In this document: positions 1 to 64,000 of the stretch, one piece after another | Layout of the letters: every line of letters starts with the position of its first letter | Numbering within the stretch: position 1 is the first letter of the stretch | DNA from: Cyanobacterium stanieri PCC 7202 | GTDB lineage: Bacteria > Cyanobacteriota > Cyanobacteriia > Cyanobacteriales > Cyanobacteriaceae | Direction: 5' to 3' | DNA length: 64,000 nucleotides | Assembly (NCBI GenBank): GCA_000317655.1 | Contig: CP003940.1 | Span: 1,178,001-1,242,000, forward strand | The notes under the pieces: model-generated | What the model was told of the DNA's origin: nothing | Databases searched by the model: none | Seen by the model: the letters and a program-made list of their open reading frames with translations, nothing else | Translations under genes and position numbers: made by a program

Positions 1-1
1 T

Positions 2-568
2 TTGATGTTAATGGGGGATGCTAATTCGGTTTTTAGTTTAAGAGATATAGGGTTATTTAAGCAACTTGATGATTTGAATTTATTGATGATTGAACAACCT
101 TTGGCGTATGATGATTTGTTAGAACATAGTCAGTTACAGTCTCAGATAAAAACCCCCCTATGTCTCGATGAAAGCATCAACTCTGTTAATGATAGCCTAA
201 ATGCGATCGCCCTTAAATCCTGTCAAATAATAAACTTAAAACAATCCCGTGTCGGCGGTATTACTAACACCATTAAAATTCATAATATATGTGAAAAAGG
301 GGGAATAAAACTATGGTGCGGAGGAATGTTAGAATCAGGCATTGGTAGGGCGGTTAATTTACATATCGCCAGTCTTCCCCTATTCCAACTACCTGCTGAT
401 ATTTCCGCCACCAATCGTTATTTTAAAGAAGATATTATCGCCCAAAATATTACCCTAAATGCCCAAGACTCTACCATTAATATTCCCCAAAAAGCAGGAA
501 TCGGAGTCGATATTGACGAGGATAAGTTAGAAAAATTTACCCTCTGGCAAGAATCATTTATGGGTTAA
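2..568 (+). CDS. menC: o-succinylbenzoate synthase, 3' part (MenC)
   Basis: This is the C-terminal 188 residues of an enolase-superfamily enzyme; the gene starts left of the window. MenC dehydrates SHCHC to o-succinylbenzoate in the menaquinone/phylloquinone pathway, which in cyanobacteria supplies the photosystem I quinone. Visible catalytic and metal residues, in window numbering, are D6 (GDAN), E31 (MIEQPL), D56 (LCLDES) and K80 (NLKQSRVGG), with the order and spacing expected of the OSBS barrel. The stop TAA directly abuts the stop of the convergent M16 gene, with no base between. The internal TTG/ATG codons near base 2 are not real starts. Confidence 0.85.
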   Translation: MMLMGDANSVFSLRDIGLFKQLDDLNLLMIEQPLAYDDLLEHSQLQSQIKTPLCLDESINSVNDSLNAIALKSCQIINLKQSRVGGITNTIKIHNICEKGGIKLWCGGMLESGIGRAVNLHIASLPLFQLPADISATNRYFKEDIIAQNITLNAQDSTINIPQKAGIGVDIDEDKLEKFTLWQESFMG

Positions 569-1819
569 TTAATTTGGCCCGACAATAGAAGTACAAAGGA
601 ACTCATCCTGTAAATACTTATTCGCTACCTCTTGGACTTGTGCTACCGTAACACTATTAATATTATCTTGGAAAGTGCGATCGTAATCAATCCCCACCCC
701 AAGGGTTTCATACCAACCAAAAATTTGGGCAAACTCCGAATTAGTTTGTTTACCCAAAGCATATTGCCCTAATAGCTTGTTTTTCGCCGTCTGTAATTCT
801 TCCTCCGTGAGGGTAACTTCCCTTAATCTACTAATCTCTGCCTGTAAACCTTCCATACCAATTGTTGCATTAACAGGGGCAGTACCCATATAGACAACAA
901 ACTGAGATTTATCTAAACGAGTAGGATAAAAAGCAGAAACATCATAAGCTAATCCTCTTTTTTCTCGTAACTCCACAAACAACCGACTTGATAAACCATT
1001 ACCCAGATAAGTGCTAATCAACTTTAAAACAGGATAATCAACACTATCCATACTAGGGGTAATATAACCCATCATGATAATAGACTGCTGAGTTTGTTGG
1101 TCAATTTTGCCATAGGCAGACTTTGCTTCAATGACGGGAGTAGTTAATGAGTCCATACTATGAGCAGGATTTTTCCAATCACCGAATATCTTATTTACCA
1201 TCAAAATAGCTTGTTCGAGATCTATTTTTCCTGCTAAACTTATAACAATATTATCAGGACGAAAGTGTCTTTGATGACATGCTTTTAAATCCTCTAAAGT
1301 TATCTTATTAACACTTTCCTCCGTACCAAGAATGGAAAAACCGTAAGGGTGTTGCCCATACATCATTTGCCTTAATTGGTTAAAAGCAAGATTAAAAGGT
1401 TGTTCTTTTTGAGAAAGGATGTTTTGAAGGGTAATATTTTTTTCTAATTCCAACTCTGTTTCAGGAAAAGAGGGATAACGCAACATTTCTGCACCAAGTT
1501 CTAAAATTGGTTCAAAATCATCGGTGACAGTTTTTATACTGGTGAGAAAATAATCAGTAGATGTATCCGTACCCAATGCCGCCCCAATGGTTTCCACTTT
1601 CTCGGCGATTTCTAGGGAGGATAAATTTCTGGTACCTTTTGCCATCACGTTAGCTAAAAGATGAAAAATTCCTGCCTTCTCAGGAGACTCCCAACGACTT
1701 CCTGCATTACGACAGAAGATTCTTCCTGCAATGATTTCGGTGGTTGGGTTTTCAGTTACTACTAGGGTGATGCCGTTATTAAGTGTTGTTTGTTGAATAT
1801 GCTTATGATTAGATTTCAC
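569..1819 (-). CDS. M16-family peptidase-like protein, non-catalytic type
   Basis: The protein has 416 residues with the two-lobe architecture of M16 (pitrilysin/processing peptidase) proteins: N-terminal lobe about 10-190 and C-terminal lobe about 195-400 containing the GLSSRLF and REKRGLAY signatures. The zinc motif HxxEH should sit near residue 53, but here it reads H53-LL-A56-N57, so both the base Glu and the second His are lost. By analogy with paired M16 proteins it is probably the non-catalytic partner, which usually carries the intact R/Y substrate-binding lobe. No catalytic partner is next to it here. The start is GTG; no signal peptide is evident, so it is probably cytoplasmic. Confidence 0.8.
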   Translation of the reverse strand: MKSNHKHIQQTTLNNGITLVVTENPTTEIIAGRIFCRNAGSRWESPEKAGIFHLLANVMAKGTRNLSSLEIAEKVETIGAALGTDTSTDYFLTSIKTVTDDFEPILELGAEMLRYPSFPETELELEKNITLQNILSQKEQPFNLAFNQLRQMMYGQHPYGFSILGTEESVNKITLEDLKACHQRHFRPDNIVISLAGKIDLEQAILMVNKIFGDWKNPAHSMDSLTTPVIEAKSAYGKIDQQTQQSIIMMGYITPSMDSVDYPVLKLISTYLGNGLSSRLFVELREKRGLAYDVSAFYPTRLDKSQFVVYMGTAPVNATIGMEGLQAEISRLREVTLTEEELQTAKNKLLGQYALGKQTNSEFAQIFGWYETLGVGIDYDRTFQDNINSVTVAQVQEVANKYLQDEFLCTSIVGPN

Positions 1820-1898
1820 CGTTAGACTTTAATAGGTTGTACAGAGGGCTTAATGATAAATTTGGCGTTACTGAATAAATTTAATTATCCATTATCAA

Positions 1899-2966
1899 TT
1901 ACCTTACATAGGGTTGATGACAAGCAAAAGTGTCTAAATCAAAACTGTTGATGATGTTAATCATTTGATAAATACGACTAAATTTTCTCTCATTAAAATA
2001 AAAACCAATGCTTGGTAAGTCATCAATAGTGCCACTACTTTGGGAATCGGTGGATTCTATTTTGGTTATTTTTCCTTGGGTTAAAATGTCACTAAATTTA
2101 TCATTTAAGATGTCTATTTGCTCATCTTTTAATTCACAGTTTAATCTCATGACAAAAAAATCTTTGCGATACAGGCTAGAATGATACACTCGATAAAATT
2201 GGCTGATGGTTTCGTAAGCTGTTTCAACGTTATCGGTAATGGTATAGATTTCTGTATCTTGGGGATTTATATATCCCTCTAATACAAGATTTTCGACAAT
2301 ATATTTTTGCCAATTTTGCCAATAACTTCCCCCCGGTTTATCCATCAAAATTAAGGGAATGGGGGGCTGTCTTCCTGTCTGACAAAGGGTAAGAGTTTCA
2401 AATGCTTCGTCTTGGGTGCCAAAACCCCCCGGAAAAAGGGCGATCGCATCTGTTTCTTTTAAGAAAAATAATTTACGAGTAAAAAAGTATTTAAAATTAA
2501 CTAATTTATGATCATTTTCAATATAATCATTGGCGCTTTGTTCAAAAGGTAATTTGACATTTAAACCAAAAGAATTATCAGTTCCCGCCCCTTGGTTCCC
2601 CGCTTCCATAATGCCTCCTCCTGCCCCTGTAAGCACCATGAATCCCTCTTGAGAAACTTTTTGGGCAAATTTTAAGGCAAGGTCGTATTCAGGGGTATCA
2701 TCTTTAGTTCTAGCAGAACCAAAAATAGTAATTTTTCGGGTATCTCGATAATTAGCAAAAACCCTAAAACCTTTTTCCAAATCCTTTAGGGTAGCACTAA
2801 GAATTTTCCACTCTAAGCGATCAATTTCTCCTCTTTTTACCAATTTAGCTAAAGACTTTAAAGATTTTTTTAGCCATTTATTATGAGTGTAATTAGGGAG
2901 TTGTTGTAATAGACTTTGAATATGTCGAGAGCGATAAAATAAATCCAAATCTGATTTATTAGGCAA
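1899..2966 (-). CDS. LOG-family Rossmann protein (nucleotide 5'-monophosphate nucleosidase-like)
   Basis: The protein has 355 residues. The core at about 78-260 carries the LOG/TIGR00730 signatures GAGGGIMEAGNQGA (114-127), R164 and PGGFGTQDEAFE (179-190), which bind and hydrolyse the N-glycosidic bond of nucleoside monophosphates in characterised members. The older label lysine decarboxylase is a misannotation of the family. It is longer than minimal LOG proteins: a basic helical N-terminal extension of about 75 residues and a C-terminal tail of about 90 residues are of unknown role. It is monocistronic on the minus strand, 79 bp upstream of the M16 gene. The substrate cannot be read from sequence. 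Confidence 0.8.
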   Translation of the reverse strand: MPNKSDLDLFYRSRHIQSLLQQLPNYTHNKWLKKSLKSLAKLVKRGEIDRLEWKILSATLKDLEKGFRVFANYRDTRKITIFGSARTKDDTPEYDLALKFAQKVSQEGFMVLTGAGGGIMEAGNQGAGTDNSFGLNVKLPFEQSANDYIENDHKLVNFKYFFTRKLFFLKETDAIALFPGGFGTQDEAFETLTLCQTGRQPPIPLILMDKPGGSYWQNWQKYIVENLVLEGYINPQDTEIYTITDNVETAYETISQFYRVYHSSLYRKDFFVMRLNCELKDEQIDILNDKFSDILTQGKITKIESTDSQSSGTIDDLPSIGFYFNERKFSRIYQMINIINSFDLDTFACHQPYVR

Positions 2967-3045
2967 AATATGAACCTCTAAAAAACAAAAAAATATCCCA
3001 CCATTATATAATATAGTGGGAATATCATCAGGTGGGCAAAACGAC

Positions 3046-3369
3046 CTAGATATGTTGTTCTAAGGTCTTTGCTAAACTGGTTTTAGGTACAGCACCCACT
3101 AGCATATCCTGTTTTTGACCACCTTTGAAAACCATTAAAGTAGGGATACTGCGAATACCATATTGACTAGCAATTTGAGGATTTTCATCAGTATTTAATT
3201 TAACTACTTTAACCTTTCCTTCATATTGTTGGGCTATTTCTTCTACCACAGGCGCAACCATACGACATGGTCCACACCAAGGCGCCCAAAAATCTACTAA
3301 AACAGGAAGTTCACTATCTAAGACTTCTGCTTTAAAATCTGCTTCTTTTACTTCTGTCACCTCTGACAT
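3046..3369 (-). CDS. trxA: thioredoxin (m-type)
   Basis: The protein has 107 residues, full length for a bacterial thioredoxin. The redox motif WCGPC lies at 31-35, preceded by FWAP, with the cis-proline turn SIPT before the last strands and the buried Asp in LVDFWA. It reduces target disulfides in the ferredoxin-thioredoxin system, including Calvin-cycle and antioxidant enzymes. The ATG at 3369 is chosen because the N-terminus ([12 protein letters not shown]) matches cyanobacterial TrxA. The Yfr1 small RNA lies about 200 bp upstream on the other strand, the conserved neighbourhood seen in other cyanobacteria. Confidence 0.96.
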
Positions 3370-3576
3370 TTTATTTATTCCTTACTTAAACTATGTGCTT
3401 TTTGATTACTATCAGATTTTACCATAACAAATAATTCGTCATAGGCTTCCAATTATTTCCATAATTTTACAATTCTTGTACCTTTTATCTTTGATGAAGA
3501 ATGTTTATTGAGAATAGATATTTTTTTGTGTTACTAATTTCGACCATCCATTAATTGGAATACGTTACAATAAAGA

Positions 3577-3655
3577 TGGGCGGAAAGTAATTTTTCGCTC
3601 ACTCCTCACACCATAACCCGCTCTTACAGCGTAGGGGCGGATTCTTTAAATTTAG
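3577..3655 (+). ncRNA. yfr1: Yfr1 small regulatory RNA
   Basis: The stretch contains the ultraconserved single-stranded motif ACTCCTCACACC (3601-3612) flanked by two hairpins, which is the Yfr1 architecture. The 5' hairpin pairs GCGGAAA with TTTTTCGC (about 3580-3598). The 3' hairpin pairs CCGCTC with GGGCGG (about 3618-3640) and is followed by a short T-rich stretch that can act as terminator. A -10 like TACAAT sits at about 3566-3571. Location next to trxA agrees with known cyanobacterial Yfr1 loci. Yfr1 is known to base-pair with porin mRNAs through the ACUCCUCACAC motif. Ends are estimated from the structure. Confidence 0.85.
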
Positions 3656-3678
3656 AGCAAAAAACGGGCATTTGTCTT

Positions 3679-5469
3679 TTACTCTTTACCAGGGCGAGAC
3701 ATACTAAAAATCCGCTGTTTATTGAGATGCCGTAACCAAAAACCGCCCATTACTCCCATCACGAGGCAAAACCAACCTACCCCCGATTGTAAAAGCAAAA
3801 AGCCCCCGATGGATAACATTGAGCCAAATAAAATCATCGCTCCTGCTACCACTTTCTGGGCATCTAAACCCAAATTTTGTAAAGGTTTAACCCCTGTGGC
3901 ATCCTGTTGTTTTTTCCAACCTAAACCTGCAGGGCGCACCCGTAAATAAAAGTTGGTCAAAGTTTCTTCGGATTCAGGGGGTGTCAGATACATGACGCTA
4001 ATCCAGACGATGGCAGTTAAACCAGATATGACCACCAATCTTAAACCAAAGTCCGTAGGAAAGAGATTAAGGTTAGGAATCATACTCAATAAACCGATAA
4101 TAAAACCTACCACCATGGCGGTTAATTCCGCTGCGCTGTTGATGCGCCACCAATACCACCGTAAAATTAATACTAATCCTGGCCCTGTACCGATGGCAAT
4201 TACTAGGCGGAATACTGTGGCGATGTCTTGAGCATAAAAAGCTGCGATCGCACCTAATACCGTAACCAAAGCCGAGGCAACCCTACCAGCGAAAACTAAT
4301 TGGGCTTGAGAAGCATCGGGGGCAAAAAAACGACGATATAAATCATTGGTAAGATAAGAAGCCCCCCAATTAATGGAAGTAGATACGGTACTCATAAAAG
4401 CCGCTATCAAAGAAGCCACCACCAACCCGAGAATGATGGTAGGTAAAAAATCCAACATCATCAGGGGATAAGCCAATTCCGCATCCGCCAAGTCGGGATA
4501 AATCACCAAACCAGCCAAAGCCACCAAAATCCAGGGCCAAGTACGGACGATATAATTAAGGATATTAAAAAACCATGCCGCCTTTTCCGCTTCCGCTTCA
4601 TCCTTTGCCGCCACTAATCTTTGGATAAACTCTCCACCCCCATCACTACGGCGAAAACTCCACCACTGCACAAAGAGGTAAGCCGAAAAAGTAGTCAAAC
4701 TAATTCCTGCAAAATCGCTCCATTGCCACCCCAAAAATCCATCCCCCCGCACCAAGGGGATAAAAGCTAATACATCTATGTCTGTAATACTCTGTACTTG
4801 GCTTACCAGTGACCTGATACCCCCCACATCATTGACGGCAAATACCGCCACTAACAAAGCCCCAAACAGGGCGAGAAAGAATTGGAAAAAGTCTGTGACG
4901 ACAACCCCCCATAACCCTGAAAATCCTGAATAGATGAGGACGAAAAAGCTAACAAAAATAACGCTCCATAACTTGCCATTGTCACCCACATTCAACCCTA
5001 AACTTTCCCACAATTGCAAAGCATCCACCACCTTTACCATGGCTAACATGGCGTAACCGATACCAATACAGTTGATGGGTACGGCAAATAAAAAGGCTTT
5101 AGTTGCCCGTAAAATCGCCGCCATGTTGCCTCCATAACGAATCTCGGTTAATTCGGCATCGGTGACAATTTCGGCCCTACGCCATAATCGGGCAAAAATA
5201 TAAATTAAGACAACGTGGGCAAAGCCAAAACTCCACCATTCCCAGTTACCTGCAATCCCCCTACTGGCAACGACTCCGCAAATGTAGAGGGGGGTATCGA
5301 TAGAGAAGGTGGTGGCGGCCATACTCGTACCTGCTAACCACCACGGTAATGAGCGCCCAGAGACGAAGAAGTCTTCTAAACTTTTGGAGGCTTTTTTTGA
5401 GAGGTATATGCCCACTGCCATGGTGGCAATGAGGTATAACAAGACTACTATCCAATCGATTGTTTGCAT
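3679..5469 (-). CDS. sodium:solute symporter family protein
   Basis: The protein has 596 residues and about 13 hydrophobic segments, beginning with the SSS-family N-terminus (MQTIDWIVVLLYLIATMAVG, then SGRSLPWWLAGTSMAATTFS). That Ser/Thr-rich GTSMAATTF segment corresponds to the Na+-site region of TM1, and the later FMSTVSTSINWGASYL segment corresponds to the second conserved helix. It would import a small solute across the plasma membrane with Na+. The substrate is not predictable; the wide family includes proline, glucose and urea transporters. It is monocistronic; upstream lies a G/C-rich tandem repeat, and downstream is the Yfr1 end. Confidence 0.85.
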   Translation of the reverse strand: MQTIDWIVVLLYLIATMAVGIYLSKKASKSLEDFFVSGRSLPWWLAGTSMAATTFSIDTPLYICGVVASRGIAGNWEWWSFGFAHVVLIYIFARLWRRAEIVTDAELTEIRYGGNMAAILRATKAFLFAVPINCIGIGYAMLAMVKVVDALQLWESLGLNVGDNGKLWSVIFVSFFVLIYSGFSGLWGVVVTDFFQFFLALFGALLVAVFAVNDVGGIRSLVSQVQSITDIDVLAFIPLVRGDGFLGWQWSDFAGISLTTFSAYLFVQWWSFRRSDGGGEFIQRLVAAKDEAEAEKAAWFFNILNYIVRTWPWILVALAGLVIYPDLADAELAYPLMMLDFLPTIILGLVVASLIAAFMSTVSTSINWGASYLTNDLYRRFFAPDASQAQLVFAGRVASALVTVLGAIAAFYAQDIATVFRLVIAIGTGPGLVLILRWYWWRINSAAELTAMVVGFIIGLLSMIPNLNLFPTDFGLRLVVISGLTAIVWISVMYLTPPESEETLTNFYLRVRPAGLGWKKQQDATGVKPLQNLGLDAQKVVAGAMILFGSMLSIGGFLLLQSGVGWFCLVMGVMGGFWLRHLNKQRIFSMSRPGKE

Positions 5470-5499
5470 TTTTTATTAGGGAATGGGGAATGGAATTCT

Positions 5500-5740
5500 G
5501 CCCCCTAAATCCCCCAATACTGGGGGACTTTTGTGCTTCTCCCCCCAAACTTGGGGGGCAGGGGGGGGCTTACACCGTTAGATTTTGCCCCCTAAATACC
5601 CCAATGCTGGGGGACTTTTATATTTCTCCCCCCAAACTTGGGGGGCAGAGGGGGCTTACACCGTTAGATTTTGCCCCCTAAATCCCCCAATACTGGGGGA
5701 CTTTTATATTTCTCCCCCCAAACTTGGGGGGTAGGGGGGA
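5500..5740. repeat. 2.8-copy tandem repeat of a C/G-tract hairpin unit (about 87 bp)
   Basis: Three near-identical units start at about 5500, 5587 and 5673 (periods 87 and 86 bp). Each contains two C-tract/G-tract stems, CCCCCAATACTGGGGG and CCCCCCAAACTTGGGGGG, and the first two end in CTTACACCGTTAG. The region separates the divergently placed symporter start from the convergent stop of the beta-lactamase-like gene. A related single unit lies near 20502-20530. There is no coding potential beyond chance. Confidence 0.85.
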
Positions 5741-5753
5741 CTAACTTTAATAA

Positions 5754-6689
5754 TTAATGTTCCATAAATTGACTGATTTGGGAGGAGATAAAGGGTAAAA
5801 TCTCTCTATTTTGGCTATTTTCTATGCCTTCGGTGAACACTGTTAAATGGTAAGCCTTCCCGTTACTTTTTTCAATGTAGGCGCTGTCAAGTCTTACTTT
5901 TGATGTCCATCCTGCTTTTGACCAAAGGCGATCGCCTGTACTCAATGCCTCACCCAGAAAGCCATTCACTTGATTTTCTTCTTCATTAGGGGCGAGGACT
6001 TTTTGCTTTACATCTCTTTGCAATAAAGCCATCATTTCTTGGGATGCTTCGGGGGATACAGCTACACCTCCCACGATACTATGAAATAATCGGGCGATCG
6101 CACTGGTGGTTAAACGATTACGATTTTCAAAATTTTCCCCTAAATACATTCTTTCCCTACCGTAGGGGCCCTCTGCCCAAGTTTTTTGATTAACATTGAT
6201 AGTTTTTAATTCTTCCCACCCCAAAGACTGATAATAACGGTTGACGATATTACGCTGGTATGACCATGTTTGAAAAGGGGCGATCGCCAATTCAGGCCCC
6301 GATGTGGTACCCGTCAGGGTATCTAACACCAAGCTAGTGGCATCATTACTCGATTCGATAATCATATCCCTAATGGCCCTCTCCAATTCTGAGGTAGATT
6401 CCACCATCCCTGTTTTTATCCAATCCTTAATGGCAACCAGATAAAAAAGTTTGACCACACTAGCAGGATAAATATTTTCATTCCCCCGATAACTGTAACC
6501 CCGAATGGGGTGTTTCCAAAACTCATCCACCGACAAAGCGCCCCCAGTATTAACAATAATCGGCTCATCATATACCAACCAAGTCAAAGCCACTTGATTT
6601 TTTGCTAAGGAGGAAAATCTTTGCCAAGTATTATTTAAAATTTCTTCCCCCACTTTTTGGAGAGATTCATCAGGGATAAAAAAAGCCAT
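5754..6689 (-). CDS. class A beta-lactamase-related serine hydrolase
   Basis: The protein has 311 residues and carries the penicillin-binding/beta-lactamase fold motifs in order: S77-VV-K80 (SxxK nucleophile motif), S114-N115-D116 in the position of SDN, and K258-A-G260 in the position of KTG. The N-terminus has no signal peptide, which is odd for a beta-lactamase, so a cytoplasmic esterase, peptidase or amidase role is more likely than antibiotic resistance. KAG instead of KTG is also atypical. It is monocistronic, with a repeat region at its 3' side. The fold is well supported; the substrate is unknown. Confidence 0.75.
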   Translation of the reverse strand: MAFFIPDESLQKVGEEILNNTWQRFSSLAKNQVALTWLVYDEPIIVNTGGALSVDEFWKHPIRGYSYRGNENIYPASVVKLFYLVAIKDWIKTGMVESTSELERAIRDMIIESSNDATSLVLDTLTGTTSGPELAIAPFQTWSYQRNIVNRYYQSLGWEELKTINVNQKTWAEGPYGRERMYLGENFENRNRLTTSAIARLFHSIVGGVAVSPEASQEMMALLQRDVKQKVLAPNEEENQVNGFLGEALSTGDRLWSKAGWTSKVRLDSAYIEKSNGKAYHLTVFTEGIENSQNREILPFISSQISQFMEH

Positions 6690-6802
6690 AAATCAATGAT
6701 CGTTAAGATTTGCTAGTTATTTTATCTTATAACTTGCTTTTTGCCCCTTGCCTTCCCCTATGAGTAAATTTTGGGACAGACAGCAAAATGTGAGTATAAT
6801 AT

Positions 6803-7010
6803 AACCTGAGTTAATAATAAAATTTATAATATTCTAAAAGTGTCAGGTATCGAGTGTTCGTGGAGGCAACGGGTTTAAAGCCTTTGTTAAAAATTTAGAA
6901 AAACTGTATGTTAATTAATTTTCTGGTATTCAGTTCCATAAAGGAATTAACAAAGGTTGGTCATATTTTAAACCTGCAACCTGCAACCAGAAGCCTGAAA
7001 CCTAATCATA
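6803..7010. repeat. MITE-like element, copy A (right end missing)
   Basis: The segment starts with TAACCTGAGTT and contains GTCAGGTATC, TTAATTAATTTTCTG and an imperfect hairpin around GTTCCATAAAGGAAT. The reverse complement of 49863-50068 matches it over almost its whole length, so both are copies of one dispersed element. The TIR expected on the right (TTATCCCGAACTGAG) is absent; the lipoprotein gene begins there instead. Confidence 0.7.
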
Positions 7011-7012
7011 AT

Positions 7013-7519
7013 GTGAAACGAATCTTTTTCCTTCCTGCACTGATGGCACTAACCATTACAGGTTGTAGCAATTATCCCCGCACCCTCAATTTTCCCTTTG
7101 ACAATGGTGGCAGGGGTTTAAATAGTCGTAGCTCAGAGTTAAACCCTTATATAGCAGGAAATTTTATCACATTCACCTCCGATCGCAACGGTTCTCAAGA
7201 TATTTATTTGTTTGATGCTAGAAACCGCCGCTTAATTGATTTACCGGGGTTAAATGCCTTTGATGAAATTGCCACCAATCCCACCATCTCCGAAGATGGT
7301 AGATATTTGGTGTTTATGGTAGTCAAACAAGGACAATCGGGATTGTATTTATATGATCGCACCACCCAACAAAAAAGGGTTTTAATTCCTCAAAACAATA
7401 GGGAAATCAGAAACCCCATGATTAGTAGTAACGGAGAAAGAATTGTTTTTGAAACTGCCAATAATGGACAGTGGGATATTGTGGTGACAGACATTAGAGG
7501 CAATCCCATCAACAATTAA
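7013..7519 (+). CDS. TolB-like beta-propeller lipoprotein
   Basis: I choose the GTG at 7013 (168 residues), not the ATG at 6908. From 7013 the protein begins VKRIFFLPALMALTITGC, a basic n-region, a hydrophobic core and the lipobox LTITGC, which is a textbook lipoprotein signal. The upstream 35 codons are translated repeat DNA (copy A). The mature part has WD40/TolB-type blades with repeated FTSDRNGSQDIYLFDA-like segments, about three. It is probably anchored in the periplasm or thylakoid lumen. TolB-like domains mediate protein interactions; the partner is unknown. The stop TAA overlaps a remnant of the inverted-repeat element (TAACCTCATTTCGGG). Confidence 0.7.
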   Translation: MKRIFFLPALMALTITGCSNYPRTLNFPFDNGGRGLNSRSSELNPYIAGNFITFTSDRNGSQDIYLFDARNRRLIDLPGLNAFDEIATNPTISEDGRYLVFMVVKQGQSGLYLYDRTTQQKRVLIPQNNREIRNPMISSNGERIVFETANNGQWDIVVTDIRGNPINN

Positions 7520-7534
7520 CCTCATTTCGGGATA
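7517..7534. repeat. solitary end of the inverted-repeat (MITE-like) family
   Basis: TAACCTCATTTCGGGATA matches the family terminus and its first three bases are the stop codon of the lipoprotein gene. No partner end follows within 100 bp, so this is a remnant or a solo end. Confidence 0.5.
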
Positions 7535-7613
7535 ATAGTTGTTCATTGCTCACCTTGGCTCTATACAATGAAAAAGATAGTGATCGTTTCTTTAAAAACA
7601 CCTTGAATTTTCC

Positions 7614-8852
7614 ATGAGCAACGCGCCAAATAATAACAGCCAATCTGAACTAACAAAATCCTCATCATTGACGGCTATTAATAACCAAGAAAAAACGGTT
7701 TCTGTACCTCCCCCCATTCCCCCAAAGCGTTTAAGCCATGTAAAAAAGCCAAAAACTTCTTTTTCTCTAAATATCATCATTTTCCTTGCCCTTTCGTTGG
7801 TGGGGATTTACACTCATCTTCCTTGGTTGGGGGCAACCTGTGCCACCGTTGCTTTTATTTTAGCTGTGCGACAAACAGCCCCTTTTATCCGAGAATGGAT
7901 CGGTTTTTTCCTCACTCCAGAGGAAAGAAGGGCTTTAATTGGTTCTTTGGGTTTGGTAATTTCTCTCTTTATCCTCGCCAAATATGTGGGGGTATATCGC
8001 CGTATCAATGTATGGTTAACCCAGTTTAAATATGATGAATTTGGTTCTTGGGCTGAATGGGTAGGGGCTTTGGGGCAAATCTCCATTGCTGTTTTGGCGG
8101 TATATGTGGCTTGGCAACAGTATGTAATTTCCAAAGATTTAACTATCCAACAAAATCGCATCACCCAACAACAAACCATTGATACTTATTTTCAGGGTAT
8201 CTCAGATTTGGTGCTAGGCCCTGACGGACTTTTGGAGGATTGGCCCCAAGAAAGGGCGATCGCAGAGGGGCGCACGGCGGCTATTCTTAGTAGTGTTGAT
8301 CCTCCGGGGAAAGCCAAGATTTTGCGTTTTTTATCCAGATCTCGTTTGATCACCCCTCTAAAGCGTGATAGTCACCTAGGGAGAGTGATTTTGGACGGCG
8401 CTGGAGGCTATGCAGAAGATCGTGAACATGGCATGAGGGTAATTAATTTGGGAGTAGTGTTGGCTGGTAATAATTTGATGGGGCAGGATTTACGCTGGAT
8501 TGATTTAAGTGATGCCAATATGATTAAGTCTAATTTATCTCGTTGTGATTTGAGTAAGGCGAATTTATCACGCACGATATTGGTAGAGGCTACTTTGCAG
8601 GGAGCAGATTTGAAAAGGACTATTTTGTTTTATGGTAATTATCAAACAGCGACACCGCGCGATCGCACCCACGAGCCTAATTACGAAACGGGAGAATATA
8701 CAGGGGCGGTGGTAGAAAAAGCTGATTTGACAGGGGTAAAAAACCTCACTGAAGAAAATCGTTACTATTGTTGTTGTTGGGGGGGAGAATATACCCGCTC
8801 AACTATCCCAGGAGGATGTCAGGGGATTCCTAACAAATTAGAAAACAATTGA
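7614..8852 (+). CDS. membrane-anchored pentapeptide-repeat protein
   Basis: The protein has 412 residues. A Pro/Ser-rich cytosolic N-terminus (1-45) leads to hydrophobic segments at about 50-65, 70-88, 107-125 and 150-165. A soluble region follows, and then pentapeptide repeats of the A(D/N)Lxx type at about 280-335 (LRWIDLSDANMIKSNLSRCDLSKANLSRT). The repeats fold as a right-handed beta-helix. Such membrane-plus-pentapeptide proteins are common in cyanobacteria and their functions are mostly unknown. The ATG at 7614 is the first start after the upstream repeat remnant. Confidence 0.75.
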   Translation: MSNAPNNNSQSELTKSSSLTAINNQEKTVSVPPPIPPKRLSHVKKPKTSFSLNIIIFLALSLVGIYTHLPWLGATCATVAFILAVRQTAPFIREWIGFFLTPEERRALIGSLGLVISLFILAKYVGVYRRINVWLTQFKYDEFGSWAEWVGALGQISIAVLAVYVAWQQYVISKDLTIQQNRITQQQTIDTYFQGISDLVLGPDGLLEDWPQERAIAEGRTAAILSSVDPPGKAKILRFLSRSRLITPLKRDSHLGRVILDGAGGYAEDREHGMRVINLGVVLAGNNLMGQDLRWIDLSDANMIKSNLSRCDLSKANLSRTILVEATLQGADLKRTILFYGNYQTATPRDRTHEPNYETGEYTGAVVEKADLTGVKNLTEENRYYCCCWGGEYTRSTIPGGCQGIPNKLENN

Positions 8853-8880
8853 CAATGGACAATGGACAATGGACAATTAG
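8851..8880. repeat. heptamer repeat (ACAATGG x3)
   Basis: Three tandem copies of the heptamer GACAATG lie between the pentapeptide gene and leuB. This resembles the short tandemly repeated repetitive (STRR) sequences of cyanobacteria, and similar degenerate heptamers recur throughout the window. Confidence 0.7.
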
Positions 8881-8925
8881 ATGGATTTTAGGTAAAAAAA
8901 TTCTTAGAAAAAATAATTATTTATA

Positions 8926-10014
8926 ATGACTAATCAATATTCTATAACTCTCCTCCCCGGTGATGGCATTGGCCCTGAAATTATGGACGTTACCGTTAAG
9001 GTATTGGAGACAGTAGGTAAACAGTGCGATATTAAATTTAACTTTCAAACCGCTTTAATTGGTGGCGCTGCCATTGATGCTAAGGGTGTGCCTTTACCCC
9101 CCGAAACCGTAGAAACTTGCCTCAAAAGTGACTCTGTATTATTAGCGGCCATTGGGGGTTATAAGTGGGATAATCTTCCCCGTGAGTTGCGCCCTGAAAC
9201 TGGTTTGTTAGGCATTCGGGCGGCTTTAGGATTGTTTGCCAATTTACGCCCTGCTACCATTCTTCCCCAGTTAATAGATGCTTCTAGTCTCAAAAAAGAA
9301 GTGGTAGAAGGGGTAGATATTATGGTGGTTAGGGAGTTGACAGGGGGTATTTATTTTGGTCAACCCAAGGGCATTTTTACCTCGGAAACTGGGGAACAAC
9401 GGGGCGTAAATACCATGGCTTATACGGTGTCTGAAATTGATCGCATTGCCAGGGTTGCTTTTGAGACTGCCCAAAAACGTCAAAAAAGGCTCTGCTCGGT
9501 GGATAAGGCGAATGTTTTGGATGTATCTCAATTATGGCGCGATCGCCTCATAAAAATGTCTGAGGAATATCCTGATGTGGAATTAACCCATATGTATGTG
9601 GATAATGCTGCCATGCAGTTGGTACGCAATCCCAAACAGTTTGATACCATCGTCACAGGTAATTTATTCGGTGATATTCTTTCCGATGCCGCCGCCATGC
9701 TGACGGGTAGTATTGGTATGTTACCTTCTGCTAGTTTGGGAGCAAATCGCCCGGGGTTATTTGAGCCTGTCCACGGTTCAGCGCCTGACATTGCAGGGCA
9801 AGATAAAGCCAATCCCTTGGCACAGGTATTAAGTGCGGCGATGATGTTGCGTTATGGTTTAAATGAACCTGAAGCGGCTACTAAAATCGAGGAAGCGGTA
9901 TTAAAGGTATTAGATTTGGGTTATCGCACTGGGGATATTATGTCCGAAGGTGCTAAGGCTGTGGGTTGTCAGGAAATGGGTAAGGTTTTATTAGAAGTGC
10001 TGGAAGGTAATTAA
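8926..10014 (+). CDS. leuB: 3-isopropylmalate dehydrogenase
   Basis: The protein has 362 residues, full length. It oxidatively decarboxylates 3-isopropylmalate to 2-oxoisocaproate with NAD+ in leucine synthesis. Signatures are [12 protein letters not shown] at the N-terminus, the substrate arginines in GLFANLRPA and [12 protein letters not shown], the DKANVLD motif, YVDNAAMQL, and the [27 protein letters not shown] block with the metal-binding aspartates. The Glu in the substrate loop ([12 protein letters not shown]) fits isopropylmalate rather than isocitrate. It stands alone, with repeat DNA on both sides. Confidence 0.97.
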
Positions 10015-10129
10015 TTTTCCTTCCTTGAATCTCCCAATCCCTCTATATGGTGTCTTCCATTGAAAGGGGAAAAAGGAGATTTTTTTTCTCTAAAATATTA
10101 GAGCAGTCCTAAATGAGTCATGGGAAATT

Positions 10130-10164
10130 GATCCCCCCTAACCCCCCTTAAAAAGGGGGGAATC
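10130..10164. repeat. C-tract/G-tract hairpin repeat, copy 1
   Basis: A GATCCCCCC start is followed by a second C-tract, TTAAAAA and six Gs, forming a strong hairpin (CCCCCCTT with AAGGGGGG). Five other copies in the window share the GATC start and the loop (TTAATAA in most). It lies 3' of leuB and could act as an mRNA 3' stabiliser or terminator. Confidence 0.75.
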
Positions 10165-10241
10165 AGCTTTATAATTCTCACAAATAATTTAGGATCGCTA
10201 TATTACCATTGCCTATTCCCTATTCCCCTACTTGATAGTAA

Positions 10242-10397
10242 TACCAAATCCGATTTAGGTAATATACCTATGAAGCAACTTAAAATAGAGATGATTTAGC
10301 CTATCAATCTACCACTATAAACCTTGAAAAACTGTTCCCCGTTCCCTATTCCCTGTTCCCCGCCCTAATTAGTATATTATTAGAATAGGATTTAGTA
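10242..10397. mobile_element. small MITE (156 bp) with 3-bp target duplication
   Basis: The ends are the inverted pair TACCAAATCC (10242-10251) and GGATTTAGTA (10388-10397). The flanking bases TAA (10239-10241) and TAA (10398-10400) form a 3-bp direct repeat. The interior carries heptamer repeats (GTTCCCC, ATTCCCT) and TAATTAGTATATTATT. A 133-bp copy with the same ends and a TTA duplication sits at 17260-17392. There is no ORF, so mobilisation would be in trans. It lies 35 bp upstream of rsmG and may carry its promoter. Confidence 0.75.
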
Positions 10398-10432
10398 TAA
10401 AATATGATATTCACCACTCCCCATGACTATCC

Positions 10433-11149
10433 GTGAATCTACCTCAATTTAACGATATTTGGCAAAAAACTACCAATTGGCAACCAAATCCAGATCAGCA
10501 ATTATTATTTGACCAGTTATACAACAAAATTCTGGAAACAAATAAGTATCTTAATTTAACTCGTATTACAACCCCAGAGGAGTTTTGGGAAAAAAATTTA
10601 TGGGATTCTTTAGCTCCTTTGATGGCTTATGATTTAAACCACCAAAAAGTTATTGACATTGGCACAGGGGGCGGTTTTCCCGGAGTCCCAGGGGCGATCG
10701 CCTTTCCCCTTGCTCAATTTACTTTGATGGATTCCACCACCAAAAAAATTAATTTTATAAATCAATTAGCCCAAGATTTAAACCTAACAAATATCACTAC
10801 ATTAGTTGATAGAGTAGAAAAAATAGGACAAGACAAAAACTATAGAAACCAGTTTGATTTTGCCCTAATCAGAGCCGTTGCCGAAACCTCGGTATGTTTA
10901 GAGTACACTTTGCCCTTATTAAAACAAGGGGGCATAGCAATTTTATATCGAGGAAATTGGACGGAAGAAGAGGAAGAAAATAGTCAAAAAATAGCCAAAT
11001 TATTGGGAGGAAATATCGAAAAAATCATCAATCAAAATACTCCTCTTAATGACAATATTCGCCATTGCATTTATGTAAAAAAAACAGGTAATACCCCAAA
11101 ACAATATCCCCGTGAAGTAGGTAAACCTGTTAAACAACCATTATCGTAA
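10433..11149 (+). CDS. rsmG: 16S rRNA 7-methylguanosine methyltransferase (RsmG/GidB)
   Basis: The protein has 238 residues. It methylates N7 of G527 (E. coli numbering) in 16S rRNA using SAM. Motifs are NLTRITTPEEFWEKNLWDSL, the SAM-binding motif VIDIGTGGGFPGVPGAIAFP and the RAVAE block with the adjacent loop. The GTG at 10433 is the start; the nearby ATG at 10423 is out of frame. The C-terminal tail (IYVKKTGNTPKQYPREVGKP) is the usual RsmG end. Its stop lies 12 bp from the convergent methyltransferase gene. Confidence 0.95.
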   Translation: MNLPQFNDIWQKTTNWQPNPDQQLLFDQLYNKILETNKYLNLTRITTPEEFWEKNLWDSLAPLMAYDLNHQKVIDIGTGGGFPGVPGAIAFPLAQFTLMDSTTKKINFINQLAQDLNLTNITTLVDRVEKIGQDKNYRNQFDFALIRAVAETSVCLEYTLPLLKQGGIAILYRGNWTEEEEENSQKIAKLLGGNIEKIINQNTPLNDNIRHCIYVKKTGNTPKQYPREVGKPVKQPLS

Positions 11150-11161
11150 AAATCCCTCACA

Positions 11162-12274
11162 TTAGGCTTTGGTCATTAAATACTGTCCATTGCCTAAAAC
11201 TTCTCCATTACAAGCATCAAAATAGGCGATACACCACATCAAGTATAAACGCCACATTCTGCGAAAACGATTATATTCCATACCATAGTCAAGGGTTTTC
11301 AGATATTCTTGGTTATCATCAAAGTTACGTAACCATGCTGTTAATGTTTGAGAATAATTTGAGCCATTCATAAACCATTTATTAACAGTTTTCAGATTTT
11401 GATTATACAAAGGTACATTTTCATAACCCCAAACCCTAAACCGTGGGAAAATGTATTTTTCCAAAAAGACACTAGATGCACTATGAGGGAATTTAATGGT
11501 AATAATATGTAGGAAAAATTGACCTTTATCTTTGAGGAGGGATGAGACTTTTTTAAAGCTATTGGTGAGATTTCCTACGTGTTCAAATACTCCAAGGCTG
11601 ATGATTTTATCAAACTTTTGCTCAAAATTAATGGTATTAAAATCACCTTCAACTAAGGTAAAGTGATCGGAACTAAAATAACTTTGAGCATCTTTTATTT
11701 TAGTGCGAATATATTGACAATGTTGTTTACTTAAATTTAATCCTGTTACTTGAGAGTTAGGAAACTTAGAAAGAATGTAATGTAAGGCGCTACCAAAACC
11801 ACAGCCTATATCTAAGATATGATCTCCATCTTTTATATCAGCTTTGATAATAAGATCATCTAACATATCTATTTGTGCCTGTTCGAGATTTGTTGCTCCT
11901 TTTTCCCATAATGCCATGGTGTATTTAGGATACATTAAGGTACTTTCTCCCAACATAGTTGTAAATAACTCTTTGGGCAGATTATACTGTTTTTCCATTA
12001 ATTCATCAGAACTTTCGGCTAAATATTCGCTTTCTTTTAATAACCATTCATAGGCAATTAATAAGAAAGGATATTTTTGATAACATATAGGAAGAATTGT
12101 GTTTAAAGTTGATTTGAGCAAAAAATCAGGCAATTCTAATCCATTAATATAACTCTCACACCCTCTCATTTGGATGGAGTTAAACAATTCAATGAAAAAT
12201 TTATGTTGATGGTAATCAGTTTCGTTGAATTCTGGAGAAACAAATTTATTGTTTATGTCGATAGTAGAAGTCAT
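11162..12274 (-). CDS. cyclopropane-fatty-acid-synthase-family SAM methyltransferase
   Basis: I set the ATG at 12274 (370 residues) because GGAGGTG lies 6 bp upstream; the longer GTG start falls inside that ribosome site. The protein has a helical N-terminal region (about 1-115), then YNLPKELF, resembling the HYD(x)xxxF entry of CFA and coclaurine-type methyltransferases. The SAM motif is ILDIGCGFGSALHYI, followed by GLNLSKQHC and SLGVFEHVGN. The canonical CFA bicarbonate-site residues are not clearly recognisable, so a small-molecule or lipid methyltransferase is as likely as a true CFA synthase. It is monocistronic. Confidence 0.8.
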   Translation of the reverse strand: MTSTIDINNKFVSPEFNETDYHQHKFFIELFNSIQMRGCESYINGLELPDFLLKSTLNTILPICYQKYPFLLIAYEWLLKESEYLAESSDELMEKQYNLPKELFTTMLGESTLMYPKYTMALWEKGATNLEQAQIDMLDDLIIKADIKDGDHILDIGCGFGSALHYILSKFPNSQVTGLNLSKQHCQYIRTKIKDAQSYFSSDHFTLVEGDFNTINFEQKFDKIISLGVFEHVGNLTNSFKKVSSLLKDKGQFFLHIITIKFPHSASSVFLEKYIFPRFRVWGYENVPLYNQNLKTVNKWFMNGSNYSQTLTAWLRNFDDNQEYLKTLDYGMEYNRFRRMWRLYLMWCIAYFDACNGEVLGNGQYLMTKA

Positions 12275-12710
12275 AAAAAACACCTCCTAGAAATCGGAAA
12301 ATAACTATTTGTCGTTACTCAGAATATAGAGATAATTATTAAATATCAAATTAACTCTATGGATTTATATATTGATTTTTGTCACCAAAAATGCTTCAAG
12401 TATGTATGTAATAAAGTGAAATATGTAAGGTAAATTAATCTTTTACAATACCCATTATTTTATGGGGATTATAAGCTATTTAGAAGTATTAAGATTTATA
12501 AATTCAGAGGTTTATAATGTAAGCCGATTCTAACAAAAATTTTTAGAAAAAATCTAAAATAAATCTAAATTTTTTCTCAAAAAATGATGCCATGGACAAT
12601 GATGAAATAACCTGAGTTCCAATAAAATTTTCAAGGGAGGAGTTAAGATAGTAGGAACGTAGCATAATACGTCCATACAGACATTAGGTTACTATGTCGA
12701 ATATTTTGGG
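12275..12710. other. intergenic region, no gene seen
   Basis: This 436-bp AT-rich stretch carries the ribosome site of the methyltransferase gene (CACCTCC, 12281-12287, read on the minus strand). A solitary TAACCTGAGTT near 12608-12618 resembles one end of the inverted-repeat family. No credible ORF or RNA was found. Confidence 0.5.
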
Positions 12711-13259
12711 TTATAACAACAGTATTCTTACCCCGAGGAAAACGAGAATAACACCCCCAATCATCTCCGCTTGTTTCTCAAATAAATGTCCGAATTTACC
12801 TCCCAAAATTACCCCTGCAAAAGACAGAGTAAAGGTTATAATTCCCACCGCAATTAAAAGATTAACAATGCCTGATTCCACTAAGGAAAAACTTAAACCC
12901 ACTGCCAAAGAATCTATGCTAGTGGCAATGGCTAAACCAAATAAGTTATAAAGATTACGGGGATTTTTTTCCAATTTTTCTTCGTCATTGTCCATTGCCT
13001 CAATAATCATTCTAATGCCAATAAAACCAAGTAAAATAAAAGCAATCCAATGGTCAAAATCAGTAATTAAATCTCGAAAAGTTAAGCCAAAAAACCATCC
13101 TATAATGGGCATAAAAACCTGAAATCCACCAAAAAAAGTGGCAATTAATAAAGCATCTTTAAACTGAACTTTTTTTATGGTTAAGCCACTACATACAGCC
13201 ACGGCAAAAGCATCCATTGCGAGACCGAAAGAGGTTAATATAACAGTAATTAGACTCAC
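12711..13259 (-). CDS. mntP: manganese efflux pump MntP
   Basis: The protein has 182 residues and six hydrophobic segments, full length for MntP (formerly DUF204). It exports Mn2+ across the plasma membrane. Signatures are GLAMDAFAVAVCSG in TM1 and the repeated half IATSIDSLAVGLSFS in TM4; the membrane aspartates of these two segments form the transport site in the family. I looked for a yybP-ykoY Mn riboswitch in the 130 bp upstream and saw none. It diverges from the MacB-like permease. Confidence 0.92.
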   Translation of the reverse strand: MSLITVILTSFGLAMDAFAVAVCSGLTIKKVQFKDALLIATFFGGFQVFMPIIGWFFGLTFRDLITDFDHWIAFILLGFIGIRMIIEAMDNDEEKLEKNPRNLYNLFGLAIATSIDSLAVGLSFSLVESGIVNLLIAVGIITFTLSFAGVILGGKFGHLFEKQAEMIGGVILVFLGVRILLL

Positions 13260-13391
13260 GATTTTTTATAAATATAAAAATAATTAACGACTTATATTGT
13301 AATCCTTTTTTGTCCATGACAGTTGAAAAAAATATCCTTTAAAATAAAAAATATATTTTTGATAAAATTATGAAAAAAAGATGAGATAAAT

Positions 13392-14609
13392 ATGAAATTA
13401 ATTGATACTGTAAAAATGGCGACCACTACCCTGATGGCAAATAAGATGCGTAGTAGCCTCACCATGTTGGGGATTATCATTGGTAATGCTTCGGTAATTG
13501 GTATGATTGGTATTGGACAGGGCGCTCAAGAATTGGCATCGGAACAGTTTGAATCCTTAGGGCCTAATGTTTTATTCGTGATTCCGGGGAGTAGGCAAAG
13601 CAGACGGACGACCTTTGAAACACCCAATACCCTTGTACTAAGTGATGCAGAGGCGATCGCCTCTCAGGTGCCGAGTGTGGAGAATGTAGCACCCCAAATT
13701 AATGGAAGATTTTTGGTGACGGTGGGAAATAGGAATAATAACGTCTTGGTGACAGGCGTTACCCCCGACTTTTTACCCGTGCGTAGTTTTGTGGTGGAAC
13801 AAGGGCGCTTTTTTGATGATACAGAGGTAAGACGCAGTGTGAGAGTAGCAGTAATTGGTCCTGAAATTGCGAGTCAATTTTTCCCCAATCAAAATCCCAT
13901 CGGACAGACCATTAAGGTGCGTAACGTCAATTTTGAGGTAATCGGCGTAATGGAGGAAAAAGGCTCGTTTCTAGGCACCAATCAGGATGAAACTGTCTAT
14001 ATACCCCTGACCACCATGGCGAATCAATTGGTAGGGAGGACATCCCAATTTGGAACCCAAGTCAGCATTATCAATGTTTCGGCACGAGATCCCAATAGTA
14101 TTGAGGCGGCACGTTTTCAGATTGAAAATTTACTGAGATTACGTCATAAAATCGTTGGGGAGGATGATTTTGTGGTGGAAACCCAAAAGGATGTTTTAAA
14201 TATTGTGGATACGGTAACAGGGGGTTTGACCATCATGTTGGCCGCCATTTCGGGAATTTCCCTTTTGGTGGGAGGTATTGGGGTAATGAATATTATGTTA
14301 GTTTCTGTCACCGAAAGAACCCAAGAAATCGGACTGCGTAAAGCCATTGGGGCGACGGAGGAAAATATTTTGCTCCAGTTTCTCATCGAGGCGGTAATTA
14401 TTTCGGCGGCGGGGGGTGTCATTGGTACTGCCATTGGGGTGGGTGGTTTAACCCTCATCGCTCTTTTTTCTCCTTTACCGACTACCGCTTCTCCCGTGGC
14501 GATCGCCCTTGCGGTTGGAGTTTCGGGGGGCATTGGTTTATTTTTTGGGGTAGTACCTGCCCGACAAGCGGCTAAATTAGATCCCATCGTTGCGCTACGT
14601 AGCGCTTAA
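13392..14609 (+). CDS. MacB-like ABC transporter permease
   Basis: The protein has 405 residues. It begins with the cytosolic MKLIDTVKMATTTLMANKMRSSLTMLGIIIG of MacB/LolC-type permeases (TM1 about 20-40). A periplasmic MacB_PCD-like domain (about 45-270) follows, then three C-terminal TM helices in the FtsX fold (VGGIGVMNIMLVSVTERTQEIGLRKAIGAT). No ATPase or membrane-fusion protein gene is adjacent, so the partner is encoded elsewhere. Exported substrate is unknown. The last codons sit in a perfect palindrome GCGCTACGTAGCGC (14592-14605). Confidence 0.85.
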   Translation: MKLIDTVKMATTTLMANKMRSSLTMLGIIIGNASVIGMIGIGQGAQELASEQFESLGPNVLFVIPGSRQSRRTTFETPNTLVLSDAEAIASQVPSVENVAPQINGRFLVTVGNRNNNVLVTGVTPDFLPVRSFVVEQGRFFDDTEVRRSVRVAVIGPEIASQFFPNQNPIGQTIKVRNVNFEVIGVMEEKGSFLGTNQDETVYIPLTTMANQLVGRTSQFGTQVSIINVSARDPNSIEAARFQIENLLRLRHKIVGEDDFVVETQKDVLNIVDTVTGGLTIMLAAISGISLLVGGIGVMNIMLVSVTERTQEIGLRKAIGATEENILLQFLIEAVIISAAGGVIGTAIGVGGLTLIALFSPLPTTASPVAIALAVGVSGGIGLFFGVVPARQAAKLDPIVALRSA

Positions 14610-14630
14610 ATAATTGACAATTAATTATTT

Positions 14631-14663
14631 TGCCTGTTCCCCGTTCCCCATTCCCTGTTCCCT
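14631..14663. repeat. heptamer repeat cluster
   Basis: Degenerate heptamers (TGTTCCC, CGTTCCC, CATTCCC) occur in tandem between the permease and ddl, of the same STRR-like type as at 10329, 15969, 17331 and 50803. Confidence 0.65.
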
Positions 14664-14739
14664 CTTACCCATAATCCATTAGAATCGCTATTATGCTATA
14701 AAACAAAGATTGATTATTCATATTTAGAAAGAGATAAAA

Positions 14740-15789
14740 ATGACGGCAATAAAGGTAGGACTCTTATTTGGTGGACGTTCTGGGGAGCATCAGGTTTCCA
14801 TTACTTCGGCAAGGGCGATCGCCTCTGCCCTAGAAAAAGGGGAAAATAAACAAAAATATCAAGTAACTCCCTTTTACATCAATCAAAATGGAGTGTGGCT
14901 AAACCCCGAACAATCAGCCCAAGTTTTAGCATCGGGTATCCCTGATGATAGTTCCACCACCCAAGGCTCTAAGTGGCAATTTCCTGTCCAATGCCAAGAG
15001 ATGGAGGTTTGGTTTCCTATCCTCCACGGGCCCAACGGAGAAGATGGCACCGTACAAGGATTGTTAACCCTTATGGATGTGCCTTTTGTGGGTAGTGGGG
15101 TTTTGGGTTCCGCCCTCGGTATGGATAAAATCGCCATGAAAAATGCCTTTGACCATGCCCAACTGCCCCAAGTTGATTATATTGCCGTTACTAGGGATGA
15201 AGTTTTTTCGGGCCCCTGTGTCTTTCCCAAACTGTGCGATCGCATCGATACTGCCCTTGGTTATCCCTGTTTTGTCAAACCCGCCAACCTTGGTTCATCC
15301 GTAGGCATTGCCAAAGCCAAAACCCGTCAAGAATTAGAAGAAGCCCTCGACAGTGCCGCCCAATATGACCATCGCATCATCGTTGAGGCAGGGGTAAAAG
15401 CCAGAGAAGTGGAATGTGCCGTTTTGGGTAATAGTCAAGCCAAAGCCTCCGTGGTGGGCGAAATTACCTACAATGCCGACTTTTACGACTACGAAACCAA
15501 ATACACCGACGGCAAAGCCCAGTTAATTATCCCTGCCCAACTGCCCGAAAATATTGTCCATAAAATTCAAGAAATGTCCCTCAAAGCATTTCATGCCCTC
15601 AATTGTCAGGGATTGTCAAGGGTTGACTTTTTCTATGTAGAAGAAACAGGGGAAGTGTTGATCAACGAAATTAATACCCTGCCCGGATTTACTGCCCTTA
15701 GTATGTATCCTCAACTATGGGAAGCATCAGGGGTAAAATTTGCCGACTTAGTGGATAAATTAATTAATTTCGCCATGAACAAACAATAG
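14740..15789 (+). CDS. ddl: D-alanine--D-alanine ligase
   Basis: The protein has 349 residues with the ATP-grasp fold. It joins two D-Ala for peptidoglycan precursors in the cytoplasm. Motifs in order are [55 protein letters not shown] and [20 protein letters not shown]. The Glu and Asn of INEINTLPG bind Mg2+. The start ATG follows AAAGAGAT. It is monocistronic, with repeat clusters on both sides. Confidence 0.97.
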
Positions 15790-15810
15790 TTAGCAGAACT
15801 TGAAATTTAG

Positions 15811-15843
15811 TTCCCCCCTTATTAAGGGGGGTTAGGGGGGATC
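15811..15843. repeat. C-tract/G-tract hairpin repeat, copy 2 (inverted)
   Basis: This is the same family as 10130-10164 but in opposite orientation, ending GGGGGGATC. It starts about 20 bp after the ddl stop, so it can form a 3' hairpin on the ddl transcript. Confidence 0.7.
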
Positions 15844-15968
15844 CAAAGTAGGAAGGCAAAAATGCTCAAATCTTTAGCAAAAAAGCAATACAGCATTTTG
15901 GGAATTTTAGGACTAAGAAGTAGTTAAAAATGTTTCGATTATTAATTTACAATCATAAACCATCGAAA

Positions 15969-16004
15969 ACTGTTCCCTATTCCCCGTTCCCTGTTCCCTG
16001 CCCT
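15969..16004. repeat. heptamer repeat cluster
   Basis: Five tandem degenerate heptamers of the TGTTCCC/TATTCCC/CGTTCCC type lie within the 308-bp gap before the Rieske oxygenase gene. I see no gene in this gap. Confidence 0.65.
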
Positions 16005-16097
16005 AACTAAAAAATTTTAGAATGAATCACCCCTAGGGATTTAGATAATATACTATATTGATGGAGTGGAAAAAGCGATCAATCATTTAGTAATGTT

Positions 16098-17162
16098 ATG
16101 GGACAACTAGAATATAAACCCAATGTACGCACCTGCGGAATAAACCTCAATCACTGGTATGTAGTCGCCAGAAGTGTGGAAGTAAAAGATCAACCTGTTA
16201 GCGTTACCCTTTGGCATAATGAAATCGTCCTTTTTCGGGATAGTCAAGGTAACATCAACGCTTTAGAAGATCGTTGTCCCCATCGTCAGGTAAAATTAAG
16301 TCCGGGTAAGGTGGTTGATGATAACATCGAATGTGCTTATCATGGATGGCAGTTTGATAAGGAAGGGAATTGCTCTTTTGTGCCTTATTTAGATGAAAGG
16401 CAAAAGTTACCCCGTTGTAAGATTAAGCGTTATCCCGTGCAGGAGTTAGACGGTTTTATTTGGTTATTCCCTGGGGATGGAGATAGTGAAGCAGTTAGCC
16501 CCATGGGGTTGCCTGAATGGGAGCATTTGAATTATATTGCCAGTGTGGCGGAGGTTGACTGTCCTGGGCATTATTCTTATTTGATTGAAAATTTGATGGA
16601 TATGCACCATGGACATCTCCATGATAATTATCAGGCATGGGCTTCGGCTACTCTCAATAAGATTGATATGAGTGATACGAGGGTGGATGTGTTGTATGAT
16701 GCCCAAAGTTATTATCGCATTGACAAAATTTGGTCGATTTCTCAGTTGTTTTTCCCTTCTTTACGCAAGTTACATCCTGAACCTTTGAGGGTTAGTTATG
16801 TATATCCCCATTGGAGTTCGAGTTTGGGGCAGGATTTTAGAATTTATTGTCTATTTTGCCCTGTGAATGAAACGACCACTAAGGCTTATCTGATTCATTT
16901 TACTTCTTTGGAGTCTTTCTGGCGTTTACATAAGTTGCCTGTGTGGTTTAGACGTTTTATTAAAGATAGTCTATTTAATGCGGCTAAGGGTTTATTGGAG
17001 GGGTTGATTGTTCAGGATGTGGAGATGATTATTCAAGAGCAAAAGGCTTTTAATGAGAATCCTTTACGACGTAATTATGAGTTGAACCGTGCGATCGCCA
17101 AGGTACAGCAATTGATCATCTCTCAGTTTACCCAATCCATGGAGCAAAAAATAAATAATTAA
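16098..17162 (+). CDS. Rieske non-heme iron oxygenase (PAO/CAO-like)
   Basis: The protein has 354 residues. The N-terminal Rieske 2Fe-2S domain has C60-x-H62 and C79-xx-H82. The mononuclear iron motif is N165-xx-D168-xx-H171-xxx-H175. This order is that of oxygenase alpha subunits and of the chlorophyll-related oxygenases (PAO, CAO, Tic55-like) of phototrophs. It would hydroxylate or demethylate a substrate using electrons from ferredoxin. The substrate is unknown. No reductase gene is adjacent. Its stop TAA overlaps the start of the inverted-repeat element, copy B. Confidence 0.85.
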   Translation: MGQLEYKPNVRTCGINLNHWYVVARSVEVKDQPVSVTLWHNEIVLFRDSQGNINALEDRCPHRQVKLSPGKVVDDNIECAYHGWQFDKEGNCSFVPYLDERQKLPRCKIKRYPVQELDGFIWLFPGDGDSEAVSPMGLPEWEHLNYIASVAEVDCPGHYSYLIENLMDMHHGHLHDNYQAWASATLNKIDMSDTRVDVLYDAQSYYRIDKIWSISQLFFPSLRKLHPEPLRVSYVYPHWSSSLGQDFRIYCLFCPVNETTTKAYLIHFTSLESFWRLHKLPVWFRRFIKDSLFNAAKGLLEGLIVQDVEMIIQEQKAFNENPLRRNYELNRAIAKVQQLIISQFTQSMEQKINN

Positions 17163-17482
17163 CTTGAGTTCGGGATAACATTTTCTAGTTAAGGTAGGCA
17201 ATAGGGAATAGGCAATGGGCAATAGTGAAGTGAATATTTTTCACCATTTCTAGGTGTTATACCAAATCCGATTAGTAAAGTTTACTATTATTCACTGTGT
17301 AACAATTGACAATAAACAATTGTTATCTTTTGCCTGTTCCCCGTTCCCTGTTCCCCGCCCTAATTAGTATATTATTCAAACAGGATTTAGTATTATTTAG
17401 CAATTTAAAAACCGCCGTAAACTTTTCACCGTCAAGGCTGACACTAAACGATACTCATAATTATTATCCCGAATTGAGGTTA
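17161..17482. mobile_element. MITE-like element, copy B (interrupted by a second MITE)
   Basis: The ends are AACTTGAGTTCGGGATAA (17161) and its inverted partner TTATCCCGAATTGAGGTT (to about 17482). The interior matches copy C at 36823-37008 in reverse orientation, apart from a 136-bp insertion (17260-17392 plus a TTA duplication). The first two bases are part of the stop codon of the Rieske gene. There is no transposase inside. Confidence 0.75.
17260..17392. mobile_element. small MITE (133 bp) nested in copy B
   Basis: The ends are TACCAAATCC and GGATTTAGTA, flanked by TTA (17257-17259) and TTA (17393-17395). Copy C carries the uninterrupted sequence GTGTTATTTAGCAA, so the insertion and its 3-bp duplication are directly demonstrated. 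It has the same ends as 10242-10397. Confidence 0.8.
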
Positions 17483-17527
17483 ATTTACGGTCAAAAAACT
17501 GTTGATTTGTGCTGTAGGTCGGAGGGT

Positions 17528-18262
17528 ATTTCCCACAATTCCACTACCCCGAAGGATAGCGACTTGAACACCCAATCAGCCTACTGGTTACTCAAATTCC
17601 TAAAGGGCAGTTTCCAATAATTCCACTACCCCGAAGGATAGCGACTTCCTACTTACTGGGAGGGGGTAGCATTATGCTCCGGTCCGTTTCCAATAATTCC
17701 ACTACCCCGAAGGATAGCGACAGTGAACCAGAGTGTCGTCGTACCAACCCCAAAGATAAAATGTTTCCAATAATTCCACTACCCCGAAGGGTAGCGACCC
17801 CATAGTTATGAGCTACAAGCGGAGCAGGCTAAGTCTCAAGCGTTTCCAATAATTCCACTACCCCGAAGGGTAGCGACAAGCAACCTAGTAAGCGTTGTAG
17901 TAAGTCGGGGTCTTGGGTTTCCAATAATTCCACTACCCCGAAGGGTAGCGACGGAAGCGGAGGCCGCCCGAGAAGAACGTGAGACGCTCGAGTGGTTTCC
18001 AATAATTCCACTACCCCGAAGGGTAGCGACTGAACTCTCTAACCCTGTAGGAAACATCGAGGAGCATGATGTGTTTCCAATAATTCCACTACCCCGAAGG
18101 GTAGCGACCTTTCAAGCAAAAGTAGTCAGTAAAAAAGATCCTTAGTTTCCAATAATTCCACTACCCCGAAGGGTAGCGACCTGTACCTTTTCCTACATGA
18201 GTAGTTAAATATCCCGCAGAAGTCGTGTTTCCAATAATTCCACTACCCCGAAGGGTAGCGAC
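17528..18262 (-). CRISPR. CRISPR array, 10 repeats of 36 bp and 9 spacers
   Basis: Repeats (plus-strand coordinates) start at 17528, 17610, 17686, 17763, 17842, 17917, 17995, 18073, 18145 and 18227. Spacers are 36-46 bp. The transcript direction is inferred as minus: read that way the repeat begins GTCGCTACCC, forms a six-pair stem closed by a TTCG tetraloop, and ends TTATTGGAAAC, a usual GAAAC-type handle. The repeat at 17528 is degenerate at its 3' end (crRNA sense), as expected for the leader-distal end. Repeats 1-3 share one substitution (GAAGGATAG instead of GAAGGGTAG) that keeps pairing as G-U. The array belongs to the III-B locus beside it. No cas6 was found. Confidence 0.97.
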
Positions 18263-18442
18263 CCCCCTATTTTAACCCCTTGCTCTGCTTACTGTCCAGC
18301 GCACCTTAGCGAACCTTAGCAAAACTTAAACAAAATGACCTTTGAAATTATTAAAATGGATACCTCAATCCCTTGTGTCATAAGAAGTCGAGGGATATAA
18401 CGAGTTTTGGTTGTTTGAGGAGTTTTCAGCTATCCCTCGCAA
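18263..18442 (-). promoter_or_regulatory. probable CRISPR leader
   Basis: This 180-bp stretch lies between cas2 and the least-diverged repeat, on the side opposite the degenerate repeat, so it should hold the array promoter. It contains an inverted repeat CGAGGGATA (18389-18397) and TATCCCTCG (18431-18439), and short direct repeats ACCTTAGCRAA (about 18303-18320). No ORF is present. Confidence 0.65.
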
Positions 18443-18724
18443 TTAGATAACCTTTGATTTTGGGGGATTTGTGGGGGGCGAACCTTGTCCCCATGTTTCT
18501 ACCTGTCTGAGGGTATGATCAGAAATGGGGTAAAATCTGAGATTGTCTTCCTCCTGTTTAAAAACTCTTTTTAACTTTTTTTTCAACTCCCGATATTGCT
18601 TAACATTTAAAACACATTCAAAAACGCTATACTGCACCCTCACTCCATAACCTTCGAGGATGTCCGCTATTTTTTTTCGGCGTTTGTCGTCGGTGATGTC
18701 ATAAACGACTATATAAAAAAGCAT
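18443..18724 (-). CDS. cas2: CRISPR-associated endoribonuclease Cas2
   Basis: I set the start at the ATG at 18724 (93 residues); the longer frame to 18811 only overlaps cas1. The N-terminus MLFYIVVYDITDDKRRKKIADIL is the Cas2 beta-strand with the conserved metal aspartate (D9), followed by GYGVRVQYSVFEC. With Cas1 it forms the spacer integration complex. The ATG overlaps the cas1 TGA (TGATG), so the two are translationally coupled. The C-terminal tail (WGQGSPPTNPPKSKVI) is slightly extended. Confidence 0.95.
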   Translation of the reverse strand: MLFYIVVYDITDDKRRKKIADILEGYGVRVQYSVFECVLNVKQYRELKKKLKRVFKQEEDNLRFYPISDHTLRQVETWGQGSPPTNPPKSKVI

Positions 18725-19716
18725 CAGCGAATACGATGGGGTTGATACCCAAAAGCAGGATGATAAACAAAATTTTTGTAGCATCTTACCTGTCTGGTTA
18801 ACAAATCCCAACGGGGTTGTTTAGTTTCCCTACCCGTATCGATTAATTCCTCCATCCTTTGGATGAAAGCATTTAAAAACTTTTTTCTACCACTGTTGTT
18901 AAGATAACAACCGCCATGCTTAAAAGTAAAATCATCCACGGCGTTGATGGTATTTTTGTTAACCAAATAAAGTACTAAAGAATCGATAATGGAAGCCCGA
19001 AACTCCTCTACTAAGTCAGACGCTAAGACAGGATGACGCTCATTTGGTTGATGGAGACAACCATAATAGGGATCTAATCCTTGTAATTCAACCAATACAA
19101 GAAGGTGATTCCAAAGAATTTGATAACCAAAACTCAGAAGGGCATTAACAGGATTACCCGGAGGGCGACGACTACGCCCAAAAAAGATAAAGTCAGGATT
19201 CGTCATACATTGCCCCAAGGCGGAAAAGTAAGCACTTGCCCCAGCACCTTCATAACCCATTAATTTTTCAATGGTGGAGGTTTGAGCGACTTTTTCTATT
19301 AAATAACTAAGGATATTGAGGGTGTGGGATACATCGATAGATGGTTTTCGTTGTTGTTGCCGACGCAAAATAACCCGACTATTGGCTAATTTAGCTTTAA
19401 CTATATCTCGGGCAACTATTAATTGATCCCCCATTTCTAAGAGTTGTTGATAACGACTTAGATAGCGATAGCCCCTTTCAATGGCAACAGTGCGCCCATA
19501 ACAGTAACCCATTCTGGATAGATAAACGATGGGGATATTTTTCTTTAAACAAGCGCGAATGGCTTGGGTGGTGATTTGGGATTTACCCATGATCACAATT
19601 TGTTCAATCAAGGGCAGTTGTACTTCTTCAAGGATGTTGTTACCATGTTTTACGATCAACAATTCTTTTTTGAGGGATAAATAACAACCCTGTTGCGATA
19701 CATAAACTGTATTCAT
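18724..19716 (-). CDS. cas1: CRISPR-associated endonuclease Cas1
   Basis: The protein has 330 residues. Catalytic metal residues are visible: E156 (YEGAGASAYF), H222 (CLHQPNERHP) and D234/E237 (ASDLVEEFR). It integrates new spacers with Cas2. The N-terminal beta-domain begins MNTVYVSQQGCYLSLKKE. The start ATG overlaps the stop of the upstream Csx18-like gene by four bases (ATGA). There is no fusion to reverse transcriptase, although such fusions are common in type III adaptation. Confidence 0.97.
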   Translation of the reverse strand: MNTVYVSQQGCYLSLKKELLIVKHGNNILEEVQLPLIEQIVIMGKSQITTQAIRACLKKNIPIVYLSRMGYCYGRTVAIERGYRYLSRYQQLLEMGDQLIVARDIVKAKLANSRVILRRQQQRKPSIDVSHTLNILSYLIEKVAQTSTIEKLMGYEGAGASAYFSALGQCMTNPDFIFFGRSRRPPGNPVNALLSFGYQILWNHLLVLVELQGLDPYYGCLHQPNERHPVLASDLVEEFRASIIDSLVLYLVNKNTINAVDDFTFKHGGCYLNNSGRKKFLNAFIQRMEELIDTGRETKQPRWDLLTRQVRCYKNFVYHPAFGYQPHRIR

Positions 19717-20021
19717 TCATCCTCAAGGTTTCTGAGTCGATTAAGTTCCATCTCCATTTTTTGAGCGGAGGAAATTTGCCCTGTTTTGATCTCTCTATAA
19801 GGGTAATCGAGAAAATTGATCACGGGGGATTTTATTAACCAAAGAGTAATCAAATCAAATATAAATGTCACCACTAGGGTGGCGATGGTAATGGCGATGG
19901 TGGTGGTAATCACCCCTGCTAATCCCATGGGCGCAACTAATAACAGCACTAGGGTGACAATGCCATTCCCCAAAGCCACAGCAATACTTTTAATCAGGCT
20001 TCCTTTGCAAGAAATTAACAT
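19713..20021 (-). CDS. small membrane protein, Csx18-like
   Basis: The protein has 102 residues with two hydrophobic helices (about 9-40 and 42-67) and a charged C-terminal tail (KMEMELNRLRNLEDE). The N-terminus, with AVALGNGIVTLVLLLVAPMG followed by LAGVI, resembles the cyanobacterial CRISPR-associated Csx18 family as I remember it. It overlaps cas1 by four bases and is therefore translationally coupled to it. It may tie spacer acquisition or the CRISPR response to the membrane; function is not established. Alternative: an unrelated small membrane protein. Confidence 0.6.
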   Translation of the reverse strand: MLISCKGSLIKSIAVALGNGIVTLVLLLVAPMGLAGVITTTIAITIATLVVTFIFDLITLWLIKSPVINFLDYPYREIKTGQISSAQKMEMELNRLRNLEDE

Positions 20022-20036
20022 CTTTTTTGCCTCTTT

Positions 20037-20351
20037 TTAAATATCCGATGAATCGTTATTCTTTAATTTGTCTTTAGCGTTTTGAATGGCGATAGAGTTA
20101 TCGATGGTGGCAATAAAGGAGGCTAATAATGAGTATTTTTGTCCTCTTTCAAAGGCTTCTCTGTTAGTCATACTCGAAGGAGTTGTTATTACAAAAAAAC
20201 TAACTAATACCAAAAAAACTCTAGCCAAGGCACCCCATCTTCTGGTGTGGATGTAACCTGCTGCGGGCGATAAGATAAAACATAATGCAATATTTGACCA
20301 AATTGATCTGTTGGATAGGTAAATGGTTTGTTTGTCGTGATGATGTTCCAT
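20037..20351 (-). CDS. small membrane protein of the cas1-cas2 operon
   Basis: The protein has 104 residues. It has a His-rich start (MEHHHDKQ), two hydrophobic segments (about 18-34 and 41-56) with the linking LSPAAGYIHTRRWG turn, reminiscent of TM2-type proteins, and a polar C-terminus. It lies 15 bp upstream of the Csx18-like gene on the same strand, so it is the first gene of the cas1-cas2 operon. I do not recognise it further. A 13-bp motif shared with the cas10 promoter lies about 110 bp upstream. Confidence 0.6.
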   Translation of the reverse strand: MEHHHDKQTIYLSNRSIWSNIALCFILSPAAGYIHTRRWGALARVFLVLVSFFVITTPSSMTNREAFERGQKYSLLASFIATIDNSIAIQNAKDKLKNNDSSDI

Positions 20352-20460
20352 TTTTTTCCTCTTTTTGTGGTGGTTTGGTTGGTTTTTACCCCTCCCAAAA
20401 TCTCTTTATTATCGGAGACTCTTTCATTTAAACCAATTTTGTTAAATTAATAAATAGCTA

Positions 20461-20473
20461 TCAAGCGAATAAG
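20461..20473. promoter_or_regulatory. shared 13-bp motif TCAAGCGAATAAG, site 1
   Basis: The same 13 bases occur at 22915-22927 in the divergent cas10 promoter, and the core recurs inverted at 22978-22989. Position is about 110 bp upstream of the cas1-cas2 operon's first gene. It is a candidate operator for a shared regulator; this is inference. Confidence 0.4.
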
Positions 20474-20564
20474 GAAGGTTGGTTATTTTTGGCGTTGGTT
20501 TTCCCCCTAAATCCCCCAATGCTGAGGGACTTTGATAGGATTAAGGTGCGCTGGGTGATGATTA

Positions 20565-21230
20565 TTAATTGTGTAACAGTTGTTTTTCGAGAAGGGGATA
20601 TTCACAATCTCCTGTTTTTCTGACATATTCGATATAGCTTTGTATTAGTTTTTCGTCTCTGGTGATGATTCTTTTTTTTCTGGGATTGAGTTGGGGGTTA
20701 TTTTGTTCTGGAGATGGATTGTTTTCGGGGCAAGAGGAGTAAATTTCTTGGTTGATGGGGATAACGGTTTCAGGGTTATTCCCAAAATTATGGTGATGGG
20801 GAATAAAGTCATTTGCTACAATATTGTGGGCGGGGGGAGTATAGGGATTTTCTAGGTAGATGACATAGTTATGATTTTCAGGGTTAATATTTGGTGAGAA
20901 TGGATAGTTATGGTTGTCGTCTGGGGTTTTTTCTTCTTCGGTGGCGGGGGAGGGTTCGTTATTGGACAATAATTCTTCTTCTAATGAATCATCAGGATTT
21001 GATGTCATCATGGGTTCTGAGTTTTGAGAAGGTGTAATTTTCTCTGAGGTTTTGGATGATTTTTCAGGGGGTGTTGGTAGGTGGGGAAATGGGGGTAGTT
21101 TTCTGGGTTGGGTGAGTTGTTGTTGATGTTGTTCAAAAAGATTGATTATTTCTGGATGGGGGAAGATTCCTGTTTGTTGTACTTCGTCAATGAATGCTCT
21201 AAGGAGAGTTGCGTTGCGATTGTTGTTCAT
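20565..21230 (-). CDS. disordered protein with a motif repeated at both ends, CRISPR island
   Basis: The protein has 221 residues. A short helical motif at the N-terminus (LRAFIDEVQQTGIFPHPEI) is repeated at the C-terminus (IQSYIEYVRKTGDCEYPLL), with TG and P at the same positions. Between them are about 150 residues rich in Pro, Asn, Glu and Ser without predicted fold. It could be a tether or two-site adaptor. It lies on the cas1 side of the island between membrane protein genes. I do not recognise the family. Confidence 0.6.
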   Translation of the reverse strand: MNNNRNATLLRAFIDEVQQTGIFPHPEIINLFEQHQQQLTQPRKLPPFPHLPTPPEKSSKTSEKITPSQNSEPMMTSNPDDSLEEELLSNNEPSPATEEEKTPDDNHNYPFSPNINPENHNYVIYLENPYTPPAHNIVANDFIPHHHNFGNNPETVIPINQEIYSSCPENNPSPEQNNPQLNPRKKRIITRDEKLIQSYIEYVRKTGDCEYPLLEKQLLHN

Positions 21231-21249
21231 GGTTGTTATGGTATGGGTT

Positions 21250-21282
21250 GATTCCCCCTATCCCCCCTTAATAAGGGGATTG
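21250..21282. repeat. C-tract/G-tract hairpin repeat, copy 3
   Basis: GATTCCCCC is followed by a second C-tract, TTAATAA and a shortened G-tract. It lies in the 225-bp gap upstream of the 221-residue gene; a second copy follows at 21348. Confidence 0.65.
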
Positions 21283-21347
21283 AGTTTCTAATGTTATTGA
21301 TTGTTGTTGGCGCTGTTTATTGGGCTTCCTTTTTACCATGGGATTTT

Positions 21348-21380
21348 GATCCCCCCTATCCCCCCTTAATAAGGGGGGGA
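21348..21380. repeat. C-tract/G-tract hairpin repeat, copy 4
   Basis: GATCCCCCC is followed by a second C-tract, TTAATAA and a seven-G tract. It is located directly 3' of the 464-residue membrane protein gene and may end or stabilise its transcript. A fragment resembling the left end of MITE copy B follows at about 21386-21412. Confidence 0.7.
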
Positions 21381-21454
21381 CTAGATTTGAGATAATATTT
21401 TCTGGTTAAGGCTGGTAATGATTGGCAATTACTATTTTCTGCCTTTTGCTAACC

Positions 21455-22849
21455 CTATTGATTGTGTGCGTTGTCGTTGATTAGGTTTCGCCATTGGGTT
21501 TCTAGCCATAAATCTCTTTTTTGTTTCAATTCCTCATCCCACGATAGTTTTACATATTCGTCTTCGGAGTAATTCCAGGTGATGATACAAGACACAAAAC
21601 TGCTGATTACTGAGAATGATAATATAAACAGGGGCAGGGCGATCGCCCCTAACTCTCCATCAAACAACTTAGTCAAAAAACTATTAGTTGCCAAAGTAAC
21701 CAATTCCAGAGAAGATTTTAACTCCCCTTCAGAGGTGAAATTAGACTGATAAATATTAGGAAAACTACTATCTAAAAACAATAAATCATTACCAACATCA
21801 TTACGAGCAATTAATAAATCATTAAAATCATTTTGAGCATTTTCATAGTTAACAAAAAGCTCATTTTGTAACCGCACCAACTGACGACAGACAGGCAACT
21901 GCTCCATGGGTACATTATTCCAGTCTTGGGTGCGCTCTTGCCATGTGCCGTGCATTTCCGCATACAAAGAATTCCAACGGGGATTAGAACGAGGAATACG
22001 ATTTAATTCCGCCTCTCCCTTTTCACATCGTTCTTTTACCTGTAAATATTGAGGAGAATTAGCATTCTTTAAAAACTCCATATTTTCTTGCTCAATTATC
22101 ATCTGTGCTTCAACAATTTCTTGGGCTTTTACCTCCGTCAATTTTGCCTGATTATTAAATAACTCTACTCCGATGCCCGATGCGACAGATTGAATGACAT
22201 TTAAAATAACTAACCCAGAAAATAACCCCGCTTTTTTGACTAAATGATAATTTTTGTTACTTCTATTAATATTAGTTGATAAATCATTACTAAATTTAAG
22301 AATAATAATATTCATAACAATAGTAATAAAAAACGCAGGGGCATTGCCAAGAGATTTGAAAGCGAAAAACCACAATGGACTATTGCCAAAAAAATCAATT
22401 AAATTACTAACATTAATCAGACGAGAAACCACCACCGCATCATCTCTTACCTTATCAGTGACATAGGATTTGCCATAATATTCCGTGGGGATGCTTAATA
22501 AATGATTTTTGATTATTTTGACGAATAAATTATTTTTTATTTTTTCGATGAATAGATTATCAGGTTGACTTGGTTTTACTTCTCCTTCTCCATCAACCTT
22601 CGCCACCAAGTGGGCATAACGGGGATTAGTTTCAATCCATTTAATTAAGGCTATATAATCAGGTACTTCTTTGATATTTTCCTCTGTTTCTTCTTGTTCA
22701 ATTACTTCTAAAGCCTCAATTTCGGGAGTTTGTTTTTCTTGGCTAGATGATTGGACTACCTCTATTTCATGTAAATCGGATGACTCAATAGTAATCATTT
22801 CTTTATTTATTTCGTTATTTTCTGCCAAAAACTCTTGGTTATCCATCAA
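21455..22849 (-). CDS. membrane protein with long coiled-coil loop, CRISPR island
   Basis: The protein has 464 residues. It has an acidic, Glu-rich cytosolic N-terminus (1-65) and a soluble region (66-150). Three hydrophobic helices follow at about 155-172, 174-190 and 213-233, then a long charged, probably coiled-coil segment (about 240-390), and a last helix near 398-425 (LPLFILSFSVISSFVSCIITW). Topology (three TM, coiled coil, one TM) resembles DUF4407-type proteins, but I see no sequence signature. It is divergent from cas10 with 170 bp between, so the two may be co-regulated. A membrane effector or sensor is possible; this is inference. Confidence 0.65.
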   Translation of the reverse strand: MMDNQEFLAENNEINKEMITIESSDLHEIEVVQSSSQEKQTPEIEALEVIEQEETEENIKEVPDYIALIKWIETNPRYAHLVAKVDGEGEVKPSQPDNLFIEKIKNNLFVKIIKNHLLSIPTEYYGKSYVTDKVRDDAVVVSRLINVSNLIDFFGNSPLWFFAFKSLGNAPAFFITIVMNIIILKFSNDLSTNINRSNKNYHLVKKAGLFSGLVILNVIQSVASGIGVELFNNQAKLTEVKAQEIVEAQMIIEQENMEFLKNANSPQYLQVKERCEKGEAELNRIPRSNPRWNSLYAEMHGTWQERTQDWNNVPMEQLPVCRQLVRLQNELFVNYENAQNDFNDLLIARNDVGNDLLFLDSSFPNIYQSNFTSEGELKSSLELVTLATNSFLTKLFDGELGAIALPLFILSFSVISSFVSCIITWNYSEDEYVKLSWDEELKQKRDLWLETQWRNLINDNAHNQ

Positions 22850-23049
22850 CTTCCTTCCCTTTTATCTCTCAACAATTACTAAGTTACCCCATAGTTTTGA
22901 TATATATTATTTTTTCAAGCGAATAAGAATATATTTAGTTTTGCAAAGAAAAACAAAGGAATATAAAGAAAATTCACATTCGCTTAAAGTGGGAGACTTT
23001 TCCTAAAAATTGTTTTATATTGAAAAGTATCAAATTAATAAAAATTGAA
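22850..23049. promoter_or_regulatory. divergent promoter region, membrane protein / cas10
   Basis: This AT-rich 200 bp separates the membrane protein start from the cas10 ATG. It contains TCAAGCGAATAAG (22915-22927) and the inverted core ATTCGCTTAAAG (22978-22989), about 50 bp apart. The first motif also lies upstream of the cas1-cas2 operon. The WYL protein encoded at the end of the effector operon is a plausible binder; this is not shown. Confidence 0.45.
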
Positions 23050-24603
23050 ATGGTAGTTTATACAGCAATTACCTTTTCTCCAGTGCAGGGATTTATTGAA
23101 AAATCCCGAAAACTGAGGGATTTGTATGGTGCATCTTTGATTTTGTCTTATCTAAGCAAAAAAATCGTTGATGGTGCAAAGGATAATCAGTGTGAGGTTA
23201 TTTCCCCTGGGTTACCAAAGTTGGCAAAAGGAATGCCTAATCGCATTTTAATCAAAGGGGATTTTCCGCAGGAGTTGGTAAAAGAAACCTTGTTTAACTC
23301 TTGGAAAAAAGTCCTCTGGGAGTGCAAAGCATGGATTGAAAGCCATGTGTCTGATGTGGTTTACACTTGGGATAGAGACTGGGAAATGTGGGCTACCCAC
23401 ACCTGGGAATTTTTTTGGGGGCAGGGGGATTCTATCACTTCCGCCATCGAAGACTTGGAAAGTAACAAGTTATCTCGAGATTGGGTTGGTATTAATTGGA
23501 TTGGTGAAAGTTCTAGTTTAACAGGTACAGATGCGATCGCATTTAACCGTTTAGGTAGTGGACATCGTAACCCAAAAACGTTAAATAAAGCTCAAGATAA
23601 ACAACGGATTGATGATTTTTATAAAAAATTATCCGCAGTTTTAGAAAACAGCACGGAAGAAGCCACCGAAGGCAAAGTTTTAGACTTAAACGAACGATTA
23701 AGCATACCTGAATTAGTCAAAAGATTAATCACTTTACCTAATACTGGGATTCCGCAAAAATTTCCTAAAGAGGATCTTCCCTTTCCCGAGAAATTTAGCG
23801 AATTAAGCCGAAAACCAGATCCCCAAAATAACATTACTGGGCAATGGACAGGATGGTTTATGGGGGATGGTGACAAAGTCGGTGATCATCTTCAAGAATT
23901 ACTTGCCAAACCTGATGGAGAAAAAGAAATTGAAAAATTTAGTCATGCTATGCGTAAATGGGGGGATAATTTAAGTAATAATTTTCCCCGTGATTTAGGT
24001 CGTATTATTTATGCAGGGGGAGATGACTTTTTAGGAGTTATTTATAGTAAGAAAAAAAATGTAGATGATTCCCAAGAATTGAAAAAGAAAGCATTGCAAT
24101 GGCTATCAAATCTTAAGGAAGAATGGCAAAAACACGATCAAGATATTACCCTAAGTGTGGGCTTTGTGTGGGTAGCTGGAAGTGTACCCCAACGGGATGT
24201 TTTACAACATTGTCGAGAGGCGGAAAAAGTCTCGAAAAACAAAGGCAGAAATCGAGTCACTCTGCGTATTGTCTTCAATAGTGGTCAATACGTGGAATGG
24301 ACTGTGCCATGGGATGATCTAGGTTTGTTGTCGGCATATGAAGATAGAGACAAACAAGAAAATTGGGCGCATATTTACAATGATTTAGCTCAATTAAAAG
24401 CTCGTCATGGTATTAGTTTTAATCCTTCTTTAAAATCTGAAAAAGATGTAAGTTTAAGTAAGGCTTTACTAGATATTTATTTTCAGAATAAGGGTGATTA
24501 TCTTTTTACCAAACGTGAAAAAATAGTAGGAGATAAAGATCTAAATAATTTTAATATTTGGGTTAATAATTTAATTGAAGTAGGATGGCAGTTGTGCGGT
24601 TAA
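23050..24603 (+). CDS. cmr2: Cas10/Cmr2, type III-B large subunit (HD-less)
   Basis: I chose the ATG at 23050 (517 residues) because MVVYTAITFSPVQGFIEKSRKLRDLYG is the usual start; the TTG at 23020 adds ten unlikely residues. No N-terminal HD nuclease is present, so no target-activated DNase is expected. A degenerate first palm motif (MGDGDKVGD) and an intact second palm GGDD (323-326, about 24016) indicate cyclic oligoadenylate synthesis on target RNA binding. It is the first gene of the cmr operon. The 147-bp gap to cmr3 holds repeats. Confidence 0.93.
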   Translation: MVVYTAITFSPVQGFIEKSRKLRDLYGASLILSYLSKKIVDGAKDNQCEVISPGLPKLAKGMPNRILIKGDFPQELVKETLFNSWKKVLWECKAWIESHVSDVVYTWDRDWEMWATHTWEFFWGQGDSITSAIEDLESNKLSRDWVGINWIGESSSLTGTDAIAFNRLGSGHRNPKTLNKAQDKQRIDDFYKKLSAVLENSTEEATEGKVLDLNERLSIPELVKRLITLPNTGIPQKFPKEDLPFPEKFSELSRKPDPQNNITGQWTGWFMGDGDKVGDHLQELLAKPDGEKEIEKFSHAMRKWGDNLSNNFPRDLGRIIYAGGDDFLGVIYSKKKNVDDSQELKKKALQWLSNLKEEWQKHDQDITLSVGFVWVAGSVPQRDVLQHCREAEKVSKNKGRNRVTLRIVFNSGQYVEWTVPWDDLGLLSAYEDRDKQENWAHIYNDLAQLKARHGISFNPSLKSEKDVSLSKALLDIYFQNKGDYLFTKREKIVGDKDLNNFNIWVNNLIEVGWQLCG

Positions 24604-24750
24604 AGGTTAGTAGTAAACTCTTTAGAGTTTAAAAAATAAAGACTAAATTCTTCACTACAAACTTTTTTTAAAGGGTAATAATAATTTGATTTCAATTTAA
24701 AAAAAGACTAAAGTCTTCACTACAAACAATTTTTTAAAAGGGCAATAATT
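24604..24750. repeat. direct repeats with AGTC hairpins between cas10 and cmr3
   Basis: Two copies of a block of about 45 bp start at about 24639 and 24703: AAAGACTAAAKTCTTCACTA, then CAAAC, a T-tract and AAGGGYAATAAT. A related inverted segment (AGTAGTAAACTCTTTAGAG) lies at about 24608. Each copy has a small GACT/AGTC stem. The second copy ends at the cmr3 start, whose AAAGGG part may serve as the ribosome site. Confidence 0.65.
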
Positions 24751-25725
24751 ATGTTCAAATATTTAATAACCATTAAGCCGTTAGGGTATCTCTACGGTAG
24801 TGCAGGAGGCTTTTTATCTCCTGAAAATCTTGTGGGGCGATCGCGCTCTAAATTTCCCCCAGATCCTGCCACTTTATCAGGATTATTCTTCAATGCAAAT
24901 AAAAATTTAGCCATAGAAAGTCAACAAAATTTAGTAGATAAACTGCACATAGCAGGACCATTTTGGGCAAAAGAAGATAATATTCAAGACTTTTATATTC
25001 CTATCCCGTGGACAAAAATTATCGATGAAAAAGAAAGCGATGAATGGGAAATAAAACAAGGAAAATGGCAACGACAAAACAGAGAATTAACCCCAGCTTA
25101 TAAATGGCAAAAAATAAGTGAGTGGAATAAATCTGCCCAAGCAATAAAAGCTAGTCAAGCCGTCGAAACAAGTCCATGGCAATTTGTACCCATGTTACAT
25201 CCAAAAATGAGACTGGATGAAAGACATACCGAAGAAGGGGGATTATTTCTCGAAAACGCCGTGCAGATGGATGATGATACCTCTCTTGTGTATCTTTCTA
25301 CCTATTCATTACCCGACGGCTGGTATCGTTTCGGGGGTGAAAATCACCTCGTAGAAATCAACAGCATCCCCCTTGATACCCACACTCAACAACTATTCCA
25401 ACAACCCATTACCAAAGCCTTTGCGCTTATTTCCTCCGCTGTTTGGGGTTCAAATCGTCTTTCCCGTCGCTATCCCGAAGCGGAGTCATTTCCCAAAATT
25501 GACAAAATCCTCACCGATAGGGCTATACCCTACCGCTATCGTGCAGGGGGAAGAATGGGCAGGGGGCGTTATGCCGTCAGTGCAGGAAGCGTTTATGTGT
25601 TGTCAGAATCCCTCAATAAATCATGGTGGGATTGGGATGAGGATTGGTTTCCCAAAGAAGGCTACTCCCTCAAAAGGGTAGGTAGTGGTTTGTGTTTACC
25701 TTTAGAAATTAATGGAGTTAACTAA
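24751..25725 (+). CDS. cmr3: Cmr3, type III-B RAMP subunit
   Basis: The protein has 324 residues. The N-terminus carries the Cmr3 signature: PLGYLYGSAGGFLSPENLVG, then RSRSKFPPDPATLSG. A C-terminal Gly-rich segment (RAGGRMGRGRYAVSAGSVYVL) resembles the RAMP loop. In the Cmr complex this subunit sits beside Cas10 and contacts the crRNA 5' handle. Only two bases separate it from cmr4, so the two are coupled. Confidence 0.92.
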   Translation: MFKYLITIKPLGYLYGSAGGFLSPENLVGRSRSKFPPDPATLSGLFFNANKNLAIESQQNLVDKLHIAGPFWAKEDNIQDFYIPIPWTKIIDEKESDEWEIKQGKWQRQNRELTPAYKWQKISEWNKSAQAIKASQAVETSPWQFVPMLHPKMRLDERHTEEGGLFLENAVQMDDDTSLVYLSTYSLPDGWYRFGGENHLVEINSIPLDTHTQQLFQQPITKAFALISSAVWGSNRLSRRYPEAESFPKIDKILTDRAIPYRYRAGGRMGRGRYAVSAGSVYVLSESLNKSWWDWDEDWFPKEGYSLKRVGSGLCLPLEINGVN

Positions 25726-25727
25726 AA

Positions 25728-26534
25728 ATGTATAATAAGGCTTACGGTATCATCGAAACTTTAGCACCTGTTCATGTAGGCGCCACCGCAGGGGAAGAAA
25801 GTGGCAATTTAAACCTCATTTTCCGAGATCAATTCACCCTCACAGGGGTTATCCCCGGTAGTTCCATTCGGGGTCGTTTTCGCTCAGAAATGTTGTTAAA
25901 TAAAGGTAAAGATAACAGCAATCAATGGTATGGTCATGATGCGGATGCGGGAGTTACCGACAGCACCACGGAATCGCTGGTTAAGTTTGAATATGCCTCT
26001 GTTATTTGGCTTCCCGTATTTTGCCCTGGGCAACCCGTTGTGTGGGTAAGTTGTCCTAAATTATTAAAACGTTACAAACGTATTACGGGTATTGATGATG
26101 CTGTTCCCCAAGTTTACAGTGGTTCATCTGTATTAAAACCTCTCACTGTTGATGGTCAACCTACCCTATTTTTTAACTTTGGTTTTCTCACCATTGATCA
26201 TCCCAGACAGGATTTAAAGCCATGGTTTCCTTTTGGGGAGGAGTTACCTGCGGTAGTAGTTGCGGATGATGAAATTGCCATGATTCACGATATGGCGTTG
26301 TATCGTCAGAGCAGGGTGCGCCTAGATGAAAATGAGAAAATAGCGGTAAAAGGTGCTTTCTTCAACACTGAGGCTTTGCCAGAAGGTACACAGATGATTT
26401 TTCCTGTGGCTATCAAGAAAAATCAGGGGGAATGGCAACCTTTTGAGGATGATTCCACTAAGGGGGAGATTTATCTGGGGGGTTTGGAGTCCATTGGTTT
26501 TGGACATTGTGCGGTGGAGTTGATAGGGATTTAG
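25728..26534 (+). CDS. cmr4: Cmr4, type III-B backbone subunit, catalytic Asp apparently replaced
   Basis: The protein has 268 residues. It begins APVHVGATAGEESGNLNLIF and has the RAMP loop GVIPGSSIRGRFRSEM. Cmr4 subunits line the crRNA and cut target RNA every six bases with an Asp in a (V/L)DLPIQRE-type segment. Here the aligned segment reads L28-N29-L30-I31-F32-R33, so Asn29 takes the Asp place. Backbone assembly should be kept, but target slicing may be lost. D34 or E23/E24 could substitute. Confidence is high for identity and moderate for the loss. Confidence 0.9.
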   Translation: MYNKAYGIIETLAPVHVGATAGEESGNLNLIFRDQFTLTGVIPGSSIRGRFRSEMLLNKGKDNSNQWYGHDADAGVTDSTTESLVKFEYASVIWLPVFCPGQPVVWVSCPKLLKRYKRITGIDDAVPQVYSGSSVLKPLTVDGQPTLFFNFGFLTIDHPRQDLKPWFPFGEELPAVVVADDEIAMIHDMALYRQSRVRLDENEKIAVKGAFFNTEALPEGTQMIFPVAIKKNQGEWQPFEDDSTKGEIYLGGLESIGFGHCAVELIGI

Positions 26535-26614
26535 ATTCACTCCCCTCTCCTGTGGGTGAGGGAAATTTGATCCCTTCTTTGCATTCTCTTTGAAATGAAG
26601 GTAAAGGAAAATTT

Positions 26615-26649
26615 GATCCCCCCCTAACCCCCCCTTAATAAGGGGGGAG
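26615..26649. repeat. C-tract/G-tract hairpin repeat, copy 5
   Basis: GATCCCCCCC, a second C-tract, TTAATAA and six Gs lie in the 151-bp gap between cmr4 and cmr5, inside the effector operon. The hairpin could attenuate or stabilise transcripts and so set subunit ratios (inference). Confidence 0.7.
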
Positions 26650-26685
26650 ATAAAAGTCAATAATTTATTATTTTGGAGCAAAAAA

Positions 26686-27072
26686 ATGGCTTGGAATTCA
26701 TATAATTTAGATCAGGCGGCGCATGATTTAGTATTGAAATATAAGGGTAGTGATGCGCTTAATCAGGGTTATAAAATGCGCATGACGGTTTCTTATGGTT
26801 TGGAACGTTTTTGGGGTGAGCAATTTCGCTTACAAAATAGCGATCAAACGAAGGCGAAATATTGGCGTGATACTTGGCAAGAGTTAGTAAAAATTATGGC
26901 AACCGCAGGGGTTAATTTACCTAACGATAATGTTAGTGCTAATAATACTCAACAAATTAAAGCCATGGCGGATAAGTTATGGAATTTTGATCAGGAACAG
27001 CGCAAAGTTGCGATCGCAGTTTTGACCCAATTAACAGAATCCATGGTGTGGTGGACACAACGTTATAAATAG
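26686..27072 (+). CDS. cmr5: Cmr5-like small subunit (Cas11)
   Basis: The protein has 128 residues, all-helical by composition. Its Trp-rich C-terminus (VLTQLTESMVWWTQRYK) and position between cmr4 and the Cmr6-Cmr1 gene match the small subunit. It is divergent from the textbook Cmr5 sequence, so identity rests on size, helicity and context. The small subunit forms the inner filament along the target RNA. Confidence 0.75.
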   Translation: MAWNSYNLDQAAHDLVLKYKGSDALNQGYKMRMTVSYGLERFWGEQFRLQNSDQTKAKYWRDTWQELVKIMATAGVNLPNDNVSANNTQQIKAMADKLWNFDQEQRKVAIAVLTQLTESMVWWTQRYK

Positions 27073-27126
27073 AAGTAAGGCGGGGTATCACCTCGCCATC
27101 AAACAAATAAATGGAAGATTATTATT

Positions 27127-27366
27127 ATGACTCATCAGTTACTACTAAATGTCCCTGAAAATATTTATCAAAAACTTATTAAAAAAGCTAAAAAACAGGG
27201 AGAAACTTTGGAAAATATTGTTCTTAATTACCTAGATCAAGTTAATCTTGAAGCAGAAGAAGATCCTCTCGAGCAATTTATCGGAGCATTTGATAGTAAA
27301 AATAGTGACTGGTTGGAAAATCATGATTACTATTTAGGACATTCTCATGTGGAGTCTATTGATTAA
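27127..27366 (+). CDS. antitoxin of an embedded toxin-antitoxin pair
   Basis: The protein has 79 residues. The N-terminus (LLLNVPENIYQKLIKKAKKQG) is a ribbon-helix-helix-like strand and helix found in cyanobacterial VapB-type antitoxins, and the acidic C-terminus (EAEEDPLEQFIGAFDS) would wrap the toxin. The PIN-domain gene starts 4 bp after its stop. It sits inside the cmr operon, between cmr5 and cmr6-cmr1. Confidence 0.7.
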   Translation: MTHQLLLNVPENIYQKLIKKAKKQGETLENIVLNYLDQVNLEAEEDPLEQFIGAFDSKNSDWLENHDYYLGHSHVESID

Positions 27367-27370
27367 TGCA

Positions 27371-27796
27371 ATGCAAATATCTAACATTTTTGTAGATACT
27401 TCAGGATGGGGTAATTTACTAGATTCCTCCCAAAATTACCATCAGGATGCTGTCAAAATTTATAGACAAATAATTCAGAATAAAAAGAAATTAATTACCA
27501 CTAATTATATTATTTCAGAATTAAGCGTTCTCCTCTCAAGTCCTCTTCATATTCCAAGAGTAAAAATTATTGAGTTTATTAATAGTTTAAAAATATCTAA
27601 CCATGTGAACATAATTCACGTGGATGAATATATAGATAGTTTAGCTTGGGATTTTTTCAAAAATCGTCCTGATAAAAATTGGAGTTTGGTTTATTGTTCT
27701 AGTTTTATTTTAATGAGAGAAAAAAGACTAACTCAAGCATTAACAAATGATCGTCATTTTGAACAAGCTGGACTTATTCGATTACTAAAAAAATAA
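27371..27796 (+). CDS. PIN-domain toxin (VapC-like)
   Basis: I chose the ATG at 27371 (141 residues), which leaves 4 bp after the antitoxin; the earlier ATG at 27347 overlaps it by 20 bp. PIN-fold acidic residues are visible: D in NIFVDTSGW, the E in NYIISELSV, and the late D in ALTNDRHFEQAG. Such toxins cut tRNA or rRNA. Its placement within the CRISPR effector operon suggests it was inserted there and is co-transcribed with Cas genes. Confidence 0.75.
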   Translation: MQISNIFVDTSGWGNLLDSSQNYHQDAVKIYRQIIQNKKKLITTNYIISELSVLLSSPLHIPRVKIIEFINSLKISNHVNIIHVDEYIDSLAWDFFKNRPDKNWSLVYCSSFILMREKRLTQALTNDRHFEQAGLIRLLKK

Positions 27797-27817
27797 CCAT
27801 TATTTAAAGGAAAAAAA

Positions 27818-29425
27818 ATGCCTAATTATAACAATGTACCCCTCATGTTTAGAAGCCAGTTACCAGGGCGCTGTCAAATTCAAAGATTAGTACCAAGGGC
27901 AAATGTACAGGATGCAGAAAGCTGGGCAGATGAATGGGTAGATAAATTAGAGGAAGAAGATTACCAATTTCATGACAAGGTAAAAACAAGGGAATATCAA
28001 TTTACATGGCGCTTTATTACCAACAGTGGGCAAGATGAGGGGGTAATTCGCCCTGTTATCGGTGCGAAGGGATTTCCTTATTTTCCCGGTTCGAGTATGA
28101 AGGGCGCTTTTTGGCGTAGTTGTCCCAAGGATAAACGCGCTTTATATTGTGGTTATGAACAGGATGGAGAAAGTCACCCCGGTATTTTACGTTTTCACGG
28201 GGGTTATCCTGACAAGGAATGGATGTTTGAGGAATTGGTGGATGTGGTGCATCCCCAAGAGGATTGGCAGGTAAAAAATGGTGGTAACCATTCAGCTTTT
28301 ATTCAAATTTCCCTATACAAGCCTAAATTTACTTTTGGTATTACTTCCAAAAAGCCCCTAAGTGATGGAGAATGGAACGAAATTTGGCAAATATGGGAAG
28401 GTGCGATCGCACAGGGACTCGGTACAAGGGTAAGTGCTGGATATGGTCAAGTAAAATTAACAAATCGTCACGAATTAAACTCTCTCCTTACCGTCAACCT
28501 CAAAGGTGAAGGATTAGCCTCCCAATTGATTAATAAAAACGGTGAATTTCGAGCCAATATGTTTAAAGCCGCCTTACGGGGGCATACCCTCAGACTCCTT
28601 GGCGGTGTCACCGATGCCAACACTGCCGAAGCCATCACCAAACAACTTTGGGGAGGATTTGCTGGGAAAAACGGGGCAATAGTGGGAGAATTAGGCATCG
28701 TTTTTGATGCCATTGATTTAGATGTTTATGATTGCACATATAGACCAAACCATCATAGCACCGTTAAAATGCCTTTTTATGAACTCAATAAAGGACAACT
28801 AAATATTATTCGCATGAAAAATATTAGTCAAAAAAGAAGTGAAAAACTAACAAATTTCTTAACTGACTTAATTAAATTTAGTTTGTTATTAGGGGGCTTT
28901 GGTAAATCATGGCGCAGGGCTGAACATTATCTATTTTTTTATGACTATATAAATAGTGGCAGAAAACCCATGATTGGTTGTCATTGGCAAATATTAGAAG
29001 AATCAGAAAATTTACGAGTTTCTATAAATAATCTCGATGACGTTAGAACATTCCTTAATAGTATTCACGAGAATATGAAAAATTGGGTTACGGATCATCA
29101 AAAACGCTTAAATCCCCAAGGTGCAAATTGGCGAGAGAGCTTTAAAAAAGGTAATGTACAAGTATGGGGAAGAATTGCTGAGCATGAAGATGATAGTCGA
29201 GCAATTCATTTTTTCCATGGCAATTATCAAGGTAATAAAACTATCAAACGCTCCATCCTAACAGGAAGAATGGGACATATAGGTAGAATCTGGCATAGAA
29301 TGTACCCCCACCAAGGTGAGCAGTATGTAGAGTTGTTAACCATTTTCCCTGATAATAGCCGAGAAACTCGGGAATTTATCCAATATTTACGCTCTAATGT
29401 AAGCGAATTTAAACAACTTTGGTAA
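27818..29425 (+). CDS. Cmr6-Cmr1 fused RAMP protein
   Basis: The protein has 535 residues, about twice a single RAMP subunit. The N-terminal half (about 1-225) has the Cmr6 features PYFPGSSMKGAFWRS and GLGTRVSAGYGQVK. The C-terminal half (about 226-535) has a second RAMP-like part, with FKAALRGHTLRLLGG, LWGGFAG and a Gly-rich LLLGGFGKSWRRAEH loop like Cmr1. With this fusion all Cmr1-6 roles are accounted for in the locus. Fused Cmr1/Cmr6 is, as I recall, part of the III-B variant in Synechocystis 6803. The second half could instead be another Cmr6-like domain. Confidence 0.75.
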   Translation: MPNYNNVPLMFRSQLPGRCQIQRLVPRANVQDAESWADEWVDKLEEEDYQFHDKVKTREYQFTWRFITNSGQDEGVIRPVIGAKGFPYFPGSSMKGAFWRSCPKDKRALYCGYEQDGESHPGILRFHGGYPDKEWMFEELVDVVHPQEDWQVKNGGNHSAFIQISLYKPKFTFGITSKKPLSDGEWNEIWQIWEGAIAQGLGTRVSAGYGQVKLTNRHELNSLLTVNLKGEGLASQLINKNGEFRANMFKAALRGHTLRLLGGVTDANTAEAITKQLWGGFAGKNGAIVGELGIVFDAIDLDVYDCTYRPNHHSTVKMPFYELNKGQLNIIRMKNISQKRSEKLTNFLTDLIKFSLLLGGFGKSWRRAEHYLFFYDYINSGRKPMIGCHWQILEESENLRVSINNLDDVRTFLNSIHENMKNWVTDHQKRLNPQGANWRESFKKGNVQVWGRIAEHEDDSRAIHFFHGNYQGNKTIKRSILTGRMGHIGRIWHRMYPHQGEQYVELLTIFPDNSRETREFIQYLRSNVSEFKQLW

Positions 29426-29491
29426 TTATAAAAAGCCCCTCTAATTACATAATTTAGGGGTCAATATTTTCAAATTAATTAACACAAAAAT

Positions 29492-30229
29492 ATGGCAATA
29501 ATATTACTATCTTTTGTGGGGAAACAAGATCCTTTTCCACAAAAAAACCAAGAAGAAGGATCAATTGTTACTCTCATCAAAGAATTATCGCAACAAAATC
29601 AAACCATCAAAAATGCCATTTTATTACATACCCAAGGCACATCCACAGAAGCAGAATTAACCAGAGAGTGGATACGAGAAAACTACTCTTGTGATGCTAT
29701 ACAACTAATTCCCGTTAGGAATGAATTATCAGATGATCCCGTTAATTTAACCTTAGCCATACAAGAAGCAAAAAAAGCTCTGAATATAGCTCACAAATTA
29801 CAACAAAAAGGAGATACATTAGCATTTAATGCCTCTTCTGGTACCCCTGTAATGAAATCCACTTGGGCTATCTTGCAAAGTGCAGGTTATGCACCCCATA
29901 GCAATGTATGGCAAGTTAGAAATCCCTATCAATTAAAATCCAATCAAGAGCGAGTTTTTCCTACTAATTTAAATAGTCTTAAAAAGGAATTTGATTTACA
30001 AATTATTTCCAAGCAAATTAAAAATTATAATTACAGTTCTGCTTTATTAACTATTAAAAATAGTAGCTTATATCATCCTAAAATTGAGGATGCCATTAAT
30101 TATGGAAAGTTGAGACTATCTTTTAATTTTGATGACGCTTATAGCCTTGTTAATAAACATGATGATAAGGTTATGAAAAATTTAGCTAATGAACTTGGGG
30201 AATTAAGAAAAAAAACTTACTTGCCTTGA
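29492..30229 (+). CDS. CARF-domain cyclic oligoadenylate sensor (N-terminal part of a Csm6/Csx1-like effector)
   Basis: The protein has 245 residues. The CARF Rossmann features are an N-terminal LLSFVGKQD strand, the LLHTQGT strand end, and the loop N113-A-S-S-G-T-P-V-M-K122, the nucleotide-binding loop of CARF proteins (SGTPxM type). A helical linker fills about 160-245. The frame ends at TGA 30227, just after an A8 tract. The HEPN nuclease domain continues in the -1 frame (30226-30753); read together they give a protein of about 420 residues, the usual Csm6 size. I therefore treat them as one effector. Confidence 0.8.
   Translation: MAIILLSFVGKQDPFPQKNQEEGSIVTLIKELSQQNQTIKNAILLHTQGTSTEAELTREWIRENYSCDAIQLIPVRNELSDDPVNLTLAIQEAKKALNIAHKLQQKGDTLAFNASSGTPVMKSTWAILQSAGYAPHSNVWQVRNPYQLKSNQERVFPTNLNSLKKEFDLQIISKQIKNYNYSSALLTIKNSSLYHPKIEDAINYGKLRLSFNFDDAYSLVNKHDDKVMKNLANELGELRKKTYLP
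30208..30214 (+). other. candidate -1 frameshift site (A_AAA_AAA)
   Basis: An eight-A tract (30208-30215) has the zero-frame phase A AAA AAA, the slippery heptamer class used for -1 frameshifting, with a stop (TGA) 13 bases further. Slipping back one base continues as KNLLALIKEVYF into the HEPN frame. Transcript slippage adding one A would do the same. I did not see a clear downstream pseudoknot. Confidence 0.6.
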
Positions 30230-30753
30230 TTAAAGAAGTTTATTTTAAAGCTAGTGTTAAATTAAAACAAAAAGAATATGCCGATTTTTTGGTCTGGTTA
30301 GTGGCTTTTCATGAGAATTTATTAAAATATTTACTAATTAAACAATTTGGGGATGAGTCTCAATGGGCAAGTAAAAGATGGTCAGATATTCAAAAGGATA
30401 TTATTAATAAGATAAAAAATTTTGATAATGGAAGATTACAATCAATACTTGAAAAAGAATACCCAAATCTAAAATTTTTAAATATTCCCCTAATGATGAG
30501 GGTTTTACAATATGGTGATTATCATAAACCAGAATTAATAAAAAGAGTAAATTTATTGGATGGATATGTGAAAGACCGAAATTTGTTTATCCATGAAATG
30601 ACTGGTATTAGAAATATTGAAAAACCAGAACATTTAGATAGAGCAATGTTTAAAATTTTACAACAATTAACTAAAATGCCTGATAATAATCCTTTTGATG
30701 ATTTAAATAAAATTATTCTACATAATCTTAAAATCTTTGCTAATAAATATTAA
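30226..30753 (+). CDS. HEPN RNase domain (C-terminal part of the CARF effector)
   Basis: The frame has 175 residues from a TTG at 30226, but this start has no ribosome site and overlaps the CARF stop. The HEPN active motif is R118-NLFI-H123 (RxxxxH), within KDRNLFIHEM. The domain would cut RNA when the CARF part binds cyclic oligoadenylate. The preceding -1 frame codons (KNLLALIKEVYFKASVKLKQ) read as a continuous helix. Probably it is never translated alone; a single CARF-HEPN product by frameshift, a decayed gene or a sequencing indel are the alternatives. Confidence 0.75.
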   Translation: MIKEVYFKASVKLKQKEYADFLVWLVAFHENLLKYLLIKQFGDESQWASKRWSDIQKDIINKIKNFDNGRLQSILEKEYPNLKFLNIPLMMRVLQYGDYHKPELIKRVNLLDGYVKDRNLFIHEMTGIRNIEKPEHLDRAMFKILQQLTKMPDNNPFDDLNKIILHNLKIFANKY

Positions 30754-30759
30754 TTGCAT

Positions 30760-32859
30760 ATGTTATGTCACTTTTTAATCGGTGTACCAGCTTCGGGAAA
30801 ATCGACTTTTGCTAAATTATTAAGCCAATATTCTCTGGGTCAAATTATTTCCACTGACACCATTCGAGAGGAACTTTATGGAGATGAAATAATACAGGGA
30901 AATTGGCAGGAAATAGAGCAAAAAGTTATTGAGCAAATTAAACAAGCCTATGACAAAAATTTGCCAATAATTTATGATGCGACTAATACAAAAAGACCAT
31001 GGAGAGTTGATTTTTTAAATAAAGTACGAGAAAGGGTTGGTAAAATTGATTGGGTGGCATGGTATCTCAATCCTGATGTGGATATTTGTAAAAGGCGTAA
31101 TAGAGAAAGGGATAGACAAGTGCCAGAATATGTTATCGATGACATGGCAGAGTCTTTGAGGAGGTTTCCTCCTCATGTGGCAGAGGGTTTTATTCATATA
31201 TACGAAGTTAAAGCCGATACTCCATACAAGTTATCTTTTATTACCAAGAAATTAGACTCGTTAAATCGTCGGATTATCAATAGGCATAATCGCACTAATG
31301 TAGATAATATTACCCTCCATCGTTATTCTCGGTTAATGGATTTCGATCGCCTCTTACACCTTATTTCTCTCCTCGCTTCTTATCCTGAGTTGGGAAATTT
31401 ACAATATGCCTACCCTCAAATCATCGAAGATATTTTCGGGGAATTACTTTCTTTTGAGGATTCTATCAGTGAAATAACAGCTATCATGGCAAAATTAAAA
31501 GCTCATATTTATGCTGATAAATTAGCCATTGCTGAGGATTTAAAATTTCTGCAAAATTATGGTTTAGTCAATGGTGGAGAAAAAGATAATAAATACGAGG
31601 AAACTATCATCATTGATCAAGATATGGTAACCCATTATGCTTCTGATAAATATACTTTTGAGAGAATTTTAAATACTATTAAAACAATTCTCCATCATCC
31701 TTTTTTACCTACAGTAGAAGCAGAGTATTTGAATCGATATTTTCCTCAATCTCAATATAAAGATGATCCCACAAAATCTAGTTTATCAGGACATTTGACT
31801 AATTTAACAGTGCATTTAATGGCACAGGAAAAATGTCATATCAAACATCTTAAAGCAAGACGAGATTTACTGCGTAAAGATATTGAATACATCCTTAAAC
31901 CCTATCAAATTTTACCTAATACTATGCGTAATGGTTACTTTCTTGGCACAGGTATTCTTTCTCCACAGGAGTTAATTGATACTTTTCGTCTATTACAAAC
32001 CCAAGCCAAAAATATTGATGATCCTCTTGCTCTTAATTTATATCATGAGTTTGAGCGTAAGATGAGATTAGCCCATTTTGATGATAATTATATTTATCCC
32101 GTAAGGGCGATCGCCAATAGGTCTATGATAGATACTGACAGCTTAGACTCAAAAACCCTGAGTAATCAAACCGAAAGGTTACAAAATTTAATTGAACAAA
32201 GAAAATTGGTCAGACTGAATAAATTTGCCAATCGTGCTAAATATGAAGGAGAGACAAACGGAGGTTTTGACGCTTGGTTATTACAGATAGTGTTTTATAA
32301 CTTTGCATGGTATCTCGGTTTTCAACACCAAGGAGGAGAAAAAGACAAATTATTGCGTTTTGAGCGTTTAGATAGGCTTTATATCGAAAAAGAAATGTCA
32401 GAAACTCAAACCACCACTCAACAAACAAAAGCCTTAAATCGCTTAAATAAACTATTATCAGCCAGTTATGGTATCTATCTTGGAGATGATAGTCATCAAC
32501 AAAAACTCTTTTTAAGTAAGCAGAAAAAAAATGCACAAGTAAAAATAGAATTATGGTTTAGTGAGGATATTTTTAAATTTATTGCTGAAGGTACAAAAAG
32601 ATTTTCCCCTACACAAATGAAAATGACTAAACCTTCTTTTGGTGGTTATAATTCCTCTGTATTTAGTTTAGATAAAAGCCCTGATAATAACAAGCCTTAT
32701 CGTTTTCAAGTGACATTACCTACATGGTCATTAAATGATTTTGATTTCATTCGTTGGATATTAGGTTTTGGTGGTCAGGTAAAAGTGCATCAACCAGAGA
32801 TATTAAGGTCAAAAATTATTGAACTTTCAAGAAGTACCATTGATGTTTATCTGTACTAA
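30760..32859 (+). CDS. P-loop kinase fused to a WYL domain
   Basis: I set the start at the ATG at 30760, 6 bp after the HEPN stop (699 residues; numbers here count from the preceding TTG). The N-terminal domain (1-170) is a polynucleotide-kinase-like P-loop: GVPASGKST (10-18), STDTIREELYGD (33-44) and DATNTKR (75-81). The middle region (about 185-480) is helical. At 519-521 is WYL, followed by the RFERLDRLY strand (534-542), the WYL-domain signature. WYL domains bind nucleotides or regulate CRISPR operons in cyanobacteria. It ends the effector operon. Regulator, second-messenger kinase or RNA end kinase are all possible. Confidence 0.75.
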   Translation: MLCHFLIGVPASGKSTFAKLLSQYSLGQIISTDTIREELYGDEIIQGNWQEIEQKVIEQIKQAYDKNLPIIYDATNTKRPWRVDFLNKVRERVGKIDWVAWYLNPDVDICKRRNRERDRQVPEYVIDDMAESLRRFPPHVAEGFIHIYEVKADTPYKLSFITKKLDSLNRRIINRHNRTNVDNITLHRYSRLMDFDRLLHLISLLASYPELGNLQYAYPQIIEDIFGELLSFEDSISEITAIMAKLKAHIYADKLAIAEDLKFLQNYGLVNGGEKDNKYEETIIIDQDMVTHYASDKYTFERILNTIKTILHHPFLPTVEAEYLNRYFPQSQYKDDPTKSSLSGHLTNLTVHLMAQEKCHIKHLKARRDLLRKDIEYILKPYQILPNTMRNGYFLGTGILSPQELIDTFRLLQTQAKNIDDPLALNLYHEFERKMRLAHFDDNYIYPVRAIANRSMIDTDSLDSKTLSNQTERLQNLIEQRKLVRLNKFANRAKYEGETNGGFDAWLLQIVFYNFAWYLGFQHQGGEKDKLLRFERLDRLYIEKEMSETQTTTQQTKALNRLNKLLSASYGIYLGDDSHQQKLFLSKQKKNAQVKIELWFSEDIFKFIAEGTKRFSPTQMKMTKPSFGGYNSSVFSLDKSPDNNKPYRFQVTLPTWSLNDFDFIRWILGFGGQVKVHQPEILRSKIIELSRSTIDVYLY

Positions 32860-32939
32860 AATTATAGACAAATTTTCTTTGATCAAAAATTTTATTTATC
32901 AAATATAATATTTATTACTATGAAATCGTGCAATGTTTA

Positions 32940-33698
32940 TTAACTTTTTTTGATAATATTTTTATACTCTTTCATACCATAAAAAATTAGATCAGAATCA
33001 AAGATAATTTGCTCTGCTAAAAGAGGATAAATTTTTTGGAAATATTGTTTTAATAAAAATGTATCCCCTCCCGTCAAAATGATGGATGAGGAAGGATATT
33101 TATCTAACCAATCATCGATAAATCCCTTGATACCTCCAAGGATGGTATAAATTACACCACTTTGGATAGCATTGGGGGTGTCTTTTGCCCAACGGGGGAC
33201 AAATTTTTCCAATACTTCTACTTCGGGTAGGGCGGCGGTGTTAAAAAAAAGGGTTTCCATTTGTAATTTTACTCCTGGTAAAATGGCACCTCCTACTAAT
33301 TCCCTATTTTCATTGGCTCCTGTAAAGGTTAATGCCGTGCCACTATCAATGACGAGACAGGGAAATTTGTACCTACAACCCCCTCCCCAAAGGGCTAAAG
33401 TGCGATCGCACCCCATGGTTTTATAGATACCTTGGAGGGGAATGGCTTGAACATCAATAATAGTAGTTTGGGGTAATTGCAGATACAAACGAGTGGCAGA
33501 AGGCACCACTGAAGCCACATAAAGGGGGATTTCTGGAGTTAAATAATTTTTGATGTCTGGGGGAATAATATCCTCTAATTCTCTTAAAGAATCACCTTTG
33601 AGGGTATTCCAAGTTTTTTGTAATTGATTATCGGCAAAATATGCCCAGTGTAAACGGGAATTACCAATCATCAAACCCAACCAATTTTCTTGACTCAA
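32940..33698 (-). CDS. coaX: type III pantothenate kinase
   Basis: The protein has 252 residues, full length. It phosphorylates pantothenate in the first step of CoA synthesis. The ASKHA-fold motifs are LMIGNSRLHW (phosphate 1, with N where many have D), CDRTLALWGG, VIDSGTALTFTGANE and GGAILPGVKLQMETLF. It converges on the CRISPR effector operon and lies 14 bp downstream of ubiA, probably in one operon. Confidence 0.93.
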   Translation of the reverse strand: MSQENWLGLMIGNSRLHWAYFADNQLQKTWNTLKGDSLRELEDIIPPDIKNYLTPEIPLYVASVVPSATRLYLQLPQTTIIDVQAIPLQGIYKTMGCDRTLALWGGGCRYKFPCLVIDSGTALTFTGANENRELVGGAILPGVKLQMETLFFNTAALPEVEVLEKFVPRWAKDTPNAIQSGVIYTILGGIKGFIDDWLDKYPSSSIILTGGDTFLLKQYFQKIYPLLAEQIIFDSDLIFYGMKEYKNIIKKS

Positions 33699-33711
33699 TG
33701 CTTTTTTATCC

Positions 33712-34593
33712 CTAACGAATGCCTACAAAAATACCCAACAATAAAATAAAACCAATGGTTACATTTTGCCCAAAAATACCACCATAATTAATAGAATCAG
33801 CATTGGGTTTTCTTAACTCAATATACTGCCCTACCCAGAGAATAACGGCGATCGCCCATGCCACCCCAAAAAGAAAGGAAAAACCATTTATAGTACCAAG
33901 ATAAGCAAATAAACCAGCAGTCAGAGCGAAAAATAACCCCACTGCATCTGCCACAAAATCCCCAAAAAAGATCGCACTAGAATTGATACCCACCTTCAAA
34001 TCATCCTCTTTATCGGACATAGCATAAACCGTATCGAATCCCAAAGTCCATAATACCGTTGCCGCCCACAAAATCCAAGCATTAGCGCTCAAACCTCCCG
34101 TTACCGCACTCCAGCTAATTAGTACCGCAAAACCCCAAGCAATGGACAAAACCAATTGAGGAACAGGGAAAACCCTTTTAGCAAGGGGATAACAAACAAT
34201 CACGGGTACAGAAGCGACACACAACCAAAAACTAAGAGAATTGAGAAAAAAAGCCAATCCTGCCGCACAACCGAGGGAAACAATAAAAACCACAATACCC
34301 ACCCTCACCGACAAAGCCCGAGAAGCTAGGGGACGTTTTTTGGTTCTTTCTACCTTATTATCAATGTTACGATCCCATAAATCATTAATAACACACCCTG
34401 CGGCGCTGGTGGCAAGGCTTCCCAAGATGACGATGAATACTAAACTAAAAGGCGGTTTTCCTTCCCCTGCCAAAAATACCGCCCAGAGGGCAGGAATCAT
34501 TAAAATTAGTCGTCCTGCTGGTTTATCCCAACGTAATAATTTAATAACACTTTCCAAGGTGCTGGGGTTATTAACTTCGGATGTGGAAGTCAT
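33712..34593 (-). CDS. ubiA: 4-hydroxybenzoate polyprenyltransferase (plastoquinone pathway)
   Basis: The protein has 293 residues with about eight membrane helices. It prenylates 4-hydroxybenzoate; in cyanobacteria this enzyme serves plastoquinone synthesis. The Asp-rich motifs are NDLWDRNIDNKVERTKKRPL and DTVYAMSDKEDD, which bind Mg-prenyl diphosphate. The start is the ATG at 34593, followed by STSEVNNPSTLE. It lies 14 bp upstream of coaX. Confidence 0.93.
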   Translation of the reverse strand: MTSTSEVNNPSTLESVIKLLRWDKPAGRLILMIPALWAVFLAGEGKPPFSLVFIVILGSLATSAAGCVINDLWDRNIDNKVERTKKRPLASRALSVRVGIVVFIVSLGCAAGLAFFLNSLSFWLCVASVPVIVCYPLAKRVFPVPQLVLSIAWGFAVLISWSAVTGGLSANAWILWAATVLWTLGFDTVYAMSDKEDDLKVGINSSAIFFGDFVADAVGLFFALTAGLFAYLGTINGFSFLFGVAWAIAVILWVGQYIELRKPNADSINYGGIFGQNVTIGFILLLGIFVGIR

Positions 34594-34880
34594 GATAATT
34601 TACTTCGATTATTGCTTTTAGGTTATTTTATCGGAATTTTTTACCCCTTTGCTAGGGAAGTATCAGAAAACAATTCAAGATCGAATTTTGGCAAACCAAA
34701 TAAAATCTGATTTTTCCCTGCCATTAAAGACAAAATTTTAGTATGATGGTAGGTTTGTCAGGGTAATTGTAAAACAAGAGTTTAGAGATTATTGTCTATT
34801 TAATGCAAAAAATATTTTCTGCTCTTAAAAATTTATTATTTTAACCTTAGTTACGATATTGACATTTATATAAAAAAATT

Positions 34881-36665
34881 ATGAGAACTAATTATTGTGG
34901 CGAAGTACGCCGAGAACATATTGATAAAGCTATCACTGTTTGCGGTTGGGTTGATCGTCGTCGGGATCATGGTGGCGTAATCTTTATTGACCTGCGCGAT
35001 CGCACTGGGGTTGTGCAAATAGTCAGTGATCCCCAACGTACCCCTCAATCATACCAAAATGCAGATACTTTGCGTAACGAATATGTAGTTAGAATCACTG
35101 GCACCGTCAGCCAACGTCCTCCCGAATCCCTTAACCCCAAATTACCCACGGGGGAAATCGAAATCTATGCCACCGAAATTGAGATTTTAAACGCCGTTGG
35201 TAAACAACTACCCTTCCAAGTATCCACCGAAGAAGAAAATCTTAGGGAAGATTTAAGACTTAAATATCGTTACTTGGATTTGAGAAGACACCGCATGACC
35301 AACAACTTAACCCTGCGTCATCAGGTAGTAAAAGCCATGCGCCGATTCCTCGAAGATCAAGAAAACTTTATGGAAATCGAAACCCCCGTGCTAACTAAAT
35401 CCACCCCCGAAGGGGCGAGGGATTATCTAGTACCTTCTCGGGTAAACGAAGGACAATGGTATGCCCTACCCCAGTCTCCCCAATTGTTTAAACAGTTGTT
35501 GATGGTGTCGGGATTTGACCGTTATTATCAAATTGCCCGTTGTTTCCGTGATGAGGATTTGAGAGCCGATAGACAGCCCGAATTTACTCAGCTTGATATG
35601 GAGATGAGTTTTATGAGCGAAGATGAGATAATTGAGCTTAACGAGGCTTTAATCTGTCATATCTTTAAAACTGTCAAAAATATTGATTTACCCCGCCCCT
35701 TCCCCCGTCTAACCTACGCAGAATCGATGGATAAGTATGGGTGCGATCGCCCTGATACCCGTTTTGGGTTAGAATTGGTAGATGTTTCTGACATCATGGA
35801 AAATTCAGGATTCAAAGTATTTTCTGGGGCAATTAAAAACGGCGGTATCGTCAAAGTATTACCCATCCCCGAAGGCAACGACAAAATTTCCAACGTCAGA
35901 ATTAAGCCGGGAGGAGACTTATTCACCGAAGCCACCATCGCAGGGGCAAAAGGTATCGCCTACATTCGAGTGAGAGACAACGGCGAAATTGATACCATCG
36001 GCGCCATCAAAGATAACCTCAGTGAAGAGCAAAAACAAGAATTACTCACCCGCACAGGGGCAAAACCAGGGCATCTTCTCCTCTTTGGGGCAGGGGATAC
36101 TCCCACGGTCAATAAATCCCTAGATCGTTTACGCTTAGTAATAGGGGAACAATTGGGCTTAATTGATGAGGATAAAATTAATCTCGTTTGGATTACCGAG
36201 TTTCCTATGGTGGAATGGAATGCTGATGAAAACCGTTACGAAGCCTTACACCATCCCTTTACCGCCCCCAATCCCGAAGATTTGGACGACTTAGCCACTG
36301 CTAGGGCTTTGGCTTATGACTTAGTTTTAAACGGCATTGAAATCGGCGGGGGTAGTCTGAGGATTTACCAAAGGGAAGTACAGGAGAAAGTATTTAAAAC
36401 CATTGGTTTATCCATGGAAGAAGCCCAAGAAAAATTCGGTTTTCTCCTCGAAGCCTTTGAATATGGTACTCCTCCCCATGGTGGTATTGCCTACGGTTTA
36501 GATCGTCTGGTAATGTTATTGGCAAAAGAGGATTCTATTCGGGATGTTATCGCTTTCCCCAAAACTCAACAGGCTAGTTGTTTGTTAACGGAAGCACCTT
36601 CGATGGTGGACAATAAGCAACTTAAAGAGTTACACGTTGCTTCTACTTTTAAGCCTAAATCTTAA
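34881..36665 (+). CDS. aspS: aspartate--tRNA ligase
   Basis: The protein has 594 residues, the bacterial AspRS length. It has an N-terminal OB anticodon domain ([26 protein letters not shown]), class II motif 2 ([20 protein letters not shown]), the bacterial GAD insert (about 300-420) and motif 3 ([14 protein letters not shown]). Cyanobacterial AspRS is usually non-discriminating and is paired with GatCAB (family knowledge). It stands alone; the 287 bp upstream are AT-rich without other features. Confidence 0.97.
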
Positions 36666-36667
36666 GA

Positions 36668-36698
36668 AAGGCAATGGGGAATAGGGAATAGGCAATGG
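36668..36698. repeat. heptamer repeat cluster
   Basis: GGCAATG, GGGAATA and GGCAATG heptamers lie directly 3' of aspS. This is the reverse orientation of the CATTGCC/TATTCCC heptamers seen elsewhere in the window. Confidence 0.6.
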
Positions 36699-36822
36699 TG
36701 ATTATATCGATTTATGATTTTTTGTCTAATTTTTTTTCTCCCAACTTTATCTCTGTCATAAAAATTAATTTTCCCTCACTCCAACCCCTCTCCCAAAAGG
36801 CGAGGGGCTAATTTTTTACCGT

Positions 36823-37008
36823 AACCTCAATTCGGGATAATAATTATGAGTATCATCTAGTGTCAGGTTTGATGGTGAAAAGTTTACGGCGGTTTTCAAA
36901 TTGCTAAATAACACCCAGAAATGGTGAAAAATATTCACCTCACTATTGCCCATTGCCCATTCCCTATTGCCTACCTTAACTAGAAAATGTTATCCCGAAC
37001 TCAGGTTA
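36823..37008. mobile_element. MITE-like element, copy C (intact)
   Basis: The element runs from AACCTCAATTCGGGATAA to TTATCCCGAACTCAGGTT, about 186 bp. The interior has a GGTGAAAAATATTCACC stem and heptamer repeats. It is the reverse complement of copy B without the nested MITE, so it is the empty-site reference. Its right end supplies the stop codon (TAA) of the DUF1823 gene. Confidence 0.8.
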
Positions 37009-37371
37009 CCCTAAATCGTTAATTTTCATGTAATTTAATAACCAATTTGCCATGGTGGCGCGACGGGTTTCGAGGGGGCTAAATTCGCCGATTTTGTAAC
37101 CTTGAAATCCTAAGTCTTCTTTGAGGAGTTGCTTATTTTCTTTAGGAATTGAGCGAGTTAATTTTACATTGGGGGGGCGATTGGCGATAAAATCAGGGGG
37201 TTGAGGGTATTCTGTGCGCCACGATTCTTCTACTTCTGAGTTATCCCATGTGTCGGTTTCTGCATTATATCTATAACCTAGATAATGCCATATTAATTCG
37301 TTGCAGGTGCGATCGTCTATTTTTTTGTTTAAAATGTCCCAGATGGTTTCTTTTGTTAATGGTGGTAACAT
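37006..37371 (-). CDS. DUF1823 family protein
   Basis: The protein has 121 residues. The segment KKIDDRTCNELIWHYLGYRYN is characteristic of the cyanobacterial/plastid DUF1823 family, of unknown function. The last residues (NDLG) and the stop TAA run into the terminal repeat of MITE copy C, so the element may have altered the C-terminus. No membrane segment. Confidence 0.8.
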   Translation of the reverse strand: MLPPLTKETIWDILNKKIDDRTCNELIWHYLGYRYNAETDTWDNSEVEESWRTEYPQPPDFIANRPPNVKLTRSIPKENKQLLKEDLGFQGYKIGEFSPLETRRATMANWLLNYMKINDLG

Positions 37372-37526
37372 ATACAGTGACTTTTTTCTTTTTTGCTGAT
37401 TTTCTCAGTAACTCAATTATTCTATTATACGAGTAAGGGCGATCGCCCCTAGGAATTTTAAATAACTCGAAACCTGATCAAATCAAGCCATTACTCCCTA
37501 CCTTCCAACCAATCCAGAAATTGCTT

Positions 37527-37931
37527 TCAGTGATTATTAAAACTACGAAAATACATTTTCATCACCTTCAACAAAACAAGACATAACAACAATATAGTTA
37601 TCGCCAAACGCCATAAACCCACCGCACAAGCCAAACCAACCCCCGCCGAAATCCATATCTCCGCAGCGCCTGTCAATCCCTTCGCATTATTACCCGCCTT
37701 CAAAATTAAACCACCACCAATAAAACCTACCCCCTGAATAATCCCCGTAATCACCCTTGCGGTTTCCGAAGGATCAACTTGTTCTACAATTAAAACAAAA
37801 GCACAGGAAGCCAAAGAAACCAAACCATTGGTTTTCACCCCCCCAGGTTTTTGGCGTAACTCCCTTTCTAAACCCAAAATTGACCCCAAAACCATGGCAG
37901 TAACTAATTTTAGTAACATTAAGTTATCCAT
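37527..37931 (-). CDS. MgtC/SapB family membrane protein
   Basis: I chose the ATG at 37931 (134 residues) with AGAAGGA 6 bp upstream; the longer frame overlaps the preceding gene by 59 bp. Four to five TM helices carry the MgtC signatures LGSILGLERELRQKPGG, GVKTNGLVSLASCAF and QGVGFIGGGLI, then GLTGAAEIWISAGVGLA. The family is linked to Mg2+ limitation and membrane potential control. It overlaps the CPBP gene by 8 bp, so the two form an operon. Confidence 0.88.
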   Translation of the reverse strand: MDNLMLLKLVTAMVLGSILGLERELRQKPGGVKTNGLVSLASCAFVLIVEQVDPSETARVITGIIQGVGFIGGGLILKAGNNAKGLTGAAEIWISAGVGLACAVGLWRLAITILLLCLVLLKVMKMYFRSFNNH

Positions 37932-38763
37932 GATTATCCTTCTCCGCTTTTTTTCTGGGAAAATTAAACAGGGCAAAAACACTTAAAAACCCTAAACCCA
38001 TCAATCCAGCAATAGGATTTTGATCAATGCCTGTAATCCATTGGGGTACAACATCAGTATAGGTCAACATTTCCCCCACATTCAGCACATAATAACCCCA
38101 CACAAAACCCCCGTGATAACCAATACAAATACCCAACATATTTTTATGATTACGCTTTGCCCATACCAAGGAGACACCTAATACTACCAAGGCAGGAAAA
38201 GTAACAATGGTGCGGATAATTTCTTCTAGGGGTTTAATAAAATGTAAAACAGCAAAAACCAATCCATTAATTCCTGTACAAGTGGATGGGGAAAAATCTC
38301 TTTCTAATTCCGTTAATAACCATCCCCGAAAAAATAATTCTTCGGCAAAACTGATAAGAATGGCACTAATAAAACCCTCTATCAGCAAAGACACAATATT
38401 AATACTCGGTGCCTGAAAAGTTACCCAGCCAAATAATGCCTCCACCCCAAACAACAACCAAGTTATACCAAAACTAATTAATAAACCACGGATTAGATAC
38501 AAAAAATTTCTGGGGGTGTTAACTAAACCATAGGTGCGGAAAATGTGATTATTACCGTAAATATATTTCCCCCAAAATTTAACCAATACTAAAAAGGCAA
38601 TAAATAACATTGCCATGGTGATAATAGTGGTTAGGTTAGGATCTTGATTTTGTAAAGTAAGATATACAGGGGCGGCAAAGGGCAACCAAACAAATAACAA
38701 GGTGAGGATAAAAATCCCCAGCCTTGCCAAAATAGGGTAAGTATGAATTTTCTTTAATAACAA
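37924..38763 (-). CDS. CPBP-family intramembrane metalloprotease
   Basis: The protein has 279 residues and seven to eight TM helices. The CAAX-protease/bacteriocin-processing motifs are EELFFRG (EExxxR), FAVLHF (FxxxH) and a third His in GICIGYHGGFVWG. It would cleave membrane proteins within the bilayer. The substrate is unknown. The stop overlaps the mgtC-like start. Confidence 0.88.
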   Translation of the reverse strand: MLLKKIHTYPILARLGIFILTLLFVWLPFAAPVYLTLQNQDPNLTTIITMAMLFIAFLVLVKFWGKYIYGNNHIFRTYGLVNTPRNFLYLIRGLLISFGITWLLFGVEALFGWVTFQAPSINIVSLLIEGFISAILISFAEELFFRGWLLTELERDFSPSTCTGINGLVFAVLHFIKPLEEIIRTIVTFPALVVLGVSLVWAKRNHKNMLGICIGYHGGFVWGYYVLNVGEMLTYTDVVPQWITGIDQNPIAGLMGLGFLSVFALFNFPRKKAEKDNHG

Positions 38764-38970
38764 GTCAAAAATAGTTATAATTCTGCAGTAATCTTTAAAT
38801 TAGATTAAATTATATCGCAGTTTATTTATTTTGTTGGTGAGTAAAAAAGGTTTTCCTTAAATAACTTTGTTAAACATCCATCTGATGAGGTTATTTTTTT
38901 TGAGGGAATGTCAATTAAAATTAATTATTTAACACTTAAAATTGATTTTAAGTGATTTTTCTATAAAACT

Positions 38971-39261
38971 CTATTCTGCTGGTTCGATAGTGCTAGTCAA
39001 ACCACGACTTTTAAGGCTTTCACAATAAAACTCAGCATGTTCTAGGGCGCAAGTTGTGACTAAACCAATACCGTTTTGATGGGTTTCCATCATCACACTA
39101 ACAGCTTGGGGTTCACTCAAGGAAACTGTTTCCATTAATACTTGAACGACATATTCCATGGTGTTATAGTTGTCGTTGTGAAGTAGAACTCTATACCCTG
39201 GATCGTGTCTGCGTTTGGTATCAGATTTCGTATCTGGTTTATTGATAACCTGAGTGGACAT
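38971..39261 (-). CDS. clpS: ATP-dependent Clp protease adaptor ClpS
   Basis: The protein has 96 residues. The ClpS fold is shown by YRVLLHNDNYNTMEYVVQVL and the C-terminal CALEHAEFYCESLKSRGLTSTIEP. The N-degron pocket Asp/Asn pair is in HNDNYNTM. It delivers N-degron substrates to ClpC in cyanobacteria. AGGAGG lies 8 bp upstream of the ATG. An Aat transferase, which makes N-degrons, is encoded 3 kb away. Confidence 0.95.
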   Translation of the reverse strand: MSTQVINKPDTKSDTKRRHDPGYRVLLHNDNYNTMEYVVQVLMETVSLSEPQAVSVMMETHQNGIGLVTTCALEHAEFYCESLKSRGLTSTIEPAE

Positions 39262-39589
39262 TTAAAAAACCTCCTGATTTTTAATCTATATAATTTATTT
39301 CATTGGGCGGTGGTCTTTCATAGCACGGTTAGCCCCAATATATAAGTTATATTGTAATATCCAGTTTGGGTTATGGCAATCTTGGCAATGATTTCTGAGG
39401 ATTGTTTTTGCCGAAAGTTTTTTGGTTTTTGGGGAAAAAGTCTCTTTTTTACAGGTTAAAAAGTTATCTTTTTTTAAAAGGGATTATTTTTTTGTTTTAA
39501 AGAGACTTGATTTTTTATATTTTAGATTAAGTATTTTTGATTTTTGATAAACTAAATTAAGCATTATTAATTAATAAAAAAAAATCAAA
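39262..39589. other. intergenic region, no gene seen
   Basis: This 328-bp AT-rich gap upstream of clpS has long T- and A-tracts. I see no ORF, RNA or repeat in it beyond the clpS ribosome site. Confidence 0.5.
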
Positions 39590-39763
39590 TTAAATTAAGT
39601 CAGCTTGATGACAAATAACTGCACATACCGCAGAAAAAATAGTAATAGCGGTGGCAATCAACGGATTTTGTCCTTGGCTGACAGCGTATGATGTAATAAT
39701 TCCTGCTCCAATTGCGGCGGTTAATCCTGCACTTAATAAGTCTTTTTCTTGAGGTCTATTCAT
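39590..39763 (-). CDS. small two-helix membrane protein
   Basis: I chose the ATG at 39763 (57 residues, MNRPQEKDLLSAGLTAAIGA); the longer frame adds a basic, unlikely start. Two hydrophobic stretches (about 9-28 and 33-50) are separated by SQGQNPL, a short hairpin. I do not recognise a family. It is a standalone small gene. Confidence 0.55.
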   Translation of the reverse strand: MNRPQEKDLLSAGLTAAIGAGIITSYAVSQGQNPLIATAITIFSAVCAVICHQADLI

Positions 39764-39927
39764 GGTTATAAAATTGCTTTTTCTTATTAAGTATCTAAGA
39801 TAACATTGTATTTTAATGATCATATTTTTTTGTCAAGAAGATTAATATTTTGCTATATTTCTTTACAATTGACAATTAACAAATAATTGTTAACAATTAT
39901 TAATATTTAATCTAAGTAATTTTTTAT

Positions 39928-40824
39928 ATGTTATTGCCTCCTCCTTTACAAGTTAATGATCGATTAATGGCGATCGCCCCTTGTGGTACATTAAGAGAAA
40001 AAGAAAAAGAGAAATTCTGGGCAGGACTAAAAATTTGGGAAAACCAAGGCTATCACATAGACATAGAAGAAAATTATCAAGGCCAAGATGGCTACCTAGC
40101 AGGAAACGATGAGACAAGGAGAAAAGCCCTACACAAAGCATGGACAGAGCCAGAATATAAAGCCATAATTTGTGTAAGAGGCGGTTATGGCGGCGCCAGA
40201 CTATTAGAAAAATGGCAATGGCAACCTCAACTAACCCCCAAATGGCTCATTGGCTTTTCCGATATAACCACCCTGCTATGGAGTCTTTACCAAGAAAATA
40301 TCACAGCACTTCATGGCCCCGTATTGACCACCATAGCACAAGAACCTTCATGGTCACTACAAAGAATATTTAACTACCTACAAGGAAAAAAACTCCCTCC
40401 CCTCCAAGGTAAAGGATGGGGCGGTGGCAAACAAACAGGCAGGTTATTAGTCGGCAACTTAACCGTCGCCACCAACATCCTCGCTACGCCCCTATGTCCT
40501 GATTTTGATGGAGTTATTTTAGCCCTTGAAGACGTAGGAGAAGCCCCCTATCGCATCGATAGAATGTTAACCCAATGGCGACTCATGGGAGTTTTAAACC
40601 AGATAAAAGGCATTGCCCTAGGACGTTTTAGCGGTGCAGAAGTGCCAGATAATATTCCTAGTTGGACAGTGGAGGAAGTTTTACAAGACAGACTGGGGGA
40701 TTTAAACATTCCCATCGTAAGCGATTTACCCTTTGGTCACGATGGGGTAAATGCTTGTTTACCCCTCGGGCAAATGGTCGAAATTGACGGTAATCAAGGA
40801 CTTTTAACTGTTTTAGGCTCATAA
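39928..40824 (+). CDS. LD-carboxypeptidase (S66 family)
   Basis: The protein has 298 residues. It cleaves the terminal D-Ala of murein tetrapeptides in peptidoglycan recycling. S66 features are RGGYGGARLL, the nucleophile loop GFSDITTLLW, the Glu of ILALEDVGEAPYRIDRML and the His of the DLPFGHDG segment. The N-terminal MLLPPPLQVNDRLMAIAPCG is the usual start. No signal peptide, so cytoplasmic. Confidence 0.9.
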   Translation: MLLPPPLQVNDRLMAIAPCGTLREKEKEKFWAGLKIWENQGYHIDIEENYQGQDGYLAGNDETRRKALHKAWTEPEYKAIICVRGGYGGARLLEKWQWQPQLTPKWLIGFSDITTLLWSLYQENITALHGPVLTTIAQEPSWSLQRIFNYLQGKKLPPLQGKGWGGGKQTGRLLVGNLTVATNILATPLCPDFDGVILALEDVGEAPYRIDRMLTQWRLMGVLNQIKGIALGRFSGAEVPDNIPSWTVEEVLQDRLGDLNIPIVSDLPFGHDGVNACLPLGQMVEIDGNQGLLTVLGS

Positions 40825-40956
40825 AATAACACCTCAAAAACGACCCCACTATGATTATGACGACAGTAACCAATATTATTGATTGATTTTTAGATAAAAT
40901 TAAATGTTAATTTTGATGATCAACCTTATATCTAATTAACTATTGTTTGAAAACAG

Positions 40957-41775
40957 ATGCTCGAAAACTTGTTCATATTTTTAACAGTAACCTCTCCCAA
41001 AATTAAAAGAAAATTATGGCGGTTATGGTATGACTTTTTAGCCAAATCCTATCAAAAAAAAGATTGGGAATTTATGAATTATGGCTTTGCTGATATTAAC
41101 AATCAGTTAAAACCTCTCAACTTATCTGCAGAAGAAAGTCAAAACAAATATTTCATCCAACTGTATCAAAAAGTATCTAGTATTACTGACCTAAAAAATA
41201 AAAAAGTATTGGAAATTGGTTCAGGAAGAGGTGGTGGTAGTTTTTTTATTGCCAAATATTTATCTCCACAGGAAATTATCGGCATTGATATTTCTCAAGA
41301 AAATATTGCTTTATCAAAACAACTATACCAGTTACCAAATTTATCCTATCAAACGGGGGATAGCGAAAACCTGCCTTTTGCTGACAATTTTTTTGATATT
41401 ATTTTGAATGTAGAATCTTCCCATTGTTATGGTTCAATGGATAAATTTTTAGCAGAAGTTCATCGGGTGTTAAAACCTAATGGTCTTTTCTCATGGGCTG
41501 ATTTACGTCCCATAAATGACTTAAAAAAATTAGAAGCAAGTTTGAGTAAATCTGATTTAATTTTATTAAAAAAAGAGAACATTACGACCAATGTTATTAA
41601 GGCTTTAGAATTAATTGATGAACTCAAAAGGGATAAAATAAATAAAAATGTACCTACAATTTTACGTCACACTTTTTCTGAATTTGCAGGAGTAAAAAAT
41701 AGTAAAATTTATAATGGTTTTGCGGAGGGAAATCTCGTTTATTTAACCGCTATTTTACAAAAAAAAGATAGTTGA
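40957..41775 (+). CDS. class I SAM-dependent methyltransferase
   Basis: The protein has 272 residues. The SAM motif is VLEIGSGRGGGSFFIA, then GIDIS, the LPFADNFFDIILNVESSHCYG post-motif, and VLKPNGLFSWADLR. The GGGS-type motif and ESSHCY resemble the phthiotriol/polyketide O-methyltransferase group. The start follows a TTGTTTGAAAACAG leader without a strong ribosome site. Substrate unknown. Confidence 0.85.
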   Translation: MLENLFIFLTVTSPKIKRKLWRLWYDFLAKSYQKKDWEFMNYGFADINNQLKPLNLSAEESQNKYFIQLYQKVSSITDLKNKKVLEIGSGRGGGSFFIAKYLSPQEIIGIDISQENIALSKQLYQLPNLSYQTGDSENLPFADNFFDIILNVESSHCYGSMDKFLAEVHRVLKPNGLFSWADLRPINDLKKLEASLSKSDLILLKKENITTNVIKALELIDELKRDKINKNVPTILRHTFSEFAGVKNSKIYNGFAEGNLVYLTAILQKKDS

Positions 41776-41804
41776 TATTGTCAACATATCTTTTACGATA
41801 AAAT

Positions 41805-42137
41805 CTAATTATTTCCGCAACAAGTGTCTATGCCTAAACTTTTGAGAATTAAATCACTCACCGCATTGGCGATCGCAAATTCACTGTAAAAACTTTTCTG
41901 AAAATCAAAAGACTGCATCTCAGTAACAATGGCAATGACTAAAGAGCCTAAATCGTTTTCTCCCTCAAGACGATGGCGGATAAAAATTTGGGAGGCACGA
42001 TAGGCAATGGTTTCATTAATCGCCTCGGGCAAAAATTCCTCATTTAACCACTGATGAAGATTTTGCCGTAGCCAATTGGCTTCGACTTCAACGTTTTCAA
42101 GGGGAGGTAAAACTATGGGAGGAATGGGTTGAGACAT
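41805..42137 (-). CDS. conserved cyanobacterial protein of unknown function
   Basis: The protein has 110 residues, mostly helical, with a Pro-rich N-terminus (MSQPIPPIVLPPLENVEVEA), NLHQWLNEEFLPE, and a C-terminal CC pair (GIDTCCGNN). No recognised domain. It is convergent with the methyltransferase gene and divergent from aat with a 61-bp gap. Confidence 0.6.
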   Translation of the reverse strand: MSQPIPPIVLPPLENVEVEANWLRQNLHQWLNEEFLPEAINETIAYRASQIFIRHRLEGENDLGSLVIAIVTEMQSFDFQKSFYSEFAIANAVSDLILKSLGIDTCCGNN

Positions 42138-42198
42138 GATTAAATATTACTATAGATAAGTTGTCTTAATAATGATTATATAAAGATTTCCCATCCTT

Positions 42199-42771
42199 AT
42201 GATAGATATTGCCTCCATTATTCAAGGCTATGCCCACGGTAATTTTTTGATGGCTGATGATTACGATAACTTGGGGTGGTATTCGAGCAACGAGCGCACC
42301 CTAATCCCCCTAGACGAGCGTTTTCGCCATCCAAAATCCTTAAAACGAGTTTTGAACCAAAATAAGTTTTCCGTAGCCATTAATAAAGATTTTTTGGGGG
42401 TGTGCCTAGGATGTGCCAATCGAGAAACCACTTGGATTTCTCATGATCTAATTGAAATATATCTTAAACTTAATCATGCAGGATGGGCTTACAGTTTCGA
42501 AACTTGGCAGGGAGATAAACTAGCCGGGGGAATTTTGGGCATTGTCATCAAAGGTGCTTTTATTGGTGAGTCAATGTTTTATAATATTCCAGATGGCTCT
42601 AAGGTAGCGATGGTTAAATTAGTAGAACATTTACGCTCTCGCCATTTTTTATTATTTGATGCTCAAATGCAAAATCCCCATCTAGCCCGATTTGGTTCTT
42701 ATATTATCGAAAATTATGAATATATTAGATTACTAAATCAGGCCTTGGATCGTCCTTGTAAATTTGATTAA
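42199..42771 (+). CDS. aat: leucyl/phenylalanyl-tRNA--protein transferase
   Basis: The protein has 190 residues, slightly short for Aat. Motifs are GYAHGNFLMAD (in place of GYFPM), YSSNERTLIPLDERF, LAGGILGIVIKGAFIGESMFYNIP and FDAQMQNPHLARFG, the GNAT-like active region. It transfers Leu or Phe to N-terminal Arg/Lys and creates N-degrons read by ClpS, which is also encoded in this window. Confidence 0.9.
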   Translation: MIDIASIIQGYAHGNFLMADDYDNLGWYSSNERTLIPLDERFRHPKSLKRVLNQNKFSVAINKDFLGVCLGCANRETTWISHDLIEIYLKLNHAGWAYSFETWQGDKLAGGILGIVIKGAFIGESMFYNIPDGSKVAMVKLVEHLRSRHFLLFDAQMQNPHLARFGSYIIENYEYIRLLNQALDRPCKFD

Positions 42772-42833
42772 AATTAGGTATTTGGTGCTTTGTTTTGCTG
42801 AAAAAACAGCAACGAGATTAATGGCTATTAACT

Positions 42834-43424
42834 TCAATTACTCTCATCCAAATCTGATAATAACTCTCCAATAATTCCTTGTAATTCTGGTTTTTCAGGA
42901 TTAAATAAACTTATTTTTCCAGAGGAATTTTGCTCCCCAATAAAAAGAATAGGAGCAAGGGGAGTACAAATATCATATCTTTGCTCTAAACTATAAAAAC
43001 TTGCTAAAAACTGTAATTCTTCTACCTCTAACCCATCATCATCATCATCTAATTCTAAACGAATGATATTCTCATCATCCTCTGGGGGTAAATCCCCACC
43101 AGCGGTAAGGGTAATGCCTGTGCGCTTTAATGATAAATTGAGTTCACCCAAAACAGCCTTAGCATCATCAAAAATAGCATCGATTTCGTCATCATCTTCC
43201 ACAATGACAGTTTCGCTATAATCAGAATCATCCTCGTCAACCATATCATCGGTCAAAATGACGATGGTATTATCAACGGGCGTTAAGAGAAGGTATTTAT
43301 TACCTTGGTAGTTAATTTCGTTTTCAACATAACATTCCAGAAACTGTCCTTGATCATCATGAATGATTACAATTTCTTTATCGTCATATTGCCCACTTTC
43401 AGAAGAAAATTGGGAAGGAGACAT
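42834..43424 (-). CDS. DUF3727-type acidic protein
   Basis: The protein has 196 residues and is very acidic, with Asp/Glu clusters at about 60-80 and 110-135. The N-terminal region (IVIIHDDQGQFLECYVE) is DUF1292-like and the C-terminal part (EELQFLASFYSLEQRYDICTPLAPILFIG) is the cyanobacterial/plastid DUF3727 motif. Function unknown. It diverges from the response regulator by 290 bp. Confidence 0.75.
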   Translation of the reverse strand: MSPSQFSSESGQYDDKEIVIIHDDQGQFLECYVENEINYQGNKYLLLTPVDNTIVILTDDMVDEDDSDYSETVIVEDDDEIDAIFDDAKAVLGELNLSLKRTGITLTAGGDLPPEDDENIIRLELDDDDDGLEVEELQFLASFYSLEQRYDICTPLAPILFIGEQNSSGKISLFNPEKPELQGIIGELLSDLDESN

Positions 43425-43714
43425 AATTAGTTTTGCTAATATTTATATTGATATTTATTTGTACCATAAAGGATACCACGATTTGATCACTTTATTCTCA
43501 TTTAGAATCACCCATGTAAAACTAGAAGCAGATATTTTTATTTTTAAATTTGTTTTTCTTCTTTATAGTTTATTCTTTTCTTGTGGAGAAATTATCTTTG
43601 ACAAGAGGTAATAATTATTGCGGTCTAAAATTATTAAATTTATCGATAATATTTTATTTTATTACTCCATAGTATTGTTTCTATTTTCAAGATCACTTAA
43701 CGGGATTTATCTCT

Positions 43715-44467
43715 ATGTCAATCAAAATATTATTAGTCGAAGACGAGATACAATTAGCCGATAGTCTTGCCCATGTCTTGCATAAGGAAGGTTATCAGGT
43801 AGAGGTTGCCTATGACGGTAATCAAGGATGGAATTTGACAATGAATCATGGTTTTGATCTTTTAATTCTTGATTGGATGTTACCTCACAAAACAGGGTTG
43901 AGTATCTGTCAATCTTTGCGTCGTTTTAAAAACATATCTGCCACTGATGATATGCCCAAAACTTTGGCAGATACCCCTGTATTATTTTTAACAGCAAAAG
44001 ATACTTTGGATGACCGAGTTTTGGGGTTGGATGCAGGGGCCGATGATTATCTGATAAAACCGTTTGAGTTGCGCGAGTTGTTGGCTAGGGTAAGGGCTTT
44101 ATTAAGAAGAAGTCAAAAAATCGAGCCTCCCGAGGAAGAGACTAGCAAAAAAATATTGGTTATGGATGATTTAGAATTGGATTTAGAAAGTAAGTTGGCA
44201 TATCGTCATGGTAGGTTGCTTAAACTTTCAGAAAAAGAACTCAAGTTATTAGAGTTTTTTTTGTTACATTCCAATCAGTTAGTTACCCAAGAACAAATAT
44301 ACCAATATCTATGGTCAGAAGATCAAGCACCTAGCAGTAATGTTGTCGCTGCGGTGATTAGGTTATTGAGGAGGAAGATTGAAACCAAGGGAGAAAAGGC
44401 CCTTATTCACACTATTTATGGAAAAGGATATTGGTTTGGAGTTCAAGAAAATCTTAAACGGGTGTAA
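43715..44467 (+). CDS. OmpR/PhoB-type response regulator
   Basis: The protein has 250 residues. The receiver domain (1-130) has acidic D10-E11, phospho-acceptor D53 (LILDWMLP), and conserved T and K ([17 protein letters not shown]). A winged-helix DNA-binding domain (about 145-245) ends [11 protein letters not shown]. The DWxLP and LSICQSLR residues resemble RppA-type regulators of photosynthesis genes in cyanobacteria. No histidine kinase is adjacent, so its partner is elsewhere. Located just upstream of psbI. Confidence 0.85.
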
Positions 44468-44505
44468 AATATAATAATGCTTATAAATATCTAGGAGAAA
44501 ATAAA

Positions 44506-44622
44506 ATGCTAACTTTAAAAATTGTTGTAAATATAGTTGTGGCTTCCTTCATTTTACTATTTATCTTTGGTTTTCTTTCTGGAGATCCTGCCCGTAATCC
44601 CGGACGTAAGGATGCGGAATAA
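44506..44622 (+). CDS. psbI: photosystem II protein PsbI
   Basis: This 38-residue gene reads [20 protein letters not shown] then [18 protein letters not shown], the PsbI sequence. It is a one-helix subunit next to the D1 protein in PSII. AGGAG lies 8 bp upstream. A strong terminator follows at 44664. It is monocistronic and about 40 bp after the response regulator. Confidence 0.95.
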
Positions 44623-44663
44623 TATTACTAAGATACTACTTTTTTTATAAAAAACCTAGTTTT

Positions 44664-44698
44664 CCCGTTATCATCTTCTGTATGTAACGGGCTTTTTT
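44664..44698 (+). terminator. Rho-independent terminator of psbI
   Basis: The stem CCCGTTA (44664-44670) pairs with TAACGGG (44685-44691), followed by CTTTTTTAT. Confidence 0.85.
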
Positions 44699-44781
44699 AT
44701 ATCTAGGGGATGGTGAGCTTTACCAAAAGTTGATAGAATTGTTACTGCTGCGTTTTTTTCAGAAAACTATAAAAACAAAGA

Positions 44782-45006
44782 ATGTTAAAAAATAATTTTG
44801 ACTCAGGACAGATTATGTTTCGTAGTGACGAGTTAATGGAGGCGGCTTCTAATCGTTACAAAATTACTGTACAAGTGGCAAAAAGGGCGAAACAAAGACG
44901 TTTTGAAGATTTTGAGAATGTGGAAGAAATTATGAAGCCTGTTTTAAGGGCTATCATTGAAATGTCTGACGAACTTACTCAACCTGAAATTATTAGTGAT
45001 GACTAG
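44782..45006 (+). CDS. rpoZ: DNA-directed RNA polymerase omega subunit
   Basis: The protein has 74 residues, cyanobacterial omega type: [20 protein letters not shown] and the C-terminal [19 protein letters not shown]. It stabilises the RNA polymerase beta-prime subunit. Its stop overlaps the next gene by 8 bp, so the two are co-transcribed. Confidence 0.94.
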
Positions 45007-45685
45007 GTTATTCAAAAAATTCTTTGATGTTTTTAGCTCGTACCGTCTAAAAATTGATTTGGATGGTACTTTGATTAGGTTTTTATTTAAAAATTGGGGT
45101 TATGTGGCGATCGCACTTATAACCTTCTCTTGGGTTTACTTTTCCCACGCAGAAATAGTCATAGGACAAAAAACCATTAACATATCATGGGAAGCACCAG
45201 CCTACGCCCAAAGACGAACCCCAGAAACCATCGCTCAAGAAATATATGAGCAAATGCCTGACATACCAAAAAATAATCAATATATTTCTAGCAATACTGG
45301 AGAGATAGCATCCCACCATACCCTCATAAGCCGTTTAATTCGGTACCATGAATTTGTCAAATCTCGACCCACTATTTTTCGCCTAGACTGGAAACTTACC
45401 CTTGCGGACTATCTAGGTTATAACGAAATGATCAGAGAAGGAAGTTATCCCGGTTTTAATACCCTAACTCAAAATCCTTTTAATGAAGATCGAGAATTGA
45501 TAAAAAGCCTAAGTAGAGAACAAAGAAATCAATTAGTAGATACCTTAGTAAGTATTTATCAACCTCCTTCCTCCCAATCCGAAGAAGTGATAAACCCATC
45601 AGAAAACGAAAATCTTACCGATAATACCAATACCCCATCTATATTTTTACCCAGCAGGGGTGGTGCAGATTTATTAATGCCCTAA
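44999..45685 (+). CDS. membrane-anchored cyanobacterial protein of unknown function
   Basis: I chose the ATG at 44999 (228 residues), which overlaps rpoZ by 8 bp; the longer start overlaps it by 50. One TM helix (about 33-50, [17 protein letters not shown]) follows a basic cytoplasmic part. The rest is soluble, mixed helical (about 65-185), then a low-complexity Ser/Asn tail. It is co-transcribed with rpoZ. No family recognised. Confidence 0.65.
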
Positions 45686-45698
45686 AGTAAACAAAAAA

Positions 45699-45803
45699 AT
45701 GGATACCAGTAAATTAGATGCCCTATTAGGAATTGTAGCGTTGTTAATCGTTGTAGGGGGATTGATAATGCTTTTTAGTGGGGTAAACAAAATGAACGAT
45801 TAA
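45699..45803 (+). CDS. small single-helix membrane protein
   Basis: An ORF of 34 residues (MDTSKLDALLGIVALLIVVG, then GLIMLFSGVNKMND) has one TM helix and starts 13 bp after the previous gene. Size and hydrophobicity resemble the small subunits of photosynthetic or NDH complexes, but I cannot match a named one. It may be a new small protein. Alternative: chance ORF, though the helix is clear. Confidence 0.5.
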   Translation: MDTSKLDALLGIVALLIVVGGLIMLFSGVNKMND

Positions 45804-45989
45804 ATTGTTGCATGTTGAGTAATGGTTGAATATAAATAATTTGTTTCCCCAATACTAAAAATTAGTAGTTGTAAGGTGAATAAATGTAAAAACGTCTTAA
45901 TTATTATTTTCTCTGGATAGTACAATTGACGGCTATATTGATTTAATAAATGGATCAATGTACGGAAATTTTAGCAATCCCGACAAAGT

Positions 45990-46292
45990 TTAAATAACTT
46001 TTACGGTTGCCTCTATTCTTGTGGGTCGTTCTTCGGGTAAACTATTGGTAATTTTAGGAGAGTTTGCTTCGATATTTGGGGTCGCACATCCGATGGAAAA
46101 AGATTTTTCTAAGAAAGCGATTTCGGGTACAGTTTCCCAAGAATCACCAAAGGCAGGAACCGCAAGACTACAGGATTTCCATGTACCTTGAACGGAAACG
46201 TTTAATTGTTCACACATTCCCCCTCTTCTTCCTTCAGGATGATAAAAGCGGCAGTATCGACAAGCTGAAGCACATTTATTATTGGGTATCAT
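45990..46292 (-). CDS. Cys-rich conserved cyanobacterial protein
   Basis: The protein has 100 residues. The N-terminal motif is CASACRYCRFYHPEGRRGGM followed by CEQL, four cysteines with a conserved CRYCRFY(H)PEGRRGG core and a further Cys pair downstream. The spacing suggests metal or iron-sulfur binding. I recall similar short proteins in cyanobacteria, without a known role. It is monocistronic, read away from the 46.3-46.8 kb regulatory gap. Confidence 0.65.
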   Translation of the reverse strand: MIPNNKCASACRYCRFYHPEGRRGGMCEQLNVSVQGTWKSCSLAVPAFGDSWETVPEIAFLEKSFSIGCATPNIEANSPKITNSLPEERPTRIEATVKVI

Positions 46293-46798
46293 CTTCTTCG
46301 CTATACTTTTTTATTAAAACCTTCTTGTTTTATTATTAACTATCTGGGATCAAGGCTTTTTCACTTATAAGCTAGATATACGTAGGAGATAACCTTTATT
46401 TTGAAACATTTGTTTTTTATATTGTCTTAACTATTGCTTAATAGAAAGACACATTTACAAAATGAATGAAAAATTGTATATTAAAAAACATTTGTTTTTT
46501 GAGATGCTTAAGAGAAAAACAAGGGGGATCAAGCGAAAAATGTACATTTTTGAGCGAAATTTATATTATTTTATGGTTATGTGATTAAGTAAGGCTTCTG
46601 TTGTAAGAGTTTTGTTTTTTATAAAAAATTTTGATATGAGGGTTTGAGAATAGTTTTCTGAGAAAAAGTTACTTTTTGAGGTACAATCTCTCATTTTTCT
46701 TTCAGGGGTATTTTTAGGGTTCCGAGAGGGGGAAAAATCAAGGTAAAATAAAGAAGAAAGAGTATGCTACAAGATTGTTTTTTAAAAAGGCTTTAATT
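46293..46798. promoter_or_regulatory. divergent intergenic region with several palindromes, before pyrD
   Basis: This 506-bp AT-rich gap has no credible gene. It carries the palindromic AAACATTTGTTT twice within the 15-bp direct repeat AAACATTTGTTTTTT (46404-46418 and 46486-46500). A perfect 16-bp palindrome AAAAATGTACATTTTT (46536-46551) is also present. Such paired sites look like operators for dimeric regulators. The Cys-rich gene (minus) and pyrD (plus) are the flanking targets. Confidence 0.4.
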
Positions 46799-47929
46799 AT
46801 GCTTAATGTTTTGCGTCCTGCTTATCCTCTGTTTTTTGCTTCTTTGAAGGGAAATCCAGAAAAAGCTCACCTACAAAGTTTGGATATTTTGGCAAAAGTT
46901 GACCATAATCGGCATAAATCTTGGGGTAGATGGACAATTCAAGAGCTAGAAAGGTCTTTTTGTGTGGATGTACCCCACCTTAAACAATCGTTGTGGGGTA
47001 TGAATTTTGCTCACCCCATGGGTTTAGCTCCCGGTTTTGACAAAAATGGGGTGGGGGCAGGAATTTGGTCTAGTTTTGGCTTTAGTTTTGCGGAATTGGG
47101 GGCAGTAACTCTTCATCCACAAGGGGGTAATCCTTTACCGAGAATGTTCCGCATTGAGCAGGATAAGGCAATTTTGAATCGTATGGGTGCCAATAATGAG
47201 GGGGCAGAGGCGATCGCCCTTAGACTAAAAGAAACATGGCAAAGAAGCCCGAGAACCATTCCTGTGGGCATTAATTTGTGTAAATCGAAGATAACCCCCC
47301 TAGAAGAAGCCCATCAAGATTATTTAGGCAGTTTTGAAGCATTACGTCCCTATGCCGACTATTTCGTCATTAATGTTAGCTCTCCTAATACCCCCGGGCT
47401 GCGATCGCTTCAGGGAGGAGAGCAACTAGAACCCATTTTAAGAACCCTACAAGAAGCAAATCAAGGGGAGAAACCCATTTTGATCAAAATCGCCCCCGAC
47501 CTGAGTTGGGACGATATAAAAGGCATTTTAGACCTATCTAGGAACTATGACTTATCGGGTATTGTTGCCACCAATACCACCATCAAAAAAGAGCAACTAG
47601 AAACCAAAATCCTCAAAGAAACAGGCAATTTATTGGTAGATGAAGCAGGAGGTATCAGTGGTTTACCCCTCAAACAACGCTCCACCGAGGTGATTCGTTT
47701 TATTTATCAACAAACCAAAGGAGAGTTACCCATTATTGGCGTGGGCGGAATTTTCAACGCCCAAGATGCTTGGGAAAAAATCACCGCAGGCGCAACTCTT
47801 TTACAATTTTATAGCGGTTGGGTATATGAAGGCCCTTGGGCAGTGAGGGATATTTTGACAGGGTTACAAACAAGACTACAACAAAAAGGATTGAGTAATA
47901 TTAGTGAGGCGATTGGCGTGGATAATTGA
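46799..47929 (+). CDS. pyrD: dihydroorotate dehydrogenase (quinone)
   Basis: I chose the ATG at 46799 (376 residues); the TTG at 46775 adds eight unlikely residues. It oxidises dihydroorotate to orotate with quinone in pyrimidine synthesis. Class 2 features are the membrane-touching N-terminal helices, [12 protein letters not shown], the catalytic Ser region [14 protein letters not shown], and FMN-site motifs VATNTT, GVGGIF and [15 protein letters not shown]. Confidence 0.93.
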
Positions 47930-48053
47930 TAGTGGATAATTGATAATGGATAATGTCAATATAAAACTAATTGAGTAGCTGATAAAATCATATTTAGAAA
48001 TACTCAAGGTATGATTACTATTGCCCGTTGCCCATTCCCTATTCCCTCCTACA

Positions 48054-48335
48054 ATGAAAATTGAGACTTTGAAACAGAGACTTAAAAAAGATCGCCCCAT
48101 GGAAAGTGTTACTCTTCATATCCCCGAAGATGTGGTAGAAGAATTAAAAACCATCGCTCCTTTATTAGGATTTTCAGGGTATCAGCCTTTAATTAAAGCC
48201 TATATAGGGCAAGGATTACGTCAAGATTTAGAAAAACTAGAACAAAGTAATCTATTGAACTTGATTGATAGCTTAAAACGTCAAGGAGTCGAAGAAAAGG
48301 TTATTAATGAGGCATTAGCAGAAATTCGCAATTGA
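48054..48335 (+). CDS. small CopG/ribbon-helix-helix-like protein
   Basis: I chose the ATG at 48054 (93 residues); upstream codons are translated heptamer repeats. Content: ESVTLHIPEDVVEELKTIAP looks like a ribbon-helix-helix strand-helix, followed by SGYQPLIKAYIGQGLRQDLEKL, a typical antitoxin-like helix. No toxin gene is adjacent. Alternative: a stand-alone regulator. Confidence 0.55.
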   Translation: MKIETLKQRLKKDRPMESVTLHIPEDVVEELKTIAPLLGFSGYQPLIKAYIGQGLRQDLEKLEQSNLLNLIDSLKRQGVEEKVINEALAEIRN

Positions 48336-48474
48336 TGGTTAATTGAAACACAGTGAACAATTCTGGATATTCTTAACTCTTGCTTATTGCCCATTGCCTA
48401 TTCTAATTATTCTTCCCTTGTCCAAAGTAAGGTAAAATGTAACAGTCGTATTTGCAAAGAAACATAGAATTGCA

Positions 48475-49770
48475 GTGATTGAACGCTATACATTGCCCGA
48501 AATGGGCGAAATTTGGACTGATAACTATCGACTAAAAACATGGTTGCAGGTGGAAATTGCCGTATGTGAAGCTCAAGCGGAGTTAGGTAATATTCCCAAA
48601 GAAGCCGTGGAAGAAATCAAGGCAAAAGCAGCTTTTGACGTTAACAGGGTTTTGGAAATTGAAGCGGAAGTGCGCCACGATGTGATCGCTTTTTTGACCA
48701 ATGTTAACGAATATGTGGGCGATGTAGGGCGTTATATCCATTTGGGCATGACTAGCTCTGATATGCTAGATACTGCTTTAGCTTTGCAGATGGTTGCAAG
48801 TCTAGATCTCATTTTAGAGGCAGTGGAGGAAACAATCCAAGCAATTCGTTATCAGGCACAAAAACACCGTTATACCGTCATGGTAGGACGTTCCCATGGT
48901 ATCCATGCTGAACCCATTACCTTTGGTTTTAAGTTGGCGGGATGGTTAGCAGAAATGCGCCGTAATCGTGATCGTCTTGTAAAACTGCGTCAAGATGTGG
49001 CAGTGGGTCAAATTTCTGGGGCTGTGGGTACCTATGCAAACATTGAACCACGGGTAGAGGCGATCGCCTGTAACCTTTTAGGACTACAACCTGACACCGC
49101 ATCAACTCAGGTAATATCAAGAGATAGACATGCCGAATTTGTCCAACAGATTGCCCTTGTAGGTGCTTCCTTAGAAAGATTTTCTGTAGAAATTCGTAAC
49201 CTGCAACGCACCGACGTTTTAGAAGTAGAAGAATATTTCTCCAAAGGACAAAAAGGCTCATCCGCCATGCCCCATAAACGTAACCCCATCCGTAGTGAAC
49301 GTATTACAGGGATGGCGAGAATTATTCGTGGTCATGCAGTAGCCGCCCTCGAAAACGTTGCCCTCTGGCACGAGAGAGATATTTCCCATAGTTCTGTGGA
49401 AAGGGTCATCTTACCTGATACTTGCATTTTGATCCACTTCATGCTCAAGGAAACTACTAATTTGGTACAAAACTTGTTAGTTTATCCCGAGAATATGCTT
49501 CGTAATATGAATGTATATGGTGGGGTAATTTTCAGCCAAAAAGTTTTACTGGCATTGGTGGAAAAAGGTATGAGTAGAGAAGATGCTTATCGTGTGGTGC
49601 AAGGGTGCGCTCACCAGGCATGGAATACCCAAGATGGCAATTTCCGCCAGTTAATCGAAGCTAGTCCTGATATTAAAAAGCATTTATCAGCAGATGAGTT
49701 AAAGACTTGTTTTGATCCTAATCAGCACCTCAAAAACCTTGATCAGGTGTATGAAAGACTGGGTATTTAA
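48475..49770 (+). CDS. purB: adenylosuccinate lyase
   Basis: The protein has 431 residues; the start is GTG at 48475. It acts twice in purine synthesis. The signature loop is SSAMPHKRNP, with the TSSDMLDTA and GRSHGIHAEP segments of the fumarase/aspartase superfamily. It is monocistronic. A C/G-tract hairpin begins at the base after the stop. Confidence 0.97.
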   Translation: MIERYTLPEMGEIWTDNYRLKTWLQVEIAVCEAQAELGNIPKEAVEEIKAKAAFDVNRVLEIEAEVRHDVIAFLTNVNEYVGDVGRYIHLGMTSSDMLDTALALQMVASLDLILEAVEETIQAIRYQAQKHRYTVMVGRSHGIHAEPITFGFKLAGWLAEMRRNRDRLVKLRQDVAVGQISGAVGTYANIEPRVEAIACNLLGLQPDTASTQVISRDRHAEFVQQIALVGASLERFSVEIRNLQRTDVLEVEEYFSKGQKGSSAMPHKRNPIRSERITGMARIIRGHAVAALENVALWHERDISHSSVERVILPDTCILIHFMLKETTNLVQNLLVYPENMLRNMNVYGGVIFSQKVLLALVEKGMSREDAYRVVQGCAHQAWNTQDGNFRQLIEASPDIKKHLSADELKTCFDPNQHLKNLDQVYERLGI

Positions 49771-49803
49771 GATCCCCCCTAGCCCCCCTTAATAAGGGGG
49801 GAA
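49771..49803. repeat. C-tract/G-tract hairpin repeat, copy 6
   Basis: GATCCCCCCT, a second C-tract, TTAATAA and six Gs start at the base directly after the purB stop, so the hairpin is on the purB 3' end. Confidence 0.75.
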
Positions 49804-49836
49804 GAAATAGGTTTTTAATGTAGTTCTTTCGTAGTT

Positions 49837-49851
49837 CGGGCTTCTAGCCCG
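49837..49851 (+). terminator. possible terminator hairpin after purB
   Basis: The perfect stem CGGGCT-TCT-AGCCCG is followed by ATTTCT, a weak T-tract. It may also be a cyanobacterial repeat. Assignment is tentative. Confidence 0.4.
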
Positions 49852-49862
49852 ATTTCTCAACA

Positions 49863-50068
49863 AATCTCAGTTCGGGATAACAGTTGTCAGTATGGTTTGG
49901 TTGCAGGTTACAGGTTTAAAATACGACCAGCCTTTGTTAGTTCCTTGATGGAACTAAGTATCAGAAAATTAATTAACATTACAGTTTTTGTAAATTTCTT
50001 AACCTGATACCTGACACCCGATACCTGGCACCTTTACAAGACTATAAATTTTATCCCGAACTCAGATT
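49863..50068. mobile_element. MITE-like element, copy E (intact)
   Basis: The element runs from AATCTCAGTTCGGGATAA to TTATCCCGAACTCAGATT, about 206 bp. The interior, read reversed, matches copy A (6803-7010), including the TTAGTTCC/GGAACTAA hairpin. No ORF. It sits between purB and hisH. Confidence 0.75.
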
Positions 50069-50148
50069 AATTAATTTTATTAGTTGACTCTGGTGAGCGG
50101 ATTTATTATGAAATATTCTGAAAGAAAAAACCATTTTTCTCTAAAACC

Positions 50149-50778
50149 ATGAAAATTGCTGTAATTGACTATGATATGGGTAACTTGCACTCAGTATGCA
50201 AGGGTTTGGAAAAAGCGGGGGCAATTCCCGAAATTACTGATTCAGCAGAAGTAATCGCCCAAGCCAAGGCGATTGTATTACCGGGGGTGGGGGCTTTTGA
50301 TCCTGCCATGGAACATTTAAAGGAACGTAATTTAATTGAACCTCTCAAGGGTGCGATCGCCTCTGGAACCCCCTTTTTAGGCATTTGTTTAGGGTTACAA
50401 ATCCTTTTTGAATCTTCAGAAGAAGGTAAGGAGAAAGGTTTAGGGGTAGTAAGGGGTAAAGTGCGCCGTTTTCAGTCTGAGCCAAATTTAACTATACCTC
50501 ACATGGGATGGAATACCATGACAAAAACTCAACCAGAGCATCCTCTGTGGGCTGGATTGCCCCCTGAAACCTATCTTTACTTTGTTCATTCATTTTATGT
50601 CGATCCTACCGATAAGAAGGTCATTGCGGGGGAAGTCACCCATGGTAGTCAAAAAGTTACAAGTGCGATCGCCCATAAAAATCTCATGGCAGTGCAATTC
50701 CACCCCGAAAAGTCCTCCGATTACGGCTTAAAAATCCTCTCCAACTTCGTTAAATTAATTGAGAATAAAAAAAATTAA
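50149..50778 (+). CDS. hisH: imidazole glycerol phosphate synthase, glutaminase subunit
   Basis: The protein has 209 residues with the class I glutaminase fold. Signatures are the catalytic Cys in FLGICLGLQILFESS, IPHMGWNT, YFVHSFY and the His-Glu pair in VQFHPEKSSDYG. It supplies ammonia to HisF for histidine synthesis. HisF is not in the window; hisZ is at 58.3 kb. Confidence 0.96.
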   Translation: MKIAVIDYDMGNLHSVCKGLEKAGAIPEITDSAEVIAQAKAIVLPGVGAFDPAMEHLKERNLIEPLKGAIASGTPFLGICLGLQILFESSEEGKEKGLGVVRGKVRRFQSEPNLTIPHMGWNTMTKTQPEHPLWAGLPPETYLYFVHSFYVDPTDKKVIAGEVTHGSQKVTSAIAHKNLMAVQFHPEKSSDYGLKILSNFVKLIENKKN

Positions 50779-50847
50779 TTTTCAATGGTCAATGATTTCC
50801 CCTATTCCCTGTTCCCCATTCCCTGTTCCCTAACTTTTAAATAACAA

Positions 50848-50865
50848 AAGGTAACAAACTGTTAC
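50848..50865 (-). promoter_or_regulatory. possible HLR1 (RpaB) site upstream of psaD
   Basis: Read on the minus strand the bases are GTTACAGTTTGTTACCTT, two copies of GTTAC with ten-base spacing, similar to the HLR1 consensus bound by RpaB in cyanobacterial photosystem gene promoters. Two or three positions differ. A further GTTACAGTT lies beside it (50861-50869). Confidence 0.4.
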
Positions 50866-50953
50866 AGTTCATAACAGACATAGTAAATAGGGGTTAAGTC
50901 AGTGATAGCATTGCCTAGATAGTAAATCTGATTTCTATAAAAGCAATATCTCT

Positions 50954-51388
50954 ATGAGCGAAACAATCCAATTAACGGGTCAAATGCCTAAGTTTGGCGG
51001 AAGCACTGGCGGTTTACTCTCTGCTGCCGACAGAGAAGAAAAATACGCTATTACTTGGACTAGCAGTAAAGAGCAAGTATTTGAAATGCCCACTGGTGGC
51101 GCTGCCATTATGAATGAAGGTGAAAACCTCTACTACTTTGCCCGTAAAGAGCAATGTTTGGCTTTAGGTACTCAATTACGTACCAAATTTAAGCCTAAAA
51201 TGGAAGATTATAAAATCTACCGTGTTTATCCCAATGGTGAGGTGCAGTATCTTCATCCTGCGGATGGTGTATTCCCTGAAAAAGTTAATGAAGGGCGTGA
51301 ATTCCATGGTAAAAAGGATAGAAATATCGGCAGAAATCCTGAGCCTGTCACCCTCAAGTTTTCTGGTAAAAACCCCTATGATGTTTAA
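50954..51388 (+). CDS. psaD: photosystem I subunit II (PsaD)
   Basis: The protein has 144 residues, full length. The ferredoxin-docking subunit on the stromal side of PSI. Diagnostic segments are [57 protein letters not shown] and the [20 protein letters not shown] motif. It is monocistronic, with a terminator just after. Confidence 0.98.
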
Positions 51389-51421
51389 TTCATAGGATTA
51401 TAAAAAAACCATAACAATATT

Positions 51422-51452
51422 CCCCTCTCTAGGTTTGGAGTAGGGGATTTTT
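51422..51452 (+). terminator. terminator of psaD
   Basis: The stem CCCCTCTC pairs imperfectly with GGAGTAGGGG, followed by ATTTTTAG. It overlaps the 3' end of the convergent gene and could serve both. Confidence 0.6.
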
Positions 51453-52250
51453 AGTATATTTTCCTTCCCACGTATCTACAAAGGCTTTACTAATTTGCTC
51501 AATATTTCTGTCTTTGACAAGGGGTATTAATTGAAGGTATTTTCTCCAAGATAAAGGAAGGGAATGGTATCCATTATTTAAACCTAGTAAACACCCTGTC
51601 AAGATTGCGGTAGACTGTTTGTGATGCTCAAAATGGGTACTTCTGAGTAATGATAGTTCTACATAATCAGGTAAGGAAATAAAATTATAAATGGCTTGAT
51701 AAATAGCTATTTCTCCAGAACCATAGCAGTTGTTTATTTGTTGTTGTACATCTTCAATGCTCAGCTTTTCTTGGTAGATGTAAAATATTTTTTTTAATTT
51801 ATCGCTGTCACTAAATAATAGTTTATTAGATGTAAATTTACTTTGTTTTTCCAGAATTATTTGAAATATTAATCTCAGATCAAAGATACTTTGATTATTA
51901 AAATCATTCATTTTTAACTCTGTGGCTATTTGTTGTAAATATTTTTCTAATTTATGGGGATTTTCATAGCAGTATAAAATTAGTGGTATAAGGGCGATCG
52001 CCCTTTGTTCTTGAGTTAAAATATTAAAAGAATAATGATTATTATCCCAATCTAATAACAAATCTTTGATATTAATAGCTTGATTTTTAACAATATTTTG
52101 TATGGCAACAAAAGCTAATTCTAAACTAGGAGCAAAAGAATTTAAATCGTGATTTAAAAATAAACAATCATGGGAATTTTGAGAAAAATAATCCCCCGAC
52201 ACTGCACCCCACAAAGCACCCTTAAAACTTGATTGATGAAAATATGGCAC
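51429..52250 (-). CDS. divergent ADP-ribosylglycohydrolase-like protein
   Basis: The protein has 273 residues, helical. The N-terminal segment SSFKGALWGAVSGDYF and the late TAILTGCLLGLNNGYHSLPLSWR resemble the first and last conserved blocks of the ADP-ribosylglycohydrolase (ARH/DraG) fold. The family's metal-binding motifs (TDDT and DD near the end) are not visible, so it is probably catalytically inactive or changed. Fold assignment is tentative. Confidence 0.55.
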   Translation of the reverse strand: MPYFHQSSFKGALWGAVSGDYFSQNSHDCLFLNHDLNSFAPSLELAFVAIQNIVKNQAINIKDLLLDWDNNHYSFNILTQEQRAIALIPLILYCYENPHKLEKYLQQIATELKMNDFNNQSIFDLRLIFQIILEKQSKFTSNKLLFSDSDKLKKIFYIYQEKLSIEDVQQQINNCYGSGEIAIYQAIYNFISLPDYVELSLLRSTHFEHHKQSTAILTGCLLGLNNGYHSLPLSWRKYLQLIPLVKDRNIEQISKAFVDTWEGKYTKNPLLQT

Positions 52251-52276
52251 GATATTTAAATGATTGACGATATAAC

Positions 52277-53170
52277 CTAATTATTAATAATTTCCAAGAC
52301 TTTTTTAGTCGAAACCACATGATTATTAAGCCCTAACTTCTTGGGGGGAATACCCAAAGCCAAGCCAATTAACTGAGGTAGATGTAATACAGGAATATTT
52401 AACCTTTGCCCCACCACCTTAGCCACTTCAGGCTGACGAGAATCAAGGTTTAAATGACAAAGAGGGCAAGGGGTAACAATACAATCAGCGCCCTTATCCA
52501 TGGCATCGAGTAAGTTATTTCCTGCCATCATAAAAGATTTTTCCGTGGCATAACTAGAAAGAGGCCAACCACAACATTTTATCCTACCATCATAATAAAC
52601 AGGAGTTGCCCCCAAAGCACTGAAAACATTTTCCATAGATTGGGGGTTAAAAGGATTATCAAAGGGGAGATTTTTTTGCACCCTCAAAAGATAACAACCA
52701 TAAAAAGCAGCGCACCTTAAACCTTTCAAAGAGTTAGTTACTTTTTGTTGTAATGCGTCTAAACCATAATCACTAATTAAAGCCCAAAGAATATGTTTTA
52801 CTTCCGTAGTACCTTGATAGGGTGAACAATTTTCCTTGGCTAAAAAACCATTTACTTCTTGAAAATAATCGGGGTTGTTTTCCTTGGCATCCTTTAACCT
52901 TTCGTCCACATGACCAATAACCCCCTGACAAGTGCTACAGTGGGTAAGCAGGGGCAAATTAAGGGATTCTGCTAGGGCAATATTACGCGCGTTAACGGTA
53001 TCTTCTAACAGTTGAGAGTCTTCTTTAAATGTACCAGAACCACAACAGGAAGCCTTTTTTAATTCTATTAATTCGATGCCCAAAACCTCACTAATAGCTT
53101 TGGTGGAGGTGTCTAATTCTCGACAAGCACCCTGGGCAACACAACCTGGAAAATAAGCATAGCGAAGCAT
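52277..53170 (-). CDS. HdrB-like CCG-domain iron-sulfur protein
   Basis: The protein has 297 residues with two CCG domains: the first around [16 protein letters not shown] with C near residue 10 (FPGCVAQG) and HCSTCQG; the second around [16 protein letters not shown] with FYGCYLLR and [11 protein letters not shown]. Such domains bind unusual 4Fe-4S clusters in heterodisulfide reductase HdrB. Cyanobacterial members lack the methanogen partners; a redox role with a quinone or succinate dehydrogenase-like complex has been proposed. It stands 26 bp from the downstream gene. Confidence 0.85.
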
Positions 53171-53266
53171 GATGGCAAATATGATAATGGTGAATTGTTC
53201 TTGACTCCATTATCACCATTTATTTTCGGTTGTTAAACCCACTCCGCAATATTTCTTAATTTTGGG

Positions 53267-53300
53267 CAATGGGCAACAGGCAATGGGCAACAGGCAATGG
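53267..53300. repeat. heptamer repeat cluster
   Basis: GGCAATG/GGCAACA heptamers (GGGCAATGGGCAACAGG type) occur in tandem, four to five copies, 3' of pdxH. Confidence 0.6.
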
Positions 53301-53373
53301 GCTTAAGCCCATTGTTACTAAGTAGCTATAAATTGAAATTATTATCAATTCTCAATTATCAATTCTCAATTAT

Positions 53374-54018
53374 TTAAGGTGCCAAACGCTCAATAATCCA
53401 CTGGTTATCTTTTAGAGTATAGCAGAGGCGATCGTGCAAACGATTTGCCCTACCCTGCCAAAATTCGATTTTGTGAGGAATTACTCGAAATCCTCCCCAA
53501 TGGTGGGGGCGTGGCACAGTTTTTCCTTGGTATTCTTCCTCGAGATTTTTTAGATTATTATCTAATACATCACGATTGGGGATTACCTGACTTTGGGGAG
53601 ATGCCCATGCCCCTAGTTTTGAGCCTTGGGGGCGCACGTTAAAGTATTCGTCAGATTCTGTAGGGGTAATTTTTTCTACTTCTCCTTCTATCCTCACTTG
53701 TCTTTCCAATTCTCCCCACCAAAAAACAAGGGAGGCGTAGGGATTAGCTGTTAAATCTTGCCCTTTTTGGCTGTCATAGTTGGTGAAAAAGACAAAACCA
53801 CGCTCATCAAGATTTTTGAGTAAAACTATTCTGGCGCTGGGTTTACCATCTTTGTTGATGGTAGCGATAGTCATGGCGTTTGGCTCTTTTTGTTGGGCGT
53901 TGATAGTTTCTTCTAGCCAGAGGTGAAATTGTGCAAAGGGATTAGGGAGGATGTCTTTTTCCAGTAATCCTCCTTTAAGGTAGTTTTCCCGTAGGGATGG
54001 TAGATAGTCGATACCCAT
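53374..54018 (-). CDS. pdxH: pyridoxamine 5'-phosphate oxidase
   Basis: The protein has 214 residues, FMN-dependent. Diagnostic segments are MTIATINKDGKPSARIVLLK, FVFFTNYDSQKGQDL, VRIEGEVEKI, HWGGFRVIPHKIEFWQG and RLHDRLCYT. It makes pyridoxal 5'-phosphate. It starts 6 bp after the upstream fused gene, so the two form an operon. Confidence 0.95.
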   Translation of the reverse strand: MGIDYLPSLRENYLKGGLLEKDILPNPFAQFHLWLEETINAQQKEPNAMTIATINKDGKPSARIVLLKNLDERGFVFFTNYDSQKGQDLTANPYASLVFWWGELERQVRIEGEVEKITPTESDEYFNVRPQGSKLGAWASPQSQVIPNRDVLDNNLKNLEEEYQGKTVPRPHHWGGFRVIPHKIEFWQGRANRLHDRLCYTLKDNQWIIERLAP

Positions 54019-54024
54019 GGTTTT

Positions 54025-55275
54025 TTATTTGGTAAACAGTTTGAAGTAAATACTTTGGAAAAATTCTTTGAGGGGGAAGAAAATATAGGTGATGGGGTTA
54101 ATGGTAACGATGATGTTACGGAAGTCTCTTTGGGCAAGGTTAACGATTTGTTTGGCAACCCAAGACGCCGACATCACACCAACGGGGTTAAGGTTGCTTT
54201 TAAAAGGCCCTAAAATTAGTTTTCTGATGACGCAGGGGGCGTTGGTGCGTCTTAGGGTGACGATGTCGCCCATGGTGCGTTTACTCAACTCATAGAGGGG
54301 GCTAAAGGCTGGGCTTACTTCGGCTTCAGAGGTGTTTACCCAAATTTCTTTGGTGGCTTTTTGGCGATTGGTTTTGACGGTATCGAGGAATAGTTCCATC
54401 ATTCTGATACCTGAGAAGGCATTAACTTGGTAGGAAGTTGCGATCGCCTCTGGACTTTTATCACCATAAACATTGATACCATGATTGATAATGAGTATAT
54501 CAATTTTCTCGAAAAGTTCTCTTAATTCTTCTTCTTTGCCCACCGCCCAAGTAACGGTATTAACGGGAGTAGCCTGATTATTTACCGTGATAGATAATTC
54601 TTGCTCTTTGGAGGTAAGGGCAGTTACCTTTGCTCCTTTTTGGTGTAACTGAGTCATCAAAGCCTCTCCTAACGTGCCACTAGCCCCCGTGACGGCAATT
54701 TTTTTCCCTTTTAGTGAAAGTGCAGTGCCCATAATTCTATCTACTAAAGTGAGTGTGCCACAAAAATAAGCGTCTTGATCATCGAAATGATGGCGCCAAT
54801 GGTAGGTGCGATTGACGAATAAGTTACCGGGTAAACTTTGAAATTCCCCCTGACGGTGGGTAACATCGGTAATGGCATCGGCGTAAGGTATTCCCAAACC
54901 CCGTGCGATCGCCCCTAAACTATATGTTATCGTATAAAAACAACCAGTCCATACCAACCACTGATAATTTTGTGCAACCAACCCATTGGTGATAACTACT
55001 TGAGCAAAAATAACCCCAAATAGAAGAATGACAAGGGATTCAGGTAAATCATTATACCAGTTGGCTTGACGATAAATTTCCTCACTTTTTACTGACAAAT
55101 CAGGTTTGAAAATGCGATGGTGCCAACCATGGAGACGGTATAACGGTTGCCATACATGAGCCAGAAAATGATACAAATCCCTTACCACCTCTACCACTAA
55201 AATAGAAACAAGCGCGATCACTAAGTGGCGCGCAAGCGCGATCGCACCTGCTATCATCAAAGAACTATTGAACAT
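54025..55275 (-). CDS. bifunctional fatty acid hydroxylase (sterol desaturase) / SDR protein
   Basis: The protein has 416 residues. The membrane N-terminal half (about 1-175) carries diiron His motifs HFLAH, HGWHH and HWRHH of the fatty-acid hydroxylase family. The C-terminal half (about 178-400) is a short-chain dehydrogenase (GASGTLGEA, NHGINVYG, YELSKRTMG). The product is unknown; possibilities include modified lipids or long-chain compounds. It forms an operon with pdxH. It precedes the IS200/605 element. Confidence 0.85.
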   Translation of the reverse strand: MFNSSLMIAGAIALARHLVIALVSILVVEVVRDLYHFLAHVWQPLYRLHGWHHRIFKPDLSVKSEEIYRQANWYNDLPESLVILLFGVIFAQVVITNGLVAQNYQWLVWTGCFYTITYSLGAIARGLGIPYADAITDVTHRQGEFQSLPGNLFVNRTYHWRHHFDDQDAYFCGTLTLVDRIMGTALSLKGKKIAVTGASGTLGEALMTQLHQKGAKVTALTSKEQELSITVNNQATPVNTVTWAVGKEEELRELFEKIDILIINHGINVYGDKSPEAIATSYQVNAFSGIRMMELFLDTVKTNRQKATKEIWVNTSEAEVSPAFSPLYELSKRTMGDIVTLRRTNAPCVIRKLILGPFKSNLNPVGVMSASWVAKQIVNLAQRDFRNIIVTINPITYIFFPLKEFFQSIYFKLFTK

Positions 55276-55404
55276 TTAAATTGGACAAATTGTTTATAAT
55301 TTCAAGCATATATTCTATTATATTTTACCAAAAAGTCGGCGTAAAGCCCCTGTCTTTAGACATGGGGATATAAGCCGAGCGACAGACCAACGGGAAGAAG
55401 CAAA

Positions 55405-55797
55405 TCAAACCTTTTGTTGATCTTTCATGTACTGCTTTATCACGGCAAGGGGTGCGCCACCAACCGTAGAGACAAAATAAGAATTTGTCCAAAGACTAGG
55501 TAGGCGAGTTCTGAGGATTTTAAATTCCGCACGCAACAACCTAGAACTACGCCCCTTCATCCGTTTCACTATTTTGTGAATGCCAAACTGAGGGTCACAT
55601 TTAATCAAAAGGTGGATATGGTCTTGATCAGTTTCCATTTCGACAATTTCTACCTGAAGTTCCTCGGCTACCTCTAGGACAATTTGCTTCAAGCGAGTTT
55701 CTATCTCTCCCTCCAGTAATTTTTTGCGATATTTCACGCACCAAACCACGTGATACTGGCAGTTGTAGGTTATATTCCGATGGGATTGAAATTTCAT
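55405..55797 (-). CDS. tnpA: IS200/IS605 transposase TnpA (Y1 HUH)
   Basis: The protein has 130 residues. The HUH motif is H60-I-H62 in DQDHIHLLI and the catalytic Tyr is Y123 in VIKQYMKDQQ. The length and the C-terminal helix are typical. It acts as a dimer on single-stranded ends. It looks intact. tnpB is divergent, 51 bp away. Confidence 0.95.
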   Translation of the reverse strand: MKFQSHRNITYNCQYHVVWCVKYRKKLLEGEIETRLKQIVLEVAEELQVEIVEMETDQDHIHLLIKCDPQFGIHKIVKRMKGRSSRLLRAEFKILRTRLPSLWTNSYFVSTVGGAPLAVIKQYMKDQQKV

Positions 55798-55847
55798 TCG
55801 TCATTATAAGGGTGTGGGGTATATAATACTATAAAGAGGAAACTAAG

Positions 55848-57092
55848 ATGTATGGATGTCAGCAGAATCGGATAAACCCAGACCCTGAACTCAAGGCAGT
55901 GCTAGAGTTTGTGTGTGGAGAGTCAAATAAATTGCATAATTGCGGTACGTATTTAGCTCGACAAATGTATTTCAAGACGGGTCATGCACCCTCAAAATTT
56001 GAGCTACACCGTAAGATGAGTTCCAATCGTCATTATCAGGCGATGTATTCCCAAGTCGCTCAACAATGCCTAACCACTGTGGCGGAGTCTTTTAAGTCTT
56101 TCTTCGGCTTGTTGAAAGGCATAAAAAAAGGTACGGTTACTCAAAGACCAAGATTGCCAAACTACAGGAAACAGGGGTTAAATCTCGTAACCTATCCTAA
56201 ACAAGCTGTCAGGCTAAAAGAACAGGGACTTAGATTCCCTCTGGGTAAACAGGTTAAGGCTTGGTTTGGGATTGATTGTTTTAGGGTGCCTATGCCCTCT
56301 AACTTAAAGTATGGAGATATTCGAGAATATAGAATCTTGCCAAGAAACGGTGAGTTTTATCTCGAATTTGTGTATAAAACAGAAAGTATTGTTGTCGATG
56401 TAGATGAAAATAACGTGCTAGCTATAGATCATGGGCTGAACAATTGGATGACCTGCGTATCCAATGTAGGTACTAGCTTTATAGTGGACGGCAAGCACCT
56501 TAAATCCCTTAACCAGTGGTATAACAAGAGGGTGTCGGTGTTAAAAGAAGGCAGACCTCAAGGGTTTTGGTCAAAACAGTTAGCTCAACGTACGGAAAAA
56601 CGTAATCGCCAGATGCGAGATGCTATTAACAAAGCGGCTAGGTTGGTGGTTAATCACTGCCTAGAGCATAGAATCGGTACAGTGGTCTTCGGTTGGAATC
56701 AAGGTCAAACTCAAGGTATAAATCTAGGTGCTAAAACTAATCAAAGTTTCCTTCAGATCCCTACGGCCAAATTAAAAGACCGCATCGCTCAACTCTGTGA
56801 GCAATACGGTCTAAGGTTTGTGGAAACCGAGGAATCCTATACCAGCAAGGCTTCCTTTGTAGATGCTGATTTTCTACCTACTATCGGTGAAAAACCCGAA
56901 GGGTGGACAGCTTCTGGCAAAAGGGTGGAGCGAGGTTTGTACAAAACCAAAGATGGTATCAGGATTAATGCAGATTGTAATGGATGTGGGAATATCCTAA
57001 GAAAAGTAGCGGCAAAATTGGGGTTAAGCCTCGATGGAGTCAGTAGAGGTGCTTTGATTGCGCCTTTAAAAGTCCGACTTTGGGCTATTTAA
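55848..57092 (+). CDS. tnpB: TnpB RNA-guided nuclease-family protein with altered RuvC-II
   Basis: The protein has 414 residues. RuvC-I Asp is D194 (AIDHGLNNWM) and the RuvC-III Asp is in INADCNGCGN (D376). The RuvC-II glutamate expected in the VVxEDLN-type strand is missing: that strand reads TVVFGWNQGQ. A Glu-rich VETEESYTSK segment (326-334) could supply it. The usual four-Cys zinc finger between RuvC-II and III is not seen. The 3' end overlaps the presumed guide RNA region. Active or not cannot be decided here. Confidence 0.88.
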   Translation: MYGCQQNRINPDPELKAVLEFVCGESNKLHNCGTYLARQMYFKTGHAPSKFELHRKMSSNRHYQAMYSQVAQQCLTTVAESFKSFFGLLKGIKKGTVTQRPRLPNYRKQGLNLVTYPKQAVRLKEQGLRFPLGKQVKAWFGIDCFRVPMPSNLKYGDIREYRILPRNGEFYLEFVYKTESIVVDVDENNVLAIDHGLNNWMTCVSNVGTSFIVDGKHLKSLNQWYNKRVSVLKEGRPQGFWSKQLAQRTEKRNRQMRDAINKAARLVVNHCLEHRIGTVVFGWNQGQTQGINLGAKTNQSFLQIPTAKLKDRIAQLCEQYGLRFVETEESYTSKASFVDADFLPTIGEKPEGWTASGKRVERGLYKTKDGIRINADCNGCGNILRKVAAKLGLSLDGVSRGALIAPLKVRLWAI

Positions 57093-57280
57093 GAATCCCT
57101 CAGATTCATCTGTAGGGAGTATCAACCATGAGAACCAGCAAAAATAAGACTCATCCATAGGTAAACCTAAAACTCAAAACAAATTGAGTCCATCCAGAAA
57201 AAAAGATAATCAGGCACAATATAAATAGTAAATACTTATATAATCCAACTATACGCAAGGAAAAAAAATAGCGCAATTAT

Positions 57281-58261
57281 ATGATGAACATCAATGTCAA
57301 ATATGGACTATTTAAATACGAAGTAAAAGACTATTACTCAATTCTGGGAGTACCCATTGATGCCAACCCCAAAGATATTCGCCTGCGGTATCTCAAAATT
57401 GCCTATCAACTACACCCCGACACCTGCCAAGCCGAAACCCCCGAAGAAAAAGAAAAAGCTAGTCAAATACTCTCAAAATTAGTCAACCCTGCCTATGAAA
57501 ACCTCTATAAAGATAAACTAAGAAAAGAGTGTCAACTAATCCTTGCCGAAACAGGCAGAAGACTTGCCGCCCAAAAAGATGACATTACCATTAGTACAGA
57601 AATTGCCAAAACCCTTCATCAAGAACAAAAAAATCGCAATAAACTCTATCATGAACTCGTAGCCAAAATAGCCACCGATCAATATCAAGATATTAACACC
57701 GTCATAACCAAGATTGCCCTCATCAGTGAGCTAAACATGGTTTACTTGATGTTACAAAATGATACAGAACGTCGCCAAAATGTCTCCCGTAGTTCCTCCT
57801 CCGTGGGCAAAATAGAATCCACTGAACCCATTATTACCCAACAACCTGCCTCAGAAACAACCCCCCAAGCTCAACCCACCCAAGCCCAAAATAGCACCGA
57901 AACCAATCCAACCCAAAATAGACTAGAAAGATTAATTTATAACGCCGAAGAAGCCGCCAAAATAGGCAATCTCGAACAAGCAATTTTAGATATGCGCGAA
58001 GCTCTCAAAGTCGATAATGCTAATCCTCAAGTCCATGGTTTAATCGCCTATTACTACTACAAACAAGGCAACCAAACCTATGGCAAAATTCATTATGGCA
58101 AAGCCTTCTCGCTCAATCCTAACGAACCTATCGTCAAAAAAATCAAAGAGGAATTTTTAGAACCTGAAAAGAAAACCAAAGGTAAACCCACCAAAGGAAA
58201 AGGTAAAAATAAAGACGGTAAAAAAGAAGCTCCAAAAATTTTTGGTATTCGTTTGTGGTAG
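57281..58261 (+). CDS. J-domain and TPR protein
   Basis: The protein has 326 residues. It has an N-terminal J domain (about 17-80) with H45-P46-D47 and YYSILGVPIDANPKDIRLRY, a helical region, a Pro/Gln/Thr-rich linker (about 175-212), a TPR-like region (about 213-285) and a basic Lys/Gly tail (KTKGKPTKGKGKNKDGKK). It probably recruits Hsp70 to a specific client. No Gly/Phe or zinc region is present, so it is not a general DnaJ. Located 54 bp upstream of hisZ. Confidence 0.8.
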   Translation: MMNINVKYGLFKYEVKDYYSILGVPIDANPKDIRLRYLKIAYQLHPDTCQAETPEEKEKASQILSKLVNPAYENLYKDKLRKECQLILAETGRRLAAQKDDITISTEIAKTLHQEQKNRNKLYHELVAKIATDQYQDINTVITKIALISELNMVYLMLQNDTERRQNVSRSSSSVGKIESTEPIITQQPASETTPQAQPTQAQNSTETNPTQNRLERLIYNAEEAAKIGNLEQAILDMREALKVDNANPQVHGLIAYYYYKQGNQTYGKIHYGKAFSLNPNEPIVKKIKEEFLEPEKKTKGKPTKGKGKNKDGKKEAPKIFGIRLW

Positions 58262-58314
58262 GATAAACGGTGAATTTGCCCAAGTTTGTCAAGTAATTAA
58301 ACGAAAATCAGACT

Positions 58315-59526
58315 ATGCTTCACCAAGCCCCTGCAGGCGCTAGAGATTTATTACCCTTAGAAGTTGCTCAAAAAAGCTGGATTAATGATCGTCTTCAGCA
58401 AGTATTCCAAAATTGGGGTTATAAAAGAATTGTCACCTCTACTATTCAATGGCTAGATACTTTGATGGCAGGGGGTGCTATCAAACCCTCCACAGTTATA
58501 CCCTTACAAAACATTGGCGAGGGTAATCTTGCCCTGCGCCCAGAATTAACCGCTTCCATTGCTAGGGCGGCAGTAACTAGAATGCAGAGCGACACCGTAC
58601 AAAGACTATGTTACCGTGCTAATGTATTTCGTAACAGTGCCGAGGGGCATCATGGTAAGCAATTAGAATTTTATCAAGCAGGGGTTGAGCTACTCTTTGC
58701 CCATGGGCTTTTAGCCGATGCAGAAACCCTTTTATTGGTTGCTAATTGTCTGAAAAAGTTAGGTATCCAAGAATGGCAATTACTTTTGGGAGATGCTGGT
58801 TTAACCAAAGGACTATTAAATCAATTTCCTGCTCATTTTCGAGGTGATATTCTTAAATGTCTTGCTAATTTGGATCGCATCGCCCTAGAAAATTTAGATT
58901 TGGATCAAGATTTAAAAACTAAAGCCCTACAGTTGTTCGACTTGAGGGGAAATCCTGAACAAGTTTTAAGCAAAATCAGCACCCTTGACATTGATGATGA
59001 CACTCAAAAGGCGGTAGAACATCTTAAGAGTTTATGGGAATTGGTAAATCATAGCCATGGCTCTAGTTTGCCCATTGTTTTGGATTTAAGTTTGGTGCAA
59101 ACTTTTGATTATTATACGGGCATTGTTTTTGAGGTGGTTGGTTTTAGTGATAGTCAACCCCGTGTATTGGGGCAAGGGGGGAGATATGACCAATTACTAG
59201 GACTTTATCATCCTCAGAAGCAAAATTATCCGGGTATTGGTTTTTCTTTTAATATTGAGGATTTACATAGTTGTCTTTTATCTGGGGTAGATTTACCAAA
59301 GACGACTCCTCCTAGTGATTGGTTGGTGATTCCTGAAAATCCCCAAGCGGCAAAAGTGGCTTTTGATTATGCCCAAAAATTGCGCCACAGTGAGCATATT
59401 GTCAGGGTAGAATTAGAGTTACAATATCGCTCTATGGAACAAATTAAAACTTATGCCCACAATGAGGGTATTAAGTATTTAGCTTGGATTGGAGTTGATG
59501 GTGTTCCTAAAATTGAAGTTATCTAA
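58315..59526 (+). CDS. hisZ: ATP phosphoribosyltransferase regulatory subunit
   Basis: The protein has 403 residues, HisRS-like but without tRNA charging. Segments are HQAPAGARDLLPLE, the LRPELTASIARA arm, and LGQGGRYDQLL with DYYTGIVFEV. It regulates the short HisG enzyme in the first step of histidine synthesis. The N-terminus and length fit HisZ, not HisS. Confidence 0.92.
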   Translation: MLHQAPAGARDLLPLEVAQKSWINDRLQQVFQNWGYKRIVTSTIQWLDTLMAGGAIKPSTVIPLQNIGEGNLALRPELTASIARAAVTRMQSDTVQRLCYRANVFRNSAEGHHGKQLEFYQAGVELLFAHGLLADAETLLLVANCLKKLGIQEWQLLLGDAGLTKGLLNQFPAHFRGDILKCLANLDRIALENLDLDQDLKTKALQLFDLRGNPEQVLSKISTLDIDDDTQKAVEHLKSLWELVNHSHGSSLPIVLDLSLVQTFDYYTGIVFEVVGFSDSQPRVLGQGGRYDQLLGLYHPQKQNYPGIGFSFNIEDLHSCLLSGVDLPKTTPPSDWLVIPENPQAAKVAFDYAQKLRHSEHIVRVELELQYRSMEQIKTYAHNEGIKYLAWIGVDGVPKIEVI

Positions 59527-59548
59527 TTTTTCAAGGTGATAAAAATGT

Positions 59549-60163
59549 ATGGCAAAGTTATCGGTTGAGTTGGAGCGTTATTTTTTGCTTGAGGAAAGGG
59601 GAGATATTATTACCATTGATGACCTTCTTCTTTTGGCGGGCGATCGCATCTTTGGCTTTTTATTAGTGATTTTGTCTTTACCTTCGGCTTTGCCAATTCC
59701 TGCCCCCGGATACTCTATACCCTTTGCCATCGTAATTTTCTTGTTGGCAATCCAATTTATGATTGGTAATCAAATACCTTGGCTACCCAATCGAGTCAAA
59801 AAAGGCACCATGAGAACTATCACAGCAAAGCAATTTGTCCAGAAGGGTTTACCTTGGTTAAAGCGTCTGGAAACCCTAACCAAACCTAGATTTGCTTATA
59901 TTTGTAATAGTTCCATAGGTAAAATCATCTTAGGCATTGCCATGGCACTAATGGCTATTTCCATGATGATACCCATCCCCGGCACCAATACCGCCCCTGC
60001 TATGGGCATTTTTATCATTGCCTTTGGGCTACAAGAAGATGACGGGTTTATCTGCTTAATGGGCTTAATAACTTGTATTGTCGCAGGATGTTTGTCTGCC
60101 TCCATTATCTTCGGAGCAATCATGGGTAGTTCTTCCCTTTGGCAATTTCTCAAAGGAAATTAG
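59549..60163 (+). CDS. ExoD-family membrane protein
   Basis: The protein has 204 residues. ExoD signatures are LLLLAGDRIFGFLLVILSLPSALPIPAPG and the second-half IPIPGTNTAPAMGIFIIAFGLQEDDG; four to five TM helices. The family was named for exopolysaccharide synthesis in rhizobia, and its molecular role is unknown. It is 22 bp after hisZ. Confidence 0.88.
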   Translation: MAKLSVELERYFLLEERGDIITIDDLLLLAGDRIFGFLLVILSLPSALPIPAPGYSIPFAIVIFLLAIQFMIGNQIPWLPNRVKKGTMRTITAKQFVQKGLPWLKRLETLTKPRFAYICNSSIGKIILGIAMALMAISMMIPIPGTNTAPAMGIFIIAFGLQEDDGFICLMGLITCIVAGCLSASIIFGAIMGSSSLWQFLKGN

Positions 60164-60187
60164 TACCCATTTTTTCACTAGCAAACT

Positions 60188-61240
60188 TTACAAGGGTTGA
60201 TCATCGCGCCAATTGCCATCAATAACGGTACCATCACTAAAAGTATATACCCCAGTACCGTTTTTCTTGCCATTGGCAAACTGTCCTTGATAGGTATCCC
60301 CGTTTTCATAATCACACACTACCTGCCCATGGAGTTGATTATTCCGAAACTCCCCCTGACAAACATCACCATTGGCAAAAATAAATCTTCCCTGTCCTTG
60401 AAATTGTCCATCGACAAAATCTCCCTCATAGCGATTACCATTAGGAAATTTATAAGAACCTCTGCCAGACTGTCTTCCGTTAACAAATTGACCCTCATAA
60501 ACTCCTCCATTAGAAAAGGTAAACTTACCCTGTCCATGGGGAATACCATCTTTAATTTCTCCTTGATAAATATCTTCGGCAATATATCTTCTTTCACCAA
60601 CACCAGTTAATCTTCCTTCGGTAAAAGTACCTCGATAACTACCACCATCGGCAAAAGTATAAAATCCTTCTCCGTGGGGTTGATTATTTACCAATGTGCC
60701 CTGGAAGCGATCGCCATTTTCGTATTCACAAACCCCCTCCCCATTAATCTGACCATTTCGCACAGGCCCCTCGCAACTATCACCGTTACTATAAACAAAC
60801 TTACCTCGTCCTTCAGGATTGCCATTTACAAACTCTCCCTCATAACGACTGCCATCGGTAGAGATATAAACACCGTTACCATGGGGTTGTCCATTGACAA
60901 AATCTCCCTCATAACTATCCCCCTCAGCATAAACTCGTTTACCTACTCCCTCAATTTTGCCATCAACAAAACTGCCCTCATAAACATCACCATTGGCAAA
61001 AGTATATTTTCCCTGCCCATGTTTTTGTCCATCAACAAAATCCCCCTCATAAACATCACCATTACTAAAAGTACATTTTCCCCTTCCGTGCAGGTTACCA
61101 TTTCTTAATTGTCCTTCGCATCTACTACCATCAGGAAGATTAATTGTATTTGCTAAAACAGGGGAAATTACAAATAAACTATTGATCATTATCAGACTAA
61201 CAAGGCTCGTTAATAAATGTTTTGGGTATTTTTGATTCAT
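60188..61240 (-). CDS. secreted MORN-repeat protein
   Basis: The protein has 350 residues. A signal peptide (LLTSLVSLIMINSLFVISPVLA) precedes about 13 MORN-type repeats of about 23 residues (YEGDFVDGQKHGQGKYTF). Four or so repeats have C-E-G starts (SRCEGQLRNG, DSCEGPVRNG, DVCQGEFRNN). MORN repeats bind membranes or proteins; the role is unknown. The long open frames on the opposite strand are shadows of these repeats. Confidence 0.85.
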   Translation of the reverse strand: MNQKYPKHLLTSLVSLIMINSLFVISPVLANTINLPDGSRCEGQLRNGNLHGRGKCTFSNGDVYEGDFVDGQKHGQGKYTFANGDVYEGSFVDGKIEGVGKRVYAEGDSYEGDFVNGQPHGNGVYISTDGSRYEGEFVNGNPEGRGKFVYSNGDSCEGPVRNGQINGEGVCEYENGDRFQGTLVNNQPHGEGFYTFADGGSYRGTFTEGRLTGVGERRYIAEDIYQGEIKDGIPHGQGKFTFSNGGVYEGQFVNGRQSGRGSYKFPNGNRYEGDFVDGQFQGQGRFIFANGDVCQGEFRNNQLHGQVVCDYENGDTYQGQFANGKKNGTGVYTFSDGTVIDGNWRDDQPL

Positions 61241-61398
61241 AATCTTTGTATTTTAATTATTCATAAATGTTGTTTTTTTTAGGACTTTTATTAATTATTA
61301 AAAGTTCCTTAATGTCAAAATAAATACTTAGGTTTAAAAAAATATTAAAATATTTAATATTGACAAAAAAATGTTTTTTATTGCTTATAAAAAATAAT

Positions 61399-62961
61399 TT
61401 ATTCAGTCCCATTATTCTCTGTTGATTGTCGTTGACGTTCCCGTTCAGCTTGGGCCTCGGCTTCCCGTTGTTGACGTTCTCGTTCAGCTTGGGCTTCGGC
61501 TTCCCGTTGTTGACGTTCCCGTTCAGCTTGGGCTTCGGCTTCCCGTTGTTGACGTTCTCGTTCAGCTTGGGCTTCGGCTTCCCGTTGCTGACGTTCTCTT
61601 TCTAACTGTTCTTGTCTTTCTTGCCTTTCTCTTTCAAGTTGTGCTTGACGTTCTTCTCTTTCCCTCTGCTCGGCTAACCGTGCCTCCCTTTCTTGTTCTT
61701 CTCTTTTTTGACGAGCAAGGCGGTCAAACTCTGAACCTGCTACGGTAAAGTTAATTCTCACTTGTACAGAAGCATTATTAGTTCCTGGAGCAGAAAATCT
61801 CATTCTTTGAGCGGCGGAAAGTGCCTCCCTGTTTAGTTGACCATTGCTATGTCCATTAACGATACTTACCCCGGCAACATTACCATTACTGTCGAGATTA
61901 ATTCTAACGGTTGCCTGACCTTCTACCCCCTGCAAAGCAGAAGGATAAGATGGCTGACAATTACTAATACACCTAATAGATTCAGGAGCAGGAGGTTGGG
62001 GAGGTTGTGGGCGGCGGCTAGTGGCTTGGTTCTCAATATCTGCGTTATTTGGTGCTGTGACGGTGGGAGAACCATTACCATTGGTAGTGGGGCGATTATT
62101 TTGAGTCAGAGAATTTCTAAGGTTGTTTCTATCCCCTGATTGATTATTGAGGGAGTTAGGAGTACGAGAATTATTGTTGGTAATTCTGCCACTCGAGATT
62201 TGTTGCTCATTATCAAAAAAGGTCGGTCTTTGGTCAGAATTAGCTTCATTACTCATTACTCGGGAGGATGAACCGATGGAGTTACGAAGAGTATTATTTG
62301 AATTATTGTTTTCTAAAGATTGCACTCTTTGGTTTGAATTATTGTTGGTAATTCTGCCGCTTGAGATTTGTTGCTCATTATCAAAAAAAGTCGGTCTTTG
62401 GTCAGAATTAGCTTCATTACTCATTACTCGGGAGGATGAACCGATGGAGTTGCGAAGAGTATTATTTGAATTATTGTTTTCTAAAGGTTGTACTGATGAG
62501 GAAGTAGTGGGGTTCGTTTCGGGGGTAACTTCTGGGTTAACAGCAACAGAATTTTCTTGAGGTTGAGTAGTTTCTGGGGGTGGGGTGGGGGATTCTTGTT
62601 GCTGATTTACAGGGGTTGGAGGCTGAACGGGTTCAACGACCGTAGGTGTTGGCTGAACGGGACTTACAGGAGTGGGGGTATTTTGAACGGGATTTACGGG
62701 GGTTGGATTGGATGATGTGGTAGTAGTGGGGGAAGGTTCAGATTCTTGTGAGGGATTGGTTTCTGGTCTGTCTTTTTGAACCAAAATGAGTTCGATGGGT
62801 TTTGCTTCTTCTTTGGTAATGGGGTTGGGTTGATTGGCAACGATGATCAACAAAACTCCATGAAGGGCGATGGAGCTAAATATTCCGAAGGTTACTAATT
62901 TTTTTGTTTTTTCTGTTTCTTTTTGTCTTTGTTCTAAACACGAGGAGGAGGAGTAGGTCAT
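61399..62961 (-). CDS. TonB-like periplasmic-spanning protein with duplicated segments
   Basis: The protein has 520 residues. It has an N-terminal TM anchor (about 23-43), a Pro/Thr-rich linker (about 55-140), a 56-residue segment repeated twice (about 150-265), a TonB-C domain (about 330-405, SYPSALQGVEGQATVRINLD), and then a long Arg/Glu/Gln coiled coil with four 13-residue repeats (QAERERQQREAEA). A coiled coil after the TonB-C domain is unusual. It would link the inner membrane to outer-membrane receptors; no ExbBD genes are near. Confidence 0.8.
   Translation of the reverse strand: MTYSSSSCLEQRQKETEKTKKLVTFGIFSSIALHGVLLIIVANQPNPITKEEAKPIELILVQKDRPETNPSQESEPSPTTTTSSNPTPVNPVQNTPTPVSPVQPTPTVVEPVQPPTPVNQQQESPTPPPETTQPQENSVAVNPEVTPETNPTTSSSVQPLENNNSNNTLRNSIGSSSRVMSNEANSDQRPTFFDNEQQISSGRITNNNSNQRVQSLENNNSNNTLRNSIGSSSRVMSNEANSDQRPTFFDNEQQISSGRITNNNSRTPNSLNNQSGDRNNLRNSLTQNNRPTTNGNGSPTVTAPNNADIENQATSRRPQPPQPPAPESIRCISNCQPSYPSALQGVEGQATVRINLDSNGNVAGVSIVNGHSNGQLNREALSAAQRMRFSAPGTNNASVQVRINFTVAGSEFDRLARQKREEQEREARLAEQREREERQAQLERERQERQEQLERERQQREAEAQAERERQQREAEAQAERERQQREAEAQAERERQQREAEAQAERERQRQSTENNGTE
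61431..61587. repeat. four tandem 39-bp repeats in the TonB-like gene
   Basis: Units start at 61431, 61470, 61509 and 61548, in frame (13 codons each), nearly identical. They encode the coiled-coil tail. Confidence 0.85.
62168..62503. repeat. two tandem 168-bp repeats in the TonB-like gene
   Basis: Units 62168-62335 and 62336-62503 differ by only a few bases and encode a 56-residue segment (SNNTLRNSIGSSSRVMSNEA and further). The near identity suggests a recent in-frame duplication. Confidence 0.85.
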
Positions 62962-63117
62962 GGTATTTTTGCAAATTAATTGCAGTTAAGATCGTAATAG
63001 TGCCATGGTTAAGATCTTAAATTAATCAATAATATTTTGCAACTATTATTTAACTGAATCTTGAGGTTATGTGAGGGGGGAAATTGGGGAGATGGTGGGC
63101 AATGCCCACCCTACAAG

Positions 63118-63711
63118 TTATTTTGTTGATTTGGGGGAAAATTTGAGTTTTTGAGCGATAAAGAGGTTATGTAATAAGGTTAGGGCAACTGTCCAGAGGG
63201 CATTGATATAAAATACTTGCCATAATACGGGGACGTTGAAGCCGTGTAAGCCTCCCAAGACGACTCCACCAAGCCAAATCATTGCTTGATAAGCAATGTA
63301 ACCGATGACAAGAATTAAGACAATGGCGCAAAGATATTGACGAAAGTTTTTGCTTTGTCTCTCAAATTGTAATAAACCAAAGATAGTGGCTAATAATCCC
63401 CCTAATAAAATAACAATGCCCCATGCAAAGGTGCTAAAGTCGAGGGGATAGTCTCTCATGGTGAACCCGATAATTTGATTTACTAACCAGATGAGGGAAA
63501 TGGTAGTGATAGCTTTGGATTTTGGTAAAGTTTTAGAGGCGATCGCACCGAAGCCCACTAAAGGTAAAGCACAGGTAAACACCACATTGCTAAAACTACC
63601 CAAAGCCAGAAGAGTTATAAACCAAATACGGCTATTATTGACTGTTATTTGACCGTTTACCCAATTAAGGTGACGGGAATTGGTAGGAAACTTAGAAACT
63701 GAAATCGTCAT
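63118..63711 (-). CDS. multi-helix membrane protein
   Basis: The protein has 197 residues with about six hydrophobic segments, including WFITLLALGSFSNVVFTCALPLVGFGAI and TFAWGIVILLGGLLATIFGLL. No family is recognised with certainty. It lies 45 bp downstream of the ferredoxin-like gene on the same strand, so the two probably form an operon; such pairs occur near cobalt/B12 genes in cyanobacteria (inference). Confidence 0.6.
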   Translation of the reverse strand: MTISVSKFPTNSRHLNWVNGQITVNNSRIWFITLLALGSFSNVVFTCALPLVGFGAIASKTLPKSKAITTISLIWLVNQIIGFTMRDYPLDFSTFAWGIVILLGGLLATIFGLLQFERQSKNFRQYLCAIVLILVIGYIAYQAMIWLGGVVLGGLHGFNVPVLWQVFYINALWTVALTLLHNLFIAQKLKFSPKSTK

Positions 63712-63756
63712 GGTAAATACCTCATTAAATAATATTTATTTAGGTTGATAAAACCC

Positions 63757-64000
63757 CTAATGGGGACTAGGGGGATAAAGATGATTAGTGATTTTTTCAC
63801 CACCCACCACATGCTTCTGGACAATATCCTTGGCTACTTCGGGAGTAACTCGGGTGTACCAAGTTTTATCCCCCGAATAAAAAACCACAGGCCCCATTTT
63901 GCATACCTCTAAACAACCTGAAGTGATCACATGAACATCAAGATTTTCTTTTGTCACTTCCTGTTGTAGAGTATCCACAATAGGTTGCCAATTTTGGCTA
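63757..64000 (-). CDS. thioredoxin-like 2Fe-2S ferredoxin, partial (5' end outside window)
   Basis: The visible C-terminal part (about 81 codons) has the ferredoxin segment ITSGCLEVCKMGPVVFYSG, with the later cysteines of a thioredoxin-like 2Fe-2S fold, and ends WYTRVTPEVAKDIVQKHVVG. The frame stays open beyond 64000, so the GTG at 63978 is not a real start. Role: electron carrier or regulatory subunit; not further specified. Confidence 0.75.
   Translation of the reverse strand, partial: SQNWQPIVDTLQQEVTKENLDVHVITSGCLEVCKMGPVVFYSGDKTWYTRVTPEVAKDIVQKHVVGGEKITNHLYPPSPH

Follow-up and report, generated by a model that had tools for sequence, protein, structure and literature searches.

What does a small protein with two matching ends and little apparent structure between them do beside a membrane protein in a CRISPR locus of Cyanobacterium stanieri PCC 7202? 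The window analysed here is a stretch of 64,000 nucleotides of this genome (contig CP003940.1, positions 1,178,001 to 1,242,000), and positions are counted from its first letter. A first-pass annotation had read the protein as a bivalent linker bridging two copies of a partner, possibly the membrane proteins beside it; the open reading frame, both end segments and their coordinates were as it gave them. The genes of the locus are the following.

17517..18263, strand not assigned: CRISPR array, 10 repeats
18443..18811, minus strand: Cas2
18724..19716, minus strand: Cas1
19713..20021, minus strand: Csx18
20037..20351, minus strand: small membrane protein, 104 aa (sister-species homologue)
20565..21230, minus strand: two-ended protein C3a123, 221 aa, PADLOC PDLC01073 (E 5.1e-58, residues 4-221)
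21455..22849, minus strand: membrane protein C3a124, PADLOC PDLC01074, 464 aa, TTG start as called (E 3.2e-185)
23020..24603, plus strand: Cas10/Cmr2 of a type III-B module

Along the minus strand, the gene order is C3a124, C3a123, the small membrane protein, Csx18, Cas1, Cas2 and the CRISPR array, and the type III-B effector operon that starts at 23020 runs in the opposite direction to C3a123 and C3a124, with Cmr3, a RAMP protein, Cmr5 and another RAMP protein 3' of Cas10/Cmr2, ending at 29425. The two-ended protein lies in a type III CRISPR locus and also adjoins C3a124. It covers the PDLC01073 model in full (positions 1-164 of 164), with both of its ends inside the family model, and the upstream gene covers all of PDLC01074 (positions 1-371 of 371) at the E value given above. 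PADLOC annotates each of the two families as being of 'unknown function'. C3a123 is counted among the accessory families associated with type III CRISPR and presumably goes back to Shah et al. 2019.

Some other elements of the locus deserve mention. The 104-aa small membrane protein is 84% identical to its homologue in the sister species (L075), and a weak relative (29%) is found in one other C3a124 locus (L058). A repeated element, TTGATCCCCCCTATCCCCCCTTAATAAGGGG, is present at 21248-21278 and 21346-21376, upstream of the two-ended gene, and at 26615-26645 in the Cmr operon. Inside the same operon, two small open reading frames (27127-27796, plus strand) resemble by eye a putative antitoxin and a putative PIN-type toxin. 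The 245-aa protein encoded at 29492-30229 (plus strand) matches positions 1-244 of the 410 of a CARF-HEPN model and seems to be a CARF protein without the nuclease domain.

The likeness of the two ends of C3a123 proved to be real. The conserved unit, whose consensus is approximately LLxxFIxxVxxTGxxxYPxL and extends beyond the pattern first noticed, is a helix-turn-helix module of about 27 residues, present in two copies that flank a long tether.

21129..21209, minus strand: N-terminal module copy, residues 8-34, TLLRAFIDEVQQTGIFPHPEIINLFEQ, helix-turn-helix (profile, AlphaFold2, dN/dS)
20661..21110, minus strand: disorder-like tether, residues 41-190 (composition, pLDDT, dN/dS)
20571..20651, minus strand: C-terminal module copy, residues 194-220, KLIQSYIEYVRKTGDCEYPLLEKQLLH, helix-turn-helix (profile, AlphaFold2, codon changes)

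When the ends were shuffled, the observed local end-to-end score was attained in 6 of 2000 cases. Since the pattern had been chosen after it was seen, we built a profile from module copies in other loci, comprising 18 copies from other genera and none from the genus of the window. This profile matched the N end at residues 9-31 (i-E 2.5e-7) and the C end at residues 194-215 (i-E 4.1e-8), and over the 436 open reading frames of the window it gave no other match below E 0.3, the runner-up being at E 0.33. An earlier profile of 19 copies, one of which came from another locus of the sister species, had the same outcome.

In the AlphaFold2 model of the window protein, helices are predicted at residues 3-20, 26-39, 191-206 and 212-220. 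In ten-residue blocks, pLDDT is 59-80 over residues 1-40, 62-82 over residues 191-220 and 43-48 over residues 61-180; the mean is 55.7 and pTM is 0.17, with an alignment of just 7 rows, and from the same 7 rows no structure is predicted between the two end units. The middle consists for 70% of P, Q, S, E, K, N, D, T and G, and its charge and hydropathy place it with unfolded proteins. It has a few short, weak stretches in common with relatives. The roughly 150 disordered residues annotated between the ends are borne out by both composition and pLDDT. The gene of the sister species has an intact reading frame and is 72% identical. With respect to this species, dN/dS is 0.115 for residues 1-40 and 0.51 for residues 41-185, and the 36 codons of residues 186-221 show 6 synonymous changes and no nonsynonymous one. 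In this two-species comparison, selection is strongly purifying at each end and relaxed in the middle, which supports the view that both ends matter. The anatomy of a bivalent linker, namely two conserved modules with a flexible tether between them, is therefore present.

The distribution of the module was surveyed around C3a124, which was matched in 18 genomes of a phylum-wide set of 386 and in 59 of a set of 388 from the order. The C3a123 model found, in a phylum set of 386, the genome of the window and one other (G425); two further matches (E 7e-5 and 0.003) covered the middle of the model only, inside 640-aa frames, and were discarded. A search of 100 genomes with the protein gave full-length matches in two (G000 and G004), and three of the weak matches (G020, a second one in G004, and G090) were module proteins beside or fused to C3a124. 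Together with the window, 66 fetched stretches around C3a124 make up 67 loci, a non-random sample with several near-copies. The module usually resides in the gene directly 3' of C3a124 or in the C-terminal tail of C3a124 itself. Scored with a profile seeded by twelve of these segments, including two of the window, the module exceeds 10 bits in 30 loci and reaches 2-10 bits in 17 more, a range into which chance matches also fall.

The classes of the loci (two-ended, one-copy, fused and others) were assigned by hand. Strong copies at both ends are found in the window, in L075 (same genus), L057 and L062, and a weak second copy in L070, L071, L117 and Synechocystis PCC 6803 (L174). The second copy of this Synechocystis type scores 3.4-7.2 bits, and shuffled ends reached the observed value in 1116 of 2000 cases for L071 and 352 of 2000 for L117. 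In 33 loci, a single copy is followed by a helical-looking domain; here the module was recognised above 10 bits in 13, at 2-10 bits in 12 and by eye in 8 (L058-L060, L065, L066, L069, L101 and L103, of which L069 then scored 32.8 bits). The annotation had proposed that the repeat is not functional if homologues keep only one end motif. Such homologues are indeed common in the wider family (the 33 one-copy loci), but not among the close relatives and, since selection acts on both ends, lack of function does not follow from them.

Several loci depart from these classes. In L056 and L095 the N copy is retained and the C end is a different common stretch, approximately RIILELxLxExAxNL, which is perhaps another docking motif. 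The module protein of L120 (1-528, minus strand), a neighbour of Cas1 and Cas2, has two closely spaced copies towards its N-terminus, and the contig ends within its gene. L115 and L125 are also cut by contig ends, and L123 is nearly so, with 114 bases of downstream flank. In L127, L131, L137 and L139 the protein in the adaptor position has no recognisable module and a pentapeptide gene is present. L099, L118 and L123 were counted as 'none' in the tree and cassette tallies; L099 encodes a module protein (15.0 bits) and a pentapeptide protein on the opposite strand, at a distance of 2.6 kb. L118 (2538-7796, minus strand) shows another order: a helical protein comes first, followed by a pentapeptide protein, by C3a124, whose C-tail looks disordered, and by a large P-loop protein; the helical protein, upstream on the same strand, contains a module-like stretch recognised by eye.

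A profile of the module only was run over 149 related genomes, and all 15 matches with E below 1e-8 lie beside or inside C3a124. Among the 14 weaker matches (E 0.011-0.093), three adjoin C3a124 (G050, G072 and G049), one (G058) is the module protein of L099, about 3 kb off, and the remaining ten, away from C3a124, are at about chance level over 149 genomes. Because the profile was seeded from neighbours of C3a124, the informative part of this result is that nothing strong appears elsewhere. Databases added little: the module had no relative among solved structures (best E 0.26), the window protein and the module proteins had no match above the cut-off in Pfam or NCBIfam, the best PHROG match was at E 0.0016 (L072), and the stand-alone module proteins of L063 and L065 matched long coiled-coil models of PADLOC weakly, at E 0.0012 and 0.00026, respectively.

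The link to the membrane protein that the annotation had suspected is strengthened by adjacency and by natural fusions. The module is fused to the C-terminus of C3a124 in 15 of the 67 loci (L072, L074, L112-L114, L116, L119, L122, L124, L129, L132-L134, L136 and L138); 12 of these calls are above 10 bits, L074 is at 5.5 bits, and L129 and L138 were called by eye. C3a124 of L138 is in two frames, and L112-L114 and L116 are near-copies. A tree of 68 C3a124 proteins was made by a quick method and has several long branches; contig-cut rows were left out of the fusion count. On the best tree, the fused rows form 4 groups (4 changes), or 2 when the count is restricted to the strong fusions. The well-supported branches force just 1 fusion change, which leaves room for a single origin; several proven origins had been considered on the basis of at least 3 forced changes, a count that took the contig-cut L115 and L125 as unfused, and were rejected. 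For the two-ended state the tree requires 2 changes, each of them forced; these may represent a gain and a loss.

C3a124 has four hydrophobic helices and a helical domain between the third and the fourth. The model of the natural fusion of L072 is confident (pLDDT 89.2, pTM 0.77, 48 rows) and shows, in order, three hydrophobic helices, the helical domain, the fourth hydrophobic helix, the module and further helices that form a bundle; the module, after the last membrane helix, consists of a helix at 402-418, a turn and a helix at 424-468. Foldseek gave no match to this model with E up to 0.001. The best VIA-align row (Z 12.8, rmsd 2.5 over 113 residues, model 441-555) is within reach of unrelated helical bundles and was taken as 'a helical bundle' only; the VIA-align rows fall mostly on residues 196-563 and barely cover the membrane part. 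The C3a124 alignment had no relative among solved structures (best E 0.12), and the best Pfam match over 19 C3a124 proteins was Cytadhesin_P30 (E 0.00077, 3 members).

A probable orientation of C3a124 in the membrane was read from two features, the first of which is a pair of cysteines.

22025..22027, minus strand: Cys275 of C3a124, paired with Cys321 (alignment rows)
21887..21889, minus strand: Cys321 of C3a124, paired with Cys275 (alignment rows)

With a tolerance of 4 alignment columns, and in rows that are related and non-independent, both cysteines are present in 52 of 68 proteins, neither in 16 and a single one in none. The second feature is the loop between helices 2 and 3, which is net positive (+0.12 per residue). 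We read this as a probable disulfide-bearing domain on the extracytoplasmic side; the two tails, and with them the module, would then be cytoplasmic. The C-tail is slightly negative and not net positive, which leaves one loop and the cysteine pair as the basis of this topology.

The survey further revealed that the module marks a wider cyanobacterial cassette, described here for the first time, that comprises C3a124, a module protein and a pentapeptide-repeat protein. Counting pentapeptide genes by our own triplet rule and no profile (the gene of L064 was confirmed by Pfam), we found one no more than 2.6 kb downstream, in the same orientation, in 32 of the 33 one-copy loci; the single miss is L069, where the module protein is on the other strand, 4 kb away. 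The downstream pentapeptide gene is found in none of 7 two-ended loci and neither of the 2 loci with a diverged C end, in 6 of the 13 fused loci with enough flank, and in 4 of the 6 loci classed as module-less, the other two (L099 and L118) having one elsewhere in the locus. In the two-ended locus L062, pentapeptide genes are upstream rather than downstream. A likeness by eye between the module and the F-x3-Y-x2-G-x2-D-F start of pentapeptide proteins was dropped (hhalign probability 1.5%). The window also encodes a 701-aa protein (30754-32859, plus strand) with an N-terminal P-loop region (AAA_33, E 3e-19) and a C-terminal WYL region. Full or partial relatives of it occur in 14 of the 66 fetched C3a124 loci; in L057 and L061 they are divergent and directly upstream of C3a124, a placement from which the 701-aa protein may be a regulator of the cassette.

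With queries limited to the proteins of this system and with short flanks, cas genes of the type found in the window were detected around 14 of the 66 fetched loci and were undetected around 52, so that 14 is a lower bound. At this frequency, CRISPR defence is not a general role of C3a124, and neither C3a124 nor the module looks like a CRISPR protein in general, as far as neighbourhoods can tell. Cas genes accompany 5 of the 8 two-ended loci (the window, L057, L075, L117 and Synechocystis 6803) and 8 of the 33 one-copy loci (L058, L060, L063, L069, L097, L098, L100 and L104); in the fetched flanks of the two-ended loci L062, L070 and L071 none was detected. A putative role of C3a123 in immunity is suggested by its neighbourhood and by its listing in PADLOC.

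Searching plasmid records with the two-ended protein itself gave no match, and named relatives were therefore reached through C3a124, which tblastn found in 13 plasmid records. These include pSYSA of the laboratory strain Synechocystis PCC 6803, pAQ6 of Picosynechococcus PCC 7002 and a plasmid of Cyanobacterium aponinum PCC 10605. The pSYSA pair (WP_011153768 and WP_223211240) is separated by about 7 kb from Cas2 of the III-B system, and both ends are present in the partner protein WP_223211240. On pAQ6, C3a124 is followed by a hypothetical, a pentapeptide-repeat, a WYL and a small hypothetical protein, and these by Csx18, Cas1 and Cas2. Our literature search returned no description of the repeated end modules, of the cassette or of the wider family, and none of C3a124 by name, although the paper that presumably introduced the C3a families may go further than PADLOC does; the Synechocystis tags slr7100-slr7102, extrapolated from slr7097 (alkB homologue), likewise gave no literature.

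Taken together, relatives carry the same module, sometimes fused to C3a124, and C3a123 is thus probably a soluble partner of C3a124. With moderate confidence, we propose that it is the soluble adaptor of a membrane complex whose core is C3a124, docking on C3a124 and tethering it. The end modules would dock on C3a124, at its cytoplasmic face or its tail, or else on one another next to it, and one adaptor would hold two docking sites, by which it could cross-link C3a124 subunits or join C3a124 to a second protein. In the window protein, the second module would take the place of the helical domain of the relatives, the pentapeptide gene being absent, and the pair of C3a123 and C3a124 would presumably be a membrane arm of defence in this type III-B locus.

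The two ends are nevertheless not equivalent. The residue after the motif glycine is I or V in the N copies and D or E in the C copies of all 8 two-ended proteins from 4 genera, a pattern that, counted with one protein per genus, makes the observed labelling the best of just 8 distinct ones. Best scores likewise join N copies with N copies and C copies with C copies (hand-cut segments, again the best labelling of 8), and the second copy as a recent duplicate of the first is consequently unsupported. The residue difference is weak evidence, and no more than suggestive, that the ends may bind different sites or have separate roles. Being consistent, the difference speaks against the simple bridging of two equal sites, and the annotated reading as a whole is partly supported.

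It is possible, if tentative, that the two ends bind different partners, one of them C3a124 and the other a further protein of the locus, for example Csx18, a Cas protein or the small membrane protein. The C3a124 binder would probably be the N copy, which occupies the position common to most of the family. This explanation overlaps with the adaptor proposal and departs from the bridging of two equal partners. It agrees with the I/V and D/E pattern and with the occurrence of two-ended proteins where there is no downstream pentapeptide gene, but the two-ended form also exists where the fetched flanks show no cas gene (the three loci named above), so that the second partner would not always be a CRISPR protein. 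That the N and C hairpins pair into a four-helix domain closing the disordered loop, and so form one composite site and no bivalent linker, we find doubtful. Systematically different copies are what complementary halves would look like, and the module of the fused one-copy relative continues into a helical bundle, which the second copy replaces here; conversely, the model of the window protein shows no confident packing of the ends (its low pTM, from 7 rows, is not a strong test). It is highly improbable that C3a123 is the decaying remnant of a one-copy adaptor, its end likeness dating from an old duplication: the low-complexity middle and the absence of the helical domain and of the downstream pentapeptide gene would fit decay, but the strongly constrained ends, the intact frame in the sister species and the two-ended forms in four genera do not. 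Chance similarity within a disordered protein, which a short motif picked after being seen might invite, is hardly credible given how the foreign-genus profile singles out both ends among the open reading frames of the window.

The adaptor proposal can be compared with known systems. In the part of PMC11229360 that concerns them, the membrane effectors of type III CRISPR systems include Cam1, Csx23 and CorA, of which Cam1 and Csx23 bind a cyclic nucleotide through a soluble domain. As far as those descriptions go, C3a124 is similar in that it, too, is a membrane protein encoded at a type III locus, and differs from Cam1 and Csx23 in that it matched no such nucleotide-binding model in PADLOC or Pfam. 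No CARF model in these two collections matched C3a124 by sequence, and in the fold search the C-terminal helices outweighed the rest of the protein. Conflict systems of cyanobacteria, according to the relevant portions of PMC7159879 and PMC8195603, combine variable modules with small adaptor domains (EAD, TRADD-N), pentapeptide repeats included. Compared by description only, they resemble the C3a124 cassette in their adaptor modules and pentapeptide repeats; no C3a124-like protein is named in those portions of the two papers, nor does CRISPR occur in the main text of PMC8195603. In relation to PADLOC itself, the window protein matches C3a123 over its full length, and C3a124, an entry of a defence database, has here as its commoner setting the cassette with module and pentapeptide-repeat proteins.

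For the biology of these proteins, the adaptor proposal turns two CRISPR-linked families of 'unknown function' into one testable pair, in which the module indicates the residues to change and the natural fusions indicate which proteins act together. If the proposal is right, it would explain why C3a124 occurs without CRISPR in many cyanobacteria, and type III immunity would gain a membrane arm built on multivalent tethering. A bolder and rather unlikely extension is that C3a124 and its partners are a membrane device of cyanobacteria for signalling or as an effector, common outside CRISPR and recruited to type III systems. There the two-ended disordered adaptor would cluster C3a124 through its paired helix-turn-helix modules, and this clustering would be the switch from phage detection to membrane response.
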